The notes below the pieces were generated by a model that was not told where the DNA came from, did not search any database, and saw only the letters and a program-made list of their open reading frames with translations. Shown here piece by piece: positions 1-64,000 of a stretch of DNA of 64,000 nucleotides (within the stretch, counting starts at the first letter, position 1; each line of letters begins with the position of its first letter). Source of the stretch: Pseudanabaena sp. PCC 7367 (lineage in GTDB: Bacteria; Cyanobacteriota; Cyanobacteriia; Pseudanabaenales; Pseudanabaenaceae); assembly GCF_000317065.1 (NCBI RefSeq), contig NC_019701.1, positions 4,102,001 to 4,166,000 on the forward strand, given 5' to 3'. Both the position numbers and the translations under genes were made by a program.

Positions 1-1240
1 TAACCAGCGCTGCGATCGCCTCGGCCACAGTATCGATCGCCTGGTTAATCTCGTCATGGCTCACAATCAACGGCGGCACAAACCTGACCACCTTGGGGCC
101 AGCCGGAACTAAAAGCAATCCTTTTTCGATGCAAGCCTGCACAATATCGCGGGAAGTTAGTTCCACTTCTTCCTTAATCACCAGACCATCAATTAATCCC
201 CAACCTCGTACCTGGTCAAATTGCGCTGGATATTGAGCCACGATCGCATTCAGACGATCTCTGAGTTGTTGGCCGCGCTCTCTGGCATTACCAATCAAAT
301 TATGTTGATCAATGGTTTGGCAAACCGTGAGTGCTACCTGGCAGGCAAAGGGATTACCACCAAAAGTGCTGGCATGGTTACCCGGCTCAAAGACATCGCA
401 GTTAGCGCGACACAGCATCGCCCCGATCGGGATGCCGCCCCCCAGACCCTTGGCCGAGGTAAATATATCCGGTTCAATGCCCAGATTTTCATAGCCCCAC
501 AGCTTGCCGCTGCGACCCATGCCCACTTGCACTTCATCCAGGATTAGTAAAAGCCCTTTCTCATCACAGATCTGGCGCAGAGCCTGGAAATATTCCCGAT
601 CGCCAGGATTAACCCCGCCCTCGCCCTGCAAGGCTTCCAGCATGATCGCGCAAACTTTGCCTTTGTACTTGTCGATCGCGGCCCTGGCTGCTTCCAGGTC
701 ATTGTAGGGAATATAGCCAAATCCCGGCACCAACGGATCAAAGCCCTTTTGATATTTGGGCTGTCCAGTGGCCGTAATTGTGGCCAGAGTGCGGCCATGA
801 AAACTCGCCTTGGCGGTAAGAATCATGGGCTCAGCAATATTTAACTTGTCATGGGCATATTTACGCGCCAGTTTGATCGCCGCTTCATTCGCCTCTGCTC
901 CAGAATTACAAAAGAACGCCTTATCAGCGCAGGAATTTTGCACTAGCCACTTGGCCAATTCCCCCTGAGCCGGCACATAGAAAAGATTAGACACATGGTG
1001 CAGGGTTTGCATCTGCTGACTCACAGCCTCGGCCATAATCGGATGGGCATGTCCCAGGGTGCAGGTGGCGATCCCAGCCACAAAATCTAAATACTCTTTG
1101 CCAGTGTCATCCCACACCCTACAACCTTCACCACGCACCAGCGCGATCGGAAATCTGGCGTAGGTATGCATCACATACTGGTCAAACTCGGTGGTATTGG
1201 TTTGATTTTGGGTCTGGGTTTGTTCAGGGGCGATCGTCAT
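1..1240 (-). CDS. argD: Acetylornithine aminotransferase, 3' end cut by window edge
   Basis: This is a PLP-dependent class III aminotransferase that converts N-acetylglutamate semialdehyde to N-acetylornithine in arginine synthesis, in the cytosol. I translated 413 codons from an ATG at 1238-1240; the last few C-terminal residues lie beyond base 1. The cofactor-binding lysine is expected at about residue 264 in the SAKGLGGG segment, preceded by the LILDEVQ motif whose Asp contacts the pyridine ring. The N-terminal part (FDQYVMHTYARFPIAL, then VWDDTGKEYLDF) is the standard ArgD opening. It is a single gene pointing out of the window, with no visible operon partner. The related succinylornithine or GABA aminotransferases are less likely given the match over the whole length. 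Confidence 0.93.
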   Translation of the reverse strand, partial: MTIAPEQTQTQNQTNTTEFDQYVMHTYARFPIALVRGEGCRVWDDTGKEYLDFVAGIATCTLGHAHPIMAEAVSQQMQTLHHVSNLFYVPAQGELAKWLVQNSCADKAFFCNSGAEANEAAIKLARKYAHDKLNIAEPMILTAKASFHGRTLATITATGQPKYQKGFDPLVPGFGYIPYNDLEAARAAIDKYKGKVCAIMLEALQGEGGVNPGDREYFQALRQICDEKGLLLILDEVQVGMGRSGKLWGYENLGIEPDIFTSAKGLGGGIPIGAMLCRANCDVFEPGNHASTFGGNPFACQVALTVCQTIDQHNLIGNARERGQQLRDRLNAIVAQYPAQFDQVRGWGLIDGLVIKEEVELTSRDIVQACIEKGLLLVPAGPKVVRFVPPLIVSHDEINQAIDTVAEAIAALV

Positions 1241-1462
1241 AGGGTTAACCTGAATATAAGAACTTGATCAATGTCTGACTATATTTAAATTATTATGCAT
1301 GATTAATTCCAGGATCGTTAACTGTACCACAAATTGGCCTTGTGATTACTATTCACAGAGTTGCTGGATATTCATTCATTGCGGCAATCCTCTTATCTAG
1401 TTATGTCTACCCACTGGCTAGCATTTGGAGGAACTTTGGCAAGACTGCTTATGGCAACATAA

Positions 1463-2392
1463 CTACAACATAAACATGCGGCGATCGAGGGCTTTGGGAT
1501 CATGGTCAGCCACAAATTGATCCAGGCTCTCGTCTGATTCCAGGTTGCCATCCACCAGATTAATAATCCGATCGGCCACATCCAGAATGCGATTGTCGTG
1601 GGTAACCATGAGTACGGTGCAACCATCTTCTTTGGTTAGTTTTTGCATTAGGGTCACCACATCGCGCCCGGTTTTTTTGTCCAGCGCTGCGGTTGGTTCA
1701 TCTGCCAGAATTAATTTGGGGCGGTTTACCAGGGCTCTAGCGATCGCCACCCGTTGTTTTTGCCCCCCTGATAGGGCATTGGGCTTATAGTCCACCCGAT
1801 CGCCCAAACCCACTGCGGTTAATACTTCCTCTGCTAGTTGCCGCTTCCGACCTACATCTTTGGTCAATTCGATCGCCATCGATACATTCTGATAGGCACT
1901 GAGCGACTCAAACAGGTTATGCGCCTGGAAAATGAAACCAATATTGCGCCGGATTTGCACCAGTTGTGCCTTGCTTAAACCAACCAACTCTTTCCCCAAT
2001 ACCCGCAGACTACCATCATGAACCGATCGCAGGCCACCAATCAAACTCAATAGCGTAGTTTTACCAGAACCCGATGGGCCAGTCATAATTACAATTTGGC
2101 CTTTGGGCAGGTCAAGGCTAATATCAAACAGGGCTTGCTTACTAATGTTGCCAACCCCAAACCAGAAGTTAAGATGGCGGATTTTGACAATTAAATTTTC
2201 GTCCTTACAATCAGGAATAATACCAGGGCATGGTTCCTGTTCTGCCTTAATATCTGTCTTAATCTCTGCATTAGTATCCGCATTAGTATCCGCATTAGTA
2301 TCTGCGCGATCGATCTGATGGTCAGGCAGATCGCCTTGCTCCTCACCAATACTATTTACGCTGGTGGCTGGGACTGATGTTTTTTCTTGCAT
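1463..2392 (-). CDS. devA: DevA-type ABC exporter ATPase with repeat-rich N-terminal extension
   Basis: This 309-residue protein is the nucleotide-binding subunit of a MacB/LolD-like exporter of the DevBCA family. Walker A (GPSGSGKT) is at 105-112, the Q-loop at about 156, the signature LSGGQ at 207-211 and Walker B (LILADEP) at 227-233. The ATPase core starts near residue 66, so about 65 extra residues precede it. They contain three ADTN units encoded by a 12-bp tandem repeat. No ATG lies between the first Met and the core, so the extension seems real, although a non-ATG start inside it cannot be excluded. It is the last gene of the devB-devC-devC-devA operon, 111 bp after the second devC. 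In heterocyst-forming species DevBCA works with a TolC-like protein to export glycolipids; the substrate here is unknown. Confidence 0.88.
   Translation of the reverse strand: MQEKTSVPATSVNSIGEEQGDLPDHQIDRADTNADTNADTNAEIKTDIKAEQEPCPGIIPDCKDENLIVKIRHLNFWFGVGNISKQALFDISLDLPKGQIVIMTGPSGSGKTTLLSLIGGLRSVHDGSLRVLGKELVGLSKAQLVQIRRNIGFIFQAHNLFESLSAYQNVSMAIELTKDVGRKRQLAEEVLTAVGLGDRVDYKPNALSGGQKQRVAIARALVNRPKLILADEPTAALDKKTGRDVVTLMQKLTKEDGCTVLMVTHDNRILDVADRIINLVDGNLESDESLDQFVADHDPKALDRRMFML
2261..2306 (-). repeat. 12-bp tandem repeat inside devA
   Basis: On the plus strand the unit is close to ATTAGTATCCGC. Two perfect copies are flanked by diverged copies. It is in frame and encodes repeated Ala-Asp-Thr-Asn in the N-terminal extension of DevA, then decays into AEIKTDIKAEQ. 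Copy number could vary between strains without breaking the frame. Confidence 0.8.
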
Positions 2393-2503
2393 GGCTTCGC
2401 GTAATGGTGACTATAGCTTGAGGATTTTAAGAGCCCTAGAGGAGCAATAACCTGTTCAAAATAAATTTGCCACAAATAAAATGGCTTTAACTTAATTACC
2501 CAC

Positions 2504-3667
2504 TTACCCAAATACTTCCGCTGGATCGGCGGCTTGTACTTTCCGCACCGCAATGAAGCCAGAAATCACACACATCAAAAAGGTGGCAAGTTGAATATTC
2601 AGCGCCCGTCTGAATGTCATTACCATCAGCAGGCCAGTGGCATCAGTGGCCAAATCATAAAGGACAATACTAATCAGCAATCCCGGCAGGAAACCAAGGA
2701 TGGCCAGAAATAATGCCTCTTGCAGTACCACCCCTAGTAAATACCAATTGGAATAGCCGATCGCCTTGAGGGTGGCATATTCAGCCCAGTGATCAGAAAC
2801 ATCGGTATATAAAATTTGATAGACCAAAATAATCCCCACAAAGAAACTCATGACCGTGAGCAATGAAAAAACAAAGCCAATATTAGTGTTTTCACGCCAG
2901 TAATTCAGCTCGCGATCGATGAATTGTTGCTTCGATAGGATCGTGACATCATTGGGCATATTTTTCTGCAGGGTTGCTACCAGTCTATCAACATCAACCC
3001 CGTCGGCAAACTTCAAGATGCCCACATCAGTAGTATTGAGGGTGCGATCTTCTTCTTCCGGGCCCAACGAGGCAAAATAACGCAGGAAATTCTGATCGCT
3101 CATAATCAAATTGCCATTGCCAGAAGCAAAGTCAGTACCCAAGGTGTAGGTGCCAACGATTTTCACCTGGCGATCGGACAACTCGGTTTCGGTTCCCGCT
3201 GCCAAGCCACCGACCTGAGCCTGAGACTTAAGATCAATGATCGCCGTATTGGGCAGCCTGAGCTTTTCTAAATTATCAACAACGCCAGGTAACAACAGCA
3301 CCGGGTCTTCTAAATTAAATGCCAACACCCTTAGCGGCCAGGTGGCTTTGGTATCTGGGTTTTTCCAATTAGCCGTGTTCATATACAATGCATAGCCGTC
3401 TTCTACCCCTTCAAAGGCTCTGGCTTGATAGAGTCGTCGCCGCGCAAATTGTTCGGGCACAAACATATTTTGCTTAATCCGATTGATTACAAACGCATCA
3501 CCATTGAGCAGCTTTTGTAATTGCACCTGGGAATCATAGAGGGCATTTTGGAAGCCCTGGAAAATAAACATTAATAGCACCGCAAACCCAACTCCAGCCA
3601 GGGCAGTAACCAGGCGGCGTTTTTCATGGGTGAGGTTTAACCAGGCCAGTGGTGTAGCCAGAATCAT
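2504..3667 (-). CDS. devC: DevC-type ABC exporter permease, second paralogue
   Basis: This is a 387-residue FtsX/MacB-like permease. It has an N-terminal membrane segment after the TPLAWLNLTHEK opening, a large periplasmic domain (about 45-265) and three C-terminal membrane segments (about 268-380). The segment before the first C-terminal helix carries DVSDHWAEYATLKAIGYS, a DevC hallmark. The ATG at 3665-3667 is two bases past the stop of the upstream paralogue, so the two are translationally close. The paralogues share the N-terminal motif and the HxAEYATLKAxGY motif but differ through the periplasmic domain, consistent with a heterodimeric permease. The gene symbol is a family name; which copy is orthologous to devC of Anabaena cannot be decided here. 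Confidence 0.87.
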   Translation of the reverse strand: MILATPLAWLNLTHEKRRLVTALAGVGFAVLLMFIFQGFQNALYDSQVQLQKLLNGDAFVINRIKQNMFVPEQFARRRLYQARAFEGVEDGYALYMNTANWKNPDTKATWPLRVLAFNLEDPVLLLPGVVDNLEKLRLPNTAIIDLKSQAQVGGLAAGTETELSDRQVKIVGTYTLGTDFASGNGNLIMSDQNFLRYFASLGPEEEDRTLNTTDVGILKFADGVDVDRLVATLQKNMPNDVTILSKQQFIDRELNYWRENTNIGFVFSLLTVMSFFVGIILVYQILYTDVSDHWAEYATLKAIGYSNWYLLGVVLQEALFLAILGFLPGLLISIVLYDLATDATGLLMVMTFRRALNIQLATFLMCVISGFIAVRKVQAADPAEVFG

Positions 3668-3669
3668 GC

Positions 3670-4815
3670 TTAAAATACCTCCGCTGGATCAGATTGAAGC
3701 ACCCGCTGAATTGAAATCAACCCCGAAGCGCTGCACATAATCAATGCCAGAATAAATACTGAAATGGCTCGCTCTAAATTCATTGATACGGGCAAAGTGC
3801 CAGCGGTGGCATTGAGCGTGAGTTCATATAAAAGCATCGTGATCACCAGGCCAGGGATATAACCAATTACAGCCAGGATCAGCGCTTCTTGCAAAACTAC
3901 TGAGCAAAGATAAAACGGGCCATAGCCCATCGCTTTAAGGGTAGCGTATTCGGCCATGTGATCATTGATATCAGTGTAGAGAATTTGATAAACAATCACA
4001 GTGCCAACAATGAAAGCTACCACTACGCCCATACCAAAAATAAAACCAGTGGAAGTGGTATCAATCCAATAGCGGCGATCGTGCTCGATGATGCCAGGTT
4101 TGGTAAAGATATCCACATCTGCTGGTAACATCTCACGGAGTTTGGCGGCAATTATTTCTGGATCAGCATCGGGCGATAGTTGAATTAGACCCAGGTCAAT
4201 TTCAGCCGGCCCGCGCCGATCGAGATAGCGCTGGAAATTAACATCACTCATGATCACCGTCCCATCGGCAGCAAAGCCACCGCCCAGGTCATATTGACCA
4301 ACTACCGTGACATCTCGTCTTTCGGTTTCGGTGGTAGTGCCAATTGCTAATGGTCCAAATTCGGGGCGCGATCGCCGATCAATAAAAGCAGTATTGAAGG
4401 CGCGCAGTTTTTCCCTGCCTGCGATCGACTTCAACTCCGGCATCAGAAACACTGGATCATTGGGATTAAACCCATAGGCAAAAATGGCGCGATTAATCCG
4501 AGTTTCTGGGTTACGCCACTGCATATAACCCACAAATAGGGGCATCACTCGATCCACACCTTTGAGCCCTGCCGCCTGATAAATGCGCTCCACCGGAAAA
4601 GGCTTAGTGGTGCTGAGTTCCAGGGTCAGCGGCGAGACCAGGAAAATATCCGCATTCATGCTGCTATAGGTCTGGGAGGCGGTAGTTGCCAATGCCCCCA
4701 AAAAACCCAGATTCATAAAGATCAGCAACACCGCAAAGGCCACCCCAGCGATCGCTACAACTAACTTAGTTTTTTCGTGGGTCAGATTGAGCCAGGCCAG
4801 CGGTGTTTTGAACAT
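3670..4815 (-). CDS. devC: DevC-type ABC exporter permease, first paralogue
   Basis: This is a 381-residue permease with the same architecture as its downstream neighbour: N-terminal helix (about 15-40), large extracytoplasmic domain and three C-terminal helices, with INDHMAEYATLKAMGYG before the second membrane helix. I chose the ATG at 4813-4815 because AGGA lies six bases upstream; a TTG two codons earlier would overlap that site. It follows devB by 8 bases. Together with DevB (adaptor), the second DevC and DevA it should form an inner-membrane export complex. Most DevBCA operons I know carry a single devC, so the pair is notable. Substrate unknown. Confidence 0.87.
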   Translation of the reverse strand: MFKTPLAWLNLTHEKTKLVVAIAGVAFAVLLIFMNLGFLGALATTASQTYSSMNADIFLVSPLTLELSTTKPFPVERIYQAAGLKGVDRVMPLFVGYMQWRNPETRINRAIFAYGFNPNDPVFLMPELKSIAGREKLRAFNTAFIDRRSRPEFGPLAIGTTTETERRDVTVVGQYDLGGGFAADGTVIMSDVNFQRYLDRRGPAEIDLGLIQLSPDADPEIIAAKLREMLPADVDIFTKPGIIEHDRRYWIDTTSTGFIFGMGVVVAFIVGTVIVYQILYTDINDHMAEYATLKAMGYGPFYLCSVVLQEALILAVIGYIPGLVITMLLYELTLNATAGTLPVSMNLERAISVFILALIMCSASGLISIQRVLQSDPAEVF

Positions 4816-4823
4816 TAGCAATC

Positions 4824-6062
4824 CTAACCCTCGTTGCGGCTAGCTTCTACATCAATCCGCACATCTACTTGTAAGTTGGTGAGAGCGGCAACCACCTCGC
4901 TATCAGCCGGATCGAGCTTAATTCTTACTTCCACCACTCTGGCATCCGCATTGGCAGCAGGATCATCATCTAGCACGTCATTCTTGAAAATCACCCAGCC
5001 CACTTCACTAACAGTACCGCTTAATTCCTGCTCAAATGCCCCATTGCGGCTATTTATTTTGGCTGGTTGGCCAATTTCTACCAAACCCACATCAGTTTCG
5101 TAAACTTCTGCCACCACAAACATCTGGGTTGTATTACCCATCTCGACGATCCCACCATCACTGGCGATCGCTTCTCCTTCTCTGGTAATCACGCGCAAAA
5201 TCTGGCCATCTTTTTTAGCCCGGATAATTGTCCGCTCCAGTTGAGCCTCAGCCAATGCCAATGCCTGGCGGGCTGATTCAACCGCCACCTGCACCTGATC
5301 TAATGGCAATGAAGTTTGTTGGACTAGCAATTGTGCTTGGGCTAGTTGCACCTGAGTAGAGCGATTGGACTCCAATTGGGTGAGTATCTGCCTGGCATTG
5401 TCCAGTTGTTCAGCGGTTTGGGCGGCGGCTGTTTCCTGGCGATCTAATTCCTGTTGAGAAATTGCGCCATCAGCCTGAAGTGATTGCGATCGCCTGAGAT
5501 CTGCCTGGTCTAGTTCTAACTGTGCCTCAAGGCGGCGAATTTCTGCCTTTTGGGCCGCGATCTCATATTCCTTTGGTAAGTCTGCGCTGATCAGATTGGC
5601 CTGGGCTTCTTCGATTTGGCTTTCTCGATTGATCGTAATTGCTAAGAGCCTCTTTTCTGCCTCGGCTAATCGACTTGCTTCCAGGTCACGCTGCGCCAGA
5701 GTTTCTGCATAGGTTTCCAAATAAGCGATCGGCTGGCCAGCAGTCACAAAATCACCCCGATCGACCTCTAGAATGGCCAAGCGCTCTCCGGCCGGACCAC
5801 TCACCAAAATAACTTCTCCCTGGGGTTCAACCCGCCCCAGTGCTGCCACTGAATCGCGCACAGTTTGAGCCTGCTCCGCTTCGATCGCCGCTTGCTGCTC
5901 TGCTTGCTGGCGCTGATTGGTGGCGATTAATCTACTTGCCCCAAATCCCAATAGGCCAATTGCTATAACCACACCAGCAATGATCACGGTGCGAGAATTA
6001 CCGCCTTGTTGACCTCGATCGCCAATAGTCATTTTTAGCTTTTTGCGAATAGGTTTGCACAT
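4824..6062 (-). CDS. devB: DevB-type periplasmic adaptor (membrane fusion) protein
   Basis: This 412-residue HlyD-family adaptor links the DevC/DevA inner-membrane complex to an outer-membrane channel. One N-terminal membrane helix (about 26-45) is followed by a half-lipoyl motif (GDFVTAGQPIAYLE), a long coiled-coil hairpin rich in Glu, Gln and Ala (about 125-275), the second half-lipoyl segment and a beta-barrel region near EVYETDVGLVEIGQPAKI. ATG codons at 6060-6062 and 6030-6032 are both possible starts; neither has a strong Shine-Dalgarno site, and the shorter form would begin MTIGDRG. It is the first gene of the operon, so the promoter should lie in the spacer upstream. I found no convincing NtcA box there, unlike the heterocyst devBCA promoter. 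Confidence 0.88.
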   Translation of the reverse strand: MCKPIRKKLKMTIGDRGQQGGNSRTVIIAGVVIAIGLLGFGASRLIATNQRQQAEQQAAIEAEQAQTVRDSVAALGRVEPQGEVILVSGPAGERLAILEVDRGDFVTAGQPIAYLETYAETLAQRDLEASRLAEAEKRLLAITINRESQIEEAQANLISADLPKEYEIAAQKAEIRRLEAQLELDQADLRRSQSLQADGAISQQELDRQETAAAQTAEQLDNARQILTQLESNRSTQVQLAQAQLLVQQTSLPLDQVQVAVESARQALALAEAQLERTIIRAKKDGQILRVITREGEAIASDGGIVEMGNTTQMFVVAEVYETDVGLVEIGQPAKINSRNGAFEQELSGTVSEVGWVIFKNDVLDDDPAANADARVVEVRIKLDPADSEVVAALTNLQVDVRIDVEASRNEG

Positions 6063-6709
6063 CTACATAGTTATTTATATTGTAGGTTTTCTCCTCCTCC
6101 ATTGAGATGATTATTGAATATCAACATTTGATTAGCCCTTAATTCATTTAGGTTAAATACGGTTTTTGCCGAGTAGTTATTAAGCTGAGTAGTTATTGAT
6201 TAGTGATTAGGCAGAATAGTTAGGCGATCGCCGCAGAAAATATAGTCCAAATAGCGCAATTAAATAAGCTGCCGTCTTTTCTCCTCCATCTCTATTTCTT
6301 ATTCTTGACAGATTAGGCGATCAGGTTTTAGTCATATTTAGGCAAGAAGGTAATCGGGCGTTAAGTTGAGTCCCAGTAGCATCGAGCCAGGATTTACATA
6401 GATCTGCCGCACTCATATTTTAGGAGAATAAAATTACTTAACTTAGCCCAACAAATGTAACGCCGCATTTTGTCTTAAACTCATAAGTAAATACCTATCG
6501 TTATGGTTCAGGCCATCGATCGCTTCCATATTTATGCCAGTCATAAATATCAATTTTTATTACCTTTAAAGCAACTAATTAGGTAAGTAATGCCATTTAG
6601 CAAATGACTCTTAAATCAGTCTTGCTCCTATGGCTAAATATCATTTCATGTGCAGGACTACCTGCTTAGATAATGCATTGATATAGCTAATAAATATCCA
6701 ACTTAGGAC
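6063..6709. other. Intergenic region between divergent devB and hpsJ-like gene
   Basis: This 647-bp AT-rich spacer separates two divergent genes, so it should hold promoters for both. It contains an 11-bp direct repeat (GAGTAGTTATT at 6171-6181 and 6187-6197). I saw no ORF, RNA gene or strong hairpin. Confidence 0.6.
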
Positions 6710-7525
6710 ATGAGCCAGCCCAACCAAGGAAAACCACCAATTAAACCACCACTCCCTAATATTAAGGGTGTGGCTGCTCCAGAAACAGACGGTCCAGCGC
6801 AGCGTAAGCAAGCTAAAAGAGCATCTGGTCGGATCAGACTGTCAGATTGGGTTGAAGACAATACCCAAAATATGCTGAGTCTGATCGGTTATGGATTGCT
6901 TGGTTTTGCGCTGATTGACTATATCGATATTCTGGTGCCTGCCAGACTCATGAATCCGCAATGGGAACTCCAGGCGATCACTGCCCTGGTGGCAAAAGTA
7001 TGGGCACCATTATTTGGCTTGATGTTGGTTTTTTGTCGGCGTAAAGGCAGTCTAGGTAAGCGTGAAATGAATCTGCTTAATATCTTTTCGTGGGCTGCAC
7101 TTGGCCTAGCAATCATCTATTTTGCGCTTATTCCCCTCTCGATCGGTAATGCCTTTCGCTTATCGCAAAATACAACTCAACAACTCACCAACCAGCTCAA
7201 CCAACAGACTAGTCAACTGGATCAATATCGCCGCGCCGTTGATCAAGCCAATACACCGGCAGATTTAGGGCGTATTTTTGCACCAAATCAACCAACCCCA
7301 AATATTCCCGATCCCCAAGCAGCTAAGCAGGAACTACTTACCCAAATTGAACAATATGAGCAAGAGGTGAACACTAATACCCAGCTCAATATTCAATCGA
7401 CCCGCCGAAACTTGATCAAGCGCACAGTAATTAATGGGTTTACCTGTCTGCTGGCTGGCTGGCTATTTTTCAAGATCTGGCGCTTTAGTCTCTGGGCAAG
7501 ACAGTGGAAGCGCTTTGCATCATAG
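6710..7525 (+). CDS. HpsJ-like cyanobacterial membrane protein
   Basis: This 271-residue protein has a proline-rich N-terminus (about 1-45), three membrane segments (about 53-75, 88-108 and 118-140), a Gln/Asn-rich coiled-coil stretch (about 145-220) predicted outside the membrane, and a fourth membrane segment (about 240-262) ending in a basic tail. The arrangement resembles the HpsJ family, which was linked to hormogonium polysaccharide secretion and motility in filamentous cyanobacteria. That assignment is from recall of the family layout, not a search. It stands alone, between the divergent devB and ureG on the same strand 122 bp downstream. It could instead be an unrelated four-helix membrane protein with a coiled-coil loop. 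Confidence 0.6.
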   Translation: MSQPNQGKPPIKPPLPNIKGVAAPETDGPAQRKQAKRASGRIRLSDWVEDNTQNMLSLIGYGLLGFALIDYIDILVPARLMNPQWELQAITALVAKVWAPLFGLMLVFCRRKGSLGKREMNLLNIFSWAALGLAIIYFALIPLSIGNAFRLSQNTTQQLTNQLNQQTSQLDQYRRAVDQANTPADLGRIFAPNQPTPNIPDPQAAKQELLTQIEQYEQEVNTNTQLNIQSTRRNLIKRTVINGFTCLLAGWLFFKIWRFSLWARQWKRFAS

Positions 7526-7647
7526 ATTATTAATAGTCAAATAGTTAATTTGTTGCGATCGTTTTAGATTTGGTGGCCATAAGCTCTTAAGATGGCGATC
7601 GTCTCAATCGAATCGGATCTCGGATCTAAATTAACTAAATTAAACCA

Positions 7648-8241
7648 ATGAGCGCATTTCGTGTTGGCATCGCTGGTCCTGTGGGCTCTGGCAAAACTGC
7701 TTTAGTTAACAATTTGTGCAAACAACTGCGGCAACATTTCCAGCTTGCAGTGGTCACCAATGATATTTATACCCAGGAAGATGCTCAGTTTCTAGTAAAA
7801 GCTGAGGCTTTAGAAAGCAATCGCATTGTGGGCGTAGAAACAGGGGGTTGCCCACACACGGCGATCCGCGAAGATGCTTCGATGAACCTGGTAGCGATCG
7901 AGCAGTTGGAGCATGACTTTAATAGCTTAGATTTAGTATTCGTAGAAAGTGGCGGTGATAATCTGGCTTCCACCTTCAGCCCCGAATTAGTGGATTTAAC
8001 TATTTATGTGATTGATGTGGCGGCCGGCGATAAAATTCCGCGTAAGGGTGGCCCTGGTATTACCAAATCAGATCTACTGGTGATTAACAAAATTGATTTG
8101 GCTCCCCATGTGGGTGCTGATCTGGGCATAATGGAGCGCGATGCCAAAAAGATGCGCGGCGATCGCCCTTTTGTGTTTACTAATCTCAAGCAGCAAATTG
8201 GCTTAGATACTGTGGTGCAGTTTATTAACCAGAATATGTAG
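7648..8241 (+). CDS. ureG: Urease accessory GTPase UreG
   Basis: UreG is a SIMIBI-class GTPase that delivers nickel to apo-urease with UreD, UreF and UreE. At 197 residues it has the normal family length. The P-loop GPVGSGKT is at 10-17, the metal-binding Cys-Pro-His motif is at 68-70 ([15 protein letters not shown]), then [15 protein letters not shown], and the guanine-specificity motif NKID follows. The urease structural genes and other accessory genes are not in the window, so ureG is either a singleton or separated from them. The urea transporter begins 730 bp downstream on the same strand, which fits a shared role in urea use. Confidence 0.96.
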
Positions 8242-8604
8242 CAGTTTATTATTGCCGCATAATTCAAGACTAAGAAAATGTTAATAAGCGATTAAGAAAA
8301 GATGATACGGGTGCTTGCGTAAATTCGATTGCAGGGATGCAATTATCGCCATATCCGAAACAAACATTTACAAACCATTGCATATTTTTGGTCTGCCCAT
8401 AAATACAAGCCTGTGATGCTGCTCATTCAGGCCAGATAGCGATCGCTTGAAGTGCCTACTATCTGGTTGGGTAAGAGTTGCCCTATTGTTCGCGGCGATC
8501 GCTGATTAGAGCAGATCATGATTGAACTAAAAATCAAATTTTTACAATGATTGACACCAAAAAGCTAATGAACAACTGTGAAAATAGCTGTTTTAACAAT
8601 TTCT

Positions 8605-8647
8605 GTATCAAAAAGCACACTTGATGGATAACGGCTAACCTTAATAT
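8605..8647 (+). promoter_or_regulatory. Possible NtcA-activated promoter for urtA
   Basis: GTA-N8-CAC (8605-8618) is one base off the NtcA consensus GTA-N8-TAC. A TAATAT -10 box (8642-8647) starts after a 23-base gap, the spacing of class II NtcA promoters. Urea transporters are known NtcA targets in other cyanobacteria. One-mismatch boxes are common by chance, and this would imply a leader of about 310 bases. Confidence 0.3.
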
Positions 8648-8760
8648 CTCAATTCAGGTCGGATTAATAATAGCGACCACATATAGCGGTAGCAATGTTA
8701 AGGTAGGGCGAAATTTTAAGGCAAATGTTCCTTTGATTGGCTCAACTGCACTAAATATAT

Positions 8761-8780
8761 TTATTGCCCATTATTGCCCA
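8761..8780. repeat. 10-bp perfect tandem duplication
   Basis: TTATTGCCCA occurs twice head to tail in the urtA upstream region. Confidence 0.85.
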
Positions 8781-8969
8781 GAAATAGCGTTGCGATCGCT
8801 GAACTTTATCTACCCTGCCCTCACACCAGTATTAATCTAATTTGCTGAGGCATTTTTGCTGAGGCATTAGTATTCTGAAGCATTCGCATCCTGAAATATT
8901 TTGGGATGCAATCCCTAATTCCAATCCCCTATTAATTTAAAGTTCCCAGGTAGTTAATCTAGATAGAGA

Positions 8970-10295
8970 ATGAACGAATTTAACCGACGTAAGTTTTTGA
9001 TTTTGGGTTCTGCGTCACTAGCCACTACCCTACTGCTAAAGGCTTGTGCCAGCCCCGAAGCCCCTGCTCCAACTGAGCCCACTACAACCACAGAAGAGCC
9101 AGATACCCCTGCGGCTACTGATGGCGATACGATCAAAGTAGGGATTTTGCACTCCCTCAGCGGCACCATGGCGATCAGTGAAAAGAGTGTAGTTGATGCC
9201 GAACAATTGGCGATCAAAGAAATCAATGAAGCTGGTGGTGTATTAGGCAAGCAGATCGAAGCGATCGTTGAAGATGGTGCTTCCGATTGGCCGACCTTTG
9301 CGGAAAAAGCTGCCAAGCTGATCGATCAAGATGAAGTGGTAACTGTATTTGGTTGCTGGACTTCCGCCAGTCGCAAAGCTGTGCTGCCAGTATTCGAGAA
9401 CAAAGACCACATGCTCTGGTATCCAGTCCAGTATGAAGGCCAAGAATGTTCTAAAAACATCTTCTACACTGGCGCTGCTCCCAACCAGCAGATCGAACCA
9501 GCCGTAGATTGGCTGTTGGAAAACAAAGGCACTGACTTCTTCCTGGTCGGTTCTGACTATGTGTTCCCCCGTACCGCCAACACAATCATCAAGGCTCAGC
9601 TTGAAGCCAACGGTGGCACAACCGTGGGTGAAGACTATATTCCCTTGGGTAGTACCGAAGTTACGCCAATCATCACCAAAATCAAGGCTGCCTTGCCCGA
9701 TGGTGGTGTAATCTTCAACTCCCTCAATGGTGACAGCAATGTTGCTTTCTTCAAACAGCTAGAAGGTGCTGGCTTGACCGCTGATCAATACCCCACCATG
9801 TCGGTCAGTATCGCAGAAGAAGAAGTCAGAGCGATCGGCCCTGATATCCTCAAGGGTCACTATGCCGCTTGGAACTACTTCCAAACCGTTGAATCAGATG
9901 CTAGCAATGCATTTGTGGAAGCATTTAAGGCCGAATATGGTGACGATCGCGTTGTCAATGACCCGATGGAAGCCGCTTATGTGATGGTAAAAATCTGGAG
10001 CCAAGCGGTAGAAACTGCTGGCACCACTGATCTAGAGCCTGTGCGCGAAGCTGCCCTGGGTCAAACCCTTGAAGCCCCTGGTGGTACCTACACCCTGGAA
10101 AATAACCATCACCTATCTAAGGTAGTCCGGATTGGCGAAGTCCGTGATGATGGTCTATTTGAGATTGTCTTTGCAACCGACGGGCCGGTAACGCCAATTC
10201 CCTGGAACCAATATGTGGCTGAGACCAAAGGTTTTGCCTGCGATTGGTCTGATCCAGACAAGGGCGGCAAGTACGAAGATCCTAGCTTAACCTAG
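8970..10295 (+). CDS. urtA: Urea ABC transporter substrate-binding lipoprotein UrtA
   Basis: UrtA binds urea outside the cytoplasmic membrane and passes it to the UrtBC channel. The 441-residue protein opens with a twin-arginine signal (NRRKFL at 5-10), a hydrophobic stretch and a lipobox-like LLKAC with Cys26 as the likely lipid-modified residue, so it is probably Tat-exported and membrane-anchored. A Pro/Thr linker (about 29-50) precedes the type I periplasmic binding fold, which begins [18 protein letters not shown]. The segments [16 protein letters not shown] and [12 protein letters not shown] are typical of UrtA rather than of amino-acid-binding relatives. The Lys at position -2 of the lipobox is unusual. 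It is followed after a 309-bp gap by urtBCDE. Confidence 0.95.
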
Positions 10296-10604
10296 TTATT
10301 TAGATTTAGTTATTTGGTGCTTTAACCAGCGTTTGACAGTATTTTATTTGTATTTTTAACAACTTAAATACTGCTGAACTGCTTGAGCTTCGCAACTGTT
10401 ATATGTTTGGGTAATGTGGTAGGCCTGTTGCCTCTAATCTTGCTAAGGATTATTGCTAGCTATATGTTTAGCCATATATTTGCAGGTCTAAACCCACCCC
10501 AAATATGTATTTAAGTGTGTGATCCGAGATACAGTTGCGAGTCGGTCACCCAGCGTACGATGTCAGAAACTAAACAAACTAGAATCTAGCCTAGGGAAAA
10601 CAAC
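10296..10604. other. urtA-urtB intergenic region
   Basis: This 309-bp gap is long for an operon and separates urtA from the tightly packed urtBCDE. It contains a possible NtcA box and -10 element (10519-10561) and no evident terminator or ORF. Confidence 0.55.
10519..10561 (+). promoter_or_regulatory. Possible NtcA-activated promoter for urtBCDE
   Basis: GTG-N8-TAC (10519-10532) is followed after exactly 23 bases by TACGAT (10556-10561), which fits TAN3T. The spacing equals that of the candidate upstream of urtA. The urtB start lies 44 bases further on. It could be a chance match. Confidence 0.3.
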
Positions 10605-11804
10605 TTGGTACTTGTACTCGAAGGAATATTCAATGGAATTAGCACAGGCTCGGTGTTGCTTTTGGCAGCGCTGGGTCTGGCGATTGTTTTTGGACTTATG
10701 GGCGTAATTAATATGGCCCATGGCGAACTTTTGATGATCGGTGGTTACACCACTTTTCTGGTGCAAAAGGGATTTGAATTCCTCGATGAAAAATGGTTCG
10801 GCTTTTCTATTCCCGTAGCCCTGATCGCTGCTTTTCTGGTCACGGCCATATTTGGCTTGATTTTGGAAAATGGCGTAATTAAATATTTGTATGGCAGGCC
10901 CCTGGAAACATTGCTGGCCACCTGGGGTGTAAGCTTGATTTTGCAGCAATTTGTACGCAGTGTGAACTGGGTGCTGGTGGCAGGGATCGCCATCTTTAGT
11001 GCCCTATTCTTTGGTGGCATGTGGTTGCTGAAGTGGCGCTTGGCCAAACGAATTGCCGATTGGGATCGCTGGCAAGCCCTGGCGGGTTTGGTTCTGTTTC
11101 CATTGTCAGCCGGGATTGCGATCGCAGTGGGTCTGGTCATGTCTAAGATCTATGAATTGACTGTGACTAAACCCTGGTTTGGCGCTCAGAATGTTGGCAT
11201 TGTGACCCCTGAATGGCTAACCGGCGGCCTGTTGCTAAGCGACATTGGTGTCCCGGAACCGATCGGCACGATCCAACTGCCAATGACGCGTTTGTTTATT
11301 CTGGGCTTAACGATCGCCTGTATTATTTGCATTTATCTATTTCTCAATGCCACCAGTTGGGGCTTGCGGATTCGTGCTGTCACCCAAAACCGCTCCATGA
11401 GTTCCTGTTTGGGAATTCCCACCAAAACCGTCGATTCCCTCACCTTTGCGATCGGCTCTGGTCTGGCTGGGATCGCTGGCTGTGCGGTAAGTTTTTTAGG
11501 CCCAGTTGGCCCCAATACTGGTCAGGCTTATATTGTGAATGCATTCATGGTGGTGGTAGTTGGCGGCGTAGGTAAACTGGTGGGCAGTATTATTGCCGCC
11601 CTGGGATTGGGCACGATCGATTATTTAATTGGCTCCGGTACGATCGCCCTTATTGCTACCCCGCTAAAACCTGTAGCAGAATTTTTTACCTTCTTCGCCA
11701 CCAGTAGCATGTCCAAGGTGATGCTATTTGCTTTGATTGTGGCATTCTTGCAATTCAAGCCCGCTGGTTTATTCCCTCAGAAAGGACGGACGGTCGATGC
11801 CTAG
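10605..11804 (+). CDS. urtB: Urea ABC transporter permease UrtB, TTG start
   Basis: This is the first of the two LivH/LivM-like membrane subunits that form the urea channel. The 399-residue protein begins LEGIFNGISTGSVLLLAALGLAI, the usual UrtB opening, and continues with VFGLMGVINMAHGELLMIGGY. About eight to ten hydrophobic segments follow. The start is TTG at 10605-10607: an in-frame stop lies at 10587-10589, there is no ATG or GTG between, and AGGGAAAA sits just upstream. The unusual start may lower expression relative to urtA. UrtC overlaps its last 8 bases. Confidence 0.93.
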   Translation: MVLVLEGIFNGISTGSVLLLAALGLAIVFGLMGVINMAHGELLMIGGYTTFLVQKGFEFLDEKWFGFSIPVALIAAFLVTAIFGLILENGVIKYLYGRPLETLLATWGVSLILQQFVRSVNWVLVAGIAIFSALFFGGMWLLKWRLAKRIADWDRWQALAGLVLFPLSAGIAIAVGLVMSKIYELTVTKPWFGAQNVGIVTPEWLTGGLLLSDIGVPEPIGTIQLPMTRLFILGLTIACIICIYLFLNATSWGLRIRAVTQNRSMSSCLGIPTKTVDSLTFAIGSGLAGIAGCAVSFLGPVGPNTGQAYIVNAFMVVVVGGVGKLVGSIIAALGLGTIDYLIGSGTIALIATPLKPVAEFFTFFATSSMSKVMLFALIVAFLQFKPAGLFPQKGRTVDA

Positions 11805-13116
11805 CCAAAAGCCCAAGAGTGAGTTAGACCAGGATAAATTGGGAGCGATGTCGGATTCACCAGTTAATCCAAGTAAGACGGATGCAGTGGTTAGCGATCT
11901 TGATCCTGATCCTGATCCTGACGAGCTAACCGCAAATTCTGCCTCAGTTCAATCTAAACCAAGTCTATGGCGATCGCTTCGTGCCCTTAGAGGTGAGGCG
12001 ATTGCTGTAGTGGTGATTGGTTTGCTGTTGGCCTTTGTGGTGCCGCCGATTTTAACTGCGATCGGTCAGGAATTTAGGATTACATTGATGGGCAGGTTTT
12101 TAGCCCTGGCGATCGTGGCGCTGGGCATAGATCTAATCTGGGGTTACACCGGCCTGCTCAGTCTTGGGCATGGGGTATTCTTTTCGCTGGGTGGTTATGC
12201 CCTGGCCATGCATTTAAAGTTACAAATTCCCGCCGATGCCAGCAGTCAATTACCAGAGTTCATGGGACTCTATGGCGTAGATGAATTACCCTGGTTCTGG
12301 CAGCCATTCTATTCATTTCCGTTTACGCTAATAGCTTTGATGGTAATCCCGGCGATCGTGGCTGGCATTCTGGGCTATCTGGTATTTCGCAATCGGATTC
12401 GTGGGGTTTATTTCTCGATCCTGACCCAGGCCACCACGATCATTTTCTTTAACTTTTTTAATGGCCAGCAAAAATTAATCAATGGCACCAATGGCCTGAC
12501 CGACTTCAACACGATCCTGGGTGCGGATGTAAATTCTGATAGTACCCAACGCGCTTTTTATCTGCTTACGATCGTGGTGCTGGCCGCTGCCTATGCGCTC
12601 TGTCGCTGGCTCACCAGTGGTAGCTTTGGCCGATTGCTGGTGGCGATCCGCGATGACGAGGCGCGGGTGAGATTCTCTGGCTATAATCCCACCTGGTTCA
12701 AGGTATTGGTATTTGCCATTTCCGCTGCCCTGGCTGGTATTGGTGGCGCTCTGTATACGCCCCAAACTGGGATTATTTCACCAGACACGATGAACATAGC
12801 CTTTTCGATCGAGATGGTAATTTGGGTAGCCGTAGGTGGCCGTGCCAGCCTGGTTGGCGCAATTTTAGGCGCTCTGGTAGTTAATTTCAGCAGTAGTATT
12901 TTAAGTGAACAGTTTCCGGCGGTGTGGTCATTTTCGCTGGGTGCTTTGTTCTTGATCGTAGTGTTGGCATTGCCCCAGGGGATTTTAGGCTGGTTTCGAT
13001 CGCGCGGCTGGGAGAAACTACTCTATATCTTTGGTTGGCGCAAGCGTAGCTACACCTACCCCAGTTTAGAAGAAGACCCAGAGGTGCAGTATGAACGAAA
13101 GAATATTGGAAATTGA
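11797..13116 (+). CDS. urtC: Urea ABC transporter permease UrtC
   Basis: This is the LivM-like second membrane subunit of the urea importer, 439 residues from the ATG at 11797-11799. I prefer this to the longer reading from 11737 because AAAGGA lies about 10 bases upstream and the overlap with urtB shrinks to 8 bases; an ATG at 11848 is also possible. About 65 hydrophilic residues, including an Asp-Pro run from a GATCCT triplication, precede the first membrane helix, making it longer than usual. The typical motif LDLIWGYTGLLSLGHGVFFSLGGY appears near residue 110 as IDLIWGYTGLLSLGHG. It overlaps urtD by 26 bases. Confidence 0.93.
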   Translation: MPSQKPKSELDQDKLGAMSDSPVNPSKTDAVVSDLDPDPDPDELTANSASVQSKPSLWRSLRALRGEAIAVVVIGLLLAFVVPPILTAIGQEFRITLMGRFLALAIVALGIDLIWGYTGLLSLGHGVFFSLGGYALAMHLKLQIPADASSQLPEFMGLYGVDELPWFWQPFYSFPFTLIALMVIPAIVAGILGYLVFRNRIRGVYFSILTQATTIIFFNFFNGQQKLINGTNGLTDFNTILGADVNSDSTQRAFYLLTIVVLAAAYALCRWLTSGSFGRLLVAIRDDEARVRFSGYNPTWFKVLVFAISAALAGIGGALYTPQTGIISPDTMNIAFSIEMVIWVAVGGRASLVGAILGALVVNFSSSILSEQFPAVWSFSLGALFLIVVLALPQGILGWFRSRGWEKLLYIFGWRKRSYTYPSLEEDPEVQYERKNIGN

Positions 13117-13849
13117 GAACCTCACCGTTAGCTTTGATGGCTTTAAGGCGCTTAATGAGCTTAACTTTTCGATGGAAAAGGGCGAGCTGCGGGTGATTAT
13201 TGGCCCCAATGGCGCTGGCAAAACCACCTTTTTAGATGTGATTACTGGCAAAGTAAAGCCCACGATCGGCCAGGTACGGTTTAAGGGTAAAAATTTACGA
13301 TCGCTAAAGGAGCATAATATTGCCCAGCTTGGCATTGGCCGCAAGTTTCAAACCCCCAGGGTCTATCTTAACCTTACGCCCAGGGAAAATCTGGGACTGT
13401 CGGCCAGCCGTGATAAAAATGTGATTAGTAATTTGTTTAAGCGATCGACAGTTAGAGAAAGGCGACAGGTAGAACATCTGTTGGGTGTGATTGGCTTGAC
13501 CGCCAAGGCCGACATCAAAGCCGATCTGCTTTCCCACGGCGAAAAACAATGGCTGGAAATTGGTATGTTAGTGGCACAATCACCTGATTTACTGTTGGTG
13601 GACGAACCAGTGGCTGGATTAACCGATGAAGAAACCGCCAAAACTGGTAAGCTGCTCACCGATCTAGCCGAAGATCATTCGATTATTGTGATTGAACATG
13701 ATATGGAGTTTGTGCGGCAGATCGCCCGCAAGGTAACGGTTTTGCACGAGGGCACAGTGCTGTGTGAGGGCAATATTGAAGAAGTTCAAAATGATCCGCG
13801 TGTGATCGAAGTTTATCTGGGTCAATCTGAAGAGGACGAGGCAGCTTAA
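13091..13849 (+). CDS. urtD: Urea ABC transporter ATPase UrtD
   Basis: This is a 252-residue LivG-like ATPase, one of the two nucleotide-binding subunits that drive urea import. Walker A (GPNGAGKT) is at 38-45, the variant signature LSHGEKQWLEIGM is near 138, and Walker B (LLLVDEPVAGL) is near 157. The His in place of the first Gly of the canonical LSGGQ is usual for UrtD. The ATG at 13091 lies inside the end of urtC, with GAGGTG upstream. Such overlap implies translational coupling. urtE follows after 2 bases. Confidence 0.95.
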   Translation: MNERILEIENLTVSFDGFKALNELNFSMEKGELRVIIGPNGAGKTTFLDVITGKVKPTIGQVRFKGKNLRSLKEHNIAQLGIGRKFQTPRVYLNLTPRENLGLSASRDKNVISNLFKRSTVRERRQVEHLLGVIGLTAKADIKADLLSHGEKQWLEIGMLVAQSPDLLLVDEPVAGLTDEETAKTGKLLTDLAEDHSIIVIEHDMEFVRQIARKVTVLHEGTVLCEGNIEEVQNDPRVIEVYLGQSEEDEAA

Positions 13850-13851
13850 TA

Positions 13852-14628
13852 ATGAGTAGTAGTTCGATCGCCAAAGACATCATCCAAACTAACCATAGTC
13901 GAGGTGACCAAGTACCAACCTTGCACATTACTAATCTGGATGTCTATTATGGCGAAAGCCATATCCTGCGCAATGTGGATATGAGTGTATTGCCAGGTCA
14001 AATGGTCTGTTTGATTGGTCGTAATGGGGTGGGCAAAACTACGCTGCTTAAAACTGTGATTGGTTTGCTGTCGGCTCGACGCGGCAAGGTGGAGCTAAAG
14101 GATCAGTTAATCAATTCACTTACCCCCGATCGCCGGGCTAGATTGGGCGTTGGCTATGTCCCCCAGGGACGAGAGATTATCCCCCGCCTCACCGTCAAAG
14201 AAAATTTGTTTTTGGGTATGGAAGCATTACCACCCAGAAAGCGTAAAAACAAAGGCGCGATCAATGCCACGATCGATCTGGTATACGAACTATTCCCAGT
14301 AATCAAAGAAATGCTGAGTCGAATGGGCGGCGACCTCAGCGGTGGGCAACAACAACAATTGGCGATCGGTCGTGCTTTGATGGGGCAGCCCGAATTATTA
14401 TTACTCGATGAACCGACTGAAGGCATCCAACCTTCAATTATCCTAGAGATTGAAGCGGCGGTTAAGCAGATCGCGGCGGCAGGCACGTCAGTTTTGCTGG
14501 TGGAGCAGCACTTGCATTTTGTTAAACAGGCCGATTGGTACTATGCCATGCAAAAGGGCGGGATTGTTTCTTCTGGTGTAACTGCTGACCTGAGTAATGA
14601 AGTGATTCAACACTTCTTAGCTGTTTAG
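13852..14628 (+). CDS. urtE: Urea ABC transporter ATPase UrtE
   Basis: This is a 258-residue LivF-like ATPase, the partner of UrtD. Walker A (GRNGVGKT) is at 56-63, the signature LSGGQQQQLAIGRAL near 161, and Walker B (LLLLDEPTEGIQPS) near 181. About 22 residues (MSSSSIAKDIIQTNHSRGDQ) precede the usual UrtE start at LHITNLDVYYGE, and no better-placed ATG exists between them. It is the last gene of the urt cluster. The next gene is on the opposite strand and ends 34 bases past the urtE stop, so the two are convergent. Confidence 0.95.
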   Translation: MSSSSIAKDIIQTNHSRGDQVPTLHITNLDVYYGESHILRNVDMSVLPGQMVCLIGRNGVGKTTLLKTVIGLLSARRGKVELKDQLINSLTPDRRARLGVGYVPQGREIIPRLTVKENLFLGMEALPPRKRKNKGAINATIDLVYELFPVIKEMLSRMGGDLSGGQQQQLAIGRALMGQPELLLLDEPTEGIQPSIILEIEAAVKQIAAAGTSVLLVEQHLHFVKQADWYYAMQKGGIVSSGVTADLSNEVIQHFLAV

Positions 14629-14662
14629 TTTTTTGATTTAAAAATTTAAAATATTAACTTAA

Positions 14663-14917
14663 TTAATTTTCTCGTTCCGTCATCAATTCATAATTACCCG
14701 AAGAAGAGAAATTAGAAGAATCATATAAAAATCTAGACACTTCATCTTCCAAACGATGGATCAGGTGTGCTTCGATCGTATTGTTGCAGCGGAGTGAGGC
14801 CAGATAACCATCCACATATAGACGAAGTTCGTCACGAGTGTAACCTCGATCTTTCAATTCAACCAGGGAATCAGTAATTTTCTGGTAATTTCGGATTGTG
14901 CGAGTGTCTTGAAGCAT
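14663..14917 (-). CDS. Small conserved cyanobacterial protein
   Basis: This 84-residue, charged, probably helical and soluble protein begins MLQDTRTIRNYQKITDSLVEL. I recall near-identical openings in many cyanobacterial genomes (possibly family DUF6761), but no function is established. It has no membrane segment, signal or Cys pair. The middle (DELRLYVDGYLASLR) and end (IEAHLIHRLEDEVSRFLYD) read as amphipathic helices. It is a single-gene unit converging on urtE. The ATG at 14915-14917 is the only plausible start. Confidence 0.72.
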   Translation of the reverse strand: MLQDTRTIRNYQKITDSLVELKDRGYTRDELRLYVDGYLASLRCNNTIEAHLIHRLEDEVSRFLYDSSNFSSSGNYELMTEREN

Positions 14918-15308
14918 GGCTTTTAGAGAAGGAAATCAATACTTAAGCAACGATATCTTAAGGTTTGTATATAGTGTATCAAGAAATTTAACTTTACTTT
15001 GGCGAAAAGATACAATCTTTGGGATCTTTGGGATCTTTGGGAATTATGACCGGGCACTTAGATATATTGTTCCTTAATCTATTCATACCCAAGTTTTGAC
15101 CAGGATCTAACTATAGTAAGCAAGTTAGTAGATTTCTTAATCTTTGTTAGCAAAAGAAAAGATCGATCGGCAATAATCACTTGAACCAGACATTTATCCT
15201 TTGGTTGTAATAGTTATAGCTAATTCTGGCACCAATCAACCAGACCTAATTTCCGCCCCAATCCTACTGGTTTGGTAGGGTTTACCGCCTAACTCTCTCT
15301 CTTAGCGA
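14918..15308. other. Intergenic region with 9-bp triple repeat
   Basis: This 391-bp spacer contains a perfect tandem triplication of ATCTTTGGG at 15015-15041. It probably holds the promoter of the small minus-strand gene ending at 14663. No RNA or ORF is apparent. Confidence 0.6.
15015..15041. repeat. 9-bp perfect tandem triplication
   Basis: ATCTTTGGG occurs three times head to tail, about 100 bases upstream of the start of the small conserved minus-strand gene. Confidence 0.9.
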
Positions 15309-15830
15309 TTAAACAGGGCTACCACCATAGATTGGCAGAGCCTCAGCCCAATTGGGCGATCGCCCCTGTTGCCACTGCTCAAACGCCAATTCTAATAGCC
15401 CCTGGCTGTCCGATCGAGGTGGTTCAAAATTGCGGCAATAGGCAGAAATTGCATCACAATCGATCGCAAATACTGGTAGATCTAACTGCTGCCCCAGGGT
15501 TCGTGCCAAAACTACACCGATGCGGGTGCTGGTAAAACTTCCCTTGCCACTGGCGATCGCAATAAATACTAGATCTTGCCAGCTCAATTCGGCCATTACC
15601 TCCGCCAAGCAGGTATGGATCTGGTGAGATAGATCGCGCCCCAAGTGCCAGGCACGATCGATCGGCTTGGTCAAAGCAGTCTCGCTACGATTGTATATTT
15701 GTGCCCTAGACTCAGAATTATCGAGATGATCGAGCTGCAAATCTGACACATTTAACCGAATTGGCTCAATCTCAGCGATCGTAATCCCCAATTCAGCCGT
15801 AGTAGTGTGGAGGGCAAGAGCGATTTTCAT
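15309..15830 (-). CDS. tsaB: tRNA threonylcarbamoyladenosine synthesis protein TsaB
   Basis: TsaB is the inactive Kae1-like partner that activates TsaD in making t6A37 of ANN-decoding tRNAs. From the ATG at 15828-15830 the protein is 173 residues and opens MKIALALHTTTAELGITI, the ASKHA fold start. The segment IASGKGSFTSTRIGVVLARTLG matches the family motif GPGSFTGLRIG with altered glycines. A longer reading adds a hydrophobic leader (MSFFCGLIFWINFL) that is not expected for this protein. It is shorter than the roughly 220 residues of typical TsaB and ends soon after the fold core, as in some cyanobacterial versions. Confidence 0.85.
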   Translation of the reverse strand: MKIALALHTTTAELGITIAEIEPIRLNVSDLQLDHLDNSESRAQIYNRSETALTKPIDRAWHLGRDLSHQIHTCLAEVMAELSWQDLVFIAIASGKGSFTSTRIGVVLARTLGQQLDLPVFAIDCDAISAYCRNFEPPRSDSQGLLELAFEQWQQGRSPNWAEALPIYGGSPV

Positions 15831-15960
15831 CAAAAAATTAATCCAGAAAATTAATCCACAAAAAAAAGACAACTGCGATCGTTGCCTGAGCTAAAAGTTA
15901 TAAGTACTTAAATTTCTAGTTACAAATTTTTAGAGTCTTTTGCTAGATTAGCTACAGCAC
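15831..15960. other. Short spacer upstream of tsaB
   Basis: 130 bp between tsaB and the Asn-rich protein gene, AT-rich, with a poly-A run near 15860. The likely tsaB promoter lies here; no clear box could be chosen. Confidence 0.35.
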
Positions 15961-16176
15961 CTAGTTATCAGTTGCCGTTGTGCTATTCGACTCTTCATTA
16001 CTATTACTGTTATTACTGTTTTCAGAATTGTTATTTTCTTTGTTGGTATTAAAACCATCGCCGGAATTATTGTATCTACGGCGGAAACGATTGCTGTTAG
16101 AGCGCTTGCGAAACTTACGTGCGTAGGCCTGATTGCGAAGAGCTTTTTCTTTTTTTAAGTTACGGCGCTTAGCCAT
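15961..16176 (-). CDS. Small basic Asn-rich cyanobacterial protein
   Basis: This 71-residue protein has two halves. The first 35 residues are strongly basic (MAKRRNLKKEKALRNQAYARKFRKR), and the rest is almost only Asn, Ser, Glu and Thr, probably disordered and encoded by AAT/AAC-rich codon runs. I recall the basic opening as conserved among cyanobacteria. It looks like an RNA-binding or ribosome-associated tail, but no function is known. The Asn-rich half is a low-complexity region prone to length change. It lies between tsaB and the HD-GYP gene, all on the minus strand, with separate spacers. Confidence 0.7.
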   Translation of the reverse strand: MAKRRNLKKEKALRNQAYARKFRKRSNSNRFRRRYNNSGDGFNTNKENNNSENSNNSNSNEESNSTTATDN

Positions 16177-16230
16177 ATTAATCCGTACTACCTCATTAAA
16201 TGTTGCATTTGCACCTTAGCATAAATTGGC

Positions 16231-17946
16231 CTAGCCTGAATTTTTGGGCGTATAACCAGGAATCTTAGTTAGATCGACGTTATCGATCTGATCTGGATCC
16301 ATATGCTCCAAGGCATAGCGTAAATAAACCTGCTCATCGATGAATAGATCAAATAGATCGGGATCGATGTGGTTATCTAATTTCATCTTGCCCAAAATGG
16401 TAAGACATTCCGTCAGCGTCTTGCCTTTTTTATAGGGGCGATCCTTAGCACTCAGGGCTTCAAAAATATCCGCGATCCCCATCATTCTAGCCGGAATCGA
16501 CATTTCTTCCCGCTTCAATCCCTTTGGATATCCCTTCCCATCCATCCGTTCATGGTGACCACCGGCCAATTCAGGCACGCGGCGCAGGTTCTTGGGATAG
16601 GGCAAGGCTTCAAGCATATCGATCGTCACCACCATATGGTGATTAATAATATCTCGCTCTTCTTTGGTGAGAGTGCCTTTTGTCACGTTGAGATTATAGA
16701 CTTCTTCCTCGGTAAGAAAATTAGTTTTATTACCCGATTGATCGACCCATTGATACTCAGAAATTTGCAATACGCGTTCTTTTAATTGCTCGGACATGAA
16801 CTCTGAGCCCATATTACAAATATGCAAAAACTGACGATCTTGATCTAGTTGCTGCAGGGTTTGTTGATAATTAGCCGCCAGCTTTTCTATAGTTGTAGAG
16901 AGATCCACTTGGGGTGAAGCTTCCAGGAGGGCAACCTTTTGCTTGAGCAATTCAATTTCGGCATCCCGCTTCAGCACTTCAAATCTGGTGTCTACCAGCT
17001 TAATCCGATCGAATATGGTTTCTAGCTTGGTAGCTTTATCAATTACATGCACCGGCGTGGTTACTTTGCCGCAATCATGTACCAGGCCAGCGATCTTTAG
17101 CTCATATAGCTCCTCTTCGGTCATGCTGAAATCCTGGAAAACACCAGATTCCACCCCGCAAGCAGCTTCCGCCATCATCATCGTCAGGATTGGCACCCGC
17201 CGACAATGGCCACCGGTGTAGGGGGATTTATCATCGATCGCCTTAGCGATGAGACTAATAAAGGATTCAAATAGCAGCCGGAACTCTTGCACCAGCTTAT
17301 GGTTGGTCAGGGCGATCGCCGCCTGTGATGCCAATGACTCCGCTACTCGTTTGGCCTGATCCGAGAAAGGAATAATCTCGCCAGTGGTTGAATCCTGAGC
17401 ATTAATTAACTGCAATACACCAATTAGCTCATGCTCATGGTTATACATTGGCACCGTCAGAAATGACTTGGAGCGATAGCCCATTTTTTTATCAAAAGAG
17501 CGCGTGCCAGCAAAGTCAAACCCTTCTGCCGCATAGGCATCGGGAATATTAATAGTTTCATTATGAACCGCCGCGTAGGCCGCCACCATACAATCATTGG
17601 TATTGCCCTCAATGCCGTAGAGGGGAATTGGATCAAATGGGATCGGAATACCAGTAGTCCCCCCCATTTTGATCTGCAAGGATTCAGTCAGCATGATCTC
17701 AAACCTTAGGTGGCGATCGTCTGTAGCGGTGTAAATCGTGCCACCATCAGCATTAAGAATACTCTTGGCTCCAGTTAAAATCATCTCCAGCAAACTGCGG
17801 GTGTCTCGCTGCGCCGAAAGGGCAATGCCGATCGCATTTAGCTTTTCGACCCGTTCAAATATTTCCGTCCCCACCACAGAAGCGATTTCCACTGGGTGTG
17901 AAGAGTTATTTGCATTTAGCTTAGCTTCAACCATATCAGGACTCAA
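16231..17946 (-). CDS. GAF-HD-GYP protein, probable cyclic-di-GMP phosphodiesterase
   Basis: This is a 571-residue soluble signalling protein. A GAF sensor domain spans about 45-215, with the segment RSFDKKMGYRSKSFLTVPMYN typical of its second half. The HD-GYP domain follows: His248, the metal-binding His290-Asp291 in GLVHDCGKV, His-His at 464-465 in GGHHERMDGKGYP and GYP at 472-474, then IPARMMGIADIFEALSAKDRPY. Catalytic residues look intact, so hydrolysis of cyclic-di-GMP is likely. About 130 residues, including a coiled coil (320-370), separate HDCGK from TLTKEER, where canonical domains have a short link. It is transcribed alone. Confidence 0.88.
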   Translation of the reverse strand: MSPDMVEAKLNANNSSHPVEIASVVGTEIFERVEKLNAIGIALSAQRDTRSLLEMILTGAKSILNADGGTIYTATDDRHLRFEIMLTESLQIKMGGTTGIPIPFDPIPLYGIEGNTNDCMVAAYAAVHNETINIPDAYAAEGFDFAGTRSFDKKMGYRSKSFLTVPMYNHEHELIGVLQLINAQDSTTGEIIPFSDQAKRVAESLASQAAIALTNHKLVQEFRLLFESFISLIAKAIDDKSPYTGGHCRRVPILTMMMAEAACGVESGVFQDFSMTEEELYELKIAGLVHDCGKVTTPVHVIDKATKLETIFDRIKLVDTRFEVLKRDAEIELLKQKVALLEASPQVDLSTTIEKLAANYQQTLQQLDQDRQFLHICNMGSEFMSEQLKERVLQISEYQWVDQSGNKTNFLTEEEVYNLNVTKGTLTKEERDIINHHMVVTIDMLEALPYPKNLRRVPELAGGHHERMDGKGYPKGLKREEMSIPARMMGIADIFEALSAKDRPYKKGKTLTECLTILGKMKLDNHIDPDLFDLFIDEQVYLRYALEHMDPDQIDNVDLTKIPGYTPKNSG

Positions 17947-18517
17947 GGAATGATTAACTTGCTCAACTGATCGATCGCCTTCACGATATTCACAAAAATT
18001 GATGCTTAGTCACAAATTGGCATTATTAATTTAATCGCCAACCAGTCCATCTCTATTATGACTAACCCCACTAATTATTAATATTATTAATACTCGATCA
18101 ACCTGGCTTTGATGCCTAATTTCATGCTTAGAACAATATTTTCCCTAGCGCTCCATCAAATTAGGATTGAGGTGCAACACCCTGGATAGGTTACTTGCCA
18201 TGCAAGTAGTTTGAAACCAAGCAAGACAAAGCATTAATCACAAACCGTCGATCGTAAGATTAGTCATACTATACTTACATCCTTAGCACCTATATCCTCG
18301 GCCAATCACACGAATCACACGAATACTACCAGATATCCTGGCAATAGGTATTTTTCTTGTTTTTATTATGGTTTTATTGTGCCTAATTATGCTCAAGCAT
18401 CGCTTTTTGCGGCCAGGAGTTAAGTATAGAAAGTTACCAAATATCTTCAGGCTGAGATAGTTAATCTTGCTGAAGCCGATAACTTTAGGTGCGATCGCTT
18501 ACTATTAATTGCTCAAC
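17947..18517. other. Intergenic region with 9-bp duplication
   Basis: This 571-bp AT-rich spacer has ATCACACGA twice at 18305-18322. A 30-codon ATG reading frame near 18370 has no ribosome-binding site and is not supported. No hairpin or RNA gene is recognised. Confidence 0.55.
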
Positions 18518-19381
18518 TCAATTAACTGCTTCCCAGGTTTTCACCAGAGCCGCAGCGATCGGCTCAACCACTTCTCGATCTTGCCAATAGCCATTGTGTG
18601 AAAAAGCATTCCAACTAGTGAAGAAATTACCAGCGTTGACTTTCTTATCTTCTACAGCTTCTTTATATTTCTCGTTCATATGCTGAAATGGGAAGCCCAA
18701 TGGATCATTCGTATCGTAGAAATTGAGCCATTTGCCAGTTAAACCAGAATAATAGTTGTTTAGCTGGGGCGCAGGCACTGTAATTGGTGTGCCAAAGTCT
18801 TCATGAGCTAGTCCCCAGAGCGGGAGCTGCGAACCAAAAGTATAAAACAGTGTCAGAGTTTCACCTTTCTCAAGTGGTGTATCGCCAATTCTAGCTTTTA
18901 GCTCTGGTGTCTCATTTTGTAGATTCCACACATAATTGCTGGCGATCGTAGTGCCCAGACTGTGGCTAATGATACAAAGGGGGGCATTATTGCCTGCTTC
19001 GGCTGCTAAATCAGCGAGAGCTTGGGCAAATGGTGCATGAATTTGTTGCATTAATCGTCCATCGCCAGGGAATGAATAGGCGATCGCGTCACCTAACATA
19101 TGAAATACAAAATCCCGGAGTTTGAAAGGGTTACTTAGCTTGTTGTAGCCGATCCTGCTGGCTAGCTTATCCTCAAGTATTTGCACAATCTCAGCCCAGT
19201 AAATTGGCTTGATAACCAGTTTTGAACGAGCTTGCTCAATTGATTCGCCCCTAAGTTGAGCAAATTTTTTGATCAATTTTGCAGGCATGCCGCTGATATA
19301 TTTCTTGCTGCTAGGATCAGCAAAATCAGGATTTGCCATACCAATACCGTGAATCGCAGCGATCGCAATCTTTTGATTCAT
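18518..19381 (-). CDS. Alpha/beta-hydrolase (lipase/esterase-like)
   Basis: This is a 287-residue cytosolic protein without a signal peptide. It opens IAIAAIHGIGMANPDF, which forms the first strand and an oxyanion-hole HG motif. The nucleophile elbow is SHSLG near residue 143. Likely acid and base residues are Asp in YDTNDPLGFPFQ (near 226) and His in SHNGYWQDREV (near 268), which gives a complete triad in order. The substrate is unknown. Similar proteins are usually annotated as uncharacterised alpha/beta hydrolases. It is a single-gene unit between two long spacers. Confidence 0.75.
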   Translation of the reverse strand: MNQKIAIAAIHGIGMANPDFADPSSKKYISGMPAKLIKKFAQLRGESIEQARSKLVIKPIYWAEIVQILEDKLASRIGYNKLSNPFKLRDFVFHMLGDAIAYSFPGDGRLMQQIHAPFAQALADLAAEAGNNAPLCIISHSLGTTIASNYVWNLQNETPELKARIGDTPLEKGETLTLFYTFGSQLPLWGLAHEDFGTPITVPAPQLNNYYSGLTGKWLNFYDTNDPLGFPFQHMNEKYKEAVEDKKVNAGNFFTSWNAFSHNGYWQDREVVEPIAAALVKTWEAVN

Positions 19382-19729
19382 AATTTATGATCCTCTGGAA
19401 AAACTCTGCTATACCGACCTGGCCACCGCAAATATATGCTATCGATTGCATTTTCAAGTCACGCGATAAACATAACATCAACACTTTTTGAATTATATTA
19501 AATTCAGTAACGGCTTATTTCAAGGTTGCAATAAATAAACCAGGTGGCTTGATCTTTGTCTAATTGAATTTATTGAGTTTAATTACGATTAAACCCCACC
19601 ATAATATTGGTGTAAAGAAACTCAACAGGACTTTTATCTTGACGAGATAATCTTCGATTAAGTTTCCTATATGTATGCTTATTATGTACGCTCTACCAGC
19701 TCATACAACCATATTTGATTTGCTCGATG
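19382..19729. other. Intergenic region, nothing recognised
   Basis: 348 bp of AT-rich sequence between two minus-strand genes. It presumably holds the hydrolase promoter. No repeats, ORFs or hairpins stand out. Confidence 0.5.
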
Positions 19730-20797
19730 CTATTGCAACAAATTAATCGAATCCCGGAAGATCATAAACACACCTAATCCCAGCAAAACCACCAAACCAC
19801 CTTGCATCACATATTCCTGGAACCGCTCTGGCAGTGGCTTACCAAACCGCAGCGCCTCGATCAACAAGAACAACAATTGTCCACCATCAAGGGCTGGTAA
19901 CGGCAGAATATTAATCACCGCCAGGTTAATACTAATAATTGCCGTGAAATCAAACAAGCTGGCAAAATCAGACTTAGCCAATTGCGATCCCATCGCCACG
20001 ATCGCCACAGGGCCAGCCACCTGATCGGCATGATCGGAGAAATTAGTGACTAGTTTTTGTAAACCCTGCACCGTCATCAGGCAGAGGCGTTCAAACTTTT
20101 GCGCCGCCATGCCAATTGCTTCCCATATATTCTGGACTGGACGACGGTGGGGATCACTAGTGTAGTCAAGCCGAATCCCAATCCGACCTTTGTTTGGTTC
20201 ACCACTGGGCACGATCGGCAGATCGAGATTTTCACCATTGCGCTGCACCTTCAGATCTACGACCCGATCGCCATGACTGGAAATGATCTTCTGGAAGCGT
20301 TCCAGGGTCGCCAGGTCAGTGCCAAACGTCTCACCATTGGCCGCCGTAATGACATCATCGGCCTGCAATCCAGCGATCGCTGCTGGTGAATCATTGCTGA
20401 TCAAATCAATTACCCGTACCCCTGGTTTATCTACAGTGCCTACGCCCACGCTGATCACCATCACCAGCAATACCAGATAGGCAAAAATCAAATTCGCCGC
20501 CACCCCAGCGCTGAAAACAATTGCCCGATCGCCGATCGATCTGTTTTTGAGCAAGTCGGGATCATCATCGGGAATATCACTGTCCTCGTCTTTGTCTGGG
20601 AAGCCCACAAACCCACCTAGGGGAATGGCACGCACCGCATATTCAGTCATTTCACCCTGATACTTCCATAGGACAGGGCCAAAGCCGATCGAAAACTTAT
20701 TTACATGAATACCCTGCCATCTTGCTGCCATGAAATGTCCTAGTTCATGCACAAAGATCAGCACGGCGATTACTAAGATGGGGGCGAGGATTGTCAT
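19730..20797 (-). CDS. rseP: Site-2 zinc metalloprotease RseP
   Basis: This 355-residue intramembrane protease cleaves membrane-anchored anti-sigma factors and leftover signal peptides. The zinc site HELGH is at 17-21 in the first membrane helix. A second helix (about 94-118) leads to one PDZ domain (about 125-205, starting GVRVIDLISNDSPAAIAGLQ). The third conserved motif INILPLPALDGGQLLF is near 300 and supplies the metal-binding Asp, and a final helix ends the protein. Cyanobacterial RseP proteins usually have a single PDZ domain, as here. It stands alone, with 499 bp upstream. Confidence 0.95.
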   Translation of the reverse strand: MTILAPILVIAVLIFVHELGHFMAARWQGIHVNKFSIGFGPVLWKYQGEMTEYAVRAIPLGGFVGFPDKDEDSDIPDDDPDLLKNRSIGDRAIVFSAGVAANLIFAYLVLLVMVISVGVGTVDKPGVRVIDLISNDSPAAIAGLQADDVITAANGETFGTDLATLERFQKIISSHGDRVVDLKVQRNGENLDLPIVPSGEPNKGRIGIRLDYTSDPHRRPVQNIWEAIGMAAQKFERLCLMTVQGLQKLVTNFSDHADQVAGPVAIVAMGSQLAKSDFASLFDFTAIISINLAVINILPLPALDGGQLLFLLIEALRFGKPLPERFQEYVMQGGLVVLLGLGVFMIFRDSINLLQ

Positions 20798-21296
20798 AGT
20801 TTAGTAAGTTAAATTTTATATTCGCTATTTATATTTCTAAAGAGAGGCTAAAGTTAAAGTTAATTAGCGTTTGTAAAAGTTTAAAAAGTTTAGTTCAAAG
20901 TCTGTGAAAACCCAGGATAAAAAATAGCGCTAATCCTCTCCCGGATTGGGCAGTAAGCACGGTTAACCCAATATCTAACAATAATTAGATTAATTAGCTG
21001 CGGTTGATTTCTTTAGGGTAAATCATAGCATTGCCTTCATTTTAGTTAATTTTTGATTAACAAGTATTGCTAAGGCTGGAATATCCCCAAATTGGTTGAG
21101 ATTACATAGAACGATCGCCATACTTTAGTCAGAGCAAGAATCTGATCCCTGGACGCTCGCTGCAAATAGCTGTAAAACAAACGATCGACAGAGAACTTTG
21201 TTGCTACGCTACGTTAGCATCGTTTTTGATTGAATTAACTTTGGTGAGCAAACCTAGAGCAATAATCACAATCACAAAGGACTTAACAAAGCCAAC
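20798..21296. other. Intergenic region upstream of rseP
   Basis: 499 bp, AT-rich, between two minus-strand genes. It has weak AAGTTTA-like repetition near 20850-20890. No ORF, RNA or clear promoter is identified. Confidence 0.5.
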
Positions 21297-22454
21297 CTAA
21301 GCACCAAAGCCAGCCGATTTAGTCTGCTCCGCCCAGATAAACACCTCCCCATTTTCATTGCCAGCCGCTAGCTTTTTGCCGCCCGATTGCCATGCCACAC
21401 AGGTAATCTCTGACTTGGAAGTATTCAATGTTTGCAGCCAGGTTTTGGCTCGATCCCAGAGCATAATCTCGCCCTCCGCCCCAGCAGAAGTAAGCAAATT
21501 CTGCCCCGCTGGCATAGTCAGCAGATTCACTTGCCCAGAATGTCCTTGCAATAATGTGCCTGACCAGGTCTCTTCCTCACGGGTTGCGCCGTCGATCTTA
21601 TGCCACACCACAATATCTGCGCCGCTACATGAGACTAAAAATGGCTTTGCATCACTACTATCAGCTTGTGGATATGACCAAACAAAATCACGAATCTTGC
21701 CCGGAAAACCAGACAAGCGCCAGGGATCGGCATCAAAATCATCACCCAGCCAGCCGATCAAAATCACCAACATATCCATCGTATCGGTGGCCAGATACTT
21801 ACCGCCGCGATCCCAACTAATCAAGTTAGTCGCCGTCGCCAATTCCAACGTGACCGGATCATTAAACCAGTCCTGGCGTTGCCACATTTTCAAGCCCTTA
21901 TAGCCACCCACGGTCAGCCAATCGCCGCTGGGATGCCAATCCAATGCCAACACAGTTGATTGATCAAAATCCAGGGTGGCCACAATATCTTGCTCGATCG
22001 CACTCCAAACCTGCACATATTTACCCAGACTATAGGCAAATTCAGCAATCGTGGGATGCCAGACCAGGCGATCGATCCATTTGCCGCCCAAATCAAGCGT
22101 AACGGCAGGTTCAAACTCACCCTGGCTCAATTTTTGAGCATCCCAAATCTGAAGCTGTCCACCCTGGCCTGCCGCCGCCAGCCATTGACCATCAGCCGAG
22201 AATTGCAAACAATCGATCGATGCCTCGTCCGCTGTCTTGAGGGTGTTTAATTTCCCGCCACTCGATTTACCTGATTTACTTCCAGCTTGATAGAGGCTGA
22301 TTTCCCCAGCAGCATTAGCGATCGCTAAACTCTTGCCATCCTGGCTCCAGTCGATCGCAGTGATATATTCCTCAAAACTACCGCGCCATTGCGGCTTGTG
22401 GTTCAAGATTGCTTGCTTTTTCACGTTCTTCACTAGCTGCCCTTCACCAGACAA
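21297..22454 (-). CDS. WD40 beta-propeller protein overlapping the COG0523 GTPase gene
   Basis: This 385-residue protein has about seven WD40-like blades, visible as recurring motifs such as [72 protein letters not shown] and [23 protein letters not shown]. It has no signal peptide or other domain. The ATG at 22452-22454 lies inside the end of the upstream GTPase gene (22-base overlap), so translation is probably coupled. A propeller tied this closely to a metallochaperone GTPase suggests a scaffold or client-binding partner. That is inference from position only. Confidence 0.85.
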
Positions 22455-23437
22455 TTGCGGAAGCCATGCCGGATTGCCTCTTGATCCAGGTTTCGGCCAA
22501 TGAACACCAGTTGATTCTGGCGCGATTCATCCGCAGCCCAAGGGCGATCGCGGTCGGCATCGAACATCATATGTACGCCCTGAAACACAAATCGATTGGA
22601 TTCACCGATCATGTTAATAATCCCCTTCATCCGATAAATATCAGGACCCTTGGTTTGCAGCAAAACCCCTAACCATTCATGCAGCTTGATTGGATCGACT
22701 GCGCCGGATTCAGAAATACTGATCGAGAACACCTCTTCATCGTGATGGTGATGGTGATGGTGATCATCTTCCTCGGTCAAAAAATCCGGCTGTTGCTCCA
22801 GGATTCTGCCCAGATCAAATCCACCAACCCCCAATACCGCTTGAATATTTTGCTCGTTAATCGCTTCTGGTTGCTTTAGTTGCACATGCTCTATTCTGGC
22901 CAGGGTATTAATACCCCGAATTTTGGCTTCTAATTGCTTCAGCTCCTCAGGTGGGACTAAATCAGTTTTATTAAGCAAAATCACATCGGCAAAGGCGATC
23001 TGCTCCTGGGCTTCCCGATCGCGCCAATGCTGGGCAATATGCTTGGCATCAACCACCGTAACTACTGCATCCAGCTTTGTTTTAGAGTTAACGTCTTCAT
23101 CCACAAAAAAGGTCTGGATCACTGGCCCCGGCTCGGCCAACCCGGTCGTTTCAATCACCAGGTGGTCAAATTTTTTATTCCGCCGCATCAGGTTGCTAAT
23201 AATCCGAATCAGATCGCCCCTGACGGTGCAACAAATGCAACCATTATTCATCTCAAAGATTTCTTCATCGGTGCTGACCACCAGTTGTTGATCGATACCG
23301 ATCTCACCAAATTCATTCACAATCACCGCCACCTTTTTGCCATGTTCAGCGGTGAGGATATGGTTGAGCAGGGTGGTTTTGCCAGCACCTAAATAGCCAG
23401 TGAGAACGGTTACGGGGACTTGGGTTGCGCTTGCCAT
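22433..23437 (-). CDS. COG0523/CobW-type metallochaperone GTPase with His tract
   Basis: This is a 334-residue G3E-family GTPase. The P-loop GYLGAGKT is at 14-21, the metal-binding GCICC at 66-70, [10 protein letters not shown] near 100 and the specificity motif NKTD near 155. A hinge (about 223-230) has seven consecutive His residues encoded by a GAT/GGT-like trinucleotide run, typical of zinc-handling members. The C-terminal CobW_C domain (about 240-330) includes [11 protein letters not shown]. It may insert or buffer zinc; cobalamin synthesis is less likely in this context. I saw no Zur-like palindrome upstream. The WD40 gene overlaps its 3' end. Confidence 0.9.
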
Positions 23438-23908
23438 AGTTTACTAATTCTGTTAATTGAGCATTGCCATCGTTTAAATTAAAAGGCTACTGCCTGCCAC
23501 AGGGGTTCAATTGATCAAGCAATTTCAACTGGGGATGTCTTAGAAGCCTTTCACTATTTAGTAGTATAACCAGTGTGGCTCGTCTGAGGTTTGATCAGTG
23601 GGTTCAATCTCGATCGATCTGATTAAAAATTTACTGATAGGACTCTGTGGCTATATTGCTATTGCCCAATATCTCGATTGAGGGAGTAGTTAGGCCAAGG
23701 CGATCGCCAAAATCTTAAATATCTCCGCAAGACATTGCCGAAAAAGTTTTAAGCATTGAAGACTTCACCGCCGAGGGATGAAAGGTAGCTTGGGGCATGT
23801 CATATTCGATCGCAATACACAATTCACTATGCAATCAATATTTGCTTATCTCGAAATAATCAAACCGATCGCTTAACTATTAATCCCTCTCTTAATTTCT
23901 ATATTTCT
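23438..23908. other. Divergent promoter region, nothing specific recognised
   Basis: 471 bp between the divergent GTPase gene and the membrane-protein gene. A GC-richer patch near 23760-23800 looked structured, but I could not fit it to any riboswitch consensus I know. Confidence 0.5.
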
Positions 23909-24511
23909 ATGTCTTCAGCGCCCACCCCAGCAGATCAAGATTTATCGCAAAATCAGGTAACACCAGATCCCACCGCGATCGCTACCTACAATATTTCACC
24001 ACTGATTAGAATTACTCTGATCGGCCTATATGTAGCCTTGACTACGCCATTACCATTCTTGGCAAAAGTTACTAATGCCCCCGTTCCGCCCTGGGTGCTA
24101 GCTGTTGGCCTGGCGATCGGCCTGGTTGGGCTCCATGGCGCGTTGAGTGAAAAGGTGGTGGTTAGCGATCGGGGCATTGCGGTTAAATATCCGATCTGGT
24201 TTCCCTTTCGTCAGGGTTGGTCATTGGCCTGGGAGCAGATCAAAGCCCTCAAACCCCGCACCACCGGGCAAGGCGGGATGGTTTATTACTTTTTGAGTAA
24301 GGATGGCGAGGGCTATTTATTGCCAATGAGAATGGCGGGTTTCTCTCGGTTTGTGCAGCAGGTGCAAGAGCGTAGCGGTATTAATACCAGTGATGTAATT
24401 CCCTTGGCGCAACCCTGGATGTATTTGATTTTGCTGGTGGTAACTTTGCTGCTGTTGTTGATCGATGCGTGGGTGATTAATACAGCGATCGCATTGGGTC
24501 AATTAGCCTAA
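23909..24511 (+). CDS. Uncharacterised membrane protein with PH-like cytoplasmic region
   Basis: This 200-residue protein has three membrane segments: about 31-53, 58-80 (VPPWVLAVGLAIGLVGLHGAL) and 168-195. Between the second and third lies a region of about 85 residues (VVVSDRGIAVKYPIWFPFRQGWSLAWEQIKAL) whose strand pattern resembles bacterial PH-like domains. I recall similar cyanobacterial hypothetical proteins but no function. The first 30 residues are hydrophilic and Pro/Gln-rich. The start is the ATG at 23909, with no strong Shine-Dalgarno. It is a single-gene unit. Confidence 0.65.
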   Translation: MSSAPTPADQDLSQNQVTPDPTAIATYNISPLIRITLIGLYVALTTPLPFLAKVTNAPVPPWVLAVGLAIGLVGLHGALSEKVVVSDRGIAVKYPIWFPFRQGWSLAWEQIKALKPRTTGQGGMVYYFLSKDGEGYLLPMRMAGFSRFVQQVQERSGINTSDVIPLAQPWMYLILLVVTLLLLLIDAWVINTAIALGQLA

Positions 24512-24714
24512 ATTTAGATGGCTTGTCCGATCGGCTAAAACTTTTTTTAAAGTTCAATCCAGGGCGGACTAAGAAATATGTAAACCTCAGCGAGATCGCC
24601 GATTTGCTGCATAGATTGCAAATGTTAGGTTTATTAATATAAGCTTAAATTATCGCTAGCAAGCTCTAAAAAGCTCAGCGCATTAAATCCAGTTTTTAGT
24701 TTAGGTTGGGGATT

Positions 24715-25140
24715 ATGAATTTAAAACAACACCGCGCCGCCTATCGCCAGGATGCCAAAAAACGCTACAACCAATGGCACAGTGATTTTGTTAATTCACA
24801 AAAACAATGGCAAGATGCCAAAGATACTAGCCAGAAAGAATTTGAAGCTGATATGAAACAGCGATCGCAAGAAACCAAAGCTGAATTCCTGGGCTATCAA
24901 GAAGATTGGCAAGCTGACAAGGATCAAGCTCAAAAAGAGTTTGAGACCGATCATAAGCAACGGTATCAAGAATGGCATGACACTTTCTTGGACTATAAAC
25001 AGCAGTGGCAGGATGCTGCTGAGCAACAGCAGGAAAATTTTGAGGCAGCGGCCAAGCAATGTTGGCAAGAGAGCCGCGCTAAGTTTTTAAATTACCAGGC
25101 TCAATATTTGCAAGAAAAAGCCGAGCAATACGATGCCTAG
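24715..25140 (+). CDS. Aromatic 11-residue (hendecad) repeat protein
   Basis: I do not recognise this 141-residue protein. From residue 14 it consists of four tandem repeats of 33 residues, the last shortened to 29, with shared pattern KxRYxxWxxxFLxYxxxWQxxxxxxQxxFE. Thirty-three is three times eleven, and a residue on one register is aromatic at 10 of 12 successive steps of 11: Tyr10, Trp21, Trp32, Phe43, Thr54, Trp65, Phe76, Trp87, Trp98, Phe109, Ser120, Tyr131. This predicts a long, continuous, highly charged helix or right-handed hendecad coiled coil with an aromatic seam. There is no signal peptide or membrane segment. I chose the ATG at 24715 over a TTG at 24706 because GGTTGGGG precedes it. 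Confidence 0.75.
   Translation: MNLKQHRAAYRQDAKKRYNQWHSDFVNSQKQWQDAKDTSQKEFEADMKQRSQETKAEFLGYQEDWQADKDQAQKEFETDHKQRYQEWHDTFLDYKQQWQDAAEQQQENFEAAAKQCWQESRAKFLNYQAQYLQEKAEQYDA
24754..25137 (+). repeat. Four 99-bp coding repeats
   Basis: Units start at 24754, 24853, 24952 and 25051; the last is 87 bases long. They are diverged at nucleotide level but keep exact length and register in the encoded protein. Confidence 0.8.
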
Positions 25141-25380
25141 AAAGGTCTAGGGGCTTCAGTTGTAAATAGCCAATCGCAAAAATTATGATCGTTGCGATTC
25201 TGATCAAGTAGCTAATCTGTCTTGATGGCGATCGCTCATATTTAAATTAGTCGTTCTAAATTAATAGTGCAGCAGTTTCGATCGCCACTCCAATCAAAAT
25301 AGACAATATCAGTCGATAATGAGTTGATACTGCCTATTTAGCTAATTAATTATTAGAATTGGCAGGTATTTTGCTGAATC

Positions 25381-25830
25381 CTACTGAGGTGAGCAGAAAG
25401 TGCGGGTGATAGAGCAACGGCTATAGCTACTCACGCCAGCGCAGCTATCCATTGCATAGCGCTCCGCTAAAGCCGGAGAAGTACCCCAGCCAGTCCCCGC
25501 CGCGCCAGTAGTGCTCTCAGCGATCGAACCGCAGGCATTCCTAAACCAGAGCAATACTTGGCAATCGCCATTCCCAGAGACACTTTCACATTCTCGATAG
25601 GCACGGTTTTCAGCAGCAGCACGAGTAGCATAATTCCAGGAATAGCCCTTACCTTCTGTGGAGCGCGATCGGGCAATTGCACCATAGCTATCTTCGGCTC
25701 TAGCTGAACTCACACCCAGAGCAGCAACGGGCAAAGTGGCGATCGCCGCGATCGCTACCCTCAGGGTAAACTTGGCCACAGTCTGACCAAGGCCATGATT
25801 AGCTGCTTGATTTAAAACTCTGCTAGACAT
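25381..25830 (-). CDS. Secreted DUF4189-like protein, copy 1
   Basis: This 149-residue protein has a signal peptide (hydrophobic stretch about 24-44, likely cut after ARA at about 45). The mature part is one DUF4189-type domain: EGKGYSWNYATRAAAENRAYREC, then a GDCQVLLWFRNACGSIAES block, then WGTSPALAERYAMDSC and a Cys-containing end. Six Cys residues suggest disulfides outside the cytoplasm. Function is unknown; the family often accompanies cell-surface or secreted proteins. The core is almost identical to copy 2 upstream, while the signal peptide and C-terminus differ. Confidence 0.82.
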   Translation of the reverse strand: MSSRVLNQAANHGLGQTVAKFTLRVAIAAIATLPVAALGVSSARAEDSYGAIARSRSTEGKGYSWNYATRAAAENRAYRECESVSGNGDCQVLLWFRNACGSIAESTTGAAGTGWGTSPALAERYAMDSCAGVSSYSRCSITRTFCSPQ

Positions 25831-26241
25831 ACTTGTTTAACCTCAAAAAATGACTCAATTAACTTAAATAAACTTGCCAGTAATAAACTTGCCAGCAATA
25901 AAATAACTAATTCTCAATCCACCTAATCTCAGGGCTATCCCTTGCCCTGGCTGGCAGATGAATGCACTACCTAAAATCCTAAAGGTTCTAGGGGGCTATG
26001 CCAGTGATCCTGCTCATACGCTGATGATGCTTGGATTACAGCCATTCAAATCGCTCAATGTGTATCAATGCTTGTTTTAGGTTTTAGGCTCTAAAGCTTA
26101 AGATCTATCTCTCAGCCAGTCTTTACACTTAAACAAAATCAAATCAGATCAGCCTGAATTAGTTCTCAACTAAATTAAGCTAGACCCATAGACTAAATGC
26201 AGGAAATGCTGGTTCCCAATCAATAATTCCAGAGTTAATAA
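25831..26241. other. Spacer between the two DUF4189-like genes
   Basis: 411 bp. It contains a 14-bp direct repeat (AATAAACTTGCCAG at 25867-25880 and 25882-25895), presumably in the leader of copy 1. No ORF is seen. Confidence 0.55.
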
Positions 26242-26724
26242 CTATTGAGGCGTACAAATAGTACGTGTAACTGCGCAGCTTATACGACCTCTAGAGCTAT
26301 AGTCCCCACAGACATCAAGGGCATAGCTTTCCGCGATCGAACGCGAAGTACCCCAACCAGTCCCCGCCGCGCCAGTAGTGCTCTCAGCGATCGAACCACA
26401 GGCATTCCTAAACCAAAGCAATACTTCACAATCACCATTACCAGAAACACTCTCACATTCTCGGTAAGCCCGGTTTTCAGCAGCAGCACGAGTAGAATAA
26501 TTCCATGAGTACCCCTTACCCTCTGTGCTGGGCGATCTAGAAATTGCGCCATAGCTATCATCGGCTTTGGCCGCACTTACGCCAAAGGCAGCCAATGGCA
26601 AAATTGCGATCGATGCGATCGCTACTTTCAATCCCAACTTGGCAACTTTGCGGCCTAGGTAGAATTTATGAGCTTCAAAATTATTTGAACTATTTTGGGG
26701 CTGAACTAAATCACGTTTTGGCAT
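26242..26724 (-). CDS. Secreted DUF4189-like protein, copy 2
   Basis: This protein is 160 residues from the ATG at 26722-26724, chosen because AGGAGA lies 10 bases upstream; the longer frame would place that site inside the coding sequence. A signal peptide with a long n-region (MPKRDLVQPQNSSNNFEAHK) has its hydrophobic part at about 32-52 and a likely cut after AKA. The mature domain matches copy 1 over about 60 residues with only a few changes, then diverges (VCGDYSSRGRISCAVTRTICTPQ). Conserved cysteines suggest disulfides. The longer signal n-region may mean different export or timing. Confidence 0.82.
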   Translation of the reverse strand: MPKRDLVQPQNSSNNFEAHKFYLGRKVAKLGLKVAIASIAILPLAAFGVSAAKADDSYGAISRSPSTEGKGYSWNYSTRAAAENRAYRECESVSGNGDCEVLLWFRNACGSIAESTTGAAGTGWGTSRSIAESYALDVCGDYSSRGRISCAVTRTICTPQ

Positions 26725-28020
26725 CTGGCTTAATCTCCTGAGGTGACTCATATAAGATCCTGTTTTTAGCAAAAATATGCGAGTTTACGCTCTATCAATG
26801 ATCTTAAATGCATTTGCCCCATAAATCGCCCCACATTTAGCCTAAAATTAAGCATTCTGATATCAATGCTTGCTCATCCTGCGTTAGCCTTGGCTGCAAT
26901 GCTATTTGACCGTGGATTTGGGTTTCTGCTAAAACTTGCCAAATGCCTTTTCGAGCAGATTTAGCTGCCACCCTATGTAGACAGAAAGGAAAGCATTAGC
27001 ATTGTTTGGAGCCTTTACGATCCGTATGCTGGTATAGTTATTCGCAGCGATCGTAGTTATAAATACTCAATCATTTCGCTTAATCTGATTATTCTAATTC
27101 CCGGTATCCAAATTATTTAAGAATTACACCGGTTGTTAGTGACATGGATGCAAGGATTTTTGGTCAAGGATGATTGGTTTAGTTTAGGTTCTCCGGCCAG
27201 ATATCATTAATATATGTGGACATATGGTGGACATATGTAGGATTGCCACTAGTTGAATCCGCTAATATCTGGGGCTTACACTAATTAATCAAGGTGATCA
27301 AGGCGATCGCATAGCAATACGGCAGCAAGGATTGTCCAAGATAGCCAACCCTTGACTAATGGTCTATAGTTGAGTGGCTAAGTTTTGGTAACCCCTTGAC
27401 GACTGCTGGCTAAACTTTGCTATAGCCATAGGTCAGACAGCTTGCTTCCTAGTTTGATTAAGTGTTGTCAGATGATCTGGCGATCGCTGATTGTAGATTC
27501 AGCCCTTTTACACCTGGCTAGCAAATCCAAACCTGTGACTGGGTATATTTGATTAGATCGCTGCGATCGCTGAGCCTGCTTAGCTCGCTTTTAGATCGCT
27601 TATTGATTGATGCTGGTGGTTGGGGCTCAAAAACTAGTTTTATGCCTATATGCTATATGCTTGGGCTGCACTAGGGTCACTGCTTTGGAGTAGCGATTTA
27701 GATGCATTTAGGCTCTAATTACAACCTAGCTAATTACAATTAAAATAATTGCGGTTAGAATCGCATCTTAATTGTATTGTTAAGTATTTCAAACTAGGAT
27801 GATCAGATTGCCTAAATTTGGCGATCGATTAAAATGCATGATGCTTAAGCTATTTTAAGGATCATACATAGAATACATAGAGTTGAAGTTAATTTCACTG
27901 ATTTTTGCCCTGCTTCAAGATCATACATAGATCATCAAGAAGCTAAAAGGTGGGCAGGTTAGTGAACTTGCCATAGTCAGGGCTTCTATATAAAGATATT
28001 GGTTTTGTTGTTTTAAGTTT
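26725..28020. other. 1.3-kb gene-free region
   Basis: This is the largest spacer in the window, between a minus-strand gene and the plus-strand type I secretion operon. It contains several in-frame stops in all readings, a perfect 11-bp tandem duplication (GTGGACATATG twice, 27216-27237) and GATCATACATAG at 27860-27871 and 27919-27930. I could not recognise tmRNA, RNase P RNA, 6S RNA or a tRNA. An unrecognised small RNA or long leader is possible. Confidence 0.55.
27216..27237. repeat. 11-bp perfect tandem duplication
   Basis: GTGGACATATG occurs twice head to tail; each copy contains the palindrome CATATG. Confidence 0.85.
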
Positions 28021-31000
28021 ATGCCTCAAACTATCTCTCTCAGCCAACTACAGGAGTTTCTCGCCCAAACCGAACCGTTTGATCGTTTGAGCGATGAATC
28101 TCAGCAGTGGTTTGCCTCCAAATGCCAATTACTGCAATATCGCATGGGGCAAACAATCCTGGTGCAAGAATCCATGCCCACCCAGGTATCGATTATTTAC
28201 CAGGGACAGGTGCGGATGTTGGGCTACGGCTCGGCAGGGGCTGTGCCAGTTAGTATTGGCGTAATGAGCACAGGTGAGGTTTTGGGCTGGCCCAGTGTAG
28301 TCAGAAATGAGCCTTGTGAGACGGCGATCGCTTCCGGTGAAACAATCACAATTACGATCGCGGCCGAGGACTTCAAAGAGCTATTAAACCGAGAGCCAGA
28401 GCTAAAGCGCTTTTTTGTGGATCAACCTTCTCTGCCGGAAGTATTCCAGTTGATTGTGGCGGAATTGAAGCGCCGCGCCGATGGCACCACTGATCCAAAA
28501 GAATTAGCCAGCCAGATCCAACCAGAAGCAGTAGTTGTAAATCTGCCCACTGGCAAAACCGATGTTAATCAGCTTGATCCGAATCTGGTTTGGCTGGTTA
28601 GTGGCGGCACGATCGAGAACCTGCCAATGGGTAGCCAGATTGAAATTAGTCAGGGTAATTTGAATGTAACTGATTCAAGCGGAGCCAGGTTACTTGGATT
28701 CAGGGATATTGATCCCCATGTTGAGGATAGTGATCCCAATGAGAATAATGGGGTTAGCAATGGTAATGGTGCGGTTGAAGCAATTGCCGTTACCGATCGC
28801 AATCAGCTAACAATTACGGCTGCACCCGAAAAACCACCGAAAGTGGTCACCGAAGAAGACCAACCCCTATCGCTGCGCCAATACCCCTATGCAAGGGGGA
28901 GAGGGCCTGTCGATGGGTTCCTTGCTTGTCTGGATATGATTTCAAAATATATCGGCGGCACATTTAAGCGGGATATCATTCAGCGCTATCTAGAAAACTA
29001 CACCCAAAACACTGGTAATATTTCGCTGCAGGTTGGTGGTGCGGTGATGGAAATGATTGGCATTGGCGCGCAGTTGGTGCAAGTGCCAACGATCGCCATC
29101 AATCGGGTCAAAGCGCCGGCATTAATTCAATGGCAAGATAGCTTTGCCCTGATTTATCACATCTCTGGTAACGAGATGATTATGGCCTCGCCAGAATCCG
29201 GCGGTGTAAAACGCTGGAAAATTAGCCAGTTCATGGAAAACTGCGAGGATCAACTGCAAATTTTGCTCCTCCGCCCCAAATCCAGCTTTACCAAGGAAAA
29301 ATTTGGGCTGCATTCTTTTATCCCCTACGTGCAACAGTATGCCGGCGTACTCACCCAGGTGATCATTGCCTCGGCCTTTGTGTTGATGTTCAGCCTTGCC
29401 AATCCGTTGATTGTGCAGATTATTATTGACAAAGTGCTGTCCCAGGGCAGCATTGACACCCTCGACGTGCTTGGTTGGCTGTTGATTATTGTGGCGGCCT
29501 TTGAAGCGATCCTGACCGGGTTGCGTACCTACTTGTTTGTGGATACCACCAACCGGATCGACTTGAGCCTGGGTACCCAGATTATTGATCACTTACTGCG
29601 GCTGCCTTTGTCCTATTTCGATCGCCGCCGGGTTGGTGAGCTTTCCACGCGGATTAATGAGCTGGAAAATATCCGCCGATTTATGACCAGTACTGCCCTG
29701 ACCGTGGTGCTTGATGCGGTCTTTTCGCTGGTCTACATTGTAATTATGATGGCCTATAGCCTGGTACTGACCTTCTGGGCTCTGGTGACCGTGCCATTTT
29801 TTATTGTGCTGGCGCTGATCGCCTCACCAATTATTCGCCGTCAACTGCGTACCAAGGCTGAACGCCATGCCGATACTCAATCCTATCTGGTGGAAGTATT
29901 ATCGGGGATGCAAACGGTTAAGGCACAAAACATTGAGCTAAAATCCCGCTGGCAGTGGCAACAACGCTATGCCCGATTTGTGAATGCTGGGTTTAGAACG
30001 GTGTTAACCTCCAGTTGGGCAGGCTCAGTGAGTAACTTCCTTAACAAGTTCTCTGGCCTGGTGCTGCTCTGGGTTGGGGCTCACTTGGTTTTGGATAACC
30101 AGCTTACCCTGGGTGAGTTGATCGCCTTTAGAATCATTGCTAGCTATGTAACCAGTCCTCTATTGCGATTGGCGCAACTGTGGCAGAACTTCCAGGAAGT
30201 GGGCCTGTCGATCGAGCGTTTGAGCGATATTGTCGATGCCGAGCAGGAAGTAGCGGAAGATAACCACACCAATATTCCGATGCCGGAAATCCAAGGTGCG
30301 GTTAGATTTGAAGAAGTTAGCTTCCGCTTTAATAGCACTGGGCCATTGCAGCTTAGCAACATTAATATTGACTTTCCCGCTGGCGCGTTTGTGGGTATTG
30401 TGGGGCAAAGTGGTTCCGGTAAGAGTACCCTGACCAAGCTGATCCCCCGTCTCTATGAACCCCTAACTGGGCGGATTCAGGTGGATGGCTATGATATTGC
30501 CAAAGTGGAGCTATATTCGCTACGTCGCCAAATTGGTGTGGTGTTGCAAGACACCCTGCTATTCAATGGCACAGTACAAGAGAATATTGCCCTGACGAAT
30601 CCAGAAGCTACTTCTGATGAAATTATTGAGGCGGCCAGAATCGCTGTAGCCCATGACTTTATTATGGAGTTACCGGCTGGCTATAACACGATCATTGGTG
30701 AACGGGGTGCCGGATTGTCTGGGGGACAACGGCAACGGATTGCGATCGCCCGAACTGTGTTGCAGCGGCCGCGATTGTTGATCCTAGATGAGGCTACCAG
30801 TGCGCTGGACTATGATTCAGAGCGCCAGGTCTGTCAAAACCTGACCGAAGCTTTCTATGGCGAAACATTGTTCTTTATTACCCACCGTTTGAATACAATC
30901 AAACAGGCGGACACGATCTTGATGATGGACAAGGGCTCGATCGTGGAGATGGGTACCCATGATGAATTGATGGAAATGCGCGGTCGTTATTACTGCCTAT

Positions 31001-31026
31001 ATCAGCAACAAGAATCGCAGTTTTAG
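28021..31026 (+). CDS. Type I secretion ABC protein: CNB-like, degenerate C39, TMD, NBD
   Basis: This 1001-residue HlyB-like exporter has four parts. Residues about 1-150 resemble a cyclic-nucleotide-binding (Crp-like) domain, with IIYQGQVRMLGYG and the TGEVLGWPS segment. Residues about 285-420 are a C39-peptidase-like domain in which the catalytic Cys position reads Gly299 (VDGFLACLDMI), so it should dock substrate without cutting. The membrane domain is at about 435-720. The ATPase has Walker A near 795, LSGGQ near 899 and Walker B (LLILDEATSALD) near 918. Family knowledge: a C39-like domain without the Cys marks RTX-type rather than double-glycine substrates. HlyD follows 379 bp downstream. 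Confidence 0.9.
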   Translation: MPQTISLSQLQEFLAQTEPFDRLSDESQQWFASKCQLLQYRMGQTILVQESMPTQVSIIYQGQVRMLGYGSAGAVPVSIGVMSTGEVLGWPSVVRNEPCETAIASGETITITIAAEDFKELLNREPELKRFFVDQPSLPEVFQLIVAELKRRADGTTDPKELASQIQPEAVVVNLPTGKTDVNQLDPNLVWLVSGGTIENLPMGSQIEISQGNLNVTDSSGARLLGFRDIDPHVEDSDPNENNGVSNGNGAVEAIAVTDRNQLTITAAPEKPPKVVTEEDQPLSLRQYPYARGRGPVDGFLACLDMISKYIGGTFKRDIIQRYLENYTQNTGNISLQVGGAVMEMIGIGAQLVQVPTIAINRVKAPALIQWQDSFALIYHISGNEMIMASPESGGVKRWKISQFMENCEDQLQILLLRPKSSFTKEKFGLHSFIPYVQQYAGVLTQVIIASAFVLMFSLANPLIVQIIIDKVLSQGSIDTLDVLGWLLIIVAAFEAILTGLRTYLFVDTTNRIDLSLGTQIIDHLLRLPLSYFDRRRVGELSTRINELENIRRFMTSTALTVVLDAVFSLVYIVIMMAYSLVLTFWALVTVPFFIVLALIASPIIRRQLRTKAERHADTQSYLVEVLSGMQTVKAQNIELKSRWQWQQRYARFVNAGFRTVLTSSWAGSVSNFLNKFSGLVLLWVGAHLVLDNQLTLGELIAFRIIASYVTSPLLRLAQLWQNFQEVGLSIERLSDIVDAEQEVAEDNHTNIPMPEIQGAVRFEEVSFRFNSTGPLQLSNINIDFPAGAFVGIVGQSGSGKSTLTKLIPRLYEPLTGRIQVDGYDIAKVELYSLRRQIGVVLQDTLLFNGTVQENIALTNPEATSDEIIEAARIAVAHDFIMELPAGYNTIIGERGAGLSGGQRQRIAIARTVLQRPRLLILDEATSALDYDSERQVCQNLTEAFYGETLFFITHRLNTIKQADTILMMDKGSIVEMGTHDELMEMRGRYYCLYQQQESQF

Positions 31027-31405
31027 ACTCGATTTTGAGCCCAGTTTCTCAGTTTGATGTTGCACAATGAATGAAGGAGTTAAGGCACAGCAAACAATCA
31101 GCAATTGCACCGAAATGAAAACCGATTGCTTGGTTAGGCGCGTATAGACAGAGTATTAGGCGATCGTAGTCAGGTGTCCTGTGCAGATTGAACACCAACA
31201 ACTATCAAAGCAAAGTATTTAATTTATTTAGCTTCAAACTCAATTCCCGCCAGCTTAATGAATCTTTGCTTATTTCCCTTCGCAGTCTTACTTAATCTTT
31301 GAGTGCAACTGAGTCTGAATCAGTCCACCTAACTTATTGATATTATTTATTGATATTCCTTAACCTGAAACAGCAATAGATTGAACTAAATAAACCACAA
31401 GCATT
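31027..31405. other. Spacer between exporter and HlyD genes
   Basis: 379 bp, long for an operon. It has TTATTGATATT at 31334-31344 and 31347-31357. There is no terminator hairpin, so co-transcription remains possible. Confidence 0.5.
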
Positions 31406-32830
31406 ATGAAAGCGATCGACAAAACCAAACAAAAGAAAAAGCCCGCCCTAGCGCCAGCCGAACAGCCGATCATCCTCGAAAAACCGGCCTTTTGGACTCA
31501 GGCATTTGTGTGGGCGATCATTGGTATTACCGTAGGTGCAGTGACCTGGGCATCGGTTGCCAAAATTGAAGAATCGGTGCTGGCCGTCGGCAAACTAGAA
31601 CCCGAAGGTTCCACCAAAGACATCCAGGCTCCCACTGGTGGTGTGATCCGCAGCATAGAAGTGGAAGATGGCGAGTTTGTGGAAGAAGGCGATCTGCTGA
31701 TGACCCTAGACCCCACCTTCTCAGAAGCCGATCGTGATGCTTTAGCCCAAGAAAGAGCAGCATTATTAGAAGAAAATCGCTACTTCCGTGCACAAATTAA
31801 TGGTTTTCAAATAGACAGCAGTATAGATAGCGACACCGCCCCAGAATTTAGTATCAATCAGGATCAACTTTTGGCCGCCAGCCAGGAAGAATTTCAATCG
31901 CGGGTTGCCAGTGCGGAGTTGGATATTCGACAACTAGAAACCCAGCTAGAACAAACCCAAAAGCAACTGATTCGCGCCCAGGATGTGTTGCTAGCCAATA
32001 TTGAAATGTTGGAAAAGAGCAAAGATATTCGTGATACTAACTTCAATATCTTGGAAGATATGCGCCCAGTGGCGGAATCTGGTGCCCTCTCCAAACTGCA
32101 ATTCCGGCAGCAAGAACAGAGATATCAATCATCTGAATCCGATGTCATCGATCGCCAAGCGCGGATTTCCTCATCGATTTCAGAGGTAGAGCGTTTAGAA
32201 AAAGAGCAAGAACGCTTAGCAGAAGCAATGTTCCAGGCTGAACAACGCTTAAACAACACCGTTTCCCAATCGGCCAAAGAGATTTTTGAGCGGATCGCTG
32301 CCAATCAAAAACGGATTTCTGATATCGAAGCCCAACTGCGTAAAGCTGATTTAGCCCTGAGCTATCAAGAAATTCGCGCTCCTATTCGTGGCACTATTTT
32401 CAATACTCAGGTGGGGCCTGGTTCAGTCGTGTCTGGTAATACTGCTGCTCAACCTTTGATGTCACTGGTGCCAGATGGCAAGCTCAAAGCCGAGGTATTT
32501 ATTACCAATCGTGATATTGGTTTTGTAAAAGAAGGTAGCTCCGTCGAAATCCGGGTAGATTCATTCCCCTCCCTGGAGTTTGGCACCCTGGATGGCACTT
32601 TAGTAGAGGTGGGCTCTGATGCTTTGCCACCAACCCAAGAACGCCAATATTATGCTTTTCCAGCCACGATCGAACTAGAACAGCAAAGCTTCCCGATTGG
32701 TGAGCGGGAGGTGCCTTTGCAAGCAGGGATGTCGGTTAGCACTAGTATTTTGGTACGCCAGCGCACCGTAATGACAATCTTCCTGGGCAGATTTACCAGA
32801 AAGTTTGAGAGCTTTAAGCATGTAAAATAA
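31406..32830 (+). CDS. HlyD-family periplasmic adaptor of type I secretion
   Basis: This 474-residue membrane fusion protein should bridge the HlyB-like exporter to a TolC-like channel. A basic N-terminus (MKAIDKTKQKKKPALAP) is cytoplasmic; one membrane helix lies at about 30-50. The lipoyl half KDIQAPTGGVIRSIEVEDGEFVEEGDLLMTLD precedes a long coiled coil (about 105-310), then the second half YQEIRAPIRGTIFNTQVGPGSVV and a beta domain with ITNRDIGFVKEGSSVEIRVDSFP, a typical HlyD segment. The glycosyltransferase gene starts 38 bases after its stop. Confidence 0.92.
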   Translation: MKAIDKTKQKKKPALAPAEQPIILEKPAFWTQAFVWAIIGITVGAVTWASVAKIEESVLAVGKLEPEGSTKDIQAPTGGVIRSIEVEDGEFVEEGDLLMTLDPTFSEADRDALAQERAALLEENRYFRAQINGFQIDSSIDSDTAPEFSINQDQLLAASQEEFQSRVASAELDIRQLETQLEQTQKQLIRAQDVLLANIEMLEKSKDIRDTNFNILEDMRPVAESGALSKLQFRQQEQRYQSSESDVIDRQARISSSISEVERLEKEQERLAEAMFQAEQRLNNTVSQSAKEIFERIAANQKRISDIEAQLRKADLALSYQEIRAPIRGTIFNTQVGPGSVVSGNTAAQPLMSLVPDGKLKAEVFITNRDIGFVKEGSSVEIRVDSFPSLEFGTLDGTLVEVGSDALPPTQERQYYAFPATIELEQQSFPIGEREVPLQAGMSVSTSILVRQRTVMTIFLGRFTRKFESFKHVK

Positions 32831-32868
32831 ATTGTCCTGGCCTGGGCTCTAGATTTAAACTACTAAGT

Positions 32869-33837
32869 TTGATTTATTTCATTACGGTTAACTACTATTC
32901 CGGTGAATTAATTGCCCGATTGATCGATTCAATTCGATCGCAATGCTCGACTCAGCTAGCCTGCCAGTTGGTGATCGTGAATAATTCGATCGCTGATCAC
33001 TCTTTAACAAATCTAATCAAAGCTCCCTCCCAGGATATTTGGGAGTATTTTTCCGTAAAGCTAATTAACTCCCCTGACAACATTGGTTTTGGCCGGGCTT
33101 GTAACCTTGGCCTGGAATGGGTCTATGCCCAAGCTCCGCAAGCGATCGCATGGCTGATTAATCCCGATGCCTATTTGCCAGCGGGGGCGATCGCCAAGCT
33201 TTGGCAATTGCAACAATCTCACCGCAATCTATCGATCATTGGCACTTCTGTTTATGATCCAAAGCAGCGGCAATATTTTGTTGGTGGCACTTTTTCACCT
33301 GATACAGGTCTAATCCAAGAGGAATTTGGCGCTATTGACGTTACTGATGCTAGAGAGTCTGAGCTAATTCAGGCTAATCATAATCAAGCAGCAGAGGCAG
33401 TTAATAATCAAATTGATTGGGTGTCTGGTTGCTCTCTGGTAATTAATCTAGCGCAATTTAACCATTGCCCCATGTTTGATCCTGATTATTTTCTTTATTA
33501 CGAAGACTTTGATTTTTGCCGTCGTTATGTCTGCCAAGGGCACAGCATGGCGATCGCTACGCAAATTCATGTGATCCATCAAACCTCAGCCCTAACCAGT
33601 GCCAACCCTGGTTTTAAGCTTAAACAAGAGATCTACAGCTATCTACTCAGCCTGAGTAAACATGCCCAAAAAATCGCCCTAATCTATCGATTGCTGCGCA
33701 TTTTTGGTGTCGCTTTACTGCAAATTGTGGTTAAGCCCAAGGTGTCGATCGCTAAGTTGCAAGGGGTTTTGCTCTATGCTCGCTATTCCTTTTTAGGCAA
33801 TCCAAGTAGCGCCAGTTCAATAAAAAATGATCGTTAG
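32869..33837 (+). CDS. Family 2 glycosyltransferase, TTG start
   Basis: This 322-residue GT-A glycosyltransferase resembles rhamnosyltransferases. It opens IYFITVNYYSGELIARLIDSI; the nucleotide-sugar site includes INSPDNIGFGRACNLG, and the acidic motif reads INPDAYLP (near 98). GCSLVIN and YYEDFDFCRRYVCQGH match the catalytic region of family members, with Asp in EDFDFCRR a candidate base. The start TTG at 32869 begins exactly at the first strand of the fold; no ATG lies nearby and the Shine-Dalgarno is weak. It sits 38 bases after hlyD, so it may belong to the secretion operon and glycosylate the exported protein or a surface polysaccharide. Confidence 0.85.
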   Translation: MIYFITVNYYSGELIARLIDSIRSQCSTQLACQLVIVNNSIADHSLTNLIKAPSQDIWEYFSVKLINSPDNIGFGRACNLGLEWVYAQAPQAIAWLINPDAYLPAGAIAKLWQLQQSHRNLSIIGTSVYDPKQRQYFVGGTFSPDTGLIQEEFGAIDVTDARESELIQANHNQAAEAVNNQIDWVSGCSLVINLAQFNHCPMFDPDYFLYYEDFDFCRRYVCQGHSMAIATQIHVIHQTSALTSANPGFKLKQEIYSYLLSLSKHAQKIALIYRLLRIFGVALLQIVVKPKVSIAKLQGVLLYARYSFLGNPSSASSIKNDR

Positions 33838-33890
33838 CAAATCGATCGGACTCTCAGGCGATCGCGTTCGCCAAGACTTGATCCCAGCAT

Positions 33891-34619
33891 CTAAGAACTG
33901 ATTAACATAATTGCCAGAACAATCAAACTGACCTGTACCAGCAGCTTGAATTTGTCACGATCGAGTTTGTTACTGAGGCGATCGCCCACCCAAATCCCCA
34001 ACAGCAGCGCCGGAATACTCACCAAAAAGAGCCGCATCACGTCAAAAGTAATCAAACCACTCCAGCCATAGCCAATCAGGGCAAAGAAGCCACTGCACAG
34101 ATAAAAAGCTGGCATACTACCGCGAAACTCTTCTTTTTGCCAGTTTTGCACCATCGCCCACAGAATGATTGGCGGCCCACCAGTGCTAAATGCGCCAGTC
34201 AAACAGCCAGAGCCAAACCCAACTGGATACCCCCACTTTTGGTTTAACTTGCCAGGTTCTTGGTGATTATTTCGCCTCCGGTTCAAGATCGCATAGCCCA
34301 CATAGGCCAGCATTACGATCGCCAGAATCACCCTGATTAGTTTTTCGGGGGCATTATGCAAAAACCAGATCCCAAACGGAATCCCCAGCAATGCACCCCC
34401 CAGCAAAGGCGCTAACAGGCGAAAGTTGAAATGCTGCCGTAAATAAATACATAGGGTCAAATTAATCAAAAAACCCAACAGCGCCACAAAGGGGGTGATC
34501 GCTTTGATGTCGATCACATACAGCAACATCGGCACAGCAGTTAGACCGGAACCAAAGCCAACAGTCCCTTGCACCAACGCCGCCAGGAAAGTGATAAAGA
34601 TAACCGCGATTATTTCCAT
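33891..34619 (-). CDS. TauE/SafE-type membrane permease
   Basis: This 242-residue integral membrane protein has about seven to eight hydrophobic segments. The opening ITFLAALVQGTVGFGSGLTAVPML and the second-half motif VGFGSGCLTGAFSTGGPPIILW are the two inverted-repeat signatures of the TauE/SafE (UPF0721) family. Members export or import sulfite, sulfoacetate or other organosulfur anions; the substrate here is unknown. It is a single gene, convergent with the glycosyltransferase (53 bases between stops). Confidence 0.88.
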   Translation of the reverse strand: MEIIAVIFITFLAALVQGTVGFGSGLTAVPMLLYVIDIKAITPFVALLGFLINLTLCIYLRQHFNFRLLAPLLGGALLGIPFGIWFLHNAPEKLIRVILAIVMLAYVGYAILNRRRNNHQEPGKLNQKWGYPVGFGSGCLTGAFSTGGPPIILWAMVQNWQKEEFRGSMPAFYLCSGFFALIGYGWSGLITFDVMRLFLVSIPALLLGIWVGDRLSNKLDRDKFKLLVQVSLIVLAIMLISS

Positions 34620-34788
34620 ACAACTTAAATTACGCCAACGATCGATTAAATCACTGGCGTAGGGTCAATTATTGCTGAAGTCAGAAAATAATATCAAGAT
34701 TGAGCAAAAAGGCCAGATACTCCCCTAATTAAATCCAGACTGTACGAAGCAATCAGATAACGCTTCGCCCACAGTAAAGCTAATCAAA

Positions 34789-35028
34789 CTAGGCGTAATG
34801 CATTTTTTTAGATTCTTGCTCGTTCTGGGCGCGGCTAGTGGTCGCAGGCTCGATCGATTGCTCGGATTGAATTTGATTGGCAAACCAATTTTTGCGCGCA
34901 TAGATTACAAACGCAGTTGCGAATAGAACTACGCTAATTCCGGCGCAGATTTCGGCATAAAGTTGCAAATTAGGATCGGCAGCCAAAATGACTGCATCAT
35001 TACTTAGTCTACTTAGAAGTTCTTGCAT
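34789..35028 (-). CDS. Small single-helix membrane protein
   Basis: I do not recognise this protein. From the ATG at 35026-35028 it is 79 residues: a short hydrophilic or amphipathic start (MQELLSRLSNDAVILAADP), one membrane helix (about 25-44, YAEICAGISVVLFATAFVIYA), a basic residue pair (RKNW) that puts the C-terminus inside, and a Gln/Ser/Glu-rich tail. A 92-residue reading from 35067 adds a hydrophobic leader and is less likely. It looks like the small accessory proteins of membrane complexes, but nothing nearby identifies a partner. Confidence 0.55.
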   Translation of the reverse strand: MQELLSRLSNDAVILAADPNLQLYAEICAGISVVLFATAFVIYARKNWFANQIQSEQSIEPATTSRAQNEQESKKMHYA

Positions 35029-35694
35029 AAAGCTAAAAAAAATACTCGATGTATTCACGATTAACACGAATTTCTAGCCCTGGCTATAGTTATCACGAAA
35101 TGTTAATCACCTGATTTTATGATCCCCATTTCTTAGCCCTAGAATAATAAATTGATCCCCAGTAAGTTAATGGTTTAGTAAGTAAGACCTGTACTATCTT
35201 TCCAGGTTTTAATTTATTCAAAAAACTTGCAAATTCAACGTGGTTGATTAATTTGGATTGTCATGAGAAGTTCAATCGCTAGTTGAACTAGTCCAAACAA
35301 ATATTAAGCAAACATGGATCAAACATTAAGTTAGCTAGTAGTAAATAACTAGGAATTAATTCTTAGAACTTTATCTTCACAGACATTTTTATCAATCTAA
35401 ATAACTGCAAATTATATTTAACAACCATTTAAAGATTGACTTAAACCTAGCCTGAACTAACCAAGCCTAGACTTTCTTTTATGACTGGTATGGCTGATTT
35501 CAGCCTGAATCAATTTTCTCCAGAATTTTGGTGCGATCGCCACGATCGATTTACTTTTTACCAAACTTAGCAATTTCAACTAATTCAAGAGTTAATAAAA
35601 CGCTAATCTATTAAAACAACTTTAATTAAATAAGCTGAGTGATTGCTCGCCAATAAAAACTTTTAATAGTTATTAATTGAAATCCCAACTAAAA
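35029..35694. other. Intergenic region, nothing recognised
   Basis: 666 bp of AT-rich sequence between two minus-strand genes. A 29-codon ATG frame near 35480 lacks a ribosome-binding site. No repeats or hairpins stand out. Confidence 0.5.
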
Positions 35695-37209
35695 TCACAA
35701 ACTTGATGCTAATAAATGGGCGCAGGCAAATCCCGAAAATGCTACCGCATTCAAACCCTGACCAGGAAAAGTGCTGTCGCCAACACAGTATAAATCTGGC
35801 ACTGAGGTGCGATTAAAAGGCATAGACAGCAATCCCAGTAATTTACGTCGGGGAACTGGCCCATAGGTGCCATCAATCCGCCCCAGAAAACGCCGATGGG
35901 TACGTGGGGTGCCAACCTCCTGGTAATCAAGATTAGCTTCCAGGTTGGGGAAAATTTGCGTTAAGCGTTCAACCACTCGCCCTGCCGCGATCTCTTTCTG
36001 TTCGGCATAGGCAGCGGGATCTAGCCCAGACCATTCCGACATATAACTGGGGGTAAAAGCATGGACAATGTGATGATCCGGTGGCGCAAGGTCGGGATCA
36101 AGCAGGGTGGGGATCGATACAAAAATTGTGCCCTGTTCTTTTTCCATTTCCGCCCAATCTGCCAGCAAAACATGGTGACAGGCGGCATCGGCTGGGATCG
36201 CCGCTGACTTTACACCCAAGTGCAAACTAAGGAAGCTGGGCGATTGTTGATAGTCATTTTGCCAGCGTTTTTCCCGACTTGGCAGCAATTCTTTAGGTAA
36301 CAATTGCTCGAAGGTGTTCCAGCGGGTGGCATTGGAAACCACCTTGCGGGCGTGCAAAACTTCACCAGTGGCCAGCTTCACGCCGATCGATCGATCGCCA
36401 GTAATGGATTTGGGCAGGATTTGGGTTACCCTTGCGCCATAGCGAATCTCGCCGCCTGCTTTGATCAGGCCATCGGCCAATTTTTCAGCAATCTTGCCCA
36501 CACCGCCCTTGGGATAGTTGATCCCGCCGTAATGCCGATCGCTAAATACCATACCAGCATTGATCATTGGTGTTTTATCGGCCGGTACTACTGACCAGAT
36601 ATAGCATTCCACATCAATAAACTTGAGCAAGAGCGGATCGCTAATATAACGTCGGGCGATCGCCCCTACATTCTGGGGCAGAAACTTAACTAATCCTAAA
36701 CAGGCAAACGGGTTTTGAAAAAACACCCGCATCAAATAACGCCATTCTTCTAACGACAACAGCTCGATCGAGTTGAGGCAATTAAATACCTGCCAGCAGG
36801 TGTCATAAAACTTGCGGATGCCCTCACGTTCATGGGGGAAGCGATCGCCCAGGGTTTGAATAAACTTTTCATAGTCACGATCAACTTCGATGTCTAGATC
36901 GCCTGGCAAGTGATAATGCACCTGGACTGGATCGGGAATGGTTTCCATTTTCATGTTCACTGCCGCCAGGGCACGGGTCAGCAAATTAGTAGTACCACGA
37001 TCGCCAAACCCAAAGATCATTGAAGCACCCACATCAAAGCGATAGCCATCCCGCTCAAAAAAGCCAGCACTGCCACCAGGAATAATGTATCGCTCCAACA
37101 CCAGCACTTGAATACCCTTGGCCGCCAGTTGGGTTGCCGTAACCAATCCACCAATACCTGAACCGATTACAATCACATCGGCATCAAGCTGTTGATTTTG
37201 CCCGATCAT
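35695..37209 (-). CDS. crtH: Carotenoid cis-trans isomerase CrtH (CrtISO)
   Basis: CrtH isomerises poly-cis lycopene precursors (prolycopene) to all-trans lycopene. The 504-residue protein has the usual length. The FAD/NAD-binding motif IVIGSGIGGLVTATQLA starts near residue 12, followed by VLERYIIPGGSAGFFERDGYRFDVGASM. The C-terminal flavin motif is DLYCVGDSTFPGQGLNAVAFSGF (near 475). The long match with Synechocystis CrtH favours it over CrtI-type desaturases. The ATG directly abuts the stop of the upstream DUF427 gene, whose last codons provide GAGGTG as ribosome-binding site, so expression is probably coupled. Confidence 0.93.
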   Translation of the reverse strand: MIGQNQQLDADVIVIGSGIGGLVTATQLAAKGIQVLVLERYIIPGGSAGFFERDGYRFDVGASMIFGFGDRGTTNLLTRALAAVNMKMETIPDPVQVHYHLPGDLDIEVDRDYEKFIQTLGDRFPHEREGIRKFYDTCWQVFNCLNSIELLSLEEWRYLMRVFFQNPFACLGLVKFLPQNVGAIARRYISDPLLLKFIDVECYIWSVVPADKTPMINAGMVFSDRHYGGINYPKGGVGKIAEKLADGLIKAGGEIRYGARVTQILPKSITGDRSIGVKLATGEVLHARKVVSNATRWNTFEQLLPKELLPSREKRWQNDYQQSPSFLSLHLGVKSAAIPADAACHHVLLADWAEMEKEQGTIFVSIPTLLDPDLAPPDHHIVHAFTPSYMSEWSGLDPAAYAEQKEIAAGRVVERLTQIFPNLEANLDYQEVGTPRTHRRFLGRIDGTYGPVPRRKLLGLLSMPFNRTSVPDLYCVGDSTFPGQGLNAVAFSGFACAHLLASSL

Positions 37210-37494
37210 CTATGGCTGCACCTCAACACCACGCCAGAAAGCCACATGGCCTTTAATATTCTCGGCCGCCGACTTGGGATCGGGGTAGTACCAGGCCGCA
37301 TCTTTATTCACCTGGCCATTCACTTCAATGTTGTAGTAACTGGCTACACCCTTCCAGGGGCAGGTGCTGTGAGTATTGCTTTCTTTGAAATATTCAGCGT
37401 TGATTGCATCGGCAGGGAAATAATAGTTACGCTCTACTATTTCACAGTTATCACTTTCCGCCAGCACAACGCCTTGCCATGTAGCCTTTGCCAT
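37210..37494 (-). CDS. DUF427 protein in operon with crtH
   Basis: This is a 94-residue single-domain protein. It opens MAKATWQGVVLAESDNCEIVERNYYFPADAI and includes THSTCPWKGVASYYNIEVNGQ and AAWYYPDPKSAAENIKGHVAFW, the standard DUF427 pattern. The fold is a small beta-barrel; the biochemical role is unknown. Its TAG stop is followed with no gap by the crtH ATG, which suggests a role tied to carotenoid metabolism or shared light regulation. The pairing itself is the only evidence for this. Confidence 0.88.
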   Translation of the reverse strand: MAKATWQGVVLAESDNCEIVERNYYFPADAINAEYFKESNTHSTCPWKGVASYYNIEVNGQVNKDAAWYYPDPKSAAENIKGHVAFWRGVEVQP

Positions 37495-37526
37495 AATTTT
37501 TCTTAAACTTATTAATTAATATTTAC

Positions 37527-37558
37527 TAATTGCCTAATTGCCTAATTGCCTAATTGCT
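37527..37558. repeat. 8-bp tandem repeat, four copies
   Basis: TAATTGCC occurs three times, followed by TAATTGCT, head to tail. It lies 33 bases upstream of the DUF427 start and could alter the promoter or leader of the crtH operon. Confidence 0.9.
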
Positions 37559-37725
37559 AAGATGCTTAGTCAATTTAATCGATCGCATGGTACTTGATTG
37601 ATCTGGTTGAAACTCATGGTGATCGCAATGGTAGAGCCCAGCTCAGGTAACATTTTAGCGTCAGTCAGATAGAATCATTACTAAGAAATTAATAAGGAAG
37701 TAATAGAGCTATCAAACAATCCCAG

Positions 37726-37745
37726 ATCACTACAAATCACTACAA
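37726..37745. repeat. 10-bp perfect tandem duplication
   Basis: ATCACTACAA occurs twice head to tail. Confidence 0.85.
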
Positions 37746-37756
37746 GTTAACGGGTC

Positions 37757-37772
37757 AAAGATATAAAGATAT
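37757..37772. repeat. 8-bp perfect tandem duplication
   Basis: AAAGATAT occurs twice head to tail. Confidence 0.75.
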
Positions 37773-37800
37773 ATTGAACTCAAGTTATTTTAGATCCGCT

Positions 37801-37816
37801 GAGCCAATGAGCCAAT
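37801..37816. repeat. 8-bp perfect tandem duplication
   Basis: GAGCCAAT occurs twice head to tail. Confidence 0.8.
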
Positions 37817-37840
37817 GATCCCAGTCCCAAAGGCTTACCT

Positions 37841-37867
37841 CTATTACATCTATTACATCTATTACAT
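37841..37867. repeat. 9-bp perfect tandem triplication
   Basis: CTATTACAT occurs three times head to tail, with a partial fourth copy (CTAT). Confidence 0.9.
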
Positions 37868-38127
37868 CTATATGATATTTGCCGATCGAAATAGCTAAAG
37901 GACTGACCCGCAATCATTATTATTTCTGCTAGGGTTTTGTCAAGGTAGTTATGATGGGCAACTGTATTTTAAAATGCCTCCATAGCAAGCGATTTGAGCG
38001 ATCTGTTAAATATCTGCCCGTCAATCCAAAACCAACAGAGTGTTCGGCTTGATCCTGCCTTTACAATTATATAAGTAGAGTCTATTAGTTGAATGGTGAT
38101 TTTAGCAGGCGATCGCCCATAATTAAG

Positions 38128-38169
38128 CTAGTGCAATATTAAAAAGCTAGTGCAATATTAAACTAGTGC
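38128..38169. repeat. 19-bp period repeat
   Basis: CTAGTGCAATATTAAA starts at 38128 and 38147, with a partial third copy (CTAGTGC) at 38163. Confidence 0.85.
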
Positions 38170-38296
38170 GATCGGGGGATTTAAAAATTTGCTAATTGAG
38201 GCAGAATCTTACGGTAACCTGCTTAAATTAATCACTTTTTCTTTCTAGAATAAAGAATTAAAATAATTAGTAGGGTGAAGGAGCAAAACAGACACC

Positions 38297-38677
38297 ATGA
38301 AAAGCATTAATTTTCTTGCCAAAGTAGTTGCTAGCAGCATTGTTTTAATCGCAGTGGGCATAATCACCGCACCGATCGCTAGAGCCGATACCGATGATGA
38401 TCAGGTTCGTGCTGGTGATGGTAATCCCTATGATAGTACGCCCCTATCCCAGCAAACCTTGAATGACTTTAGCCGCACCAATCGATCCAACTATTCGATC
38501 GATGGCTCTGATAGTGGCTTGAACTTCACTGACATTATCCACAACCACAATCTTTTTGGTGGCACCACTCCATCCCAATTCCGCAGCAAGAGTTCGGATT
38601 CAATCAACAGCACGATCGAAGAATTTAGAGCCCAGCAACGCGAGCAAATGGTGGATGCTGAATCTACCGTAAATTAA
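38297..38677 (+). CDS. Secreted hypothetical protein
   Basis: I do not recognise the family. The 126-residue protein has a clear Sec signal peptide (MKSINFLAKVVASSIVLIAVGIITAPIARA) with a cut expected after ARA at residue 30. The mature part is acidic and polar, rich in Asp, Ser and Asn, without cysteine. It contains SDSGLNFTDIIHNHNLFGGTTPSQFRS and ends in a helical EEFRAQQREQMVDAES segment. Similar short secreted proteins occur in cyanobacteria. AAGGAG lies about 13 bases before the ATG, a long but usable spacing. It converges on the Hsp70 gene. Confidence 0.7.
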   Translation: MKSINFLAKVVASSIVLIAVGIITAPIARADTDDDQVRAGDGNPYDSTPLSQQTLNDFSRTNRSNYSIDGSDSGLNFTDIIHNHNLFGGTTPSQFRSKSSDSINSTIEEFRAQQREQMVDAESTVN

Positions 38678-38737
38678 TTAATTGCTAACCAGTTGCCATA
38701 AAAGCGCAGCTTATCCTAGCTATGCCAGAGTTATTAG

Positions 38738-40321
38738 TTATTCCAGCTTAGCGATCGCCCCTTCCTTCACCAAAATTTTTTTAGTCAACAAGTCTTTAAC
38801 CGTAGCAGTTAAGACCCGTTGTTCATTGACCCGAAAATCCACCTCAATTCGATCCATCCCCTTACGCCCCGGTGGACTCAGATGGGCGATGCAGACCTGC
38901 TCATTTTGCAACTTACTCACCCGATTAGCCTCCAGCAAAGAATGAAAATCGGCATGGCGGCGCAGTTGGGTACTGGTCATGCGACCGCGATCGTCGTAGG
39001 CAATCTCAACTTGGGCGGTTTCAGCTACTTCGCCAATATCCAGACGGATTTCCTTCTGTCCCTCCCACACCACCTGTAAAACAACTGGCTCCAGGCGATC
39101 GCACGGGTATTTCACGCCCTGCTCAAAAATTGGATAATAAAAATGCTGTTGCTCACCGGGATCCCAGATCCTAATTGCATAGCTGTGGCGTAAATAATCT
39201 TCAACGGTAACAATCTGCCCCAGGGCGAGCGCCCCATGTGCCACTGCCTCAAAGGGTTTATCCAGCTTGACCCGCTGCCGACCAAAGTAAGAAATCACCA
39301 ACTGTTGGATCGCTGGGATCTGACAACTGCCACCCACCAGCAACACCTGGGCGATCTGATTCTTGCTAATTCCCTTACGCAGCGCGGTTTCAACCACCTC
39401 GTCCAGGGATTGGCGCAATTGTTCAAGGAGCTGTTGCGATTCCAGGATTTCCGCCAGCTCGGCGCGATTCAGGCTCAGTTCATAGGAAATAATATTTTCA
39501 TCATCAAACCAGCTTTCCTTCGCGCTTTCATGACTGGAAAGTTGAATTTTGAGCCGCTCCGCGATCGCCAGTAAGTTAACCCAGCCAATTTCCCCCACCT
39601 CAGCGCGGGTTTGGCCATTTTTACGCAACTGATGCTCCACAATCCAGTTGTCGATATCGATCCCGCCAATATAAGCATCGGACTTGGCGATCACCTCGGC
39701 TTTGAGCACCTGTTGCGATCCGATTGTGCCCGTGGTACGCACCAAACTAAGGTCTAGCGTGCCGCCACCAAAATCAACCACCAGCACCACCACTCCAGGT
39801 GCCTGCACCGCATAACCCAAGGCTGCTGCCGTGGATTCATCTAGAAGTTGGATCGGTGGCAAATCAGCGATCTCAGCAAAGCTCCGAAACCATTCTAAAT
39901 AGGCATCAAATGCCCCCACTGGCATTGGGAAAATCACCTTACTGGGTTCGATCCCCTTGGCCTTGAGCAATGCCCAGATTTGGCCTAAAAAAATCTCGGC
40001 GATGTCTTCGGAGGTGTAGGTATAGGCATCGATCGTGCGGGGCGGCGGCCTGAAATTGGCAGCTAGTTCGCGTTTAAATGCTTTGAAGAGGCGATCGGGC
40101 TTGGCATAACCCAGTCGTTGCGATCGCACCTGCTCACCAATCACAATGTTGCCCTGTTCTTCAATGTATACCAGGCTGGGAACCACATAGGCTTCACCAT
40201 CAGCGCTGTTGAAGGTGCGGCAAATGGTTTCAAATTTAAGGGTGCGAGGGGTTTGGGTAACTGGGTCTAAGGTACAGACAATGGTATTACTGGTGCCAAA
40301 ATCGATCGCTACGATGGTCAT
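38738..40321 (-). CDS. Noncanonical Hsp70-family protein
   Basis: This 527-residue protein is shorter than DnaK, which has about 640. The actin-like ATPase domain (1 to about 365) begins IVAIDFGTSNTIVCTLD and includes LLDESTAAALGYA, VVDFGGGTLDLSLVRT (near 185) and QVLLVGGSCQIPAIQQ, all nucleotide-binding motifs. After a linker a beta substrate-binding-like part follows (about 390-500), but the long helical lid is absent. That layout resembles YegD-like and cyanobacterial Hsp70 paralogues. The gene upstream in the same direction, 297 bp away, encodes a GrpE-like membrane protein. A functional chaperone/exchange-factor pair is my inference. Confidence 0.88.
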   Translation of the reverse strand: MTIVAIDFGTSNTIVCTLDPVTQTPRTLKFETICRTFNSADGEAYVVPSLVYIEEQGNIVIGEQVRSQRLGYAKPDRLFKAFKRELAANFRPPPRTIDAYTYTSEDIAEIFLGQIWALLKAKGIEPSKVIFPMPVGAFDAYLEWFRSFAEIADLPPIQLLDESTAAALGYAVQAPGVVVLVVDFGGGTLDLSLVRTTGTIGSQQVLKAEVIAKSDAYIGGIDIDNWIVEHQLRKNGQTRAEVGEIGWVNLLAIAERLKIQLSSHESAKESWFDDENIISYELSLNRAELAEILESQQLLEQLRQSLDEVVETALRKGISKNQIAQVLLVGGSCQIPAIQQLVISYFGRQRVKLDKPFEAVAHGALALGQIVTVEDYLRHSYAIRIWDPGEQQHFYYPIFEQGVKYPCDRLEPVVLQVVWEGQKEIRLDIGEVAETAQVEIAYDDRGRMTSTQLRRHADFHSLLEANRVSKLQNEQVCIAHLSPPGRKGMDRIEVDFRVNEQRVLTATVKDLLTKKILVKEGAIAKLE

Positions 40322-40618
40322 GTATTGTCCTCTAGCCTTTCTCCCAATTACTGCCTGCTAATACTCTACTGCTTTTTAATTTGGATAATTTGGAGGGGGG
40401 GTGATAATTCAAAACCGCTTAATTCTAACAAAAAAAAGCTCGAAATAGCTTACCGCAGGTCTTATGTATCATGTATTAGAAACCACCAATGGGGCAAAAT
40501 AAAATTGCGATCGCATTATTTGCAGTATCGATTAATTCTTTCATCCTGTACTGCGATCGGGCTAATTAATCTCCCATTTGAGTAACATCGCCATCTAAGT
40601 TTTTAACTAACTCTTTAA
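40322..40618. other. Spacer between GrpE-like and Hsp70 genes
   Basis: 297 bp, no terminator-like hairpin and no supported ORF. The Hsp70 gene could be read from here or from the upstream gene. Confidence 0.45.
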
Positions 40619-41260
40619 CTAACTTTCACCAGCTTTGATGGCGATCGCTGGCAATGTCCTACTAACCTTGGCCGGAACCAAGATCCGATCGCCACTGGCA
40701 CTGCGATAGCCCACAAACCGCACATACACGATCTCCCCTGCTTCAATGTCCCCTTGATCTGGTTCATGCAACTGGGGATCATAGGCAGTCTGTTGCCAAA
40801 CTTCACCGATCGGCTCAAACTGCCAAGCCTGGAGTAAATTATCGAGATTAGTAAACAATGCCACCAGGTTTTTGGCGGGCAGCTCAGGCTTAGCGATCGC
40901 CATTTGCCGCACACTTTGATATTGGGTTAATAATGGCTGAATTTTAGTAAAAGTTTCAACCCGATAATCATCTACTAATTGCTTTTTTTGCTGCTCTAAC
41001 TGCCCCCGCAAATCCAAGCATTCTTGCCTTAAGGCTTTGGCCTCTGATTCTTGCTGAGTTAATTGCTGGGCGATCGCCTCTTTTTCCGCCCGCAGCGATT
41101 CAACCTCCCCTGGCAGCAACTCATCGGGCTTGCGCACAAACTTCAGCACCGAGGAGGCAATCCTGAGCGCCAGGAAAATTAGCACCAGAGTCAAGATAAA
41201 ATCCTGGGAGCCAAACAGATCAGACCAGTTACTCAGATTACTCAAGGGGCTATCAGACAT
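40619..41260 (-). CDS. Membrane-anchored GrpE-like protein
   Basis: This 213-residue protein has an N-terminal membrane helix (about 21-39, FILTLVLIFLALRIASSVL), a long charged coiled coil (about 50-100) and a C-terminal beta domain (about 147-202). The last part (EPIGEVWQQTAYDPQLHEP ... YRSASGDRILVPAKV) lines up with the GrpE head pattern, in which FDPNLHEAV is followed by GYLLNGRVLRPAKV. GrpE releases ADP from Hsp70; here it would act at a membrane, with head and coil in the cytoplasm. The annotation rests on my reading of that motif. The Hsp70-family gene lies just downstream. Confidence 0.72.
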   Translation of the reverse strand: MSDSPLSNLSNWSDLFGSQDFILTLVLIFLALRIASSVLKFVRKPDELLPGEVESLRAEKEAIAQQLTQQESEAKALRQECLDLRGQLEQQKKQLVDDYRVETFTKIQPLLTQYQSVRQMAIAKPELPAKNLVALFTNLDNLLQAWQFEPIGEVWQQTAYDPQLHEPDQGDIEAGEIVYVRFVGYRSASGDRILVPAKVSRTLPAIAIKAGES

Positions 41261-41514
41261 GCTTATTTAGCCTGGATTAATCAATTGTCATAACGTTTGA
41301 TCAATTTAAATATGAGGGCTCACAATCTAGGCAGGGTATCTAATCGATCAAAACAGCAACCATCATAATTTTCATGGTGGACTAGTAATTAATGCTTGAA
41401 TCAAAGCGATCGACTTGATTAAGCAGCATTCTAACCGATTTGCCGAGTTTAATTAGAGTTTAATTATTTAGTTTATTAGTAACTAATTTATTAATAGCCA
41501 ACTATTTAAAGTAG

Positions 41515-41877
<363 letters not shown>

Positions 41878-42029
41878 TTACTACTTCAAACGGCTAACTG
41901 GAAATTGTGGCGAGGGTCTGCCACCAAGCAACACCGTTGGACTAATCAATCTAAACAGACAAGCTAAAAAATGAAGATTAATTCAAAGGCATTTAGTCAA
42001 CTCAGCAATGCCCAACAAATCTAAGTAAT

Positions 42030-42359
42030 CTAGCTACTACCAGTGAAGATAACTTCAGGAAACTTGCTTTGAGCCTCAGCCATTGGTCGTTTCCGGCCTT
42101 CTTCTTGCCAGTAATTAATTACCTCAGTGGCCTTGTTGAGCATCTCGATCCGCTCTTGATCAGAGATCCAAGGTTTGGATTCCATTTCGGTTTTAAGCTG
42201 ATCCCAAGCATCATCGCGGGGCCAGAAGAAATATTTCGTCAGGGGGCTGAACCCAGTGCCCACTACCTGATCTACGGCAATGGCTACATTATCCTCAAGC
42301 CAGAGGATTTTTAACATAAAACGTGGTGATACTGCTGTTTCTTCTGTTGTTGTCGTCAA
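42030..42359 (-). CDS. 30S ribosomal protein PSRP-3 / Ycf65, TTG start
   Basis: This 109-residue protein is a component of cyanobacterial and plastid small ribosomal subunits. The body [20 protein letters not shown] ... [28 protein letters not shown] ... [13 protein letters not shown] is the PSRP-3 pattern. The start is best placed at TTG 42357-42359: AGGAGG lies nine bases upstream (complement of 42369-42374), and an in-frame TAA sits between that site and the TTG. Starting at the internal ATG would remove 14 residues and leave no ribosome-binding site. Function in ribosome assembly or light-dependent control is proposed for the family. Confidence 0.92.
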
Positions 42360-42741
42360 TCTAATTTACCTCCTGGTGCGATCATCTCTATTATTTACGA
42401 TCTAACGATCGATTGAACGTTTCTTGTTTACTAATTTACTAATTTAGTTTGTTTGCTAAATTTAGTCATTCTTCTTAAACCTGAGCCAAATTGATTCTGA
42501 TTCAAGTATTAATTAATTTGACCTGCTGAGTCATTGAATAACCGCTTGCCTACTAGCTATTAAGTACCTAACTGCTATTAAGGTAAGTTAATAATTAATT
42601 AAGTAATAAAGGCTAGTATATTTCAGTGCTAAGACCTGAATTTAGCAAAATAATCGATCAACTCAATTATTCATAAATAGATTTATAAATAATATTAGCA
42701 ATACAATTAACATTCATTAACTTGCGATCTTAGACTTTAAC
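42360..42741. other. Divergent promoter region
   Basis: 382 bp between the divergent PSRP-3 and HAD genes. It includes TTTACTAA twice at 42427-42442 and a very AT-rich stretch at 42580-42720. The PSRP-3 ribosome-binding site AGGAGG lies at its left edge. Confidence 0.55.
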
Positions 42742-43596
42742 ATGGATAGTCTGTCAAACGTAGCCCTAATTTTTGATATTGATGGTGTAATTAGAGATGT
42801 GGCGGGTTCCTATCGCCGTGCCTTGGCCGACACAGTCGAGCATTTTACCGCTGGCAGCTATCGTCCTACGCCGGAAGATATAGATTTGCTTAAATCCGAG
42901 GGAATCTGGAATAACGATTGGGAAGGAGCGCAGGAGCTGATCCAGCGCTATCGATCGGGCAAAATTGCTGCTAATCATCTCGATCGTACTGGTGCTGAGG
43001 CTAATGAAGATAATTTAGATCCTGCTGCCCCCAAAATGCACCCAGAAATGCCCAAATATGGACAGATTGTATTGTTTTTCCAGCAGCGCTACATGGGACA
43101 AAATCCAGAGGATGTGGCCAATTGGACAGGGTATGTGACCGAGGAGCCATTGATCGCTAACCCAGACTATTTCCGATCGCTAGACACGGTAAACATTGCC
43201 TGGGGCTTTTTTAGTGGGGCAACCCGCAGCTCGGCTAATTATGTGCTGAGTCGATTGGATATTAAAAATCCAGTTCTGGTAGCAATGGAGGATGTACCAG
43301 GCAAACCCGATCCCACTGGCTTAATAACTGTCTCGGCAAAATTGGGCGATCGCCCTACAGTTATCTACGCTGGCGATACAGCCGCCGATATGCTGACGGT
43401 AGTTAAGGCCAAAGAAACTAAGCCCGACTGCAATTGGCTTGGTGTGGGGATCTTGCCACCCCATGTAAATGCTCGCCCTGAGGCCAAGCGGCTAGATTAT
43501 GCACAAATGTTGCGATCGAATGGTGCAGACCTGGTTTTGCCGAGTATTTTGGAGCTTACACCGGCAGCGATCGCCAACCAAATTGCTGCTAGTTGA
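42742..43596 (+). CDS. HAD-superfamily hydrolase
   Basis: This 284-residue phosphatase-like protein carries the nucleophile motif IFDIDGVIRD, with Asp12 and Asp14. Motif II is probably in GFFSGATRSSANY, motif III in EDVPGKPDPTGLI and motif IV in VIYAGDTAADMLTV, where the acidic residues bind magnesium. The layout matches the HAD-IA subfamily often labelled TIGR01548 in cyanobacteria. The substrate is unknown. It is transcribed alone, from the divergent region shared with the PSRP-3 gene. Confidence 0.85.
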   Translation: MDSLSNVALIFDIDGVIRDVAGSYRRALADTVEHFTAGSYRPTPEDIDLLKSEGIWNNDWEGAQELIQRYRSGKIAANHLDRTGAEANEDNLDPAAPKMHPEMPKYGQIVLFFQQRYMGQNPEDVANWTGYVTEEPLIANPDYFRSLDTVNIAWGFFSGATRSSANYVLSRLDIKNPVLVAMEDVPGKPDPTGLITVSAKLGDRPTVIYAGDTAADMLTVVKAKETKPDCNWLGVGILPPHVNARPEAKRLDYAQMLRSNGADLVLPSILELTPAAIANQIAAS

Positions 43597-44095
43597 TGGA
43601 TTTTTACTCAACCGATCAAGAATATTTTCGGATAGTGCAATCGATCGAAAGATCGCTATAAAAAAGATCGCTACAAATTGAAGGATCGGTAGTTGCAACG
43701 GAAAGGTTTCTATAATAGGTTTATTAACTTAGGTAACCCCGATCATCTAAATTATCTTGCAATTATCTTGATTGGGTATTTTCTAGTTGAATTAGATAGT
43801 TGAATTAGAAATCAGCCAAAGGTTAGCCAATATCACTGATTGCCCTAACAAAAACCTAAGCGTCAATTAGTTATCACCTAACGTTTTGTCAAACCAGATA
43901 TTGTGCAGGGTTGATATAACTAGTTGATATAACTAATAGTGATTGCACTGAAGATTGCGCTAAAGCGATCGCAATTCCTACCCAAGCAGTCAATTAAAGC
44001 TGAACTAGGTAAGACTAAGGTAATTGGCACAGCTAATTTGTTTGCAAATTTAATTTTTTACGAGTATCCCAAAGCTAAAAATCAACATAAAAACT
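43597..44095. other. Region upstream of thrS
   Basis: 499 bp. It contains a 13-bp period duplication (TTGATATAACTA at 43911-43922 and 43924-43935) and AAAGATCGCTA-type repetition near 43648-43675. No T-box leader was recognised, and none is expected in cyanobacteria. Confidence 0.5.
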
Positions 44096-45901
44096 ATGGT
44101 TGCAGTTGCAGAAATGAAGCCAGTCGAAATATTGCGTCAGGCCGACCCCGATCGCCTCAAGCGGATTCGACACACCTGTTCGCACGTCATGGCGATGGCT
44201 GTTCAAAAGCTATACCCAGACACTAAGGTAACAATTGGCCCTGCAACCGATACTGGTTTTTACTACGATTTCGATCGCCCTGAATCCTTCACCCCTGCCG
44301 ATCTCAAAAAGATTACTAAGGAGATGAAGAAGATTATCAAGGCCAAGCTACCGCTGGTATGCGAAGCTGTCGATCGGCCAGACATGCTGGCGGAGATTGA
44401 AAAGCTAAATGAACCCTACAAACTAGAGATCCTGGCCAGTATTCCCGAAGGCGAGCCAATCACCCGCTATTATCTGGGTGATCCCAGTAAGCTGGAAAAA
44501 CCCTGGTGGGATCTCTGCGAAGGCCCCCATGTGGAAACCACGGGCGATATTAACCTCAATGCTTTTTCATTGGAAAGTATCGCTGGCGCATATTGGCGTG
44601 GTGATGAGAAAAATGCCCAACTCCAGCGCATCTATGGCACGGCCTGGGAAACCCCCGAACAACTGGCGGCCTATCATCAACAGCAGGAAGAAGCCAAACG
44701 CCGCGATCATCGCAAAATCGGTAAGGACTTGCACTTATTTAGTATTCAAGAGCAGGCTGGCGGAGGCTTGGTGTTCTGGCATCCCCGTGGTGCGATCATG
44801 CGCAATATTATTGAATCGTTCTGGAAAGAGACCCACCAGCAAAATGGCTATGAGCTAGTTTCTACGCCCCATGTGGCCAACCTGGAACTGTGGAAAACCT
44901 CTGGCCATGATGATTTCTATCGGGAAAGCATGTTCCAGCCGATGCAGGTGGAGGAGCAAATTTATCAGCTCAAGCCGATGAATTGCCCCTTTCATGTGCT
45001 GATTTTCAAGGACTCATTGCACTCCTACCGCGATCTGCCTACCCGCTGGGGTGAACTGGGCACGGTCTATCGCTATGAGCGCTCTGGCACTATGCATGGT
45101 CTGATGCGGGTGCGTGGCTTTACCCAGGATGATGCCCACATCTTCTGTACCGAGGCGCAAATGGAAGATGAGATCTTGGGGGTGCTCGATCTGGCAGAAT
45201 TAATTCTCACCACCTTTGGGTTTGAGGATTATGAGGTGAACCTTTCCACCCGACCCGAAAAATATGTTGGCGACGAGGCGATCTGGGATAAGGCCACCGA
45301 AGCACTGCGGCAGGCTTTAGCTAAGAAAGGCTGGAAATATGCGATCGACGAGGGCGGCGGCGCGTTCTATGGCCCTAAAATCGACATCAAAATTGAAGAT
45401 GCGATCGGCAGGATGTGGCAATGCTCCACGATTCAGGTGGACTTTAATTTGCCAGAGCGATTTGATCTCGAATATGTGGGTGCAGATGGCGATCGCCACC
45501 GTCCGATCATGATTCACCGTGCCCTGTTTGGCTCGTTGGAGCGCTTCTTTGGCGTATTGACTGAGCATTTTGCTGGGGACTTCCCGCTCTGGCTCGCACC
45601 AGTTCAAGCCCGGTTAATTCCGGTGTCCGATGAGCAGCGTGATTATGCCCAAACCGTAGCCGAGACGATGAAAAAAGCAGGCTTGCGAGTTGAAATCGAT
45701 CGCAGTGGCGATCGCCTTGGTAAGCAAATCCGTCGCGCCGAACTGGAAAAAATCCCGGTGATGGCGGTGGTTGGCGGCAAAGAAGTTGAATCCAATACTT
45801 TGAGTGTACGGACGCGCAAGAGTGGCGAACTTGGGGCGATCGGCATAACTGAAGTAGTGGACAAAATGCAACAGGCAGTTAATAATCATGACTGGCTATA
45901 G
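44096..45901 (+). CDS. thrS: Threonyl-tRNA synthetase without TGS domain
   Basis: ThrRS charges tRNA-Thr and edits Ser-tRNA-Thr. The 601-residue protein starts directly before the editing domain (RIRHTCSHVMAMAVQKLYPDTKVTIGPATDTGFYYDF), so the N-terminal TGS domain of E. coli ThrRS is absent, as in other cyanobacteria. Class II motif 2 reads YRYERSGTMHGLMRVRGFTQDDAHIF and motif 3 HRALFGSLERFFGVLTEHF. Zinc-binding residues include Cys in MNCPFH. The anticodon-binding domain occupies the last 100 residues. A longer overlapping frame at 43939 is in another phase and unrelated. Confidence 0.97.
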   Translation: MVAVAEMKPVEILRQADPDRLKRIRHTCSHVMAMAVQKLYPDTKVTIGPATDTGFYYDFDRPESFTPADLKKITKEMKKIIKAKLPLVCEAVDRPDMLAEIEKLNEPYKLEILASIPEGEPITRYYLGDPSKLEKPWWDLCEGPHVETTGDINLNAFSLESIAGAYWRGDEKNAQLQRIYGTAWETPEQLAAYHQQQEEAKRRDHRKIGKDLHLFSIQEQAGGGLVFWHPRGAIMRNIIESFWKETHQQNGYELVSTPHVANLELWKTSGHDDFYRESMFQPMQVEEQIYQLKPMNCPFHVLIFKDSLHSYRDLPTRWGELGTVYRYERSGTMHGLMRVRGFTQDDAHIFCTEAQMEDEILGVLDLAELILTTFGFEDYEVNLSTRPEKYVGDEAIWDKATEALRQALAKKGWKYAIDEGGGAFYGPKIDIKIEDAIGRMWQCSTIQVDFNLPERFDLEYVGADGDRHRPIMIHRALFGSLERFFGVLTEHFAGDFPLWLAPVQARLIPVSDEQRDYAQTVAETMKKAGLRVEIDRSGDRLGKQIRRAELEKIPVMAVVGGKEVESNTLSVRTRKSGELGAIGITEVVDKMQQAVNNHDWL

Positions 45902-46131
45902 CGCTGTTTTTGCAATTCCTGGCAAGCGATCGTTAATTTAGCTCAATGCGGCTAGATTTACTGCGATCGCCATGCCTTAAATATTGGATTTCCCTGCTTC
46001 ACCTGCCAGCACATGATCGGGCTTAATTCTCAACTCAATATCTAAATTAAGTTAAGTAGCGATATTAAGTAGCGATCGAGATCTATTCCCTGGCTCACCA
46101 AATCCAATCGCCATCAGCCACAAAATGATTA

Positions 46132-47283
46132 ATGGAAAAACCAAACCTTAGCCAAATAGAAGGACTAGTCAAGAATCTTGATTTAGTCAAGCACATTGCT
46201 GAATCCGGTTATTGGGTCAGCACCAAGGAGCTATGTGCCCTTTTTGACCTGACGATCGCCACCGCCACCTCACTCGACACCAAGGCCTTAATGTATAAGT
46301 TTGCCTGGCGTAACTTTGTTTGTACCCATGTTGGTCGCCAGAACAACACGGTATTTTGGCAAATTACTTCCCAATCGGCAGAGGTATTAGATGGTTCTGA
46401 TGGTGTGATCGGTCAGCCCCGCACCAGCGATCAGATCGCAGTTACAACCCCCGACCCAGAGATGCTTCGCCAACGGCCAGATTTTCAGGTTGTGTTGCCA
46501 CCCCCACCCAAACCAACGGCTAAGCCAGATCTGGTGATTGCTGCTGCAAACATGCCCGATCACAAACACGCGCAAATTGCCCCACCGGCGATCGTAACCA
46601 ACCAAAGCCCAGCCCAGCCTAAGATACAGGCTGAACCCCAAAAAGAGCCAAAAAAAGAGCAACAATTGCGGGCACAAAGCGATTCTGATGATGGGGTATT
46701 GCCTTCATACTATGCCCTGATCGACAATTTTTTGCCCCAGCCCCAACTCGATCGCCTGCTTGCCTATGTGGCCGAGAAACAGGATCAATTTCAACCCACT
46801 ACCAATTCGGCCAAAGACCCAGGCTATCGCAAATCGCTGATTCTCTATAACTTCCCCGAATTCTCTGGCCTAATCCGCGATCGGATCCGGCAAATTATGC
46901 CAGGGGTGTTGAATTTCCTGCGGATTCCCACCTTTGAGATCGCCAATATTGAGGCTCAGCTCACCATGCATGGCGATGGCAATTTTTATAAGATCCACAA
47001 TGACAATGGCAGCCCCGAAACGGCTTCACGGGTGCTCACTTATGTCTATTACTTTTTTAATCAGCCCAAAGTTTTCCAGGGTGGCGATCTGCTCATTTAT
47101 GACAGCAAGGTTGAAAATGGCTACTATGTGGCAGCCAAGTCCCACAAGCAGATTCAGCCGCGCAGTAATAGCATTGTCTTTTTCCTGAGTCGCTATTTGC
47201 ATGAGGTTTTGCCGGTCAGTTGTTCTTCCAGAAAGTTTATTGATGGTCGCTTTACAATCAATGGTTGGATTCATAAAGCATAG
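46132..47283 (+). CDS. Two-domain 2OG-Fe(II) oxygenase
   Basis: This is a 383-residue protein. Residues 1-85 form a helix-turn-helix-like domain (LVKHIAESGYWVSTKELCALFDL ... FAWRNFVCTHVGRQNNTVFWQI). A Pro/Gln/Lys-rich linker spans about 90-185. The C-terminal oxygenase (about 190-380) has the iron ligands in YKIHNDNGS (His and Asp) and LHEVLPV (His), plus a basic residue in SRKFIDGRFTINGWI for 2-oxoglutarate. It resembles prolyl 4-hydroxylase-like enzymes. The N-terminal domain may bind nucleic acid or protein; the substrate is unknown. It is transcribed alone. Confidence 0.82.
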   Translation: MEKPNLSQIEGLVKNLDLVKHIAESGYWVSTKELCALFDLTIATATSLDTKALMYKFAWRNFVCTHVGRQNNTVFWQITSQSAEVLDGSDGVIGQPRTSDQIAVTTPDPEMLRQRPDFQVVLPPPPKPTAKPDLVIAAANMPDHKHAQIAPPAIVTNQSPAQPKIQAEPQKEPKKEQQLRAQSDSDDGVLPSYYALIDNFLPQPQLDRLLAYVAEKQDQFQPTTNSAKDPGYRKSLILYNFPEFSGLIRDRIRQIMPGVLNFLRIPTFEIANIEAQLTMHGDGNFYKIHNDNGSPETASRVLTYVYYFFNQPKVFQGGDLLIYDSKVENGYYVAAKSHKQIQPRSNSIVFFLSRYLHEVLPVSCSSRKFIDGRFTINGWIHKA

Positions 47284-47585
47284 GTTCAGGAACAGCCACT
47301 TGAAGCAACGATCGCGCCAGATCAATCACCAACGTCGATCGACGGTGATCAGACTTCAGACTAAGTAGAATACCGATCGAGATAATCAGACAAACTTAAC
47401 TGACATTGATAGTTCAAAAGAAAGTGATTTAGTGGTGTCATCTGTCCAAACTGATCGACTTTTGATAGTTAAAAATTTCGGTTCTCAATTCACTAACAAA
47501 TTTAATCAGGCGGCGACGGGAATCGGGGACACGATCGCCAACTCCATTAACTTTTTTGGCCAGGCGATCGCTTTAATACCAAAAA
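47284..47585. other. Convergent spacer, nothing recognised
   Basis: 302 bp between the ends of the oxygenase and VTC-domain genes. A 63-codon frame (47432-47623) overlaps the end of the VTC gene and looks non-coding. Confidence 0.45.
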
Positions 47586-48398
47586 TCACCGCAACAATTC
47601 CTCCATTGCCGAACTGTACTTAGAATGCTTAGTCACCCGCAGTGGAAAACTACCCGCAATTCCTGAGATTAGATCGTAGCAATCCCGCGAAGCTTTGATC
47701 TCAATAATTACTAAATTTGAAGGGGGATGGGGTTTGGTTAAATTTGGCAAAGGCGAAAGCCGCTGATCGAACACCTTAATCGAATTATCGATCGTAATTC
47801 TGACCTGCTGGCTAAACGAAACATAATATTCCCGGTGATAGGCATTCAGCATCACTGCCCAGCCAGAGCTATCCAGATACAGGCCAAACTCTGGCTCCAG
47901 TTGCGATCGCATGGTTTTAACCAGGTCACGCCAGGTAGTTTTGGTTAGATCCAGGGGCATATTTATTTTTTGCGATCGCTTCCAGCCCAGATTATTAAAC
48001 TTGCCCTTTAGCTCCAGCCTGCCTTGAATTTGGTCATAACGATCGCCATACCACCGCAACCGCAACTTGCGCCGCTCACTCACCCCCGACACATTTTCCA
48101 TATAGCTATGTAAATGGGGCGTATCGAAATAAACATTATTCACCTGGCGATCGGGGAAGGCAGGGCGAAAGGCCGCCGGATGCACTCTCAACCAGGCACG
48201 TAACTGGGGCAGCATCAATCGATCGCCGACAATTTTGATCTCATAGCGGCTATTTTTTAACTCAGCCTGGGCAGACTTTTGCAATTCTGTTAAGCCAAGG
48301 GAAGTAGAAGGCAAAGTCGATCGTTTTGCTCGATCTGACTCAAGTAGATCAACAAATTTAAATGACTGGATCGCCTTAATTAGCCTACTCGCAAACAA
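47586..48398 (-). CDS. VTC-domain protein (polyphosphate-polymerase-like)
   Basis: This is a 270-residue protein with a CYTH/VTC tunnel fold (about 50-268). Key strands are YEIKIVGD, NNVYFDTPHLHSYMENVSGVSERRKLRLRWYGD, GRLELKGKFNNLGWKRSQKI, and NLVIIEIKASRDCYD near the end. The basic and acidic residues on these strands line the phosphate tunnel in yeast Vtc4. It has no membrane segment. The reading starts at a TTG (48396-48398) and internal TTG starts are possible, so the N-terminal 30-40 residues are uncertain. It is the last gene of the DUF4956-CotH-VTC cluster. Confidence 0.83.
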   Translation of the reverse strand: MFASRLIKAIQSFKFVDLLESDRAKRSTLPSTSLGLTELQKSAQAELKNSRYEIKIVGDRLMLPQLRAWLRVHPAAFRPAFPDRQVNNVYFDTPHLHSYMENVSGVSERRKLRLRWYGDRYDQIQGRLELKGKFNNLGWKRSQKINMPLDLTKTTWRDLVKTMRSQLEPEFGLYLDSSGWAVMLNAYHREYYVSFSQQVRITIDNSIKVFDQRLSPLPNLTKPHPPSNLVIIEIKASRDCYDLISGIAGSFPLRVTKHSKYSSAMEELLR

Positions 48399-48488
48399 AC
48401 TTCTTGCCTCACATCTGCACCAGAGATATAACCCTTTAGGTTAAAACCTTAATTGATTATTATCCTGTCAACTGATTACCTTAGCTCT

Positions 48489-51317
48489 CTAATCAACTTC
48501 TAACTCAGCTTGATCGATCTGCGCCCAGAATTCTTCAGAACCGATCCCATCGAGGCGATCGCCATCCAGTTCAATCCAACTCCCTGCCTCAATCAGCGTT
48601 TTAGTTCTGGTATCCGCAAACCGAACTTGCCGCGCCGTCATATTAGCACTACCCCATTCACTGCGGGCTTGATAGGCAATCAATCCAGCCTGTTTAGCAT
48701 TTTCGATCGCCACGTTGACTATTTGCACCGCCGCCCGATCGAGACTGGCGATTCCAATCCCCACATCTTTAATCTCTAAATCCTGCAAACTAACCTTACT
48801 GCCCTGTCCTGCCGAGATCGCCTTATCCTCAATCTGACTAAATTGACTATTAATCACCGCCAGATCAGTTCCTTCCGCATCGATCGCATCCGCCTGAATA
48901 TTCGTAAACTCGCTGTTGCTAACCGCACCGCTACTAAATTCAGCATCGATCCCATCACCAGCTAAATTAATAAACTGGCTAGCGCTGACCTCAAATTCAC
49001 TATTGGAAAACCGTAAAGCATTATCAGCACTGCTATCAACAAGCTGAAGATTTTGGATTTTTACCACGCTGTTATGGAAGGTGATGGAACTTTCTAATAA
49101 TCCCCCTGCCCGCGAGATGCCGTTGGTTTGCTCAACGATCACATGTTGCCAGTTTGATTGGCTCGCCTCCTGACTATTCCTCTTATCGTTACTGCTAGCA
49201 TTGCTACCCAGTGCGATCGTGGCAACTCCTGCCCATTGTTCAGCCTGAGCCATTAATCTAATTGGTGCTTGCTCCGTGCCCAGCAATTGCATCCCAGCAT
49301 CTGCTAATAACACCGCCTCTGGTTCAAACCGTAGCGTTGTCCCAGGATTAATTTGCAAGTTCATCCCCCTGGGCATTACCAGATCACCCACTACGTCCCA
49401 CTGGCCTGGTTTGACAATTAAAGTATCTGGCCGATCGCCCTGTTCCAAAAATGGATGTTGTGCCAGCGCGGCAGTCAGCGACGGCATAGCAGTTTGCGGA
49501 TATTCATAGACCGTGGTTTCGATCGCCCGTTCCAGCCCCAAAAAGCGATAGGCAATCCGGATCTCTGGCAGCTCACCCAGTTGATTCTGTTGGAATCCAG
49601 GGGGCAGCGGAATCAGGAACACAGTTTTTTCCTGCAGATCAGCATTCAAAGGCGATCGACCCACCTGGCTATGTTCGGCTGGACGTAAAACTACGGTTGC
49701 ATCACCGGGGCGATAATAGGTATAGCCTGCGGCGGTATCCTGCCAGGTTTCGATCGCGGGATAAAAATTCTGGTCTTCATTTAGCTTAAACCCCAGCACT
49801 TCCACTGGCTGCACCAGGCGATTGTTTACTTCAATTTGCAGGTACGATCGTCGGTCTTGATTAGCTTCACCCAGCTTAACCACCTTCACAAAAGCAGAGA
49901 GGGCATTGGTTTCACTCAAGCTCTGCCGGATTGCCTCCTGCCGATCGATCGCGGTCTGCCAGACCTGCTCCAGAAGCGTATTTTTCTGTGGATCGATGTC
50001 GGGGTCTTTATATAAGACCAATTGCAATTCCTTAAACTGTTTTTGCAGGGGCGATCGTACTTGCTCAAGGTATTCCGGCTGACTGATCCGCTCTAGCTCG
50101 CGCACATAGGCTTCGGAGATAATTGGATCTTGCAACACCTGGCTAGTCCAGTTTTGATTACGCCAGCGACTACCACTACCACGGATATCATCGGAAAAAA
50201 TATCCATCCCCTGCATCCCCCAGTTATAAACATTGTCGTAGTGATAACCATCGCGGCCAATCGGTTCTAGCTTGGCAGTGATTGGGTTGTAATAAAAATG
50301 GGTGTTCCAATCTGTGAGGGTGTGATAAGCCCGCCAGAGTTCCACGATCGCCAAAAATTTAGCCATCAACTCCACATCAAATACTTCTGAAGCAGCTAAT
50401 TGACCTTCCTGGAAAGCTTTGAGCATGGCGATCGCCTGATCCCGCTGCTGGGATAATTCTGGATCACGATCGACCCGTTTGGCTCGGCTCACCTCAAACG
50501 CATCATTCCCCGTAATCACGATCCCTTCGCGCCGTTGTTGTGATTCATATAGCTCAACTGAGAAATGCTCTTCGATCGCATATACCCCCTTGGGCGAACC
50601 ATTAAAGTTAAGGTCAATAAATTGATAGCGAGGGGCTAGCACTCCCTCCCGTCGCAGGTTTTCCAACCATACCCATTCATATAGATAGTTGCGAGTCTTG
50701 GGGCTGTGGAGCGAAAAACGCCGCATTCCCAGAAAATGCTTGTCGTCTTTGACATGTACCCGAAATGACCATTTCTCACTATCCAGGTGATCGATGCCAT
50801 TGCCTTTAAAGCGCATTTTGACCGGAATCACCTGCCCATCATAGCGAAGCTTGGCTGACACAAAATATTTATCTTCGGCCAGAATTCGCCCCCGTTGGAG
50901 CGCCGTTTCTCTGGTGCGTGCCAGGTCTTTATAATGCTTGAATTTCATATCCACCTGCACGGTGGGCAGATCCGGCGCACGGAGTAGGGCTTCTAAATAC
51001 CTGCCGATCGAGGATGGGTTAAAGTTGCCCAGATTCGCCAGCAAGAACTTGTGCGCTTCATGCTTATGGAACATATAACCAGCACCAAAGGAGCCAGCAA
51101 TAATCAAAGTGGTGAGTCCCAGGGTGGTTAGTCTAGATCTAAAGCGGCCACGTTTCGATCGCGGCGATCCAGAACTAGTTAAACTAGAGCCATTAATTAC
51201 TGGATTTGCCGATTCACCAGGATTAGCATTTTTCGTTAACCCTGCATTTTGCTCAGCTTGGCTGCCTTGCAATCCGGAACTTGGTTCTAAGTCTCGATCG
51301 CCCTTATGAATTAGCAT
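48489..51317 (-). CDS. CotH-kinase-like protein with C-terminal beta-helix
   Basis: This 942-residue protein has a disordered N-terminus (1-55) and one membrane helix (about 65-85, LTTLGLTTLIIAGSFGAGYMF), so the rest is extracytoplasmic. A CotH-kinase-like domain (about 120-460) contains MRFKGNGIDHLDSEKWSFRVHVK, FSLHSPKTRNYLYEWVWLENLRREG and LWRAYHTLTDWNTHFYYNP. Where many CotH proteins show a WDxD-like motif this one reads PIGRDGYHYDN. Residues about 630-940 form a right-handed beta-helix built of repeats such as SNSEFEVSASQFINLAGDGIDAEFSSGAVSNSEF. CotH kinases phosphorylate spore-coat proteins in Bacillus; activity here is unproven. Confidence 0.83.
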   Translation of the reverse strand: MLIHKGDRDLEPSSGLQGSQAEQNAGLTKNANPGESANPVINGSSLTSSGSPRSKRGRFRSRLTTLGLTTLIIAGSFGAGYMFHKHEAHKFLLANLGNFNPSSIGRYLEALLRAPDLPTVQVDMKFKHYKDLARTRETALQRGRILAEDKYFVSAKLRYDGQVIPVKMRFKGNGIDHLDSEKWSFRVHVKDDKHFLGMRRFSLHSPKTRNYLYEWVWLENLRREGVLAPRYQFIDLNFNGSPKGVYAIEEHFSVELYESQQRREGIVITGNDAFEVSRAKRVDRDPELSQQRDQAIAMLKAFQEGQLAASEVFDVELMAKFLAIVELWRAYHTLTDWNTHFYYNPITAKLEPIGRDGYHYDNVYNWGMQGMDIFSDDIRGSGSRWRNQNWTSQVLQDPIISEAYVRELERISQPEYLEQVRSPLQKQFKELQLVLYKDPDIDPQKNTLLEQVWQTAIDRQEAIRQSLSETNALSAFVKVVKLGEANQDRRSYLQIEVNNRLVQPVEVLGFKLNEDQNFYPAIETWQDTAAGYTYYRPGDATVVLRPAEHSQVGRSPLNADLQEKTVFLIPLPPGFQQNQLGELPEIRIAYRFLGLERAIETTVYEYPQTAMPSLTAALAQHPFLEQGDRPDTLIVKPGQWDVVGDLVMPRGMNLQINPGTTLRFEPEAVLLADAGMQLLGTEQAPIRLMAQAEQWAGVATIALGSNASSNDKRNSQEASQSNWQHVIVEQTNGISRAGGLLESSITFHNSVVKIQNLQLVDSSADNALRFSNSEFEVSASQFINLAGDGIDAEFSSGAVSNSEFTNIQADAIDAEGTDLAVINSQFSQIEDKAISAGQGSKVSLQDLEIKDVGIGIASLDRAAVQIVNVAIENAKQAGLIAYQARSEWGSANMTARQVRFADTRTKTLIEAGSWIELDGDRLDGIGSEEFWAQIDQAELEVD

Positions 51318-51356
51318 AAATACTTAACTCATCAATACTAATTAACCTAACTAACC

Positions 51357-52280
51357 TCATACCTCAGGGATACCTCGCTGTTCCACACAGGAGATCGTAG
51401 CCTGGGGCAAGGTTTGTTGTAAATTATCGATCAGCGCAATGAGTACCTTACTATCACGGCAGTTGATGTAATAGGTGGCTTGCAAATAATCTTCGCTCGC
51501 ATCCAAACGACGCATATCAGCCAGATAGGTATGTAGCGAGAGGATTTCATGGATTTGCGCCAGGGTTTGATTGGTGGAATGCTGTGGCGATCTATTCGGC
51601 AATGATTTATTGTTAGCAGTTTGGATCGCGCTGTCAATAGATTCAGGAGATTCAATAGATTCAGTAGGTTCAGACGCTGTGCCCGCTATATCTGTGTCAT
51701 CTGTGCCACCTGTGCTTAGGTCACTGGAATGATCGCCAACCGACTCGATCGACCTGTCAGGATTGGTGCGAAGTTGAGAATCATGTTTTACGCCATTACC
51801 TGAGCCATTCGCAGTTAGCTTTTGTGGCACTTCGATATTCAAATAAAGATTATGCTTGGCATGGCGATAGGGACTGGGCAATCGCCGCATTGTTGCTAAC
51901 ACCGTCAAAATCAACACATAGGCAGTCAGAGTGGGAAGGCGCTGGTCGGCTCCCAAACCCAGGCCAATGGCGATCGCCATGAATAAGTAACTCAGCTCCT
52001 CCGGCTCTTTGATTGGGGTGCGAAACCGCACGATCGACAAAGCCCCTACTAATCCCAACGATAGCGCCAGCGAGGATTTTACGACAGAGATCACCAGGAT
52101 TGTAGTGAGTACAATCAATGGAAAAACCTGCGCCAACTCCGCCCGATTGGATTTGGTGCGGCCAAACCGGGTGTAGTGCCAGGACAAGCCGATCGCCAAA
52201 ACAGTCCCCAATAGCAAATTCAACAACAATGCCACAAGGGACAATGGTGCTGGCTCGGTAATACCAAGATTTGGGGGCAT
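51357..52280 (-). CDS. DUF4956 membrane protein
   Basis: This is a 307-residue protein. Membrane segments lie at about 12-32, 50-72, 80-100 and 105-128. The segment SVVKSSLALSLGLVGALSIVRFRTPIKEPEELSYLFMAIAIGLGLG is the DUF4956 hallmark. A variable Ser/Thr/Asp-rich linker (about 155-235) leads to a short cytoplasmic alpha/beta domain (LHTYLADMRRLDASEDYLQATYYINCRDSKVLIALIDNLQQTLPQATISCVEQRG). Its function is unknown. It is the first gene of a three-gene cluster, 39 bases before the CotH-like gene. I recall VTC, DUF4956 and CotH genes as frequent neighbours in bacteria. Confidence 0.85.
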   Translation of the reverse strand: MPPNLGITEPAPLSLVALLLNLLLGTVLAIGLSWHYTRFGRTKSNRAELAQVFPLIVLTTILVISVVKSSLALSLGLVGALSIVRFRTPIKEPEELSYLFMAIAIGLGLGADQRLPTLTAYVLILTVLATMRRLPSPYRHAKHNLYLNIEVPQKLTANGSGNGVKHDSQLRTNPDRSIESVGDHSSDLSTGGTDDTDIAGTASEPTESIESPESIDSAIQTANNKSLPNRSPQHSTNQTLAQIHEILSLHTYLADMRRLDASEDYLQATYYINCRDSKVLIALIDNLQQTLPQATISCVEQRGIPEV

Positions 52281-52709
52281 GGCGGTTTGCTTAACTTACT
52301 TACACTTATTTATTTACGGATTTACGGATGAACTTAAAACGTTAAGGATAGTTTAACTGGTTGCGTAAGGCTACTGATCCTAAATTGACATACAGCATGG
52401 ATTGAGCCTAGTTCTAATCTCAGATTCTCTGGGGCATCAATCCCAATTGGTAATACGATTTATTTAATTAAAGTTGGCTGGGCAAAATGCGCACAAGCCC
52501 CATTACATCAAAAAAGCGACCATAGATATTCACCCGATCGGTTTATTCGGGGAAATAGCCGCTTCACTCGTCATTACAAGTTGCTATTGACTAAGCCTGA
52601 GAACTAATCCCATGTCTATATTTCCATGCTTACGCTTGCATACTTAATGATCTCGCTAATAGCTGCTGACCAACTCCAACAAAAGCAATACTGCTCTAAG
52701 TGATCATTT
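52281..52709. other. Region upstream of the DUF4956 gene
   Basis: 429 bp. It should hold the promoter of the DUF4956-CotH-VTC cluster. TTTACGGA occurs twice at 52313-52328, close to the DUF4956 start. No ORF is seen. Confidence 0.5.
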
Positions 52710-54299
52710 CTAAGCGATCATTTTTGCCGGCAGAGCAATCACATTCAAGAACTCCGCCAAGTCGGTGCGATCGCCCAAAGGGATTAATTGCATCGCAAAG
52801 GGTTGATAGTAAAAAAGTTGATAACCTTGCGCTCGTAAATAATTAGCCACTGGTAGATTAGCACCACTCGCACCAGCAATATTTTCATACAAAATAATCG
52901 GTGCAAATTCCTTTAAGAGGCGATCGCTACCCTGGAACACCTGCATTTCATGGCCTTCCGCATCCACCTTCAAAAAATCTACTCTTGTTAGCCCTTCCTG
53001 CTCCACCAGATGATCAAGCGTAAAGCAATCAACTTGATCGTAATTGCCGCCACCCTCTAAATTGCTCTGTTCCTCGGTGATCACCATGTTCAACTCACTG
53101 GCATTTTGAGTCATAAACTTAATCGTGCCATTGCGATCGCTCGCCGCCCCAGCACATACGGTGACCCATTCCAGTTGATTAAGGCGGCAGGTTTCTTGCA
53201 TGTAGGCAATGCAATCGGCAAAGGGCTCCACTGCCAAGACCTTTCCAGATGCACCCACCTGCTGCGCCGCCACAAAGGTATAAATCCCCGCATTAGCACC
53301 CACATCGATCACCACCATGCCTGGTTTCAGCCATTCTTGCCAGAATTCCATTTCCTGCTCAAACCATCGCCCCTGCGCCAACAGCACCATCGTGACGATG
53401 CTTTTAAAACTTGGTTCGATCGCCATCACCAAATCCGAGGCGATCGCCGCATAGGTATAGGTACTATCGATCGGTAAACTTGCCCATTGCCATTGGCGGG
53501 CCTTGGGGTTGGCCTGATAAAACTGCTGTCCCTTGGCTAGCCAATATTTCGCCTTGTCTAACTGCTGCATCCCCAGATAAGCCAAATATAGAGTTTGGAT
53601 CGCGGCGGCAAAATCAGGCGCTAATGCTTGGGCACGATGCAGAGCATAGAGTCCCTCTAATTGATTGTTAACCATGCTAGAGATACCCAACTGCAAATTG
53701 AGATGGGCAGCGGCGGGAGTCAATTGCTGAGCCAATCGCAGCAACCTTAGACCATAGGGCGAATAAAACACCAGCGGCGATCGCCAGATTGCTTCCGCAA
53801 ACATAATCAAAGCCTGGTCATGGCCAGTTTCAACCTGCAACGCGGTCTTGATCTGGCTGGCTGCAACCGATCCAGGGCGATCGATCGGTAAATATACCAG
53901 AGCCGGAGGCAGCTCCAGGCCAGGGTTATAAATATCCTGTAATTGATTCAACAGTGTGTACATGGCAAAGTTATTGGTGGCATTGCGACCAACCCCCAGA
54001 CTGGTATGCAACAGGGATAGATGAATGCTGCAAAGGGGATAACCATCGAGGGCAATCCCTTCATTCAAGGCTGTAAGCGCCATTTCAATAAAAAATTGCC
54101 GATCGCCAACCTGCTCACATTGCTCCGCCTCGATCAATGCCACCACTGCGCAATTGTTTAGCTCCAACCCAGTTACTGGTTCATCCCAATCTGTTTGGCT
54201 GGCGATTTGTTCAGCCTTGGCGATCGTCTCAGGATTCAACAATGGACAAACTCGATGCAGATAGTCTATATAAGTCTGAGCAGGAGATGATGATTGCAT
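52710..54299 (-). CDS. TPR and FkbM-family methyltransferase fusion
   Basis: This 529-residue protein has an all-helical N-terminal half (about 20-280) with degenerate TPR-like helices, such as AHLNLQLGISSMVNNQLEGLYALHRAQALAPDF and LYLAYLGMQQLDKAKYWLAKGQQFY. A class I SAM methyltransferase of FkbM type follows (about 315-515), with MVVIDVGANAGIYTFVAAQQVG (SAM motif I, near 333), VLAVEPFADC and VDFLKVDAEGHEMQVFQGS. FkbM enzymes O-methylate sugars or polyketides. TPR fusions occur in cyanobacterial glycan clusters. The position next to the CotH cluster hints at surface glycans, but co-transcription is not shown. Confidence 0.85.
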   Translation of the reverse strand: MQSSSPAQTYIDYLHRVCPLLNPETIAKAEQIASQTDWDEPVTGLELNNCAVVALIEAEQCEQVGDRQFFIEMALTALNEGIALDGYPLCSIHLSLLHTSLGVGRNATNNFAMYTLLNQLQDIYNPGLELPPALVYLPIDRPGSVAASQIKTALQVETGHDQALIMFAEAIWRSPLVFYSPYGLRLLRLAQQLTPAAAHLNLQLGISSMVNNQLEGLYALHRAQALAPDFAAAIQTLYLAYLGMQQLDKAKYWLAKGQQFYQANPKARQWQWASLPIDSTYTYAAIASDLVMAIEPSFKSIVTMVLLAQGRWFEQEMEFWQEWLKPGMVVIDVGANAGIYTFVAAQQVGASGKVLAVEPFADCIAYMQETCRLNQLEWVTVCAGAASDRNGTIKFMTQNASELNMVITEEQSNLEGGGNYDQVDCFTLDHLVEQEGLTRVDFLKVDAEGHEMQVFQGSDRLLKEFAPIILYENIAGASGANLPVANYLRAQGYQLFYYQPFAMQLIPLGDRTDLAEFLNVIALPAKMIA

Positions 54300-54552
54300 G
54301 TAGGGGCTTCCCCTTATTAATATCTGGTGGAACTGGAGTAACTAGAGTAACTGAAACAAATATTACTGGATCTTTGAAAATTGAAATATCTTGCTATTTT
54401 GAATCTAATTTGAATCTAATCAGATTCGTATATTTAGTTAATTAAATCAATTAAATGGTAGTCCTGCATATGAAATGCTATTTAGTCATAGAATCAAGTC
54501 TCAACAACAGACAACCAGTAAATAACTTTAACTTGTCCTAGCCGATCGCCCC

Positions 54553-55827
54553 ATGCAAACAACCACAATTAATGCCCGCTGCCAGCAATCCCTGACGATC
54601 GCCAATTATGTTAGGGATCGCCGGATGATTATGCCTCAGCACAAATTAATTCTGGATGTTGGTTGTGGTGATGGTAGTTCTACGGTGATGTTGGCGCAGG
54701 CTAATCCTGGCGCTCGGATTGTGGCGATCGACCAACGCTCTGAATTAATCACCCTTGCCCAACAGCGATCGTCCGGTTTGAAATTAAAGTATGGGAACGT
54801 GATTGATTTTCAGGTGATGGCGATCGAAAACCTGCCAGAACTGGGGTTGAAGTTTGATTTTATTAATTGCGGCGAAAGTTTTTATTTAGAAGCCAATCTA
54901 ACAACAGCACTCCAGGCGATCGGGTTGGTTCTGGCGGAGCAAGGCATTATTCATCTCAAGTTACCGAGCTTTTATGATCGGGCTAATTTTTTGCGGGGTC
55001 AGGAATTAGCTAGCTATATTGGCCTGATTGAAGACGATGCACCGGGCATCGCCGAGGCCGAGGTCATGGCTGAGTTGCTCCAATCCATGTATCCCACGAT
55101 CGGCTTACGCGATACTACGTTATCTGCCGCCCAGCTAACCGATCCGGAGTTGGTGCGGGCTAATTTTCTCATCCCTGGCGATCGCGGTTTTACAATCCCA
55201 GATCTGTTTGGCTTGATTGAGGCGGCGGGTTTGACCTTCAATCAAATGACTAATTGGCACCAATGGCAACTGAGCAATTTGTTTCGCACTGGTCAGGGCA
55301 TCCCGGCGCTAATTCAACAAAAAATAACCAAGGCTAGCGCCGCTGAGCTTTTGCACATCTATGAATTATTAAACCCAGTACATCCCTGGCTGGATTGCTG
55401 GTGTAGCTTGCCTCAGCAGCTTGAAACAATCAAATCCCCTAGCCTGTCTCAGCCATTGGCCGAGTGGGATCAACAAACCTGGCAAAGCGCGATCGTGCAT
55501 CTCAATCCCCAGCTCAAAACCCAGGAACTAGCTACACAAATACAGACAGCGATCGCCAATCTCAGCCCCTTAGCGATCACCGATCATTTCAATTTAACCA
55601 GCACCCAGCCGCTCCAGCTTTTGCCCCAAGACACAATCCTACTCAGGATGCTGTGGTCACAACCTCGGCGGGGCGAAGAATTAATCGAACTATGGCAGCA
55701 GGTTAGGCCGATCGATTTGCTTACTTTCCAACCAATTAGCACAGAAGCGGCATTTGAGCAGATCAGGCGATCGCTGCTTAATTTAGAGCAACTGCTGTTG
55801 ATTCTGGTGGAGTCAGCAATCTCTTAA
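54553..55827 (+). CDS. Class I SAM-dependent methyltransferase
   Basis: This is a 424-residue protein. The SAM-binding motif LILDVGCGDGSSTVMLAQANPGARIVAIDQ lies at about 33-62, followed by the motif-II-like region FDFINCGESFYLEANLTTALQAIGLVL and a motif III GIIHLKLPSF. The N-terminal half fits a Rossmann methyltransferase. The C-terminal half (about 250-424) is helical, with LQLLPQDTILLRMLWSQPRRGEELIELWQQV, and resembles domains that end bacterial peptide-arginine or glycan methyltransferases. The acceptor is unknown. It is divergent from the FkbM gene. Confidence 0.75.
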   Translation: MQTTTINARCQQSLTIANYVRDRRMIMPQHKLILDVGCGDGSSTVMLAQANPGARIVAIDQRSELITLAQQRSSGLKLKYGNVIDFQVMAIENLPELGLKFDFINCGESFYLEANLTTALQAIGLVLAEQGIIHLKLPSFYDRANFLRGQELASYIGLIEDDAPGIAEAEVMAELLQSMYPTIGLRDTTLSAAQLTDPELVRANFLIPGDRGFTIPDLFGLIEAAGLTFNQMTNWHQWQLSNLFRTGQGIPALIQQKITKASAAELLHIYELLNPVHPWLDCWCSLPQQLETIKSPSLSQPLAEWDQQTWQSAIVHLNPQLKTQELATQIQTAIANLSPLAITDHFNLTSTQPLQLLPQDTILLRMLWSQPRRGEELIELWQQVRPIDLLTFQPISTEAAFEQIRRSLLNLEQLLLILVESAIS

Positions 55828-56008
55828 TTTAAGCCCGATCGAGTCAAAATTAGTTTCGCTGAGTTCGGCTAGATCGCTTAATTAGTAACGATTATGTACT
55901 TTTAAGTTTAAGATTGACATCAAAATGTGCCGATTTATGTTTTTTAAGCTTACTATTGTATTGTTTTTGACTATTTGCTCTTATTAGATCGTGAGGAGTT
56001 TGAACTAA

Positions 56009-58429
56009 ATGGCGGTAATTAATGTTACAACGACGCTAGACGAAAATGATGGCGGCCTTGGTCTTGGCGCTGGTGATAGTTTGCGCGAAGCGATCATCGA
56101 AGCGAATACCAATGCCGATGCGGTCGATACGATTAATGTAATTGGTGGACTGACTTATACTCTAACCCTAGGCGCTGGTGATAACTCAGCCGCTATGGGC
56201 GATCTGGATATTAATGATCTGGTGCTGGCTAACACCAACATTACGATTCAGAGTACAGGGGTTGGCAATGCCACGATCGATGCCAGTGGTTTGGCCGGCG
56301 ATCGCGTATTTGATGTGCGCAATGGCGATGCCACGGTTAACTTTATTGGCTTGACGATTACTGGTGGTGATGCAGGCACTCGTGGGGGCGGCGTGCGATT
56401 GGTTGATAATGCTACGTTGAATGTAACCGATAGCATGATCGTCGGCAATACTGCTGCTAACAATGGTGGTGGGATTGGTGGTCGTGATGGCAATACCATT
56501 AATATTACTAACAGTACTATTTCTACAAATACCGCTACTAATGCTGATGGTGGTGGTATCCGGTTTCGTGATAATAGCAATCTCACCGTAACTGGTTCGA
56601 CAATCAACAGTAATATTGCCGATGATGATGGTGGTGCAATTGGTGGCCGCGATGGTAACACCATTACCATTACTGACAGCACTATCTCTGACAATACTGC
56701 TACTAATGACGAGGGTGGTGGTATCCGGCTCCGTAATGATGGCAGCATTATGGTAACTGAAACGGAAATTAGCAATAATACTGCTGGTGGTGATGGCGGT
56801 GGTATCCACGGCAATAATGGTAACGATATTGTCATTACCAGTTCGCAAATCACTGGTAATAGTGCAGTTAACTCTGGCGGTGGTATTCACAGCTATGATG
56901 CCAGTGGCATGAATGCCAACCCCAGTCTTACTATTATCGACTCACAAATTAGCGGTAATACTGCTGCTGATGGTGGTGGTGGTGGGGTCTATGTCGAAGG
57001 CTTCCATACTGTCATGATCACGAATTCTCAGATCAACGATAACAGCGCATCTGAAGCTGGTGGGCTGCAGACCGATAATGACAATACGGTCGAGATCACC
57101 AACTCGCAGATTAGTGGTAATACTGCTGATAATAATGGTGCTGGTTTCTATGCAGACTTCACGAATGTTGTAACCATCACCGACAGTACCATTAGTGGCA
57201 ATACATCCAGTGGTGATGCTGGTGGTGTTTATATTTTCACAGGTAATATCTTTACGATTACTGGTAGCACCATTAGCGGTAACTCAGCGGATGGCGATGG
57301 TGGTGGCCTCTTCTTTGACGCTAGTGGTAATACTGCCACAATTATCAACAGTACGATTAGTGGCAACAGCGCAAGCAATGAGGGTGCTGGCATCTTTATT
57401 GAAGATACCAATAACAACCTAACAATCAGCCACGCCACGATCGCGTTTAACGATGCAACTACTGCTGGTGGTGGCATCTTTATCGACGATGCAACTACAA
57501 CTATTACGATCGACAATACGATCGTGGCCATGAACATGGCACCAACCGGCCCCGACATTGACAATACTGCTGGCGGCACGATCAACAGCGAAGGCTTTAA
57601 CATCATTGGTGACAATAGCGATGTAGCAGCCGACTTCCCCGCTGGCATTCCCAACGCCAATGATGACTTTGTGGGCACGGCAATGGACCCGATCGATCCG
57701 GGCTTGGCTCCCCTGGCCGACAATGGTGGCCCGACTCAAACCCATGCCCTTGGTGATGGCTGTAGCTTAGCGATCAACAATGGTGATCCTAACTTTGTGG
57801 CTCCGCCTGACTTCGACCAGCGTGGTATGGGTTTCGATCGCGTCTTTGGTGGCCGGATCGACATCGGTGCCTTTGAGTTGCAAAACTCTGCTGGCGTTGT
57901 TGTGTTCGGTAACACCTCCTTTGGCACGCCCAACCCCGACACGATCGTCGGCGATGCCAATAACAACACAATCAATGGCAACGGTGGTGATGACAGCCTG
58001 TTCGGCAGTGATGGCATCGATCGGGTCAATGGTGGTTTAGGTAATGACTTCCTTGGTGGTGGCCTGGGCAATGACTTCCTCAATGGTGGGGCAGGCAACG
58101 ACACAATGGATGGCGCTTGTGGCGGCACTGGTACTGGAGAATTCGATCGCCTCACTGGTGGTGGTGGTGCTGGTGCAGATACGTTTATCCTCGGCGCTAG
58201 CTTTGGATCTTATTATCTGGGCAATGGTGATGCTGACTTTGCCTACATCAGCGATTTCAACTCTGGTGTGGATACGATCGTGCTGAATGGCATGTTGGCC
58301 GACTATACGTTTGTGCCGAATACCACGGTAAATAATCTCACTGGTCAGGGCATCTTCAACGGTGGCGATCTGGTGGCGATCGTGCAGCAGCAGATGATTA
58401 ACACCGTCACTGATTTGGTGTTTGTCTAA
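56009..58429 (+). CDS. Secreted beta-helix protein with RTX repeats
   Basis: This 806-residue protein has no Sec signal. The GDSLREAIIEANTN segment near 26 is a CSLREAI motif. From about 75 to 530 it is built of about 20 repeats close to NSTISGNTATNDGGGI, which should form a right-handed beta-helix of the polymorphic outer-membrane protein type. A choice-of-anchor-Q-like segment follows (PLADNGGPTQTHAL ... DQRGMGFDRVFGGRIDIGAFEL, about 570-625). RTX calcium-binding nonapeptides (GGDDSLFGSDGIDRVNGGLGNDFL) span about 650-700, then a C-terminal region (DRLTGGGGAGADTFILG ... FAYISDF) typical of type I secreted cyanobacterial proteins. It is a likely substrate for the HlyB-like exporter at 28 kb. 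Confidence 0.88.
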   Translation: MAVINVTTTLDENDGGLGLGAGDSLREAIIEANTNADAVDTINVIGGLTYTLTLGAGDNSAAMGDLDINDLVLANTNITIQSTGVGNATIDASGLAGDRVFDVRNGDATVNFIGLTITGGDAGTRGGGVRLVDNATLNVTDSMIVGNTAANNGGGIGGRDGNTINITNSTISTNTATNADGGGIRFRDNSNLTVTGSTINSNIADDDGGAIGGRDGNTITITDSTISDNTATNDEGGGIRLRNDGSIMVTETEISNNTAGGDGGGIHGNNGNDIVITSSQITGNSAVNSGGGIHSYDASGMNANPSLTIIDSQISGNTAADGGGGGVYVEGFHTVMITNSQINDNSASEAGGLQTDNDNTVEITNSQISGNTADNNGAGFYADFTNVVTITDSTISGNTSSGDAGGVYIFTGNIFTITGSTISGNSADGDGGGLFFDASGNTATIINSTISGNSASNEGAGIFIEDTNNNLTISHATIAFNDATTAGGGIFIDDATTTITIDNTIVAMNMAPTGPDIDNTAGGTINSEGFNIIGDNSDVAADFPAGIPNANDDFVGTAMDPIDPGLAPLADNGGPTQTHALGDGCSLAINNGDPNFVAPPDFDQRGMGFDRVFGGRIDIGAFELQNSAGVVVFGNTSFGTPNPDTIVGDANNNTINGNGGDDSLFGSDGIDRVNGGLGNDFLGGGLGNDFLNGGAGNDTMDGACGGTGTGEFDRLTGGGGAGADTFILGASFGSYYLGNGDADFAYISDFNSGVDTIVLNGMLADYTFVPNTTVNNLTGQGIFNGGDLVAIVQQQMINTVTDLVFV
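56440..57430 (+). repeat. Beta-helix-encoding imperfect repeats
   Basis: A recurring segment of about 70-100 bases encodes the NSTISGNTA-type motif. It gives long spurious frames on the opposite strand and may be a recombination hotspot. Confidence 0.75.
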
Positions 58430-58464
58430 GTCTAGTCAGCTTGCTGGAAAAGTTAATAATCTAA

Positions 58465-58510
58465 AACATGGCGATCGCTTTTCTATTTATACAGAGGGGC
58501 GATCGCTGTT
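58465..58510 (+). terminator. Possible terminator made from two HIP1 octamers
   Basis: Two GCGATCGC copies (58471-58478 and 58499-58506) can pair, and the flanking AACA and TGTT extend the stem past a 2-base bulge. The loop is 20 bases and an A/T-rich tail (AATTATTATTTT) follows. It lies 36 bases after the RTX gene stop. The loop is long, so efficiency is doubtful. Confidence 0.4.
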
Positions 58511-58630
58511 AATTATTATTTTGTTGAGAGGAATATGGGAAATTGCAATCTAGATCGAGGGTTTATCGATCATTGATCGACTGCATAGACATGAATCCTT
58601 TGTTTTTTGATTAGTTGCCTTGGGGGGAAA

Positions 58631-58843
58631 CTACAAAGCTGATGTGGCTATAGATTCAGCGCCCAGGTTCTCTTTGGCATCAAATACGATCGCAAAAGTG
58701 CCAGACCGCGACAACCGCTTCAGGGCTTGCAAATGATGTTCAGCATCGTTATGGCGACGAAAGCGATGCAAAACTTCTGGTTGCAGGTCATTAACTCGGT
58801 GGCGCACTATACACCAGGGATGGAGTCGCTCTTTGTAGGTCAT
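58631..58843 (-). CDS. Small conserved cyanobacterial protein
   Basis: This 70-residue protein begins MTYKERLHPWCIVRHRVNDLQPEVLHRFRRHNDAEHHLQALKRL. I recall a matching family of short proteins in other cyanobacteria, all ending in a strand like TFAIVFD. It looks like a small alpha/beta fold in which a strand (PWCIV), a strand (VLHRFRR), a helix and a final strand follow each other. Function is unknown. AGGAA lies about eight bases upstream of the ATG at 58841-58843, supporting the start. It is a single-gene unit. Confidence 0.7.
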   Translation of the reverse strand: MTYKERLHPWCIVRHRVNDLQPEVLHRFRRHNDAEHHLQALKRLSRSGTFAIVFDAKENLGAESIATSAL

Positions 58844-59254
58844 GGGGGAGTTCCTGTAATATCTGCTTGATAGGTCTAATTGCTCGATCTAGCTGGCTGG
58901 TTCATGGCGATCGCCAACGCAAGGTCTGAATCCACGGCGATCGGGGACGATCGATTTAGTTTGTAAATTAATTCAATTGACTAAGCTATTTGGCTGACAT
59001 TGCCATTTAGAATATTAAGTTGCGGCAGTGGATAATGTCAACGCGGTTTATATAAGTGGCTTATAAATATCCTTGGATGGCTTGACTACCCTGGTGACTC
59101 AAAGAACTCACTGCTAGGTTAGACTATTGAGCAATGTTGTGGAGGGTGTAGTATTTCAAGGCGATCGCCCACTAGACATTTTAGGGCTGAAGTATTGAGT
59201 ATCAGGAATGATCGAAACTATCTGGACTATCCGAGACTAGCCAAGATTGACGCA
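58844..59254. other. Intergenic region upstream of the XRE regulator
   Basis: 411 bp between divergent genes. A longer frame could extend the XRE gene to a TTG at 59195, but nothing supports it. No hairpin is seen. Confidence 0.5.
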
Positions 59255-59479
59255 ATGAATAAAGCAAATGAGTCCCCCCTGAAAAAGCGCCGGGAAGAGC
59301 TAGGGCTCACCCAACGTGAGGTGGCGCAGGTGGTGGATGTGTCGGTGCAAACGGTGAGCAATTGGGAAACTGGTCGCTACCGCGAGGCCAAGCTGACCCT
59401 TTCGCAGGTGAAGGCGTTATGCAGGGTATTTGGTTGGGCAGTGGAGGACTTACCCGATGACTTTCGAGCCAGTAGCTAA
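59255..59479 (+). CDS. XRE-family helix-turn-helix protein
   Basis: This is a 74-residue DNA-binding protein consisting of one Cro/CI-type domain. LKKRREELGLTQREVAQVVDVSVQTVSNWETGRYREAKLTLSQVKALCRVFGWAVEDL covers the five helices, with TQREVAQVVDVSVQTVSNWE as helices 2-3. I start at the ATG at 59255 because cyanobacterial relatives begin there; the TTG 20 codons earlier adds unrelated residues. Its stop is three bases from the stop of the convergent HEPN-like gene. It could be a global small regulator or, less likely, the antidote of a toxin pair. Confidence 0.85.
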   Translation: MNKANESPLKKRREELGLTQREVAQVVDVSVQTVSNWETGRYREAKLTLSQVKALCRVFGWAVEDLPDDFRASS

Positions 59480-59482
59480 AAA

Positions 59483-60226
59483 TCATTCAAACCACTTTTC
59501 AATCATTGCATCTTTATATTCAAGGACTAGTTCTTGTGTTGGCTCACCATCTACAAGAGCCATGATCTGTCCAAACTCATCCCAAATCCCAAGTAGCTCC
59601 TCAACAGATGGGGCTATCGACTCTCTACTGTCATGTTTGAAATGAACAGCTTTATTTCTTAGTTTTATTAGTTGCTTTATGCGTGTGATATTTATTTGGC
59701 AATCAAGGATTTCTTTCTTGAATAAAAATAGTATTTTAGGGACAAGTTCGATTCTATCGATGCTGTTGTAATGCACCTTTTGCAGTTTGCCCGAATCAAG
59801 TTGCAAGAAAAGGTGGCGGTTAACTACAGCTTCCAAGCATGTGGATAAATTAATAATATGCCCGACAATATCTATCGCATTAATTTTTGTATCCTTAGAG
59901 AGCTTTTGGTCAGCTTTAAGAGCATCTACCTGCGATTCATCCCATATTTTGGATAGTTCTGATATATCTTCATCCTCATCAAGCAAACTATCAACATCAT
60001 CTCTATTTGCCAAATATTCTGTTAATGTTTGAATGCTTTGCATAGGGTCATCACTAAAAGTTTGGCTTAAACTTTTTGGGTTAACAGACCAAATACGTTC
60101 GCCAAATAATATTTCTGCCATTTCGTAATGTGCCGCCCGGTAGACATATCTGAAAGCCTCTTCTAGGAGAAATCCAGCAGCCTCTTCAAAGCCACCAAAC
60201 TTTGTAATTGATGTAGAAATATCCAT
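59483..60226 (-). CDS. HEPN-like hypothetical protein, probably acquired
   Basis: I do not recognise the family of this 247-residue all-helical, acidic protein. Near the C-terminus it contains IKQLIKLRNKAVHFKHD, with Arg190-Asn-Lys-Ala-Val-His195, which fits the R-N-x3-H active site of HEPN ribonucleases. A helical segment around 115-140 (AIDIVGHIINLSTCLEAVVNRHLF) also reads like the first HEPN helices. The gene is visibly more AT-rich than its neighbours and contains no CGATCG at all over 744 bases. Its 3' end almost touches the XRE gene. The helix pattern also fits non-catalytic HEPN-like proteins. Confidence 0.68.
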   Translation of the reverse strand: MDISTSITKFGGFEEAAGFLLEEAFRYVYRAAHYEMAEILFGERIWSVNPKSLSQTFSDDPMQSIQTLTEYLANRDDVDSLLDEDEDISELSKIWDESQVDALKADQKLSKDTKINAIDIVGHIINLSTCLEAVVNRHLFLQLDSGKLQKVHYNSIDRIELVPKILFLFKKEILDCQINITRIKQLIKLRNKAVHFKHDSRESIAPSVEELLGIWDEFGQIMALVDGEPTQELVLEYKDAMIEKWFE

Positions 60227-60245
60227 ACTTTTAGATATATTGATT

Positions 60246-61664
60246 TTACTTTGAGGGAAAAATTAGTCCTTCCAATGCATGTTGCAGATCGCAAGTCACG
60301 TCATTGACTACCCGGCGGGCATTCTGCCGATCGCTCTTATACTCTGCATAGCGATCGCTGATCGAAATGGGCTCACCGATCGAAATAGTACATTTGCGAT
60401 CGCCCAAATAAGGTGGTCTGCCAAAGGTCTGGCTTTTGACCCTGGCCACCGCTCGCCACACCTGCTGCAACACATCGGCAAAGCGGGTGGGTGTGGGGCT
60501 TTCTTTGATGTAATTCCCCGAAATCGCGGTCAGAGTTTCGGCGATCCGCATGTGCCATTGGCTACTGTTGGCTTCCTTGGCCAAATGGTCAGCCAAGCCT
60601 TTTTCCAGGGGCGAGATTGAATTCAGATCATCAATATCGGTGCGAAAAATTTGCTCGAATCCAGCCGCTTCAAGTCGCCGACAGCGATCGATAAAAGTGC
60701 CCTTGGGCTTGATTTTAAAATGAGCTTCTGCCACCCGCAACATATGATCCAGCAGCAGTGGTAAGCGATCGGCAATTTCTGGTTTGGTAGCTGTAACTAC
60801 CTCTGAAGTAGCTTGAGCCGATTTGGTAACTATCTCTTTAGGTTCCGGTGCATAGGCCGCATAATATTTTTGGTAGTGCTGACCCATTTCATCAAGCAAA
60901 TATTCACCCAGGCCATAGAGCCGCTCGTAGCGTTCTTCCATCGTCGGCGATCGTAAAGCTGGTTTACTAATCCCACAATCACTTTCTAGCTGCATCAAAA
61001 ATTGATCGACCTGCTCCCAGGGTGCGCCCAGATATTCATATTGCACCCCCACTGGCAAAATCACCACGGTTTCATCCCGCCCCGCTTTTTCCAAATCTTC
61101 TGCCGCCCAGAATCCCATTTGAGCTACACCAGGTTCAAGGGGATTGACCAGTTCATTGTGATTATTGGTGCCACCTTCCGGCGAAATCACCACTGGATAT
61201 TCACCATTGACAATATAGTGGCGGATCATGCGTAGCGCATCTCGATCGAGCTTACCTCGGCTAATCGGAATGCCGCCAGTGCGCGGATAGAGCCAGGCCA
61301 CATGCTTACCCGCCCAGAGAGGAATGCCACGATCGTAGACATAGTAGCAATGGGGAGACTTGGCAAATTTAGTGCCTTGTTTTTTTGCGGCCTTGGGCAG
61401 GGAATAGGCAAACAAATGGAACAGGGCAAATTGATCATCGATCGTAGGATGCCGGAAAGCAATCAAACATCTCACCTTACCCTTGTTCATCTTTTGGATC
61501 AGGTCAATTAGCCGATCGATGTAGCGATCTTCGATCTCGGTAATACCACATTGCCAGCGTAGCCACAGGGGCAAAACCGATCGCAACCCGGAAATAAGCC
61601 AGGGCTTGATGTCGGGTGGGTCAATTTCAAAGGCCGTTTGCACGTGATCGAGAGATGTAGACAT
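60246..61664 (-). CDS. PlsC-like glycerolipid acyltransferase
   Basis: This is a 472-residue protein. The acyltransferase motif I FRHPTIDDQ, with His and Asp four residues apart, is near residue 70. PRTGGIPISRGKLD lies near 130, followed by the acceptor-binding motif SPEGGTNNHNELVNPLEPGVAQMG (near 160) and VVILPVGVQY. Such enzymes acylate lysophosphatidic acid or a related glycerolipid at the membrane face. The C-terminal half (about 240-470) has no recognised domain and makes it longer than single-domain PlsC. The start at 61662-61664 lies about 40 bases from an inverted repeat. Confidence 0.82.
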   Translation of the reverse strand: MSTSLDHVQTAFEIDPPDIKPWLISGLRSVLPLWLRWQCGITEIEDRYIDRLIDLIQKMNKGKVRCLIAFRHPTIDDQFALFHLFAYSLPKAAKKQGTKFAKSPHCYYVYDRGIPLWAGKHVAWLYPRTGGIPISRGKLDRDALRMIRHYIVNGEYPVVISPEGGTNNHNELVNPLEPGVAQMGFWAAEDLEKAGRDETVVILPVGVQYEYLGAPWEQVDQFLMQLESDCGISKPALRSPTMEERYERLYGLGEYLLDEMGQHYQKYYAAYAPEPKEIVTKSAQATSEVVTATKPEIADRLPLLLDHMLRVAEAHFKIKPKGTFIDRCRRLEAAGFEQIFRTDIDDLNSISPLEKGLADHLAKEANSSQWHMRIAETLTAISGNYIKESPTPTRFADVLQQVWRAVARVKSQTFGRPPYLGDRKCTISIGEPISISDRYAEYKSDRQNARRVVNDVTCDLQHALEGLIFPSK

Positions 61665-61703
61665 AATTATTTTTAAACTCCTTGTAAATCCTTTAAAACT
61701 CTG

Positions 61704-61727
61704 CAGAACTATAATCTTGTAGTTCTG
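61704..61727 (-). promoter_or_regulatory. Perfect 8-bp inverted repeat upstream of the acyltransferase gene
   Basis: CAGAACTA and TAGTTCTG are separated by 8 bases, 39 bases before the acyltransferase start. It could be an operator for a dimeric regulator or a leader hairpin. There is no T-run, so it is not a terminator. Confidence 0.4.
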
Positions 61728-61857
61728 GATATGTAATGCTAACTGACGGTAGGATTGAGACTGGTTGGTGATTTGGACTTTTACACAGGCACCAATTATG
61801 ATTATGAGGTTACTTTGATTGAGGTATGCAGTTGAGCCCCATAGGAGACGTATAATC

Positions 61858-61956
61858 GTGGGATCTGATAAGGATCGCGTAGGTCACGTTGATCGCTATG
61901 AGTTGGCGGAGATGGCATGGGTGGAATCAGCCAGATTGATTTACGTTGATGTTTAA
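61858..61956 (+). CDS. Possible 32-residue small ORF
   Basis: A GTG (61858-61860) lies nine bases after AGGAGA (61843-61848) and opens 32 codons to a TAA at 61954-61956. The product would be charged: VGSDKDRVGHVDRYELAEM and so on. The frame extends upstream to a TGA, so it could also be the end of a decayed gene. I know no homologue. The ribosome-binding site is the only evidence for translation. Confidence 0.25.
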   Translation: MGSDKDRVGHVDRYELAEMAWVESARLIYVDV

Positions 61957-62369
61957 TTTTCAACTTAACTTTTACCAAGTTCTACAAGCTTAATCATGGC
62001 AGGTTTAATTATTTCTAGTTGTGGTGGTTGTGCCACTAGTCGGGTTGTCATATGACATAGATTCGATCGCGCTGCACAAGCAGGGATGGAGGAGATAGTT
62101 AAATATCCAGAACCCAGACAAGCTAGCTGCAAATCATAAATCGATCGCTGATTATCCATACTGCTGCATAACTACCCATAGACTTTTTGAATAGGTGATC
62201 GTCTTGAATAGCGATCGAGACCATGATACTTTCATCCCAGAATTAAGCTTTGACAGGAGTTTGCATCAACTTAGATTCAGTGGCAATGTGATTGTTATCG
62301 CTGCCGATCGTAATCGACAGTCCCAAACCAGCTACAATCATGATCTAGATCAATCTACTAAGAATAAAG

Positions 62370-63788
62370 ATGTTCGACGAGCTATCGGAAAAATTTGATT
62401 CAGCGTGGAAGAAGCTACGCGGTCACGACAAGATTAGCGATACCAATGTGCAAGATGCGATCCGCGACGTGCGGCGGGCATTGTTGGAAGCAGATGTGAA
62501 CCTGCAAGTGGTCAAAGAAGTGGTCGATCGCATTGGCGAGAAAGCGCTCGGCACTGATGTGATTGCTGGGGTGCGTCCCGATCAGCAATTTATTCAGGTG
62601 GTCTATAACGAGCTAGTCGAGTTGATGGGCACAGACAATCAACCGCTGGCGCAGAGCGAGAATTCACCCACAATTATCTTAATGGCGGGCTTGCAGGGGA
62701 CTGGTAAAACCACCGCTTCGGCTAAGTTGGCCTTGCAATTGCGCAAACAAGAGCGCAGTGCTCTGCTAGTGGCAACGGATGTATATCGTCCGGCGGCGAT
62801 CGATCAGTTGATTACCCTGGGCAAGCAAATTAATGTGCCAGTGTTTCAGTTGGGCACAGATGCCAACCCGGTCGAAATTGCCAAACAGGGTGTGGCTCAG
62901 GCCCAGGCCGAAGGGATCGACACCGTGATCGTCGATACGGCGGGGCGATTACAAATTGACCAGGACATGATGGCGGAGCTGTCGCAGATTAAAGGGGCGA
63001 TCGATCCGGATGAAGTCTTGCTGGTGGTGGATGCCATGACTGGCCAAGAAGCCGCCAACCTGACCCAGACTTTCCATGACCAAATCGGTATTACTGGGGC
63101 GATCTTAACCAAGCTGGATGGTGATACTAGAGGTGGGGCAGCCCTGTCGGTGCGGGAAATTTCTGGCCAGCCGATTAAGTTTGTGGGTGTGGGCGAAAAA
63201 GTAGAGGCACTGCAACCCTTTTATCCAGAGCGGATGGCTTCACGGATTCTGGGGATGGGGGATGTGCTCACCCTGGTGGAAAAAGCCCAGGAAGAGATCG
63301 ATATTGCCGATGCCGAAAAGCTGCAAGAAAAGATCCTGGAAGCTAGATTTGACTTTGATGACTTCCTCAAGCAAACCCGAATGATGAAAAACATGGGTTC
63401 GTTTGGTGGGATCATGAAGCTAATTCCAGGCATGAAGATCAGCGACGATCAATTAAATCAAGCAGAAACCCAGCTTAAGCGAGTGGAATCAATGATTAGC
63501 TCCATGACCAAACAGGAGCGTAAAGATCCCGATCTGCTTGCCCGTAGCCCCGGTCGCAAACAAAGAGTGGCGAAAGGTGCAGGGTATAAAACCCAGGATG
63601 TAACTAAGCTGGTGTCTGATTTTCAGCGGATGCGTGGCCTGATGCAGCAAATGGGGCAGGGCAATATGCCGATGGGAATGCCAGGAATGCCGGGGATGCC
63701 TGGGATGAGCGGGAATCTACCGCCGGGTGGCAAGAAACCCAAATATGGCAAGAAGAAGAAAAAGCGCAAGGGCTTTGGCGAGTTATAG
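62370..63788 (+). CDS. ffh: Signal recognition particle GTPase Ffh (SRP54)
   Basis: Ffh binds signal sequences on nascent chains and, with SRP RNA and FtsY, targets them to the membrane. At 472 residues it has the normal length. The N domain has DVRRALLEADVNLQVVKE; the G domain has GLQGTGKTT (about 109-117), DTAGRLQID and TKLDGDTRGGAA. The M domain includes IPGMKISDDQL and the RNA-binding SPGRKQRVAKGAG. The tail has repeated Gly-Met-Pro units and a Lys-rich end. rpsP follows 158 bases downstream, a common cyanobacterial neighbourhood. Confidence 0.97.
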   Translation: MFDELSEKFDSAWKKLRGHDKISDTNVQDAIRDVRRALLEADVNLQVVKEVVDRIGEKALGTDVIAGVRPDQQFIQVVYNELVELMGTDNQPLAQSENSPTIILMAGLQGTGKTTASAKLALQLRKQERSALLVATDVYRPAAIDQLITLGKQINVPVFQLGTDANPVEIAKQGVAQAQAEGIDTVIVDTAGRLQIDQDMMAELSQIKGAIDPDEVLLVVDAMTGQEAANLTQTFHDQIGITGAILTKLDGDTRGGAALSVREISGQPIKFVGVGEKVEALQPFYPERMASRILGMGDVLTLVEKAQEEIDIADAEKLQEKILEARFDFDDFLKQTRMMKNMGSFGGIMKLIPGMKISDDQLNQAETQLKRVESMISSMTKQERKDPDLLARSPGRKQRVAKGAGYKTQDVTKLVSDFQRMRGLMQQMGQGNMPMGMPGMPGMPGMSGNLPPGGKKPKYGKKKKKRKGFGEL

Positions 63789-63946
63789 TTAGGATCACGA
63801 TCGATCGAAAATGTTATTAGCGATCGCTATTGGATTTGGCAGCATTCTGCTATGATATATTTCTTGCAGACTAATCCCCGATACCAAGTTACTAATTGGG
63901 TTATAGTTGGGGTAATTAAATAGGACAGGATTTTAACTAAAGCTTC

Positions 63947-64000
63947 ATGGTCAAACTGAGATTAAAACGCTTTGGCAGAAAGCGTGCCGCCACCTACAGA
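63947..64000 (+). CDS. rpsP: 30S ribosomal protein S16, 5' end only
   Basis: The window ends 18 codons into this gene. The translation MVKLRLKRFGRKRAATYR matches the conserved S16 start, whose usual form is MIKLRLKRFGKKREVSYR. The ATG is at 63947-63949. Position just after ffh supports the call, since the two genes are often adjacent in cyanobacteria. Confidence 0.93.
   Translation, partial: MVKLRLKRFGRKRAATYR

Follow-up and report, generated by a model that had tools for sequence, protein, structure and literature searches.

A fixed DUF4956-VTC gene pair and its CotH-beta-helix partner as a possible cell-envelope module in a cyanobacterium

In the yeast VTC complex, Vtc4 makes polyphosphate and threads its product through a Vtc1-type membrane channel that is lined with basic residues. 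In bacteria, the genes cotH-PPP-DUF4956(-DUF4832) have been described as accessory genes of Gram-positive Pel loci, and streptococci, clostridia and bifidobacteria carry the trio next to pel (PMC7112168). In the S. intermedius trio (SIR_1592-1594), aggregation in one medium fell to less than half when either the DUF4956-like gene or the CotH gene was deleted; Pel was raised by the first of these deletions and lowered by the second, and deletion of the VTC gene left aggregation and Pel in place, with no specific defect reported (PMC12345266). The same study, published in 2025, gives SIR_1592 four TM segments and an intracellular ACT domain, and its authors report that they did not find the three-gene arrangement outside Pel (PMC12345266). 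That layout, which is also that of the DUF4956 protein analysed here, together with the naming of DUF4956 among the accessory genes (PMC7112168), suggests that SIR_1592 belongs to DUF4956. A further cluster, NELoc-2 of Clostridium perfringens, has been described by locus annotation as VTC-‘tubulin’-VTC-‘tubulin’-CotH (PMC2879425). It resembles the locus studied here in that VTC, a second small protein predicted to be in the membrane, and CotH are clustered with glycosyltransferase-type genes, and its ‘tubulin’ may be DUF4956. The three-gene association is thus already known in part, as Pel accessory genes.

The window (the whole stretch of 64,000 nucleotides from Pseudanabaena sp. PCC 7367 that was analysed) carries the three families on its minus strand in the order DUF4956-CotH-VTC. 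The DUF4956 gene (51357-52280, minus) encodes 307 amino acids (PF16316, E=1.2e-15), the CotH + beta-helix gene (48489-51317, minus) encodes 942 amino acids (PF08757, E=4.1e-10; Beta_helix PF13229, E=7e-8), and the VTC gene (47586-48398, minus), which starts with a TTG codon, encodes 270 amino acids (PF09359, E=3.6e-24). The Pfam matches of all three proteins are well above the curated cut-offs, and open reading frame coordinates, spacing and Pfam together bear out an earlier sequence-only reading of the locus as three consecutive minus-strand genes with gaps of 39 and 90 nucleotides. Because no terminator-like site was found between the genes on the minus strand, their co-transcription is plausible. 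Each of the three families is present as a single copy in the host genome (4.886 Mb, two contigs).

As with the Pel accessory genes, the same three families lie side by side and are probably linked to surface polysaccharide. Unlike them, the CotH protein of the window is fused to a beta-helix, its gene sits between those for DUF4956 and VTC, and the host genome lacks PelG. PelG (PF16933) was absent from 18 of the 20 trio- or pair-bearing genomes tested, including the host genome and every cyanobacterium tested, which corrects the published report (PMC12345266): the trio does occur outside Pel. A Pel locus was accordingly rejected as the identity of the window trio, since the genome has no PelG match, and the window itself holds no polysaccharide operon beside the trio.

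Counting co-occurrence and gene order across cyanobacterial genomes, as the sequence-only reading had proposed, we found DUF4956 in 9, VTC in 10 and CotH in 11 of 244 Cyanobacteriota genomes. DUF4956 and VTC share nine genomes (Fisher p=1.4e-15), VTC and CotH likewise nine (p=7.5e-14), and in the lone VTC genome without DUF4956 the VTC gene lies at a contig end. The window's order, DUF4956-CotH-VTC, is also the prevailing one, from which two loci (L136 and L140) deviate, and in the small-genome loci that were fetched VTC always occurs with DUF4956 and a CotH-beta-helix gene unless the contig ends. Carriers are scattered. VTC is present in one of the 38 genomes of the window's order (the window's own genome) and in 10 of 201 genomes of what is presumably the family Cyanobiaceae, and other carriers are deep, probably non-photosynthetic cyanobacterial lineages. 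The closest relatives of the window DUF4956 protein (up to 39% identity) come from small-genome cyanobacterial loci, which together with the scatter of carriers points to sporadic gain and loss, probably by horizontal transfer.

In Bacillota, DUF4956 and VTC occur in the same 31 of 239 genomes with equal copy numbers per genome (38/38; p=1e-39). Thirty-seven of the 38 pairs are adjacent, within 2 kb and on the same strand, mostly with VTC first; the genes of the remaining pair lie close to the starts of two different contigs. CotH is found in 26 of the 31 pair-bearing genomes and in just four others (p=1e-25), and lies within 6 kb of 23 of the 38 pairs, being absent within that distance of the other 15. 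In a control set (n=14), both DUF4956 and VTC matched in the same three members, from Bacteroidota, Actinomycetota and an archaeon. Among 80 loci found by the DUF4956 motif, a sample skewed towards Firmicutes by a query that started from a gut-lineage sequence, VTC was nearby in 68 and CotH in 64. Pairwise distances of DUF4956 and VTC are correlated at r=0.92 over 51 loci (0.55-0.58 for CotH), values to which shared species history contributes. The pairing counts and the CotH counts identify DUF4956-VTC as a core pair and CotH as a frequent third partner. The sequence-only reading had named the three families as frequent neighbours, and this holds across phyla (for DUF4956 and VTC, Fisher p=1e-15 in Cyanobacteriota and 1e-39 in Bacillota); the co-occurrence is not confined to close relatives, as other phyla carry the trio. 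Sporadic presence, with VTC in only 1/38 genomes of the window's order, is what might be expected if the genes were coincidental neighbours of unrelated function, but Fisher p values of 1e-12 to 1e-39, equal copy numbers and correlated distances refute a chance neighbourhood, and we give that explanation practically no weight. The trio is almost certainly a functional unit, and DUF4956 is very probably the dedicated membrane partner of VTC. With a literature on DUF4956 that is almost nil, its 1:1 pairing with VTC in two phyla makes it a testable candidate for a membrane partner and conduit.

The VTC protein matches PF09359 with 86 bits against a cut-off of 23 and is a triphosphate-tunnel, polyphosphate-polymerase-like protein. 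The VTC profile matches Vtc4 (3g3q, E=9e-18), which by sequence is the closest solved structure and whose residues the conserved positions follow. Those conserved in the window protein are K55, R113, R115, R189, R200, E233, K235, S259 and K260, and in a profile alignment to 3g3q/5iiq the residues that are invariant in 10 divergent VTC sequences coincide with tunnel residues of Vtc4. We take Vtc4 K200, R361, R373 and K458 (numbered from the alignment) to be tunnel residues as well; their counterparts are invariant in the 10 diverse sequences. R113, R115 and E233 of the window protein correspond to Vtc4 R264, R266 and E426, the joint mutation of which inactivates the yeast VTC complex or impairs catalysis (PMC9911596). 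The locus thus shares with the yeast complex a homologous tunnel domain with its catalytic residues kept, a constant membrane partner and basic residues near the membrane. It differs in that the window protein has neither an SPX domain nor a fused three-helix Vtc1-type membrane domain (PF09359 being the only domain found in it), in that its membrane partner, DUF4956, is a separate protein of a separate family, and in that export is proposed here to the periplasm or exterior, versus the vacuole in yeast. Since it has no hydrophobic segment, we read the VTC protein as cytosolic, and from its sequence we class it as one that would work like the eukaryotic VTC complex, not as a member of that complex.

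The triphosphate-tunnel superfamily is catalytically diverse, and the VTC protein could instead be another of its members, a hydrolase or nucleotidyl cyclase that makes a small signal or clears triphosphate, with DUF4956 as its membrane anchor or regulator. The resemblance of the DUF4956 C-terminal domain to small-ligand-binding ferredoxin/PII/ACT folds would suit such a role, but the closest solved structure is Vtc4 (E=9e-18) and the conserved residues follow it, so that we consider this quite improbable. The same genome also encodes a PPK1 polyphosphate kinase (contig C2 of G000, 4181812-4182351, ∼15.8 kb beyond the window end), whose nearness to the trio is probably a coincidence. Given PPK1, VTC is not the sole possible source of polyphosphate in this genome and need not serve bulk polyphosphate storage.

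The DUF4956 protein, previously read as a four-helix membrane protein, has five membrane helices in its AF2 model (80 sequences, pLDDT 77), at residues 15-39, 46-67, 71-87, 93-110 and 114-133. These are followed by a ferredoxin/ACT-like domain, predicted to be cytosolic, with an unstructured insert at approximately residues 160-233. In a PDB search of the model, residues 140-306 gave ferredoxin-like matches with Z of about 10, resembling S6/ACT/PII-type folds. These were the only matches, none being found for the membrane part, a result that does not show a new fold. The family is recognised here both by the PF16316 profile and by its conserved VGALSIVRFR motif. The signature of the window protein, VGALSIVRFRTPIKEPEEL (residues 78-96; 51993-52049, minus), sits where helix 3 is predicted to end on the cytosolic side, and G79, A80, L81, R85 and R87 are invariant in the 80-sequence alignment. 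The positive-inside rule would place both the conserved VRFRTPIK motif and the C-terminal domain on the cytosolic side.

The CotH-beta-helix protein has a basic N-terminus and a hydrophobic segment at residues 65-83, with a hydropathy of 1.35 over 19 residues that falls under the strict cut-off of 1.5; this segment is a putative signal anchor, which would make the protein exoplasmic. Its model is based on 12 sequences (pLDDT 72, with values >90 across much of beta-helix residues 740-930). The CotH domain (residues 116-472; 49902-50972, minus) superimposes on B. cereus CotH (5JD9) with a VIA-align Z of 27.8 and an rmsd of 2.9 over 319 residues. The DFG-like Asp251 of CotH corresponds to D356, which is invariant in 12/12 sequences, and the Lys motif is mostly retained. 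At the position of the catalytic-loop Asp228 of B. subtilis CotH, the cyanobacterial clade alignment shows His in 11/12 sequences (H332 in the window) and Lys in one; D336, four residues past H332, is not conserved in the clade. The substitution D228Q makes B. subtilis CotH inactive (PMC7821199), and the cyanobacterial clade, lacking Asp228, may have lost phosphotransfer or perform it in an altered form.

The beta-helix domain (about residues 612-930; 48528-49484, minus) most closely matches AlgG (4nk6/4ozz, Z 27), followed by AlgE4/AlgE6 (Z 26) and other beta-helix enzymes (Z 22-24); no sequence relative was found in the PDB. Conservation in the protein peaks in this domain, in which D788, D791, D810, D813, D831, K832, S835, G837 and D860 are invariant, an Asp/Lys ladder that suggests a catalytic or metal-binding groove. 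The mannuronan C5-epimerases AlgG and AlgE share the right-handed beta-helix (Z 26-27), and AlgG is periplasmic, but identity to them is about 10% and the invariant residues are those of the ladder. The DPH[D/E] motif, which we take to be the catalytic motif of the epimerases, is absent both from the window protein and from the invariant columns. Membership of the alginate epimerases was rejected on the absence of this motif, though the fold is alike. CotH + beta-helix architecture was also found in an Elusimicrobia locus and in deep cyanobacterial lineages; no match to the window protein was found in plasmids. At one locus of a small-genome cyanobacterial lineage, four tandem CotH-like genes surround a single DUF4956-VTC pair (L039, 7606-15643).

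These features bear on whether the protein acts as an extracellular protein kinase, as in Bacillus, phosphorylating Ser-rich surface proteins with phosphate or ATP supplied by VTC and DUF4956. Like the Bacillus spore-coat kinase (5JD9/5JDA), it has the fold of CotH (Z 27.8 against the enzyme of B. cereus), the DFG-like Asp (D356) and most of the Lys motif. Unlike that kinase, it has His in place of Asp228, the residue whose D228Q exchange is inactivating (PMC7821199), carries a fused beta-helix of polysaccharide-enzyme type and has no link to spores, and no conserved gene for a Ser-rich substrate was noticed beside the loci. We regard such a kinase as improbable and rejected it as the default reading. 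Of the membrane-anchored CotH-like kinase with a long beta-helix seen in the sequence-only reading, the fold and the beta-helix stand and the kinase assignment is weakened by the clade-wide loss of Asp228. With Asp228 lost and a polysaccharide-enzyme-like beta-helix as its most conserved part, the CotH-beta-helix protein more likely acts on a glycan than on another protein.

Examples from other loci, as opposed to neighbourhood statistics, link the trio to polysaccharide genes. Polysaccharide export (Wza/Wzz-like) genes lie beside L140, an MBOAT gene follows L138, glycosyltransferases and a UDP-GlcNAc epimerase lie beside L136, a glycosyltransferase gene is upstream of L031, and Firmicutes loci contain a sugar transferase as well as glycosyltransferases. 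At L076, the locus that was scanned, a gene of the Cthe_2159 carbohydrate-binding family adjoins the CotH gene, and clustering with that gene identified homologues, as separate genes, near the trio or CotH in five other Firmicutes loci. The trio proteins probably modify cell-surface polysaccharide, and on this comparative evidence the odds of a surface-glycan role appear somewhat better than even.

Gene order, pairing, conserved catalytic residues and predicted folds are established here, and we infer from them an exoplasmic location, a glycan target and the export and use of polyphosphate, in an account of the trio's function that is interpretive overall. In our preferred reading, to which we assign a probability of roughly 0.4, the trio would be one envelope module with VTC in the cytosol, DUF4956 in the membrane and the CotH-beta-helix protein outside. 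VTC and DUF4956 would form a fixed pair, a triphosphate-tunnel polymerase coupled to a membrane conduit, as a prokaryotic counterpart of the yeast VTC complex. The VTC product, which may be polyphosphate or a related compound, would be taken up by the conserved Arg/Lys motif of DUF4956 (VRFR..K), predicted to lie on the cytosolic side of the membrane. Outside, the beta-helix might bind or edit surface polysaccharide, and the CotH-fold domain might draw on the phosphate-rich product after its export, or on a nucleotide, in modifying or regulating the glycan. Within this scheme, the synthesis of polyphosphate and its export to the CotH side are doubtful. The surface-modification system envisaged from sequence fits the predicted topology of a cytosolic enzyme, a membrane protein and an exported protein; a plain CotH-type protein kinase as its working part is disfavoured.

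The strongest objections to the envelope-module reading are the S. intermedius VTC deletion and the lost Asp228. In a linear donor pathway, loss of VTC should have the same effect as loss of the DUF4956-like protein, and the VTC deletion, with no specific defect reported, counts against it. Further points against the envelope-module reading are the DUF4956 genes that have no VTC nearby, the 15 Bacillota pairs lacking CotH within 6 kb, PPK1 as another possible polyphosphate source, a window with no polysaccharide operon next to the trio, and a DUF4956 membrane part for which the PDB search gave no structure that would support a channel. The S. intermedius VTC deletion and the lost Asp228 are better accommodated by a regulatory or structural module, in which the CotH fold is a pseudokinase, VTC senses phosphate or nucleotide, no phosphate donor is exported, and the beta-helix is the working part, with polysaccharide length or attachment tuned through the ACT-like domain of DUF4956. 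The exchange of Asp228 for His in 11/12 sequences, the beta-helix as the most conserved part of its protein, the ferredoxin/ACT-like domain predicted in DUF4956 and the S. intermedius phenotypes (Pel up on deletion of the DUF4956-like gene and down on deletion of CotH, with none reported for VTC; PMC12345266) all agree with it. A mere sensor, however, would not need the full catalytic set of VTC or 1:1 pairing with DUF4956, and D356 (Asp251 in CotH) is invariant; on balance we find a regulatory module rather unlikely.

If the envelope-module reading holds, bacteria and archaea possess a VTC-type complex of their own, a dedicated machine that delivers polyphosphate or a like product outside, and the donor used by extracytoplasmic kinase-fold enzymes becomes a directly testable question. 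A bolder form, which we judge unlikely, is that DUF4956 is a hitherto unrecognised polyphosphate translocase that serves VTC-type polymerases throughout prokaryotes as their membrane subunit. Exported polyphosphate would then be the phosphate or energy donor with which a kinase-fold enzyme outside the cytoplasm modifies surface polysaccharides; this would explain how such an enzyme works without ATP. As far as the literature searched shows, the following are new: the near-obligate pairing of DUF4956 with VTC, the existence of this pair outside Pel, the fusion of CotH to a beta-helix with a conserved ladder in cyanobacteria, and the missing catalytic Asp of CotH.

Several further arrangements were seen around these families. 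In a VTC subfamily scoring >180 bits (G458 C18, G484 C1 6.66 Mb, G528 C7, G567 C5 180 kb, G681 C10), VTC is paired with DUF4956 and CotH is absent within 6 kb, putatively a second type of pair with a different partner. Some DUF4956 genes, in Hymenobacter and Sinorhizobium, have no VTC within 8 kb, indicating that DUF4956 has other uses; no DUF4956 match was found in phages. On a Hymenobacter plasmid (L142, 6730-9985), DUF4956 is flanked on one side by a gene of the TolC family and on the other by one that, judged by eye, encodes an HlyD-like protein, with neither VTC nor CotH, which suggests that DUF4956 also serves an envelope-transport context. On psymA of Sinorhizobium meliloti (L144, 6248-8618), a gene whose start resembles a caspase-type protease (by eye) is followed directly by a divergent DUF4956-like gene that has no VTC nearby and whose product is a possible membrane effector in a defence-like system.

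Beside cyanobacterial trios, calcineurin-like phosphoesterases or a homologue were found at L032 (12975-13856), L135 (2967-4908) and L139 (8636-10249), those of L032 and L135 being homologous at about 31% identity. In the deep lineages, the gene adjoining the CotH-beta-helix gene belongs to one homologous family (L034, 5463-6479; L035, 6286-7407; L036, 4957-6210; L037, 3664-4884), of which the L034 copy matches phosphate-selective porin O/P (PF07396, E=7e-9) and the L036 copy does so weakly. In the window itself, a large secreted-type right-handed beta-helix protein with RTX calcium-binding repeats is encoded at 56009-58429, near the trio and not part of it, and ABC exporter-like, HlyD-like and glycosyltransferase-like genes stand in a row at 28021-33837 (by eye), possibly a type I secretion system for the RTX protein.
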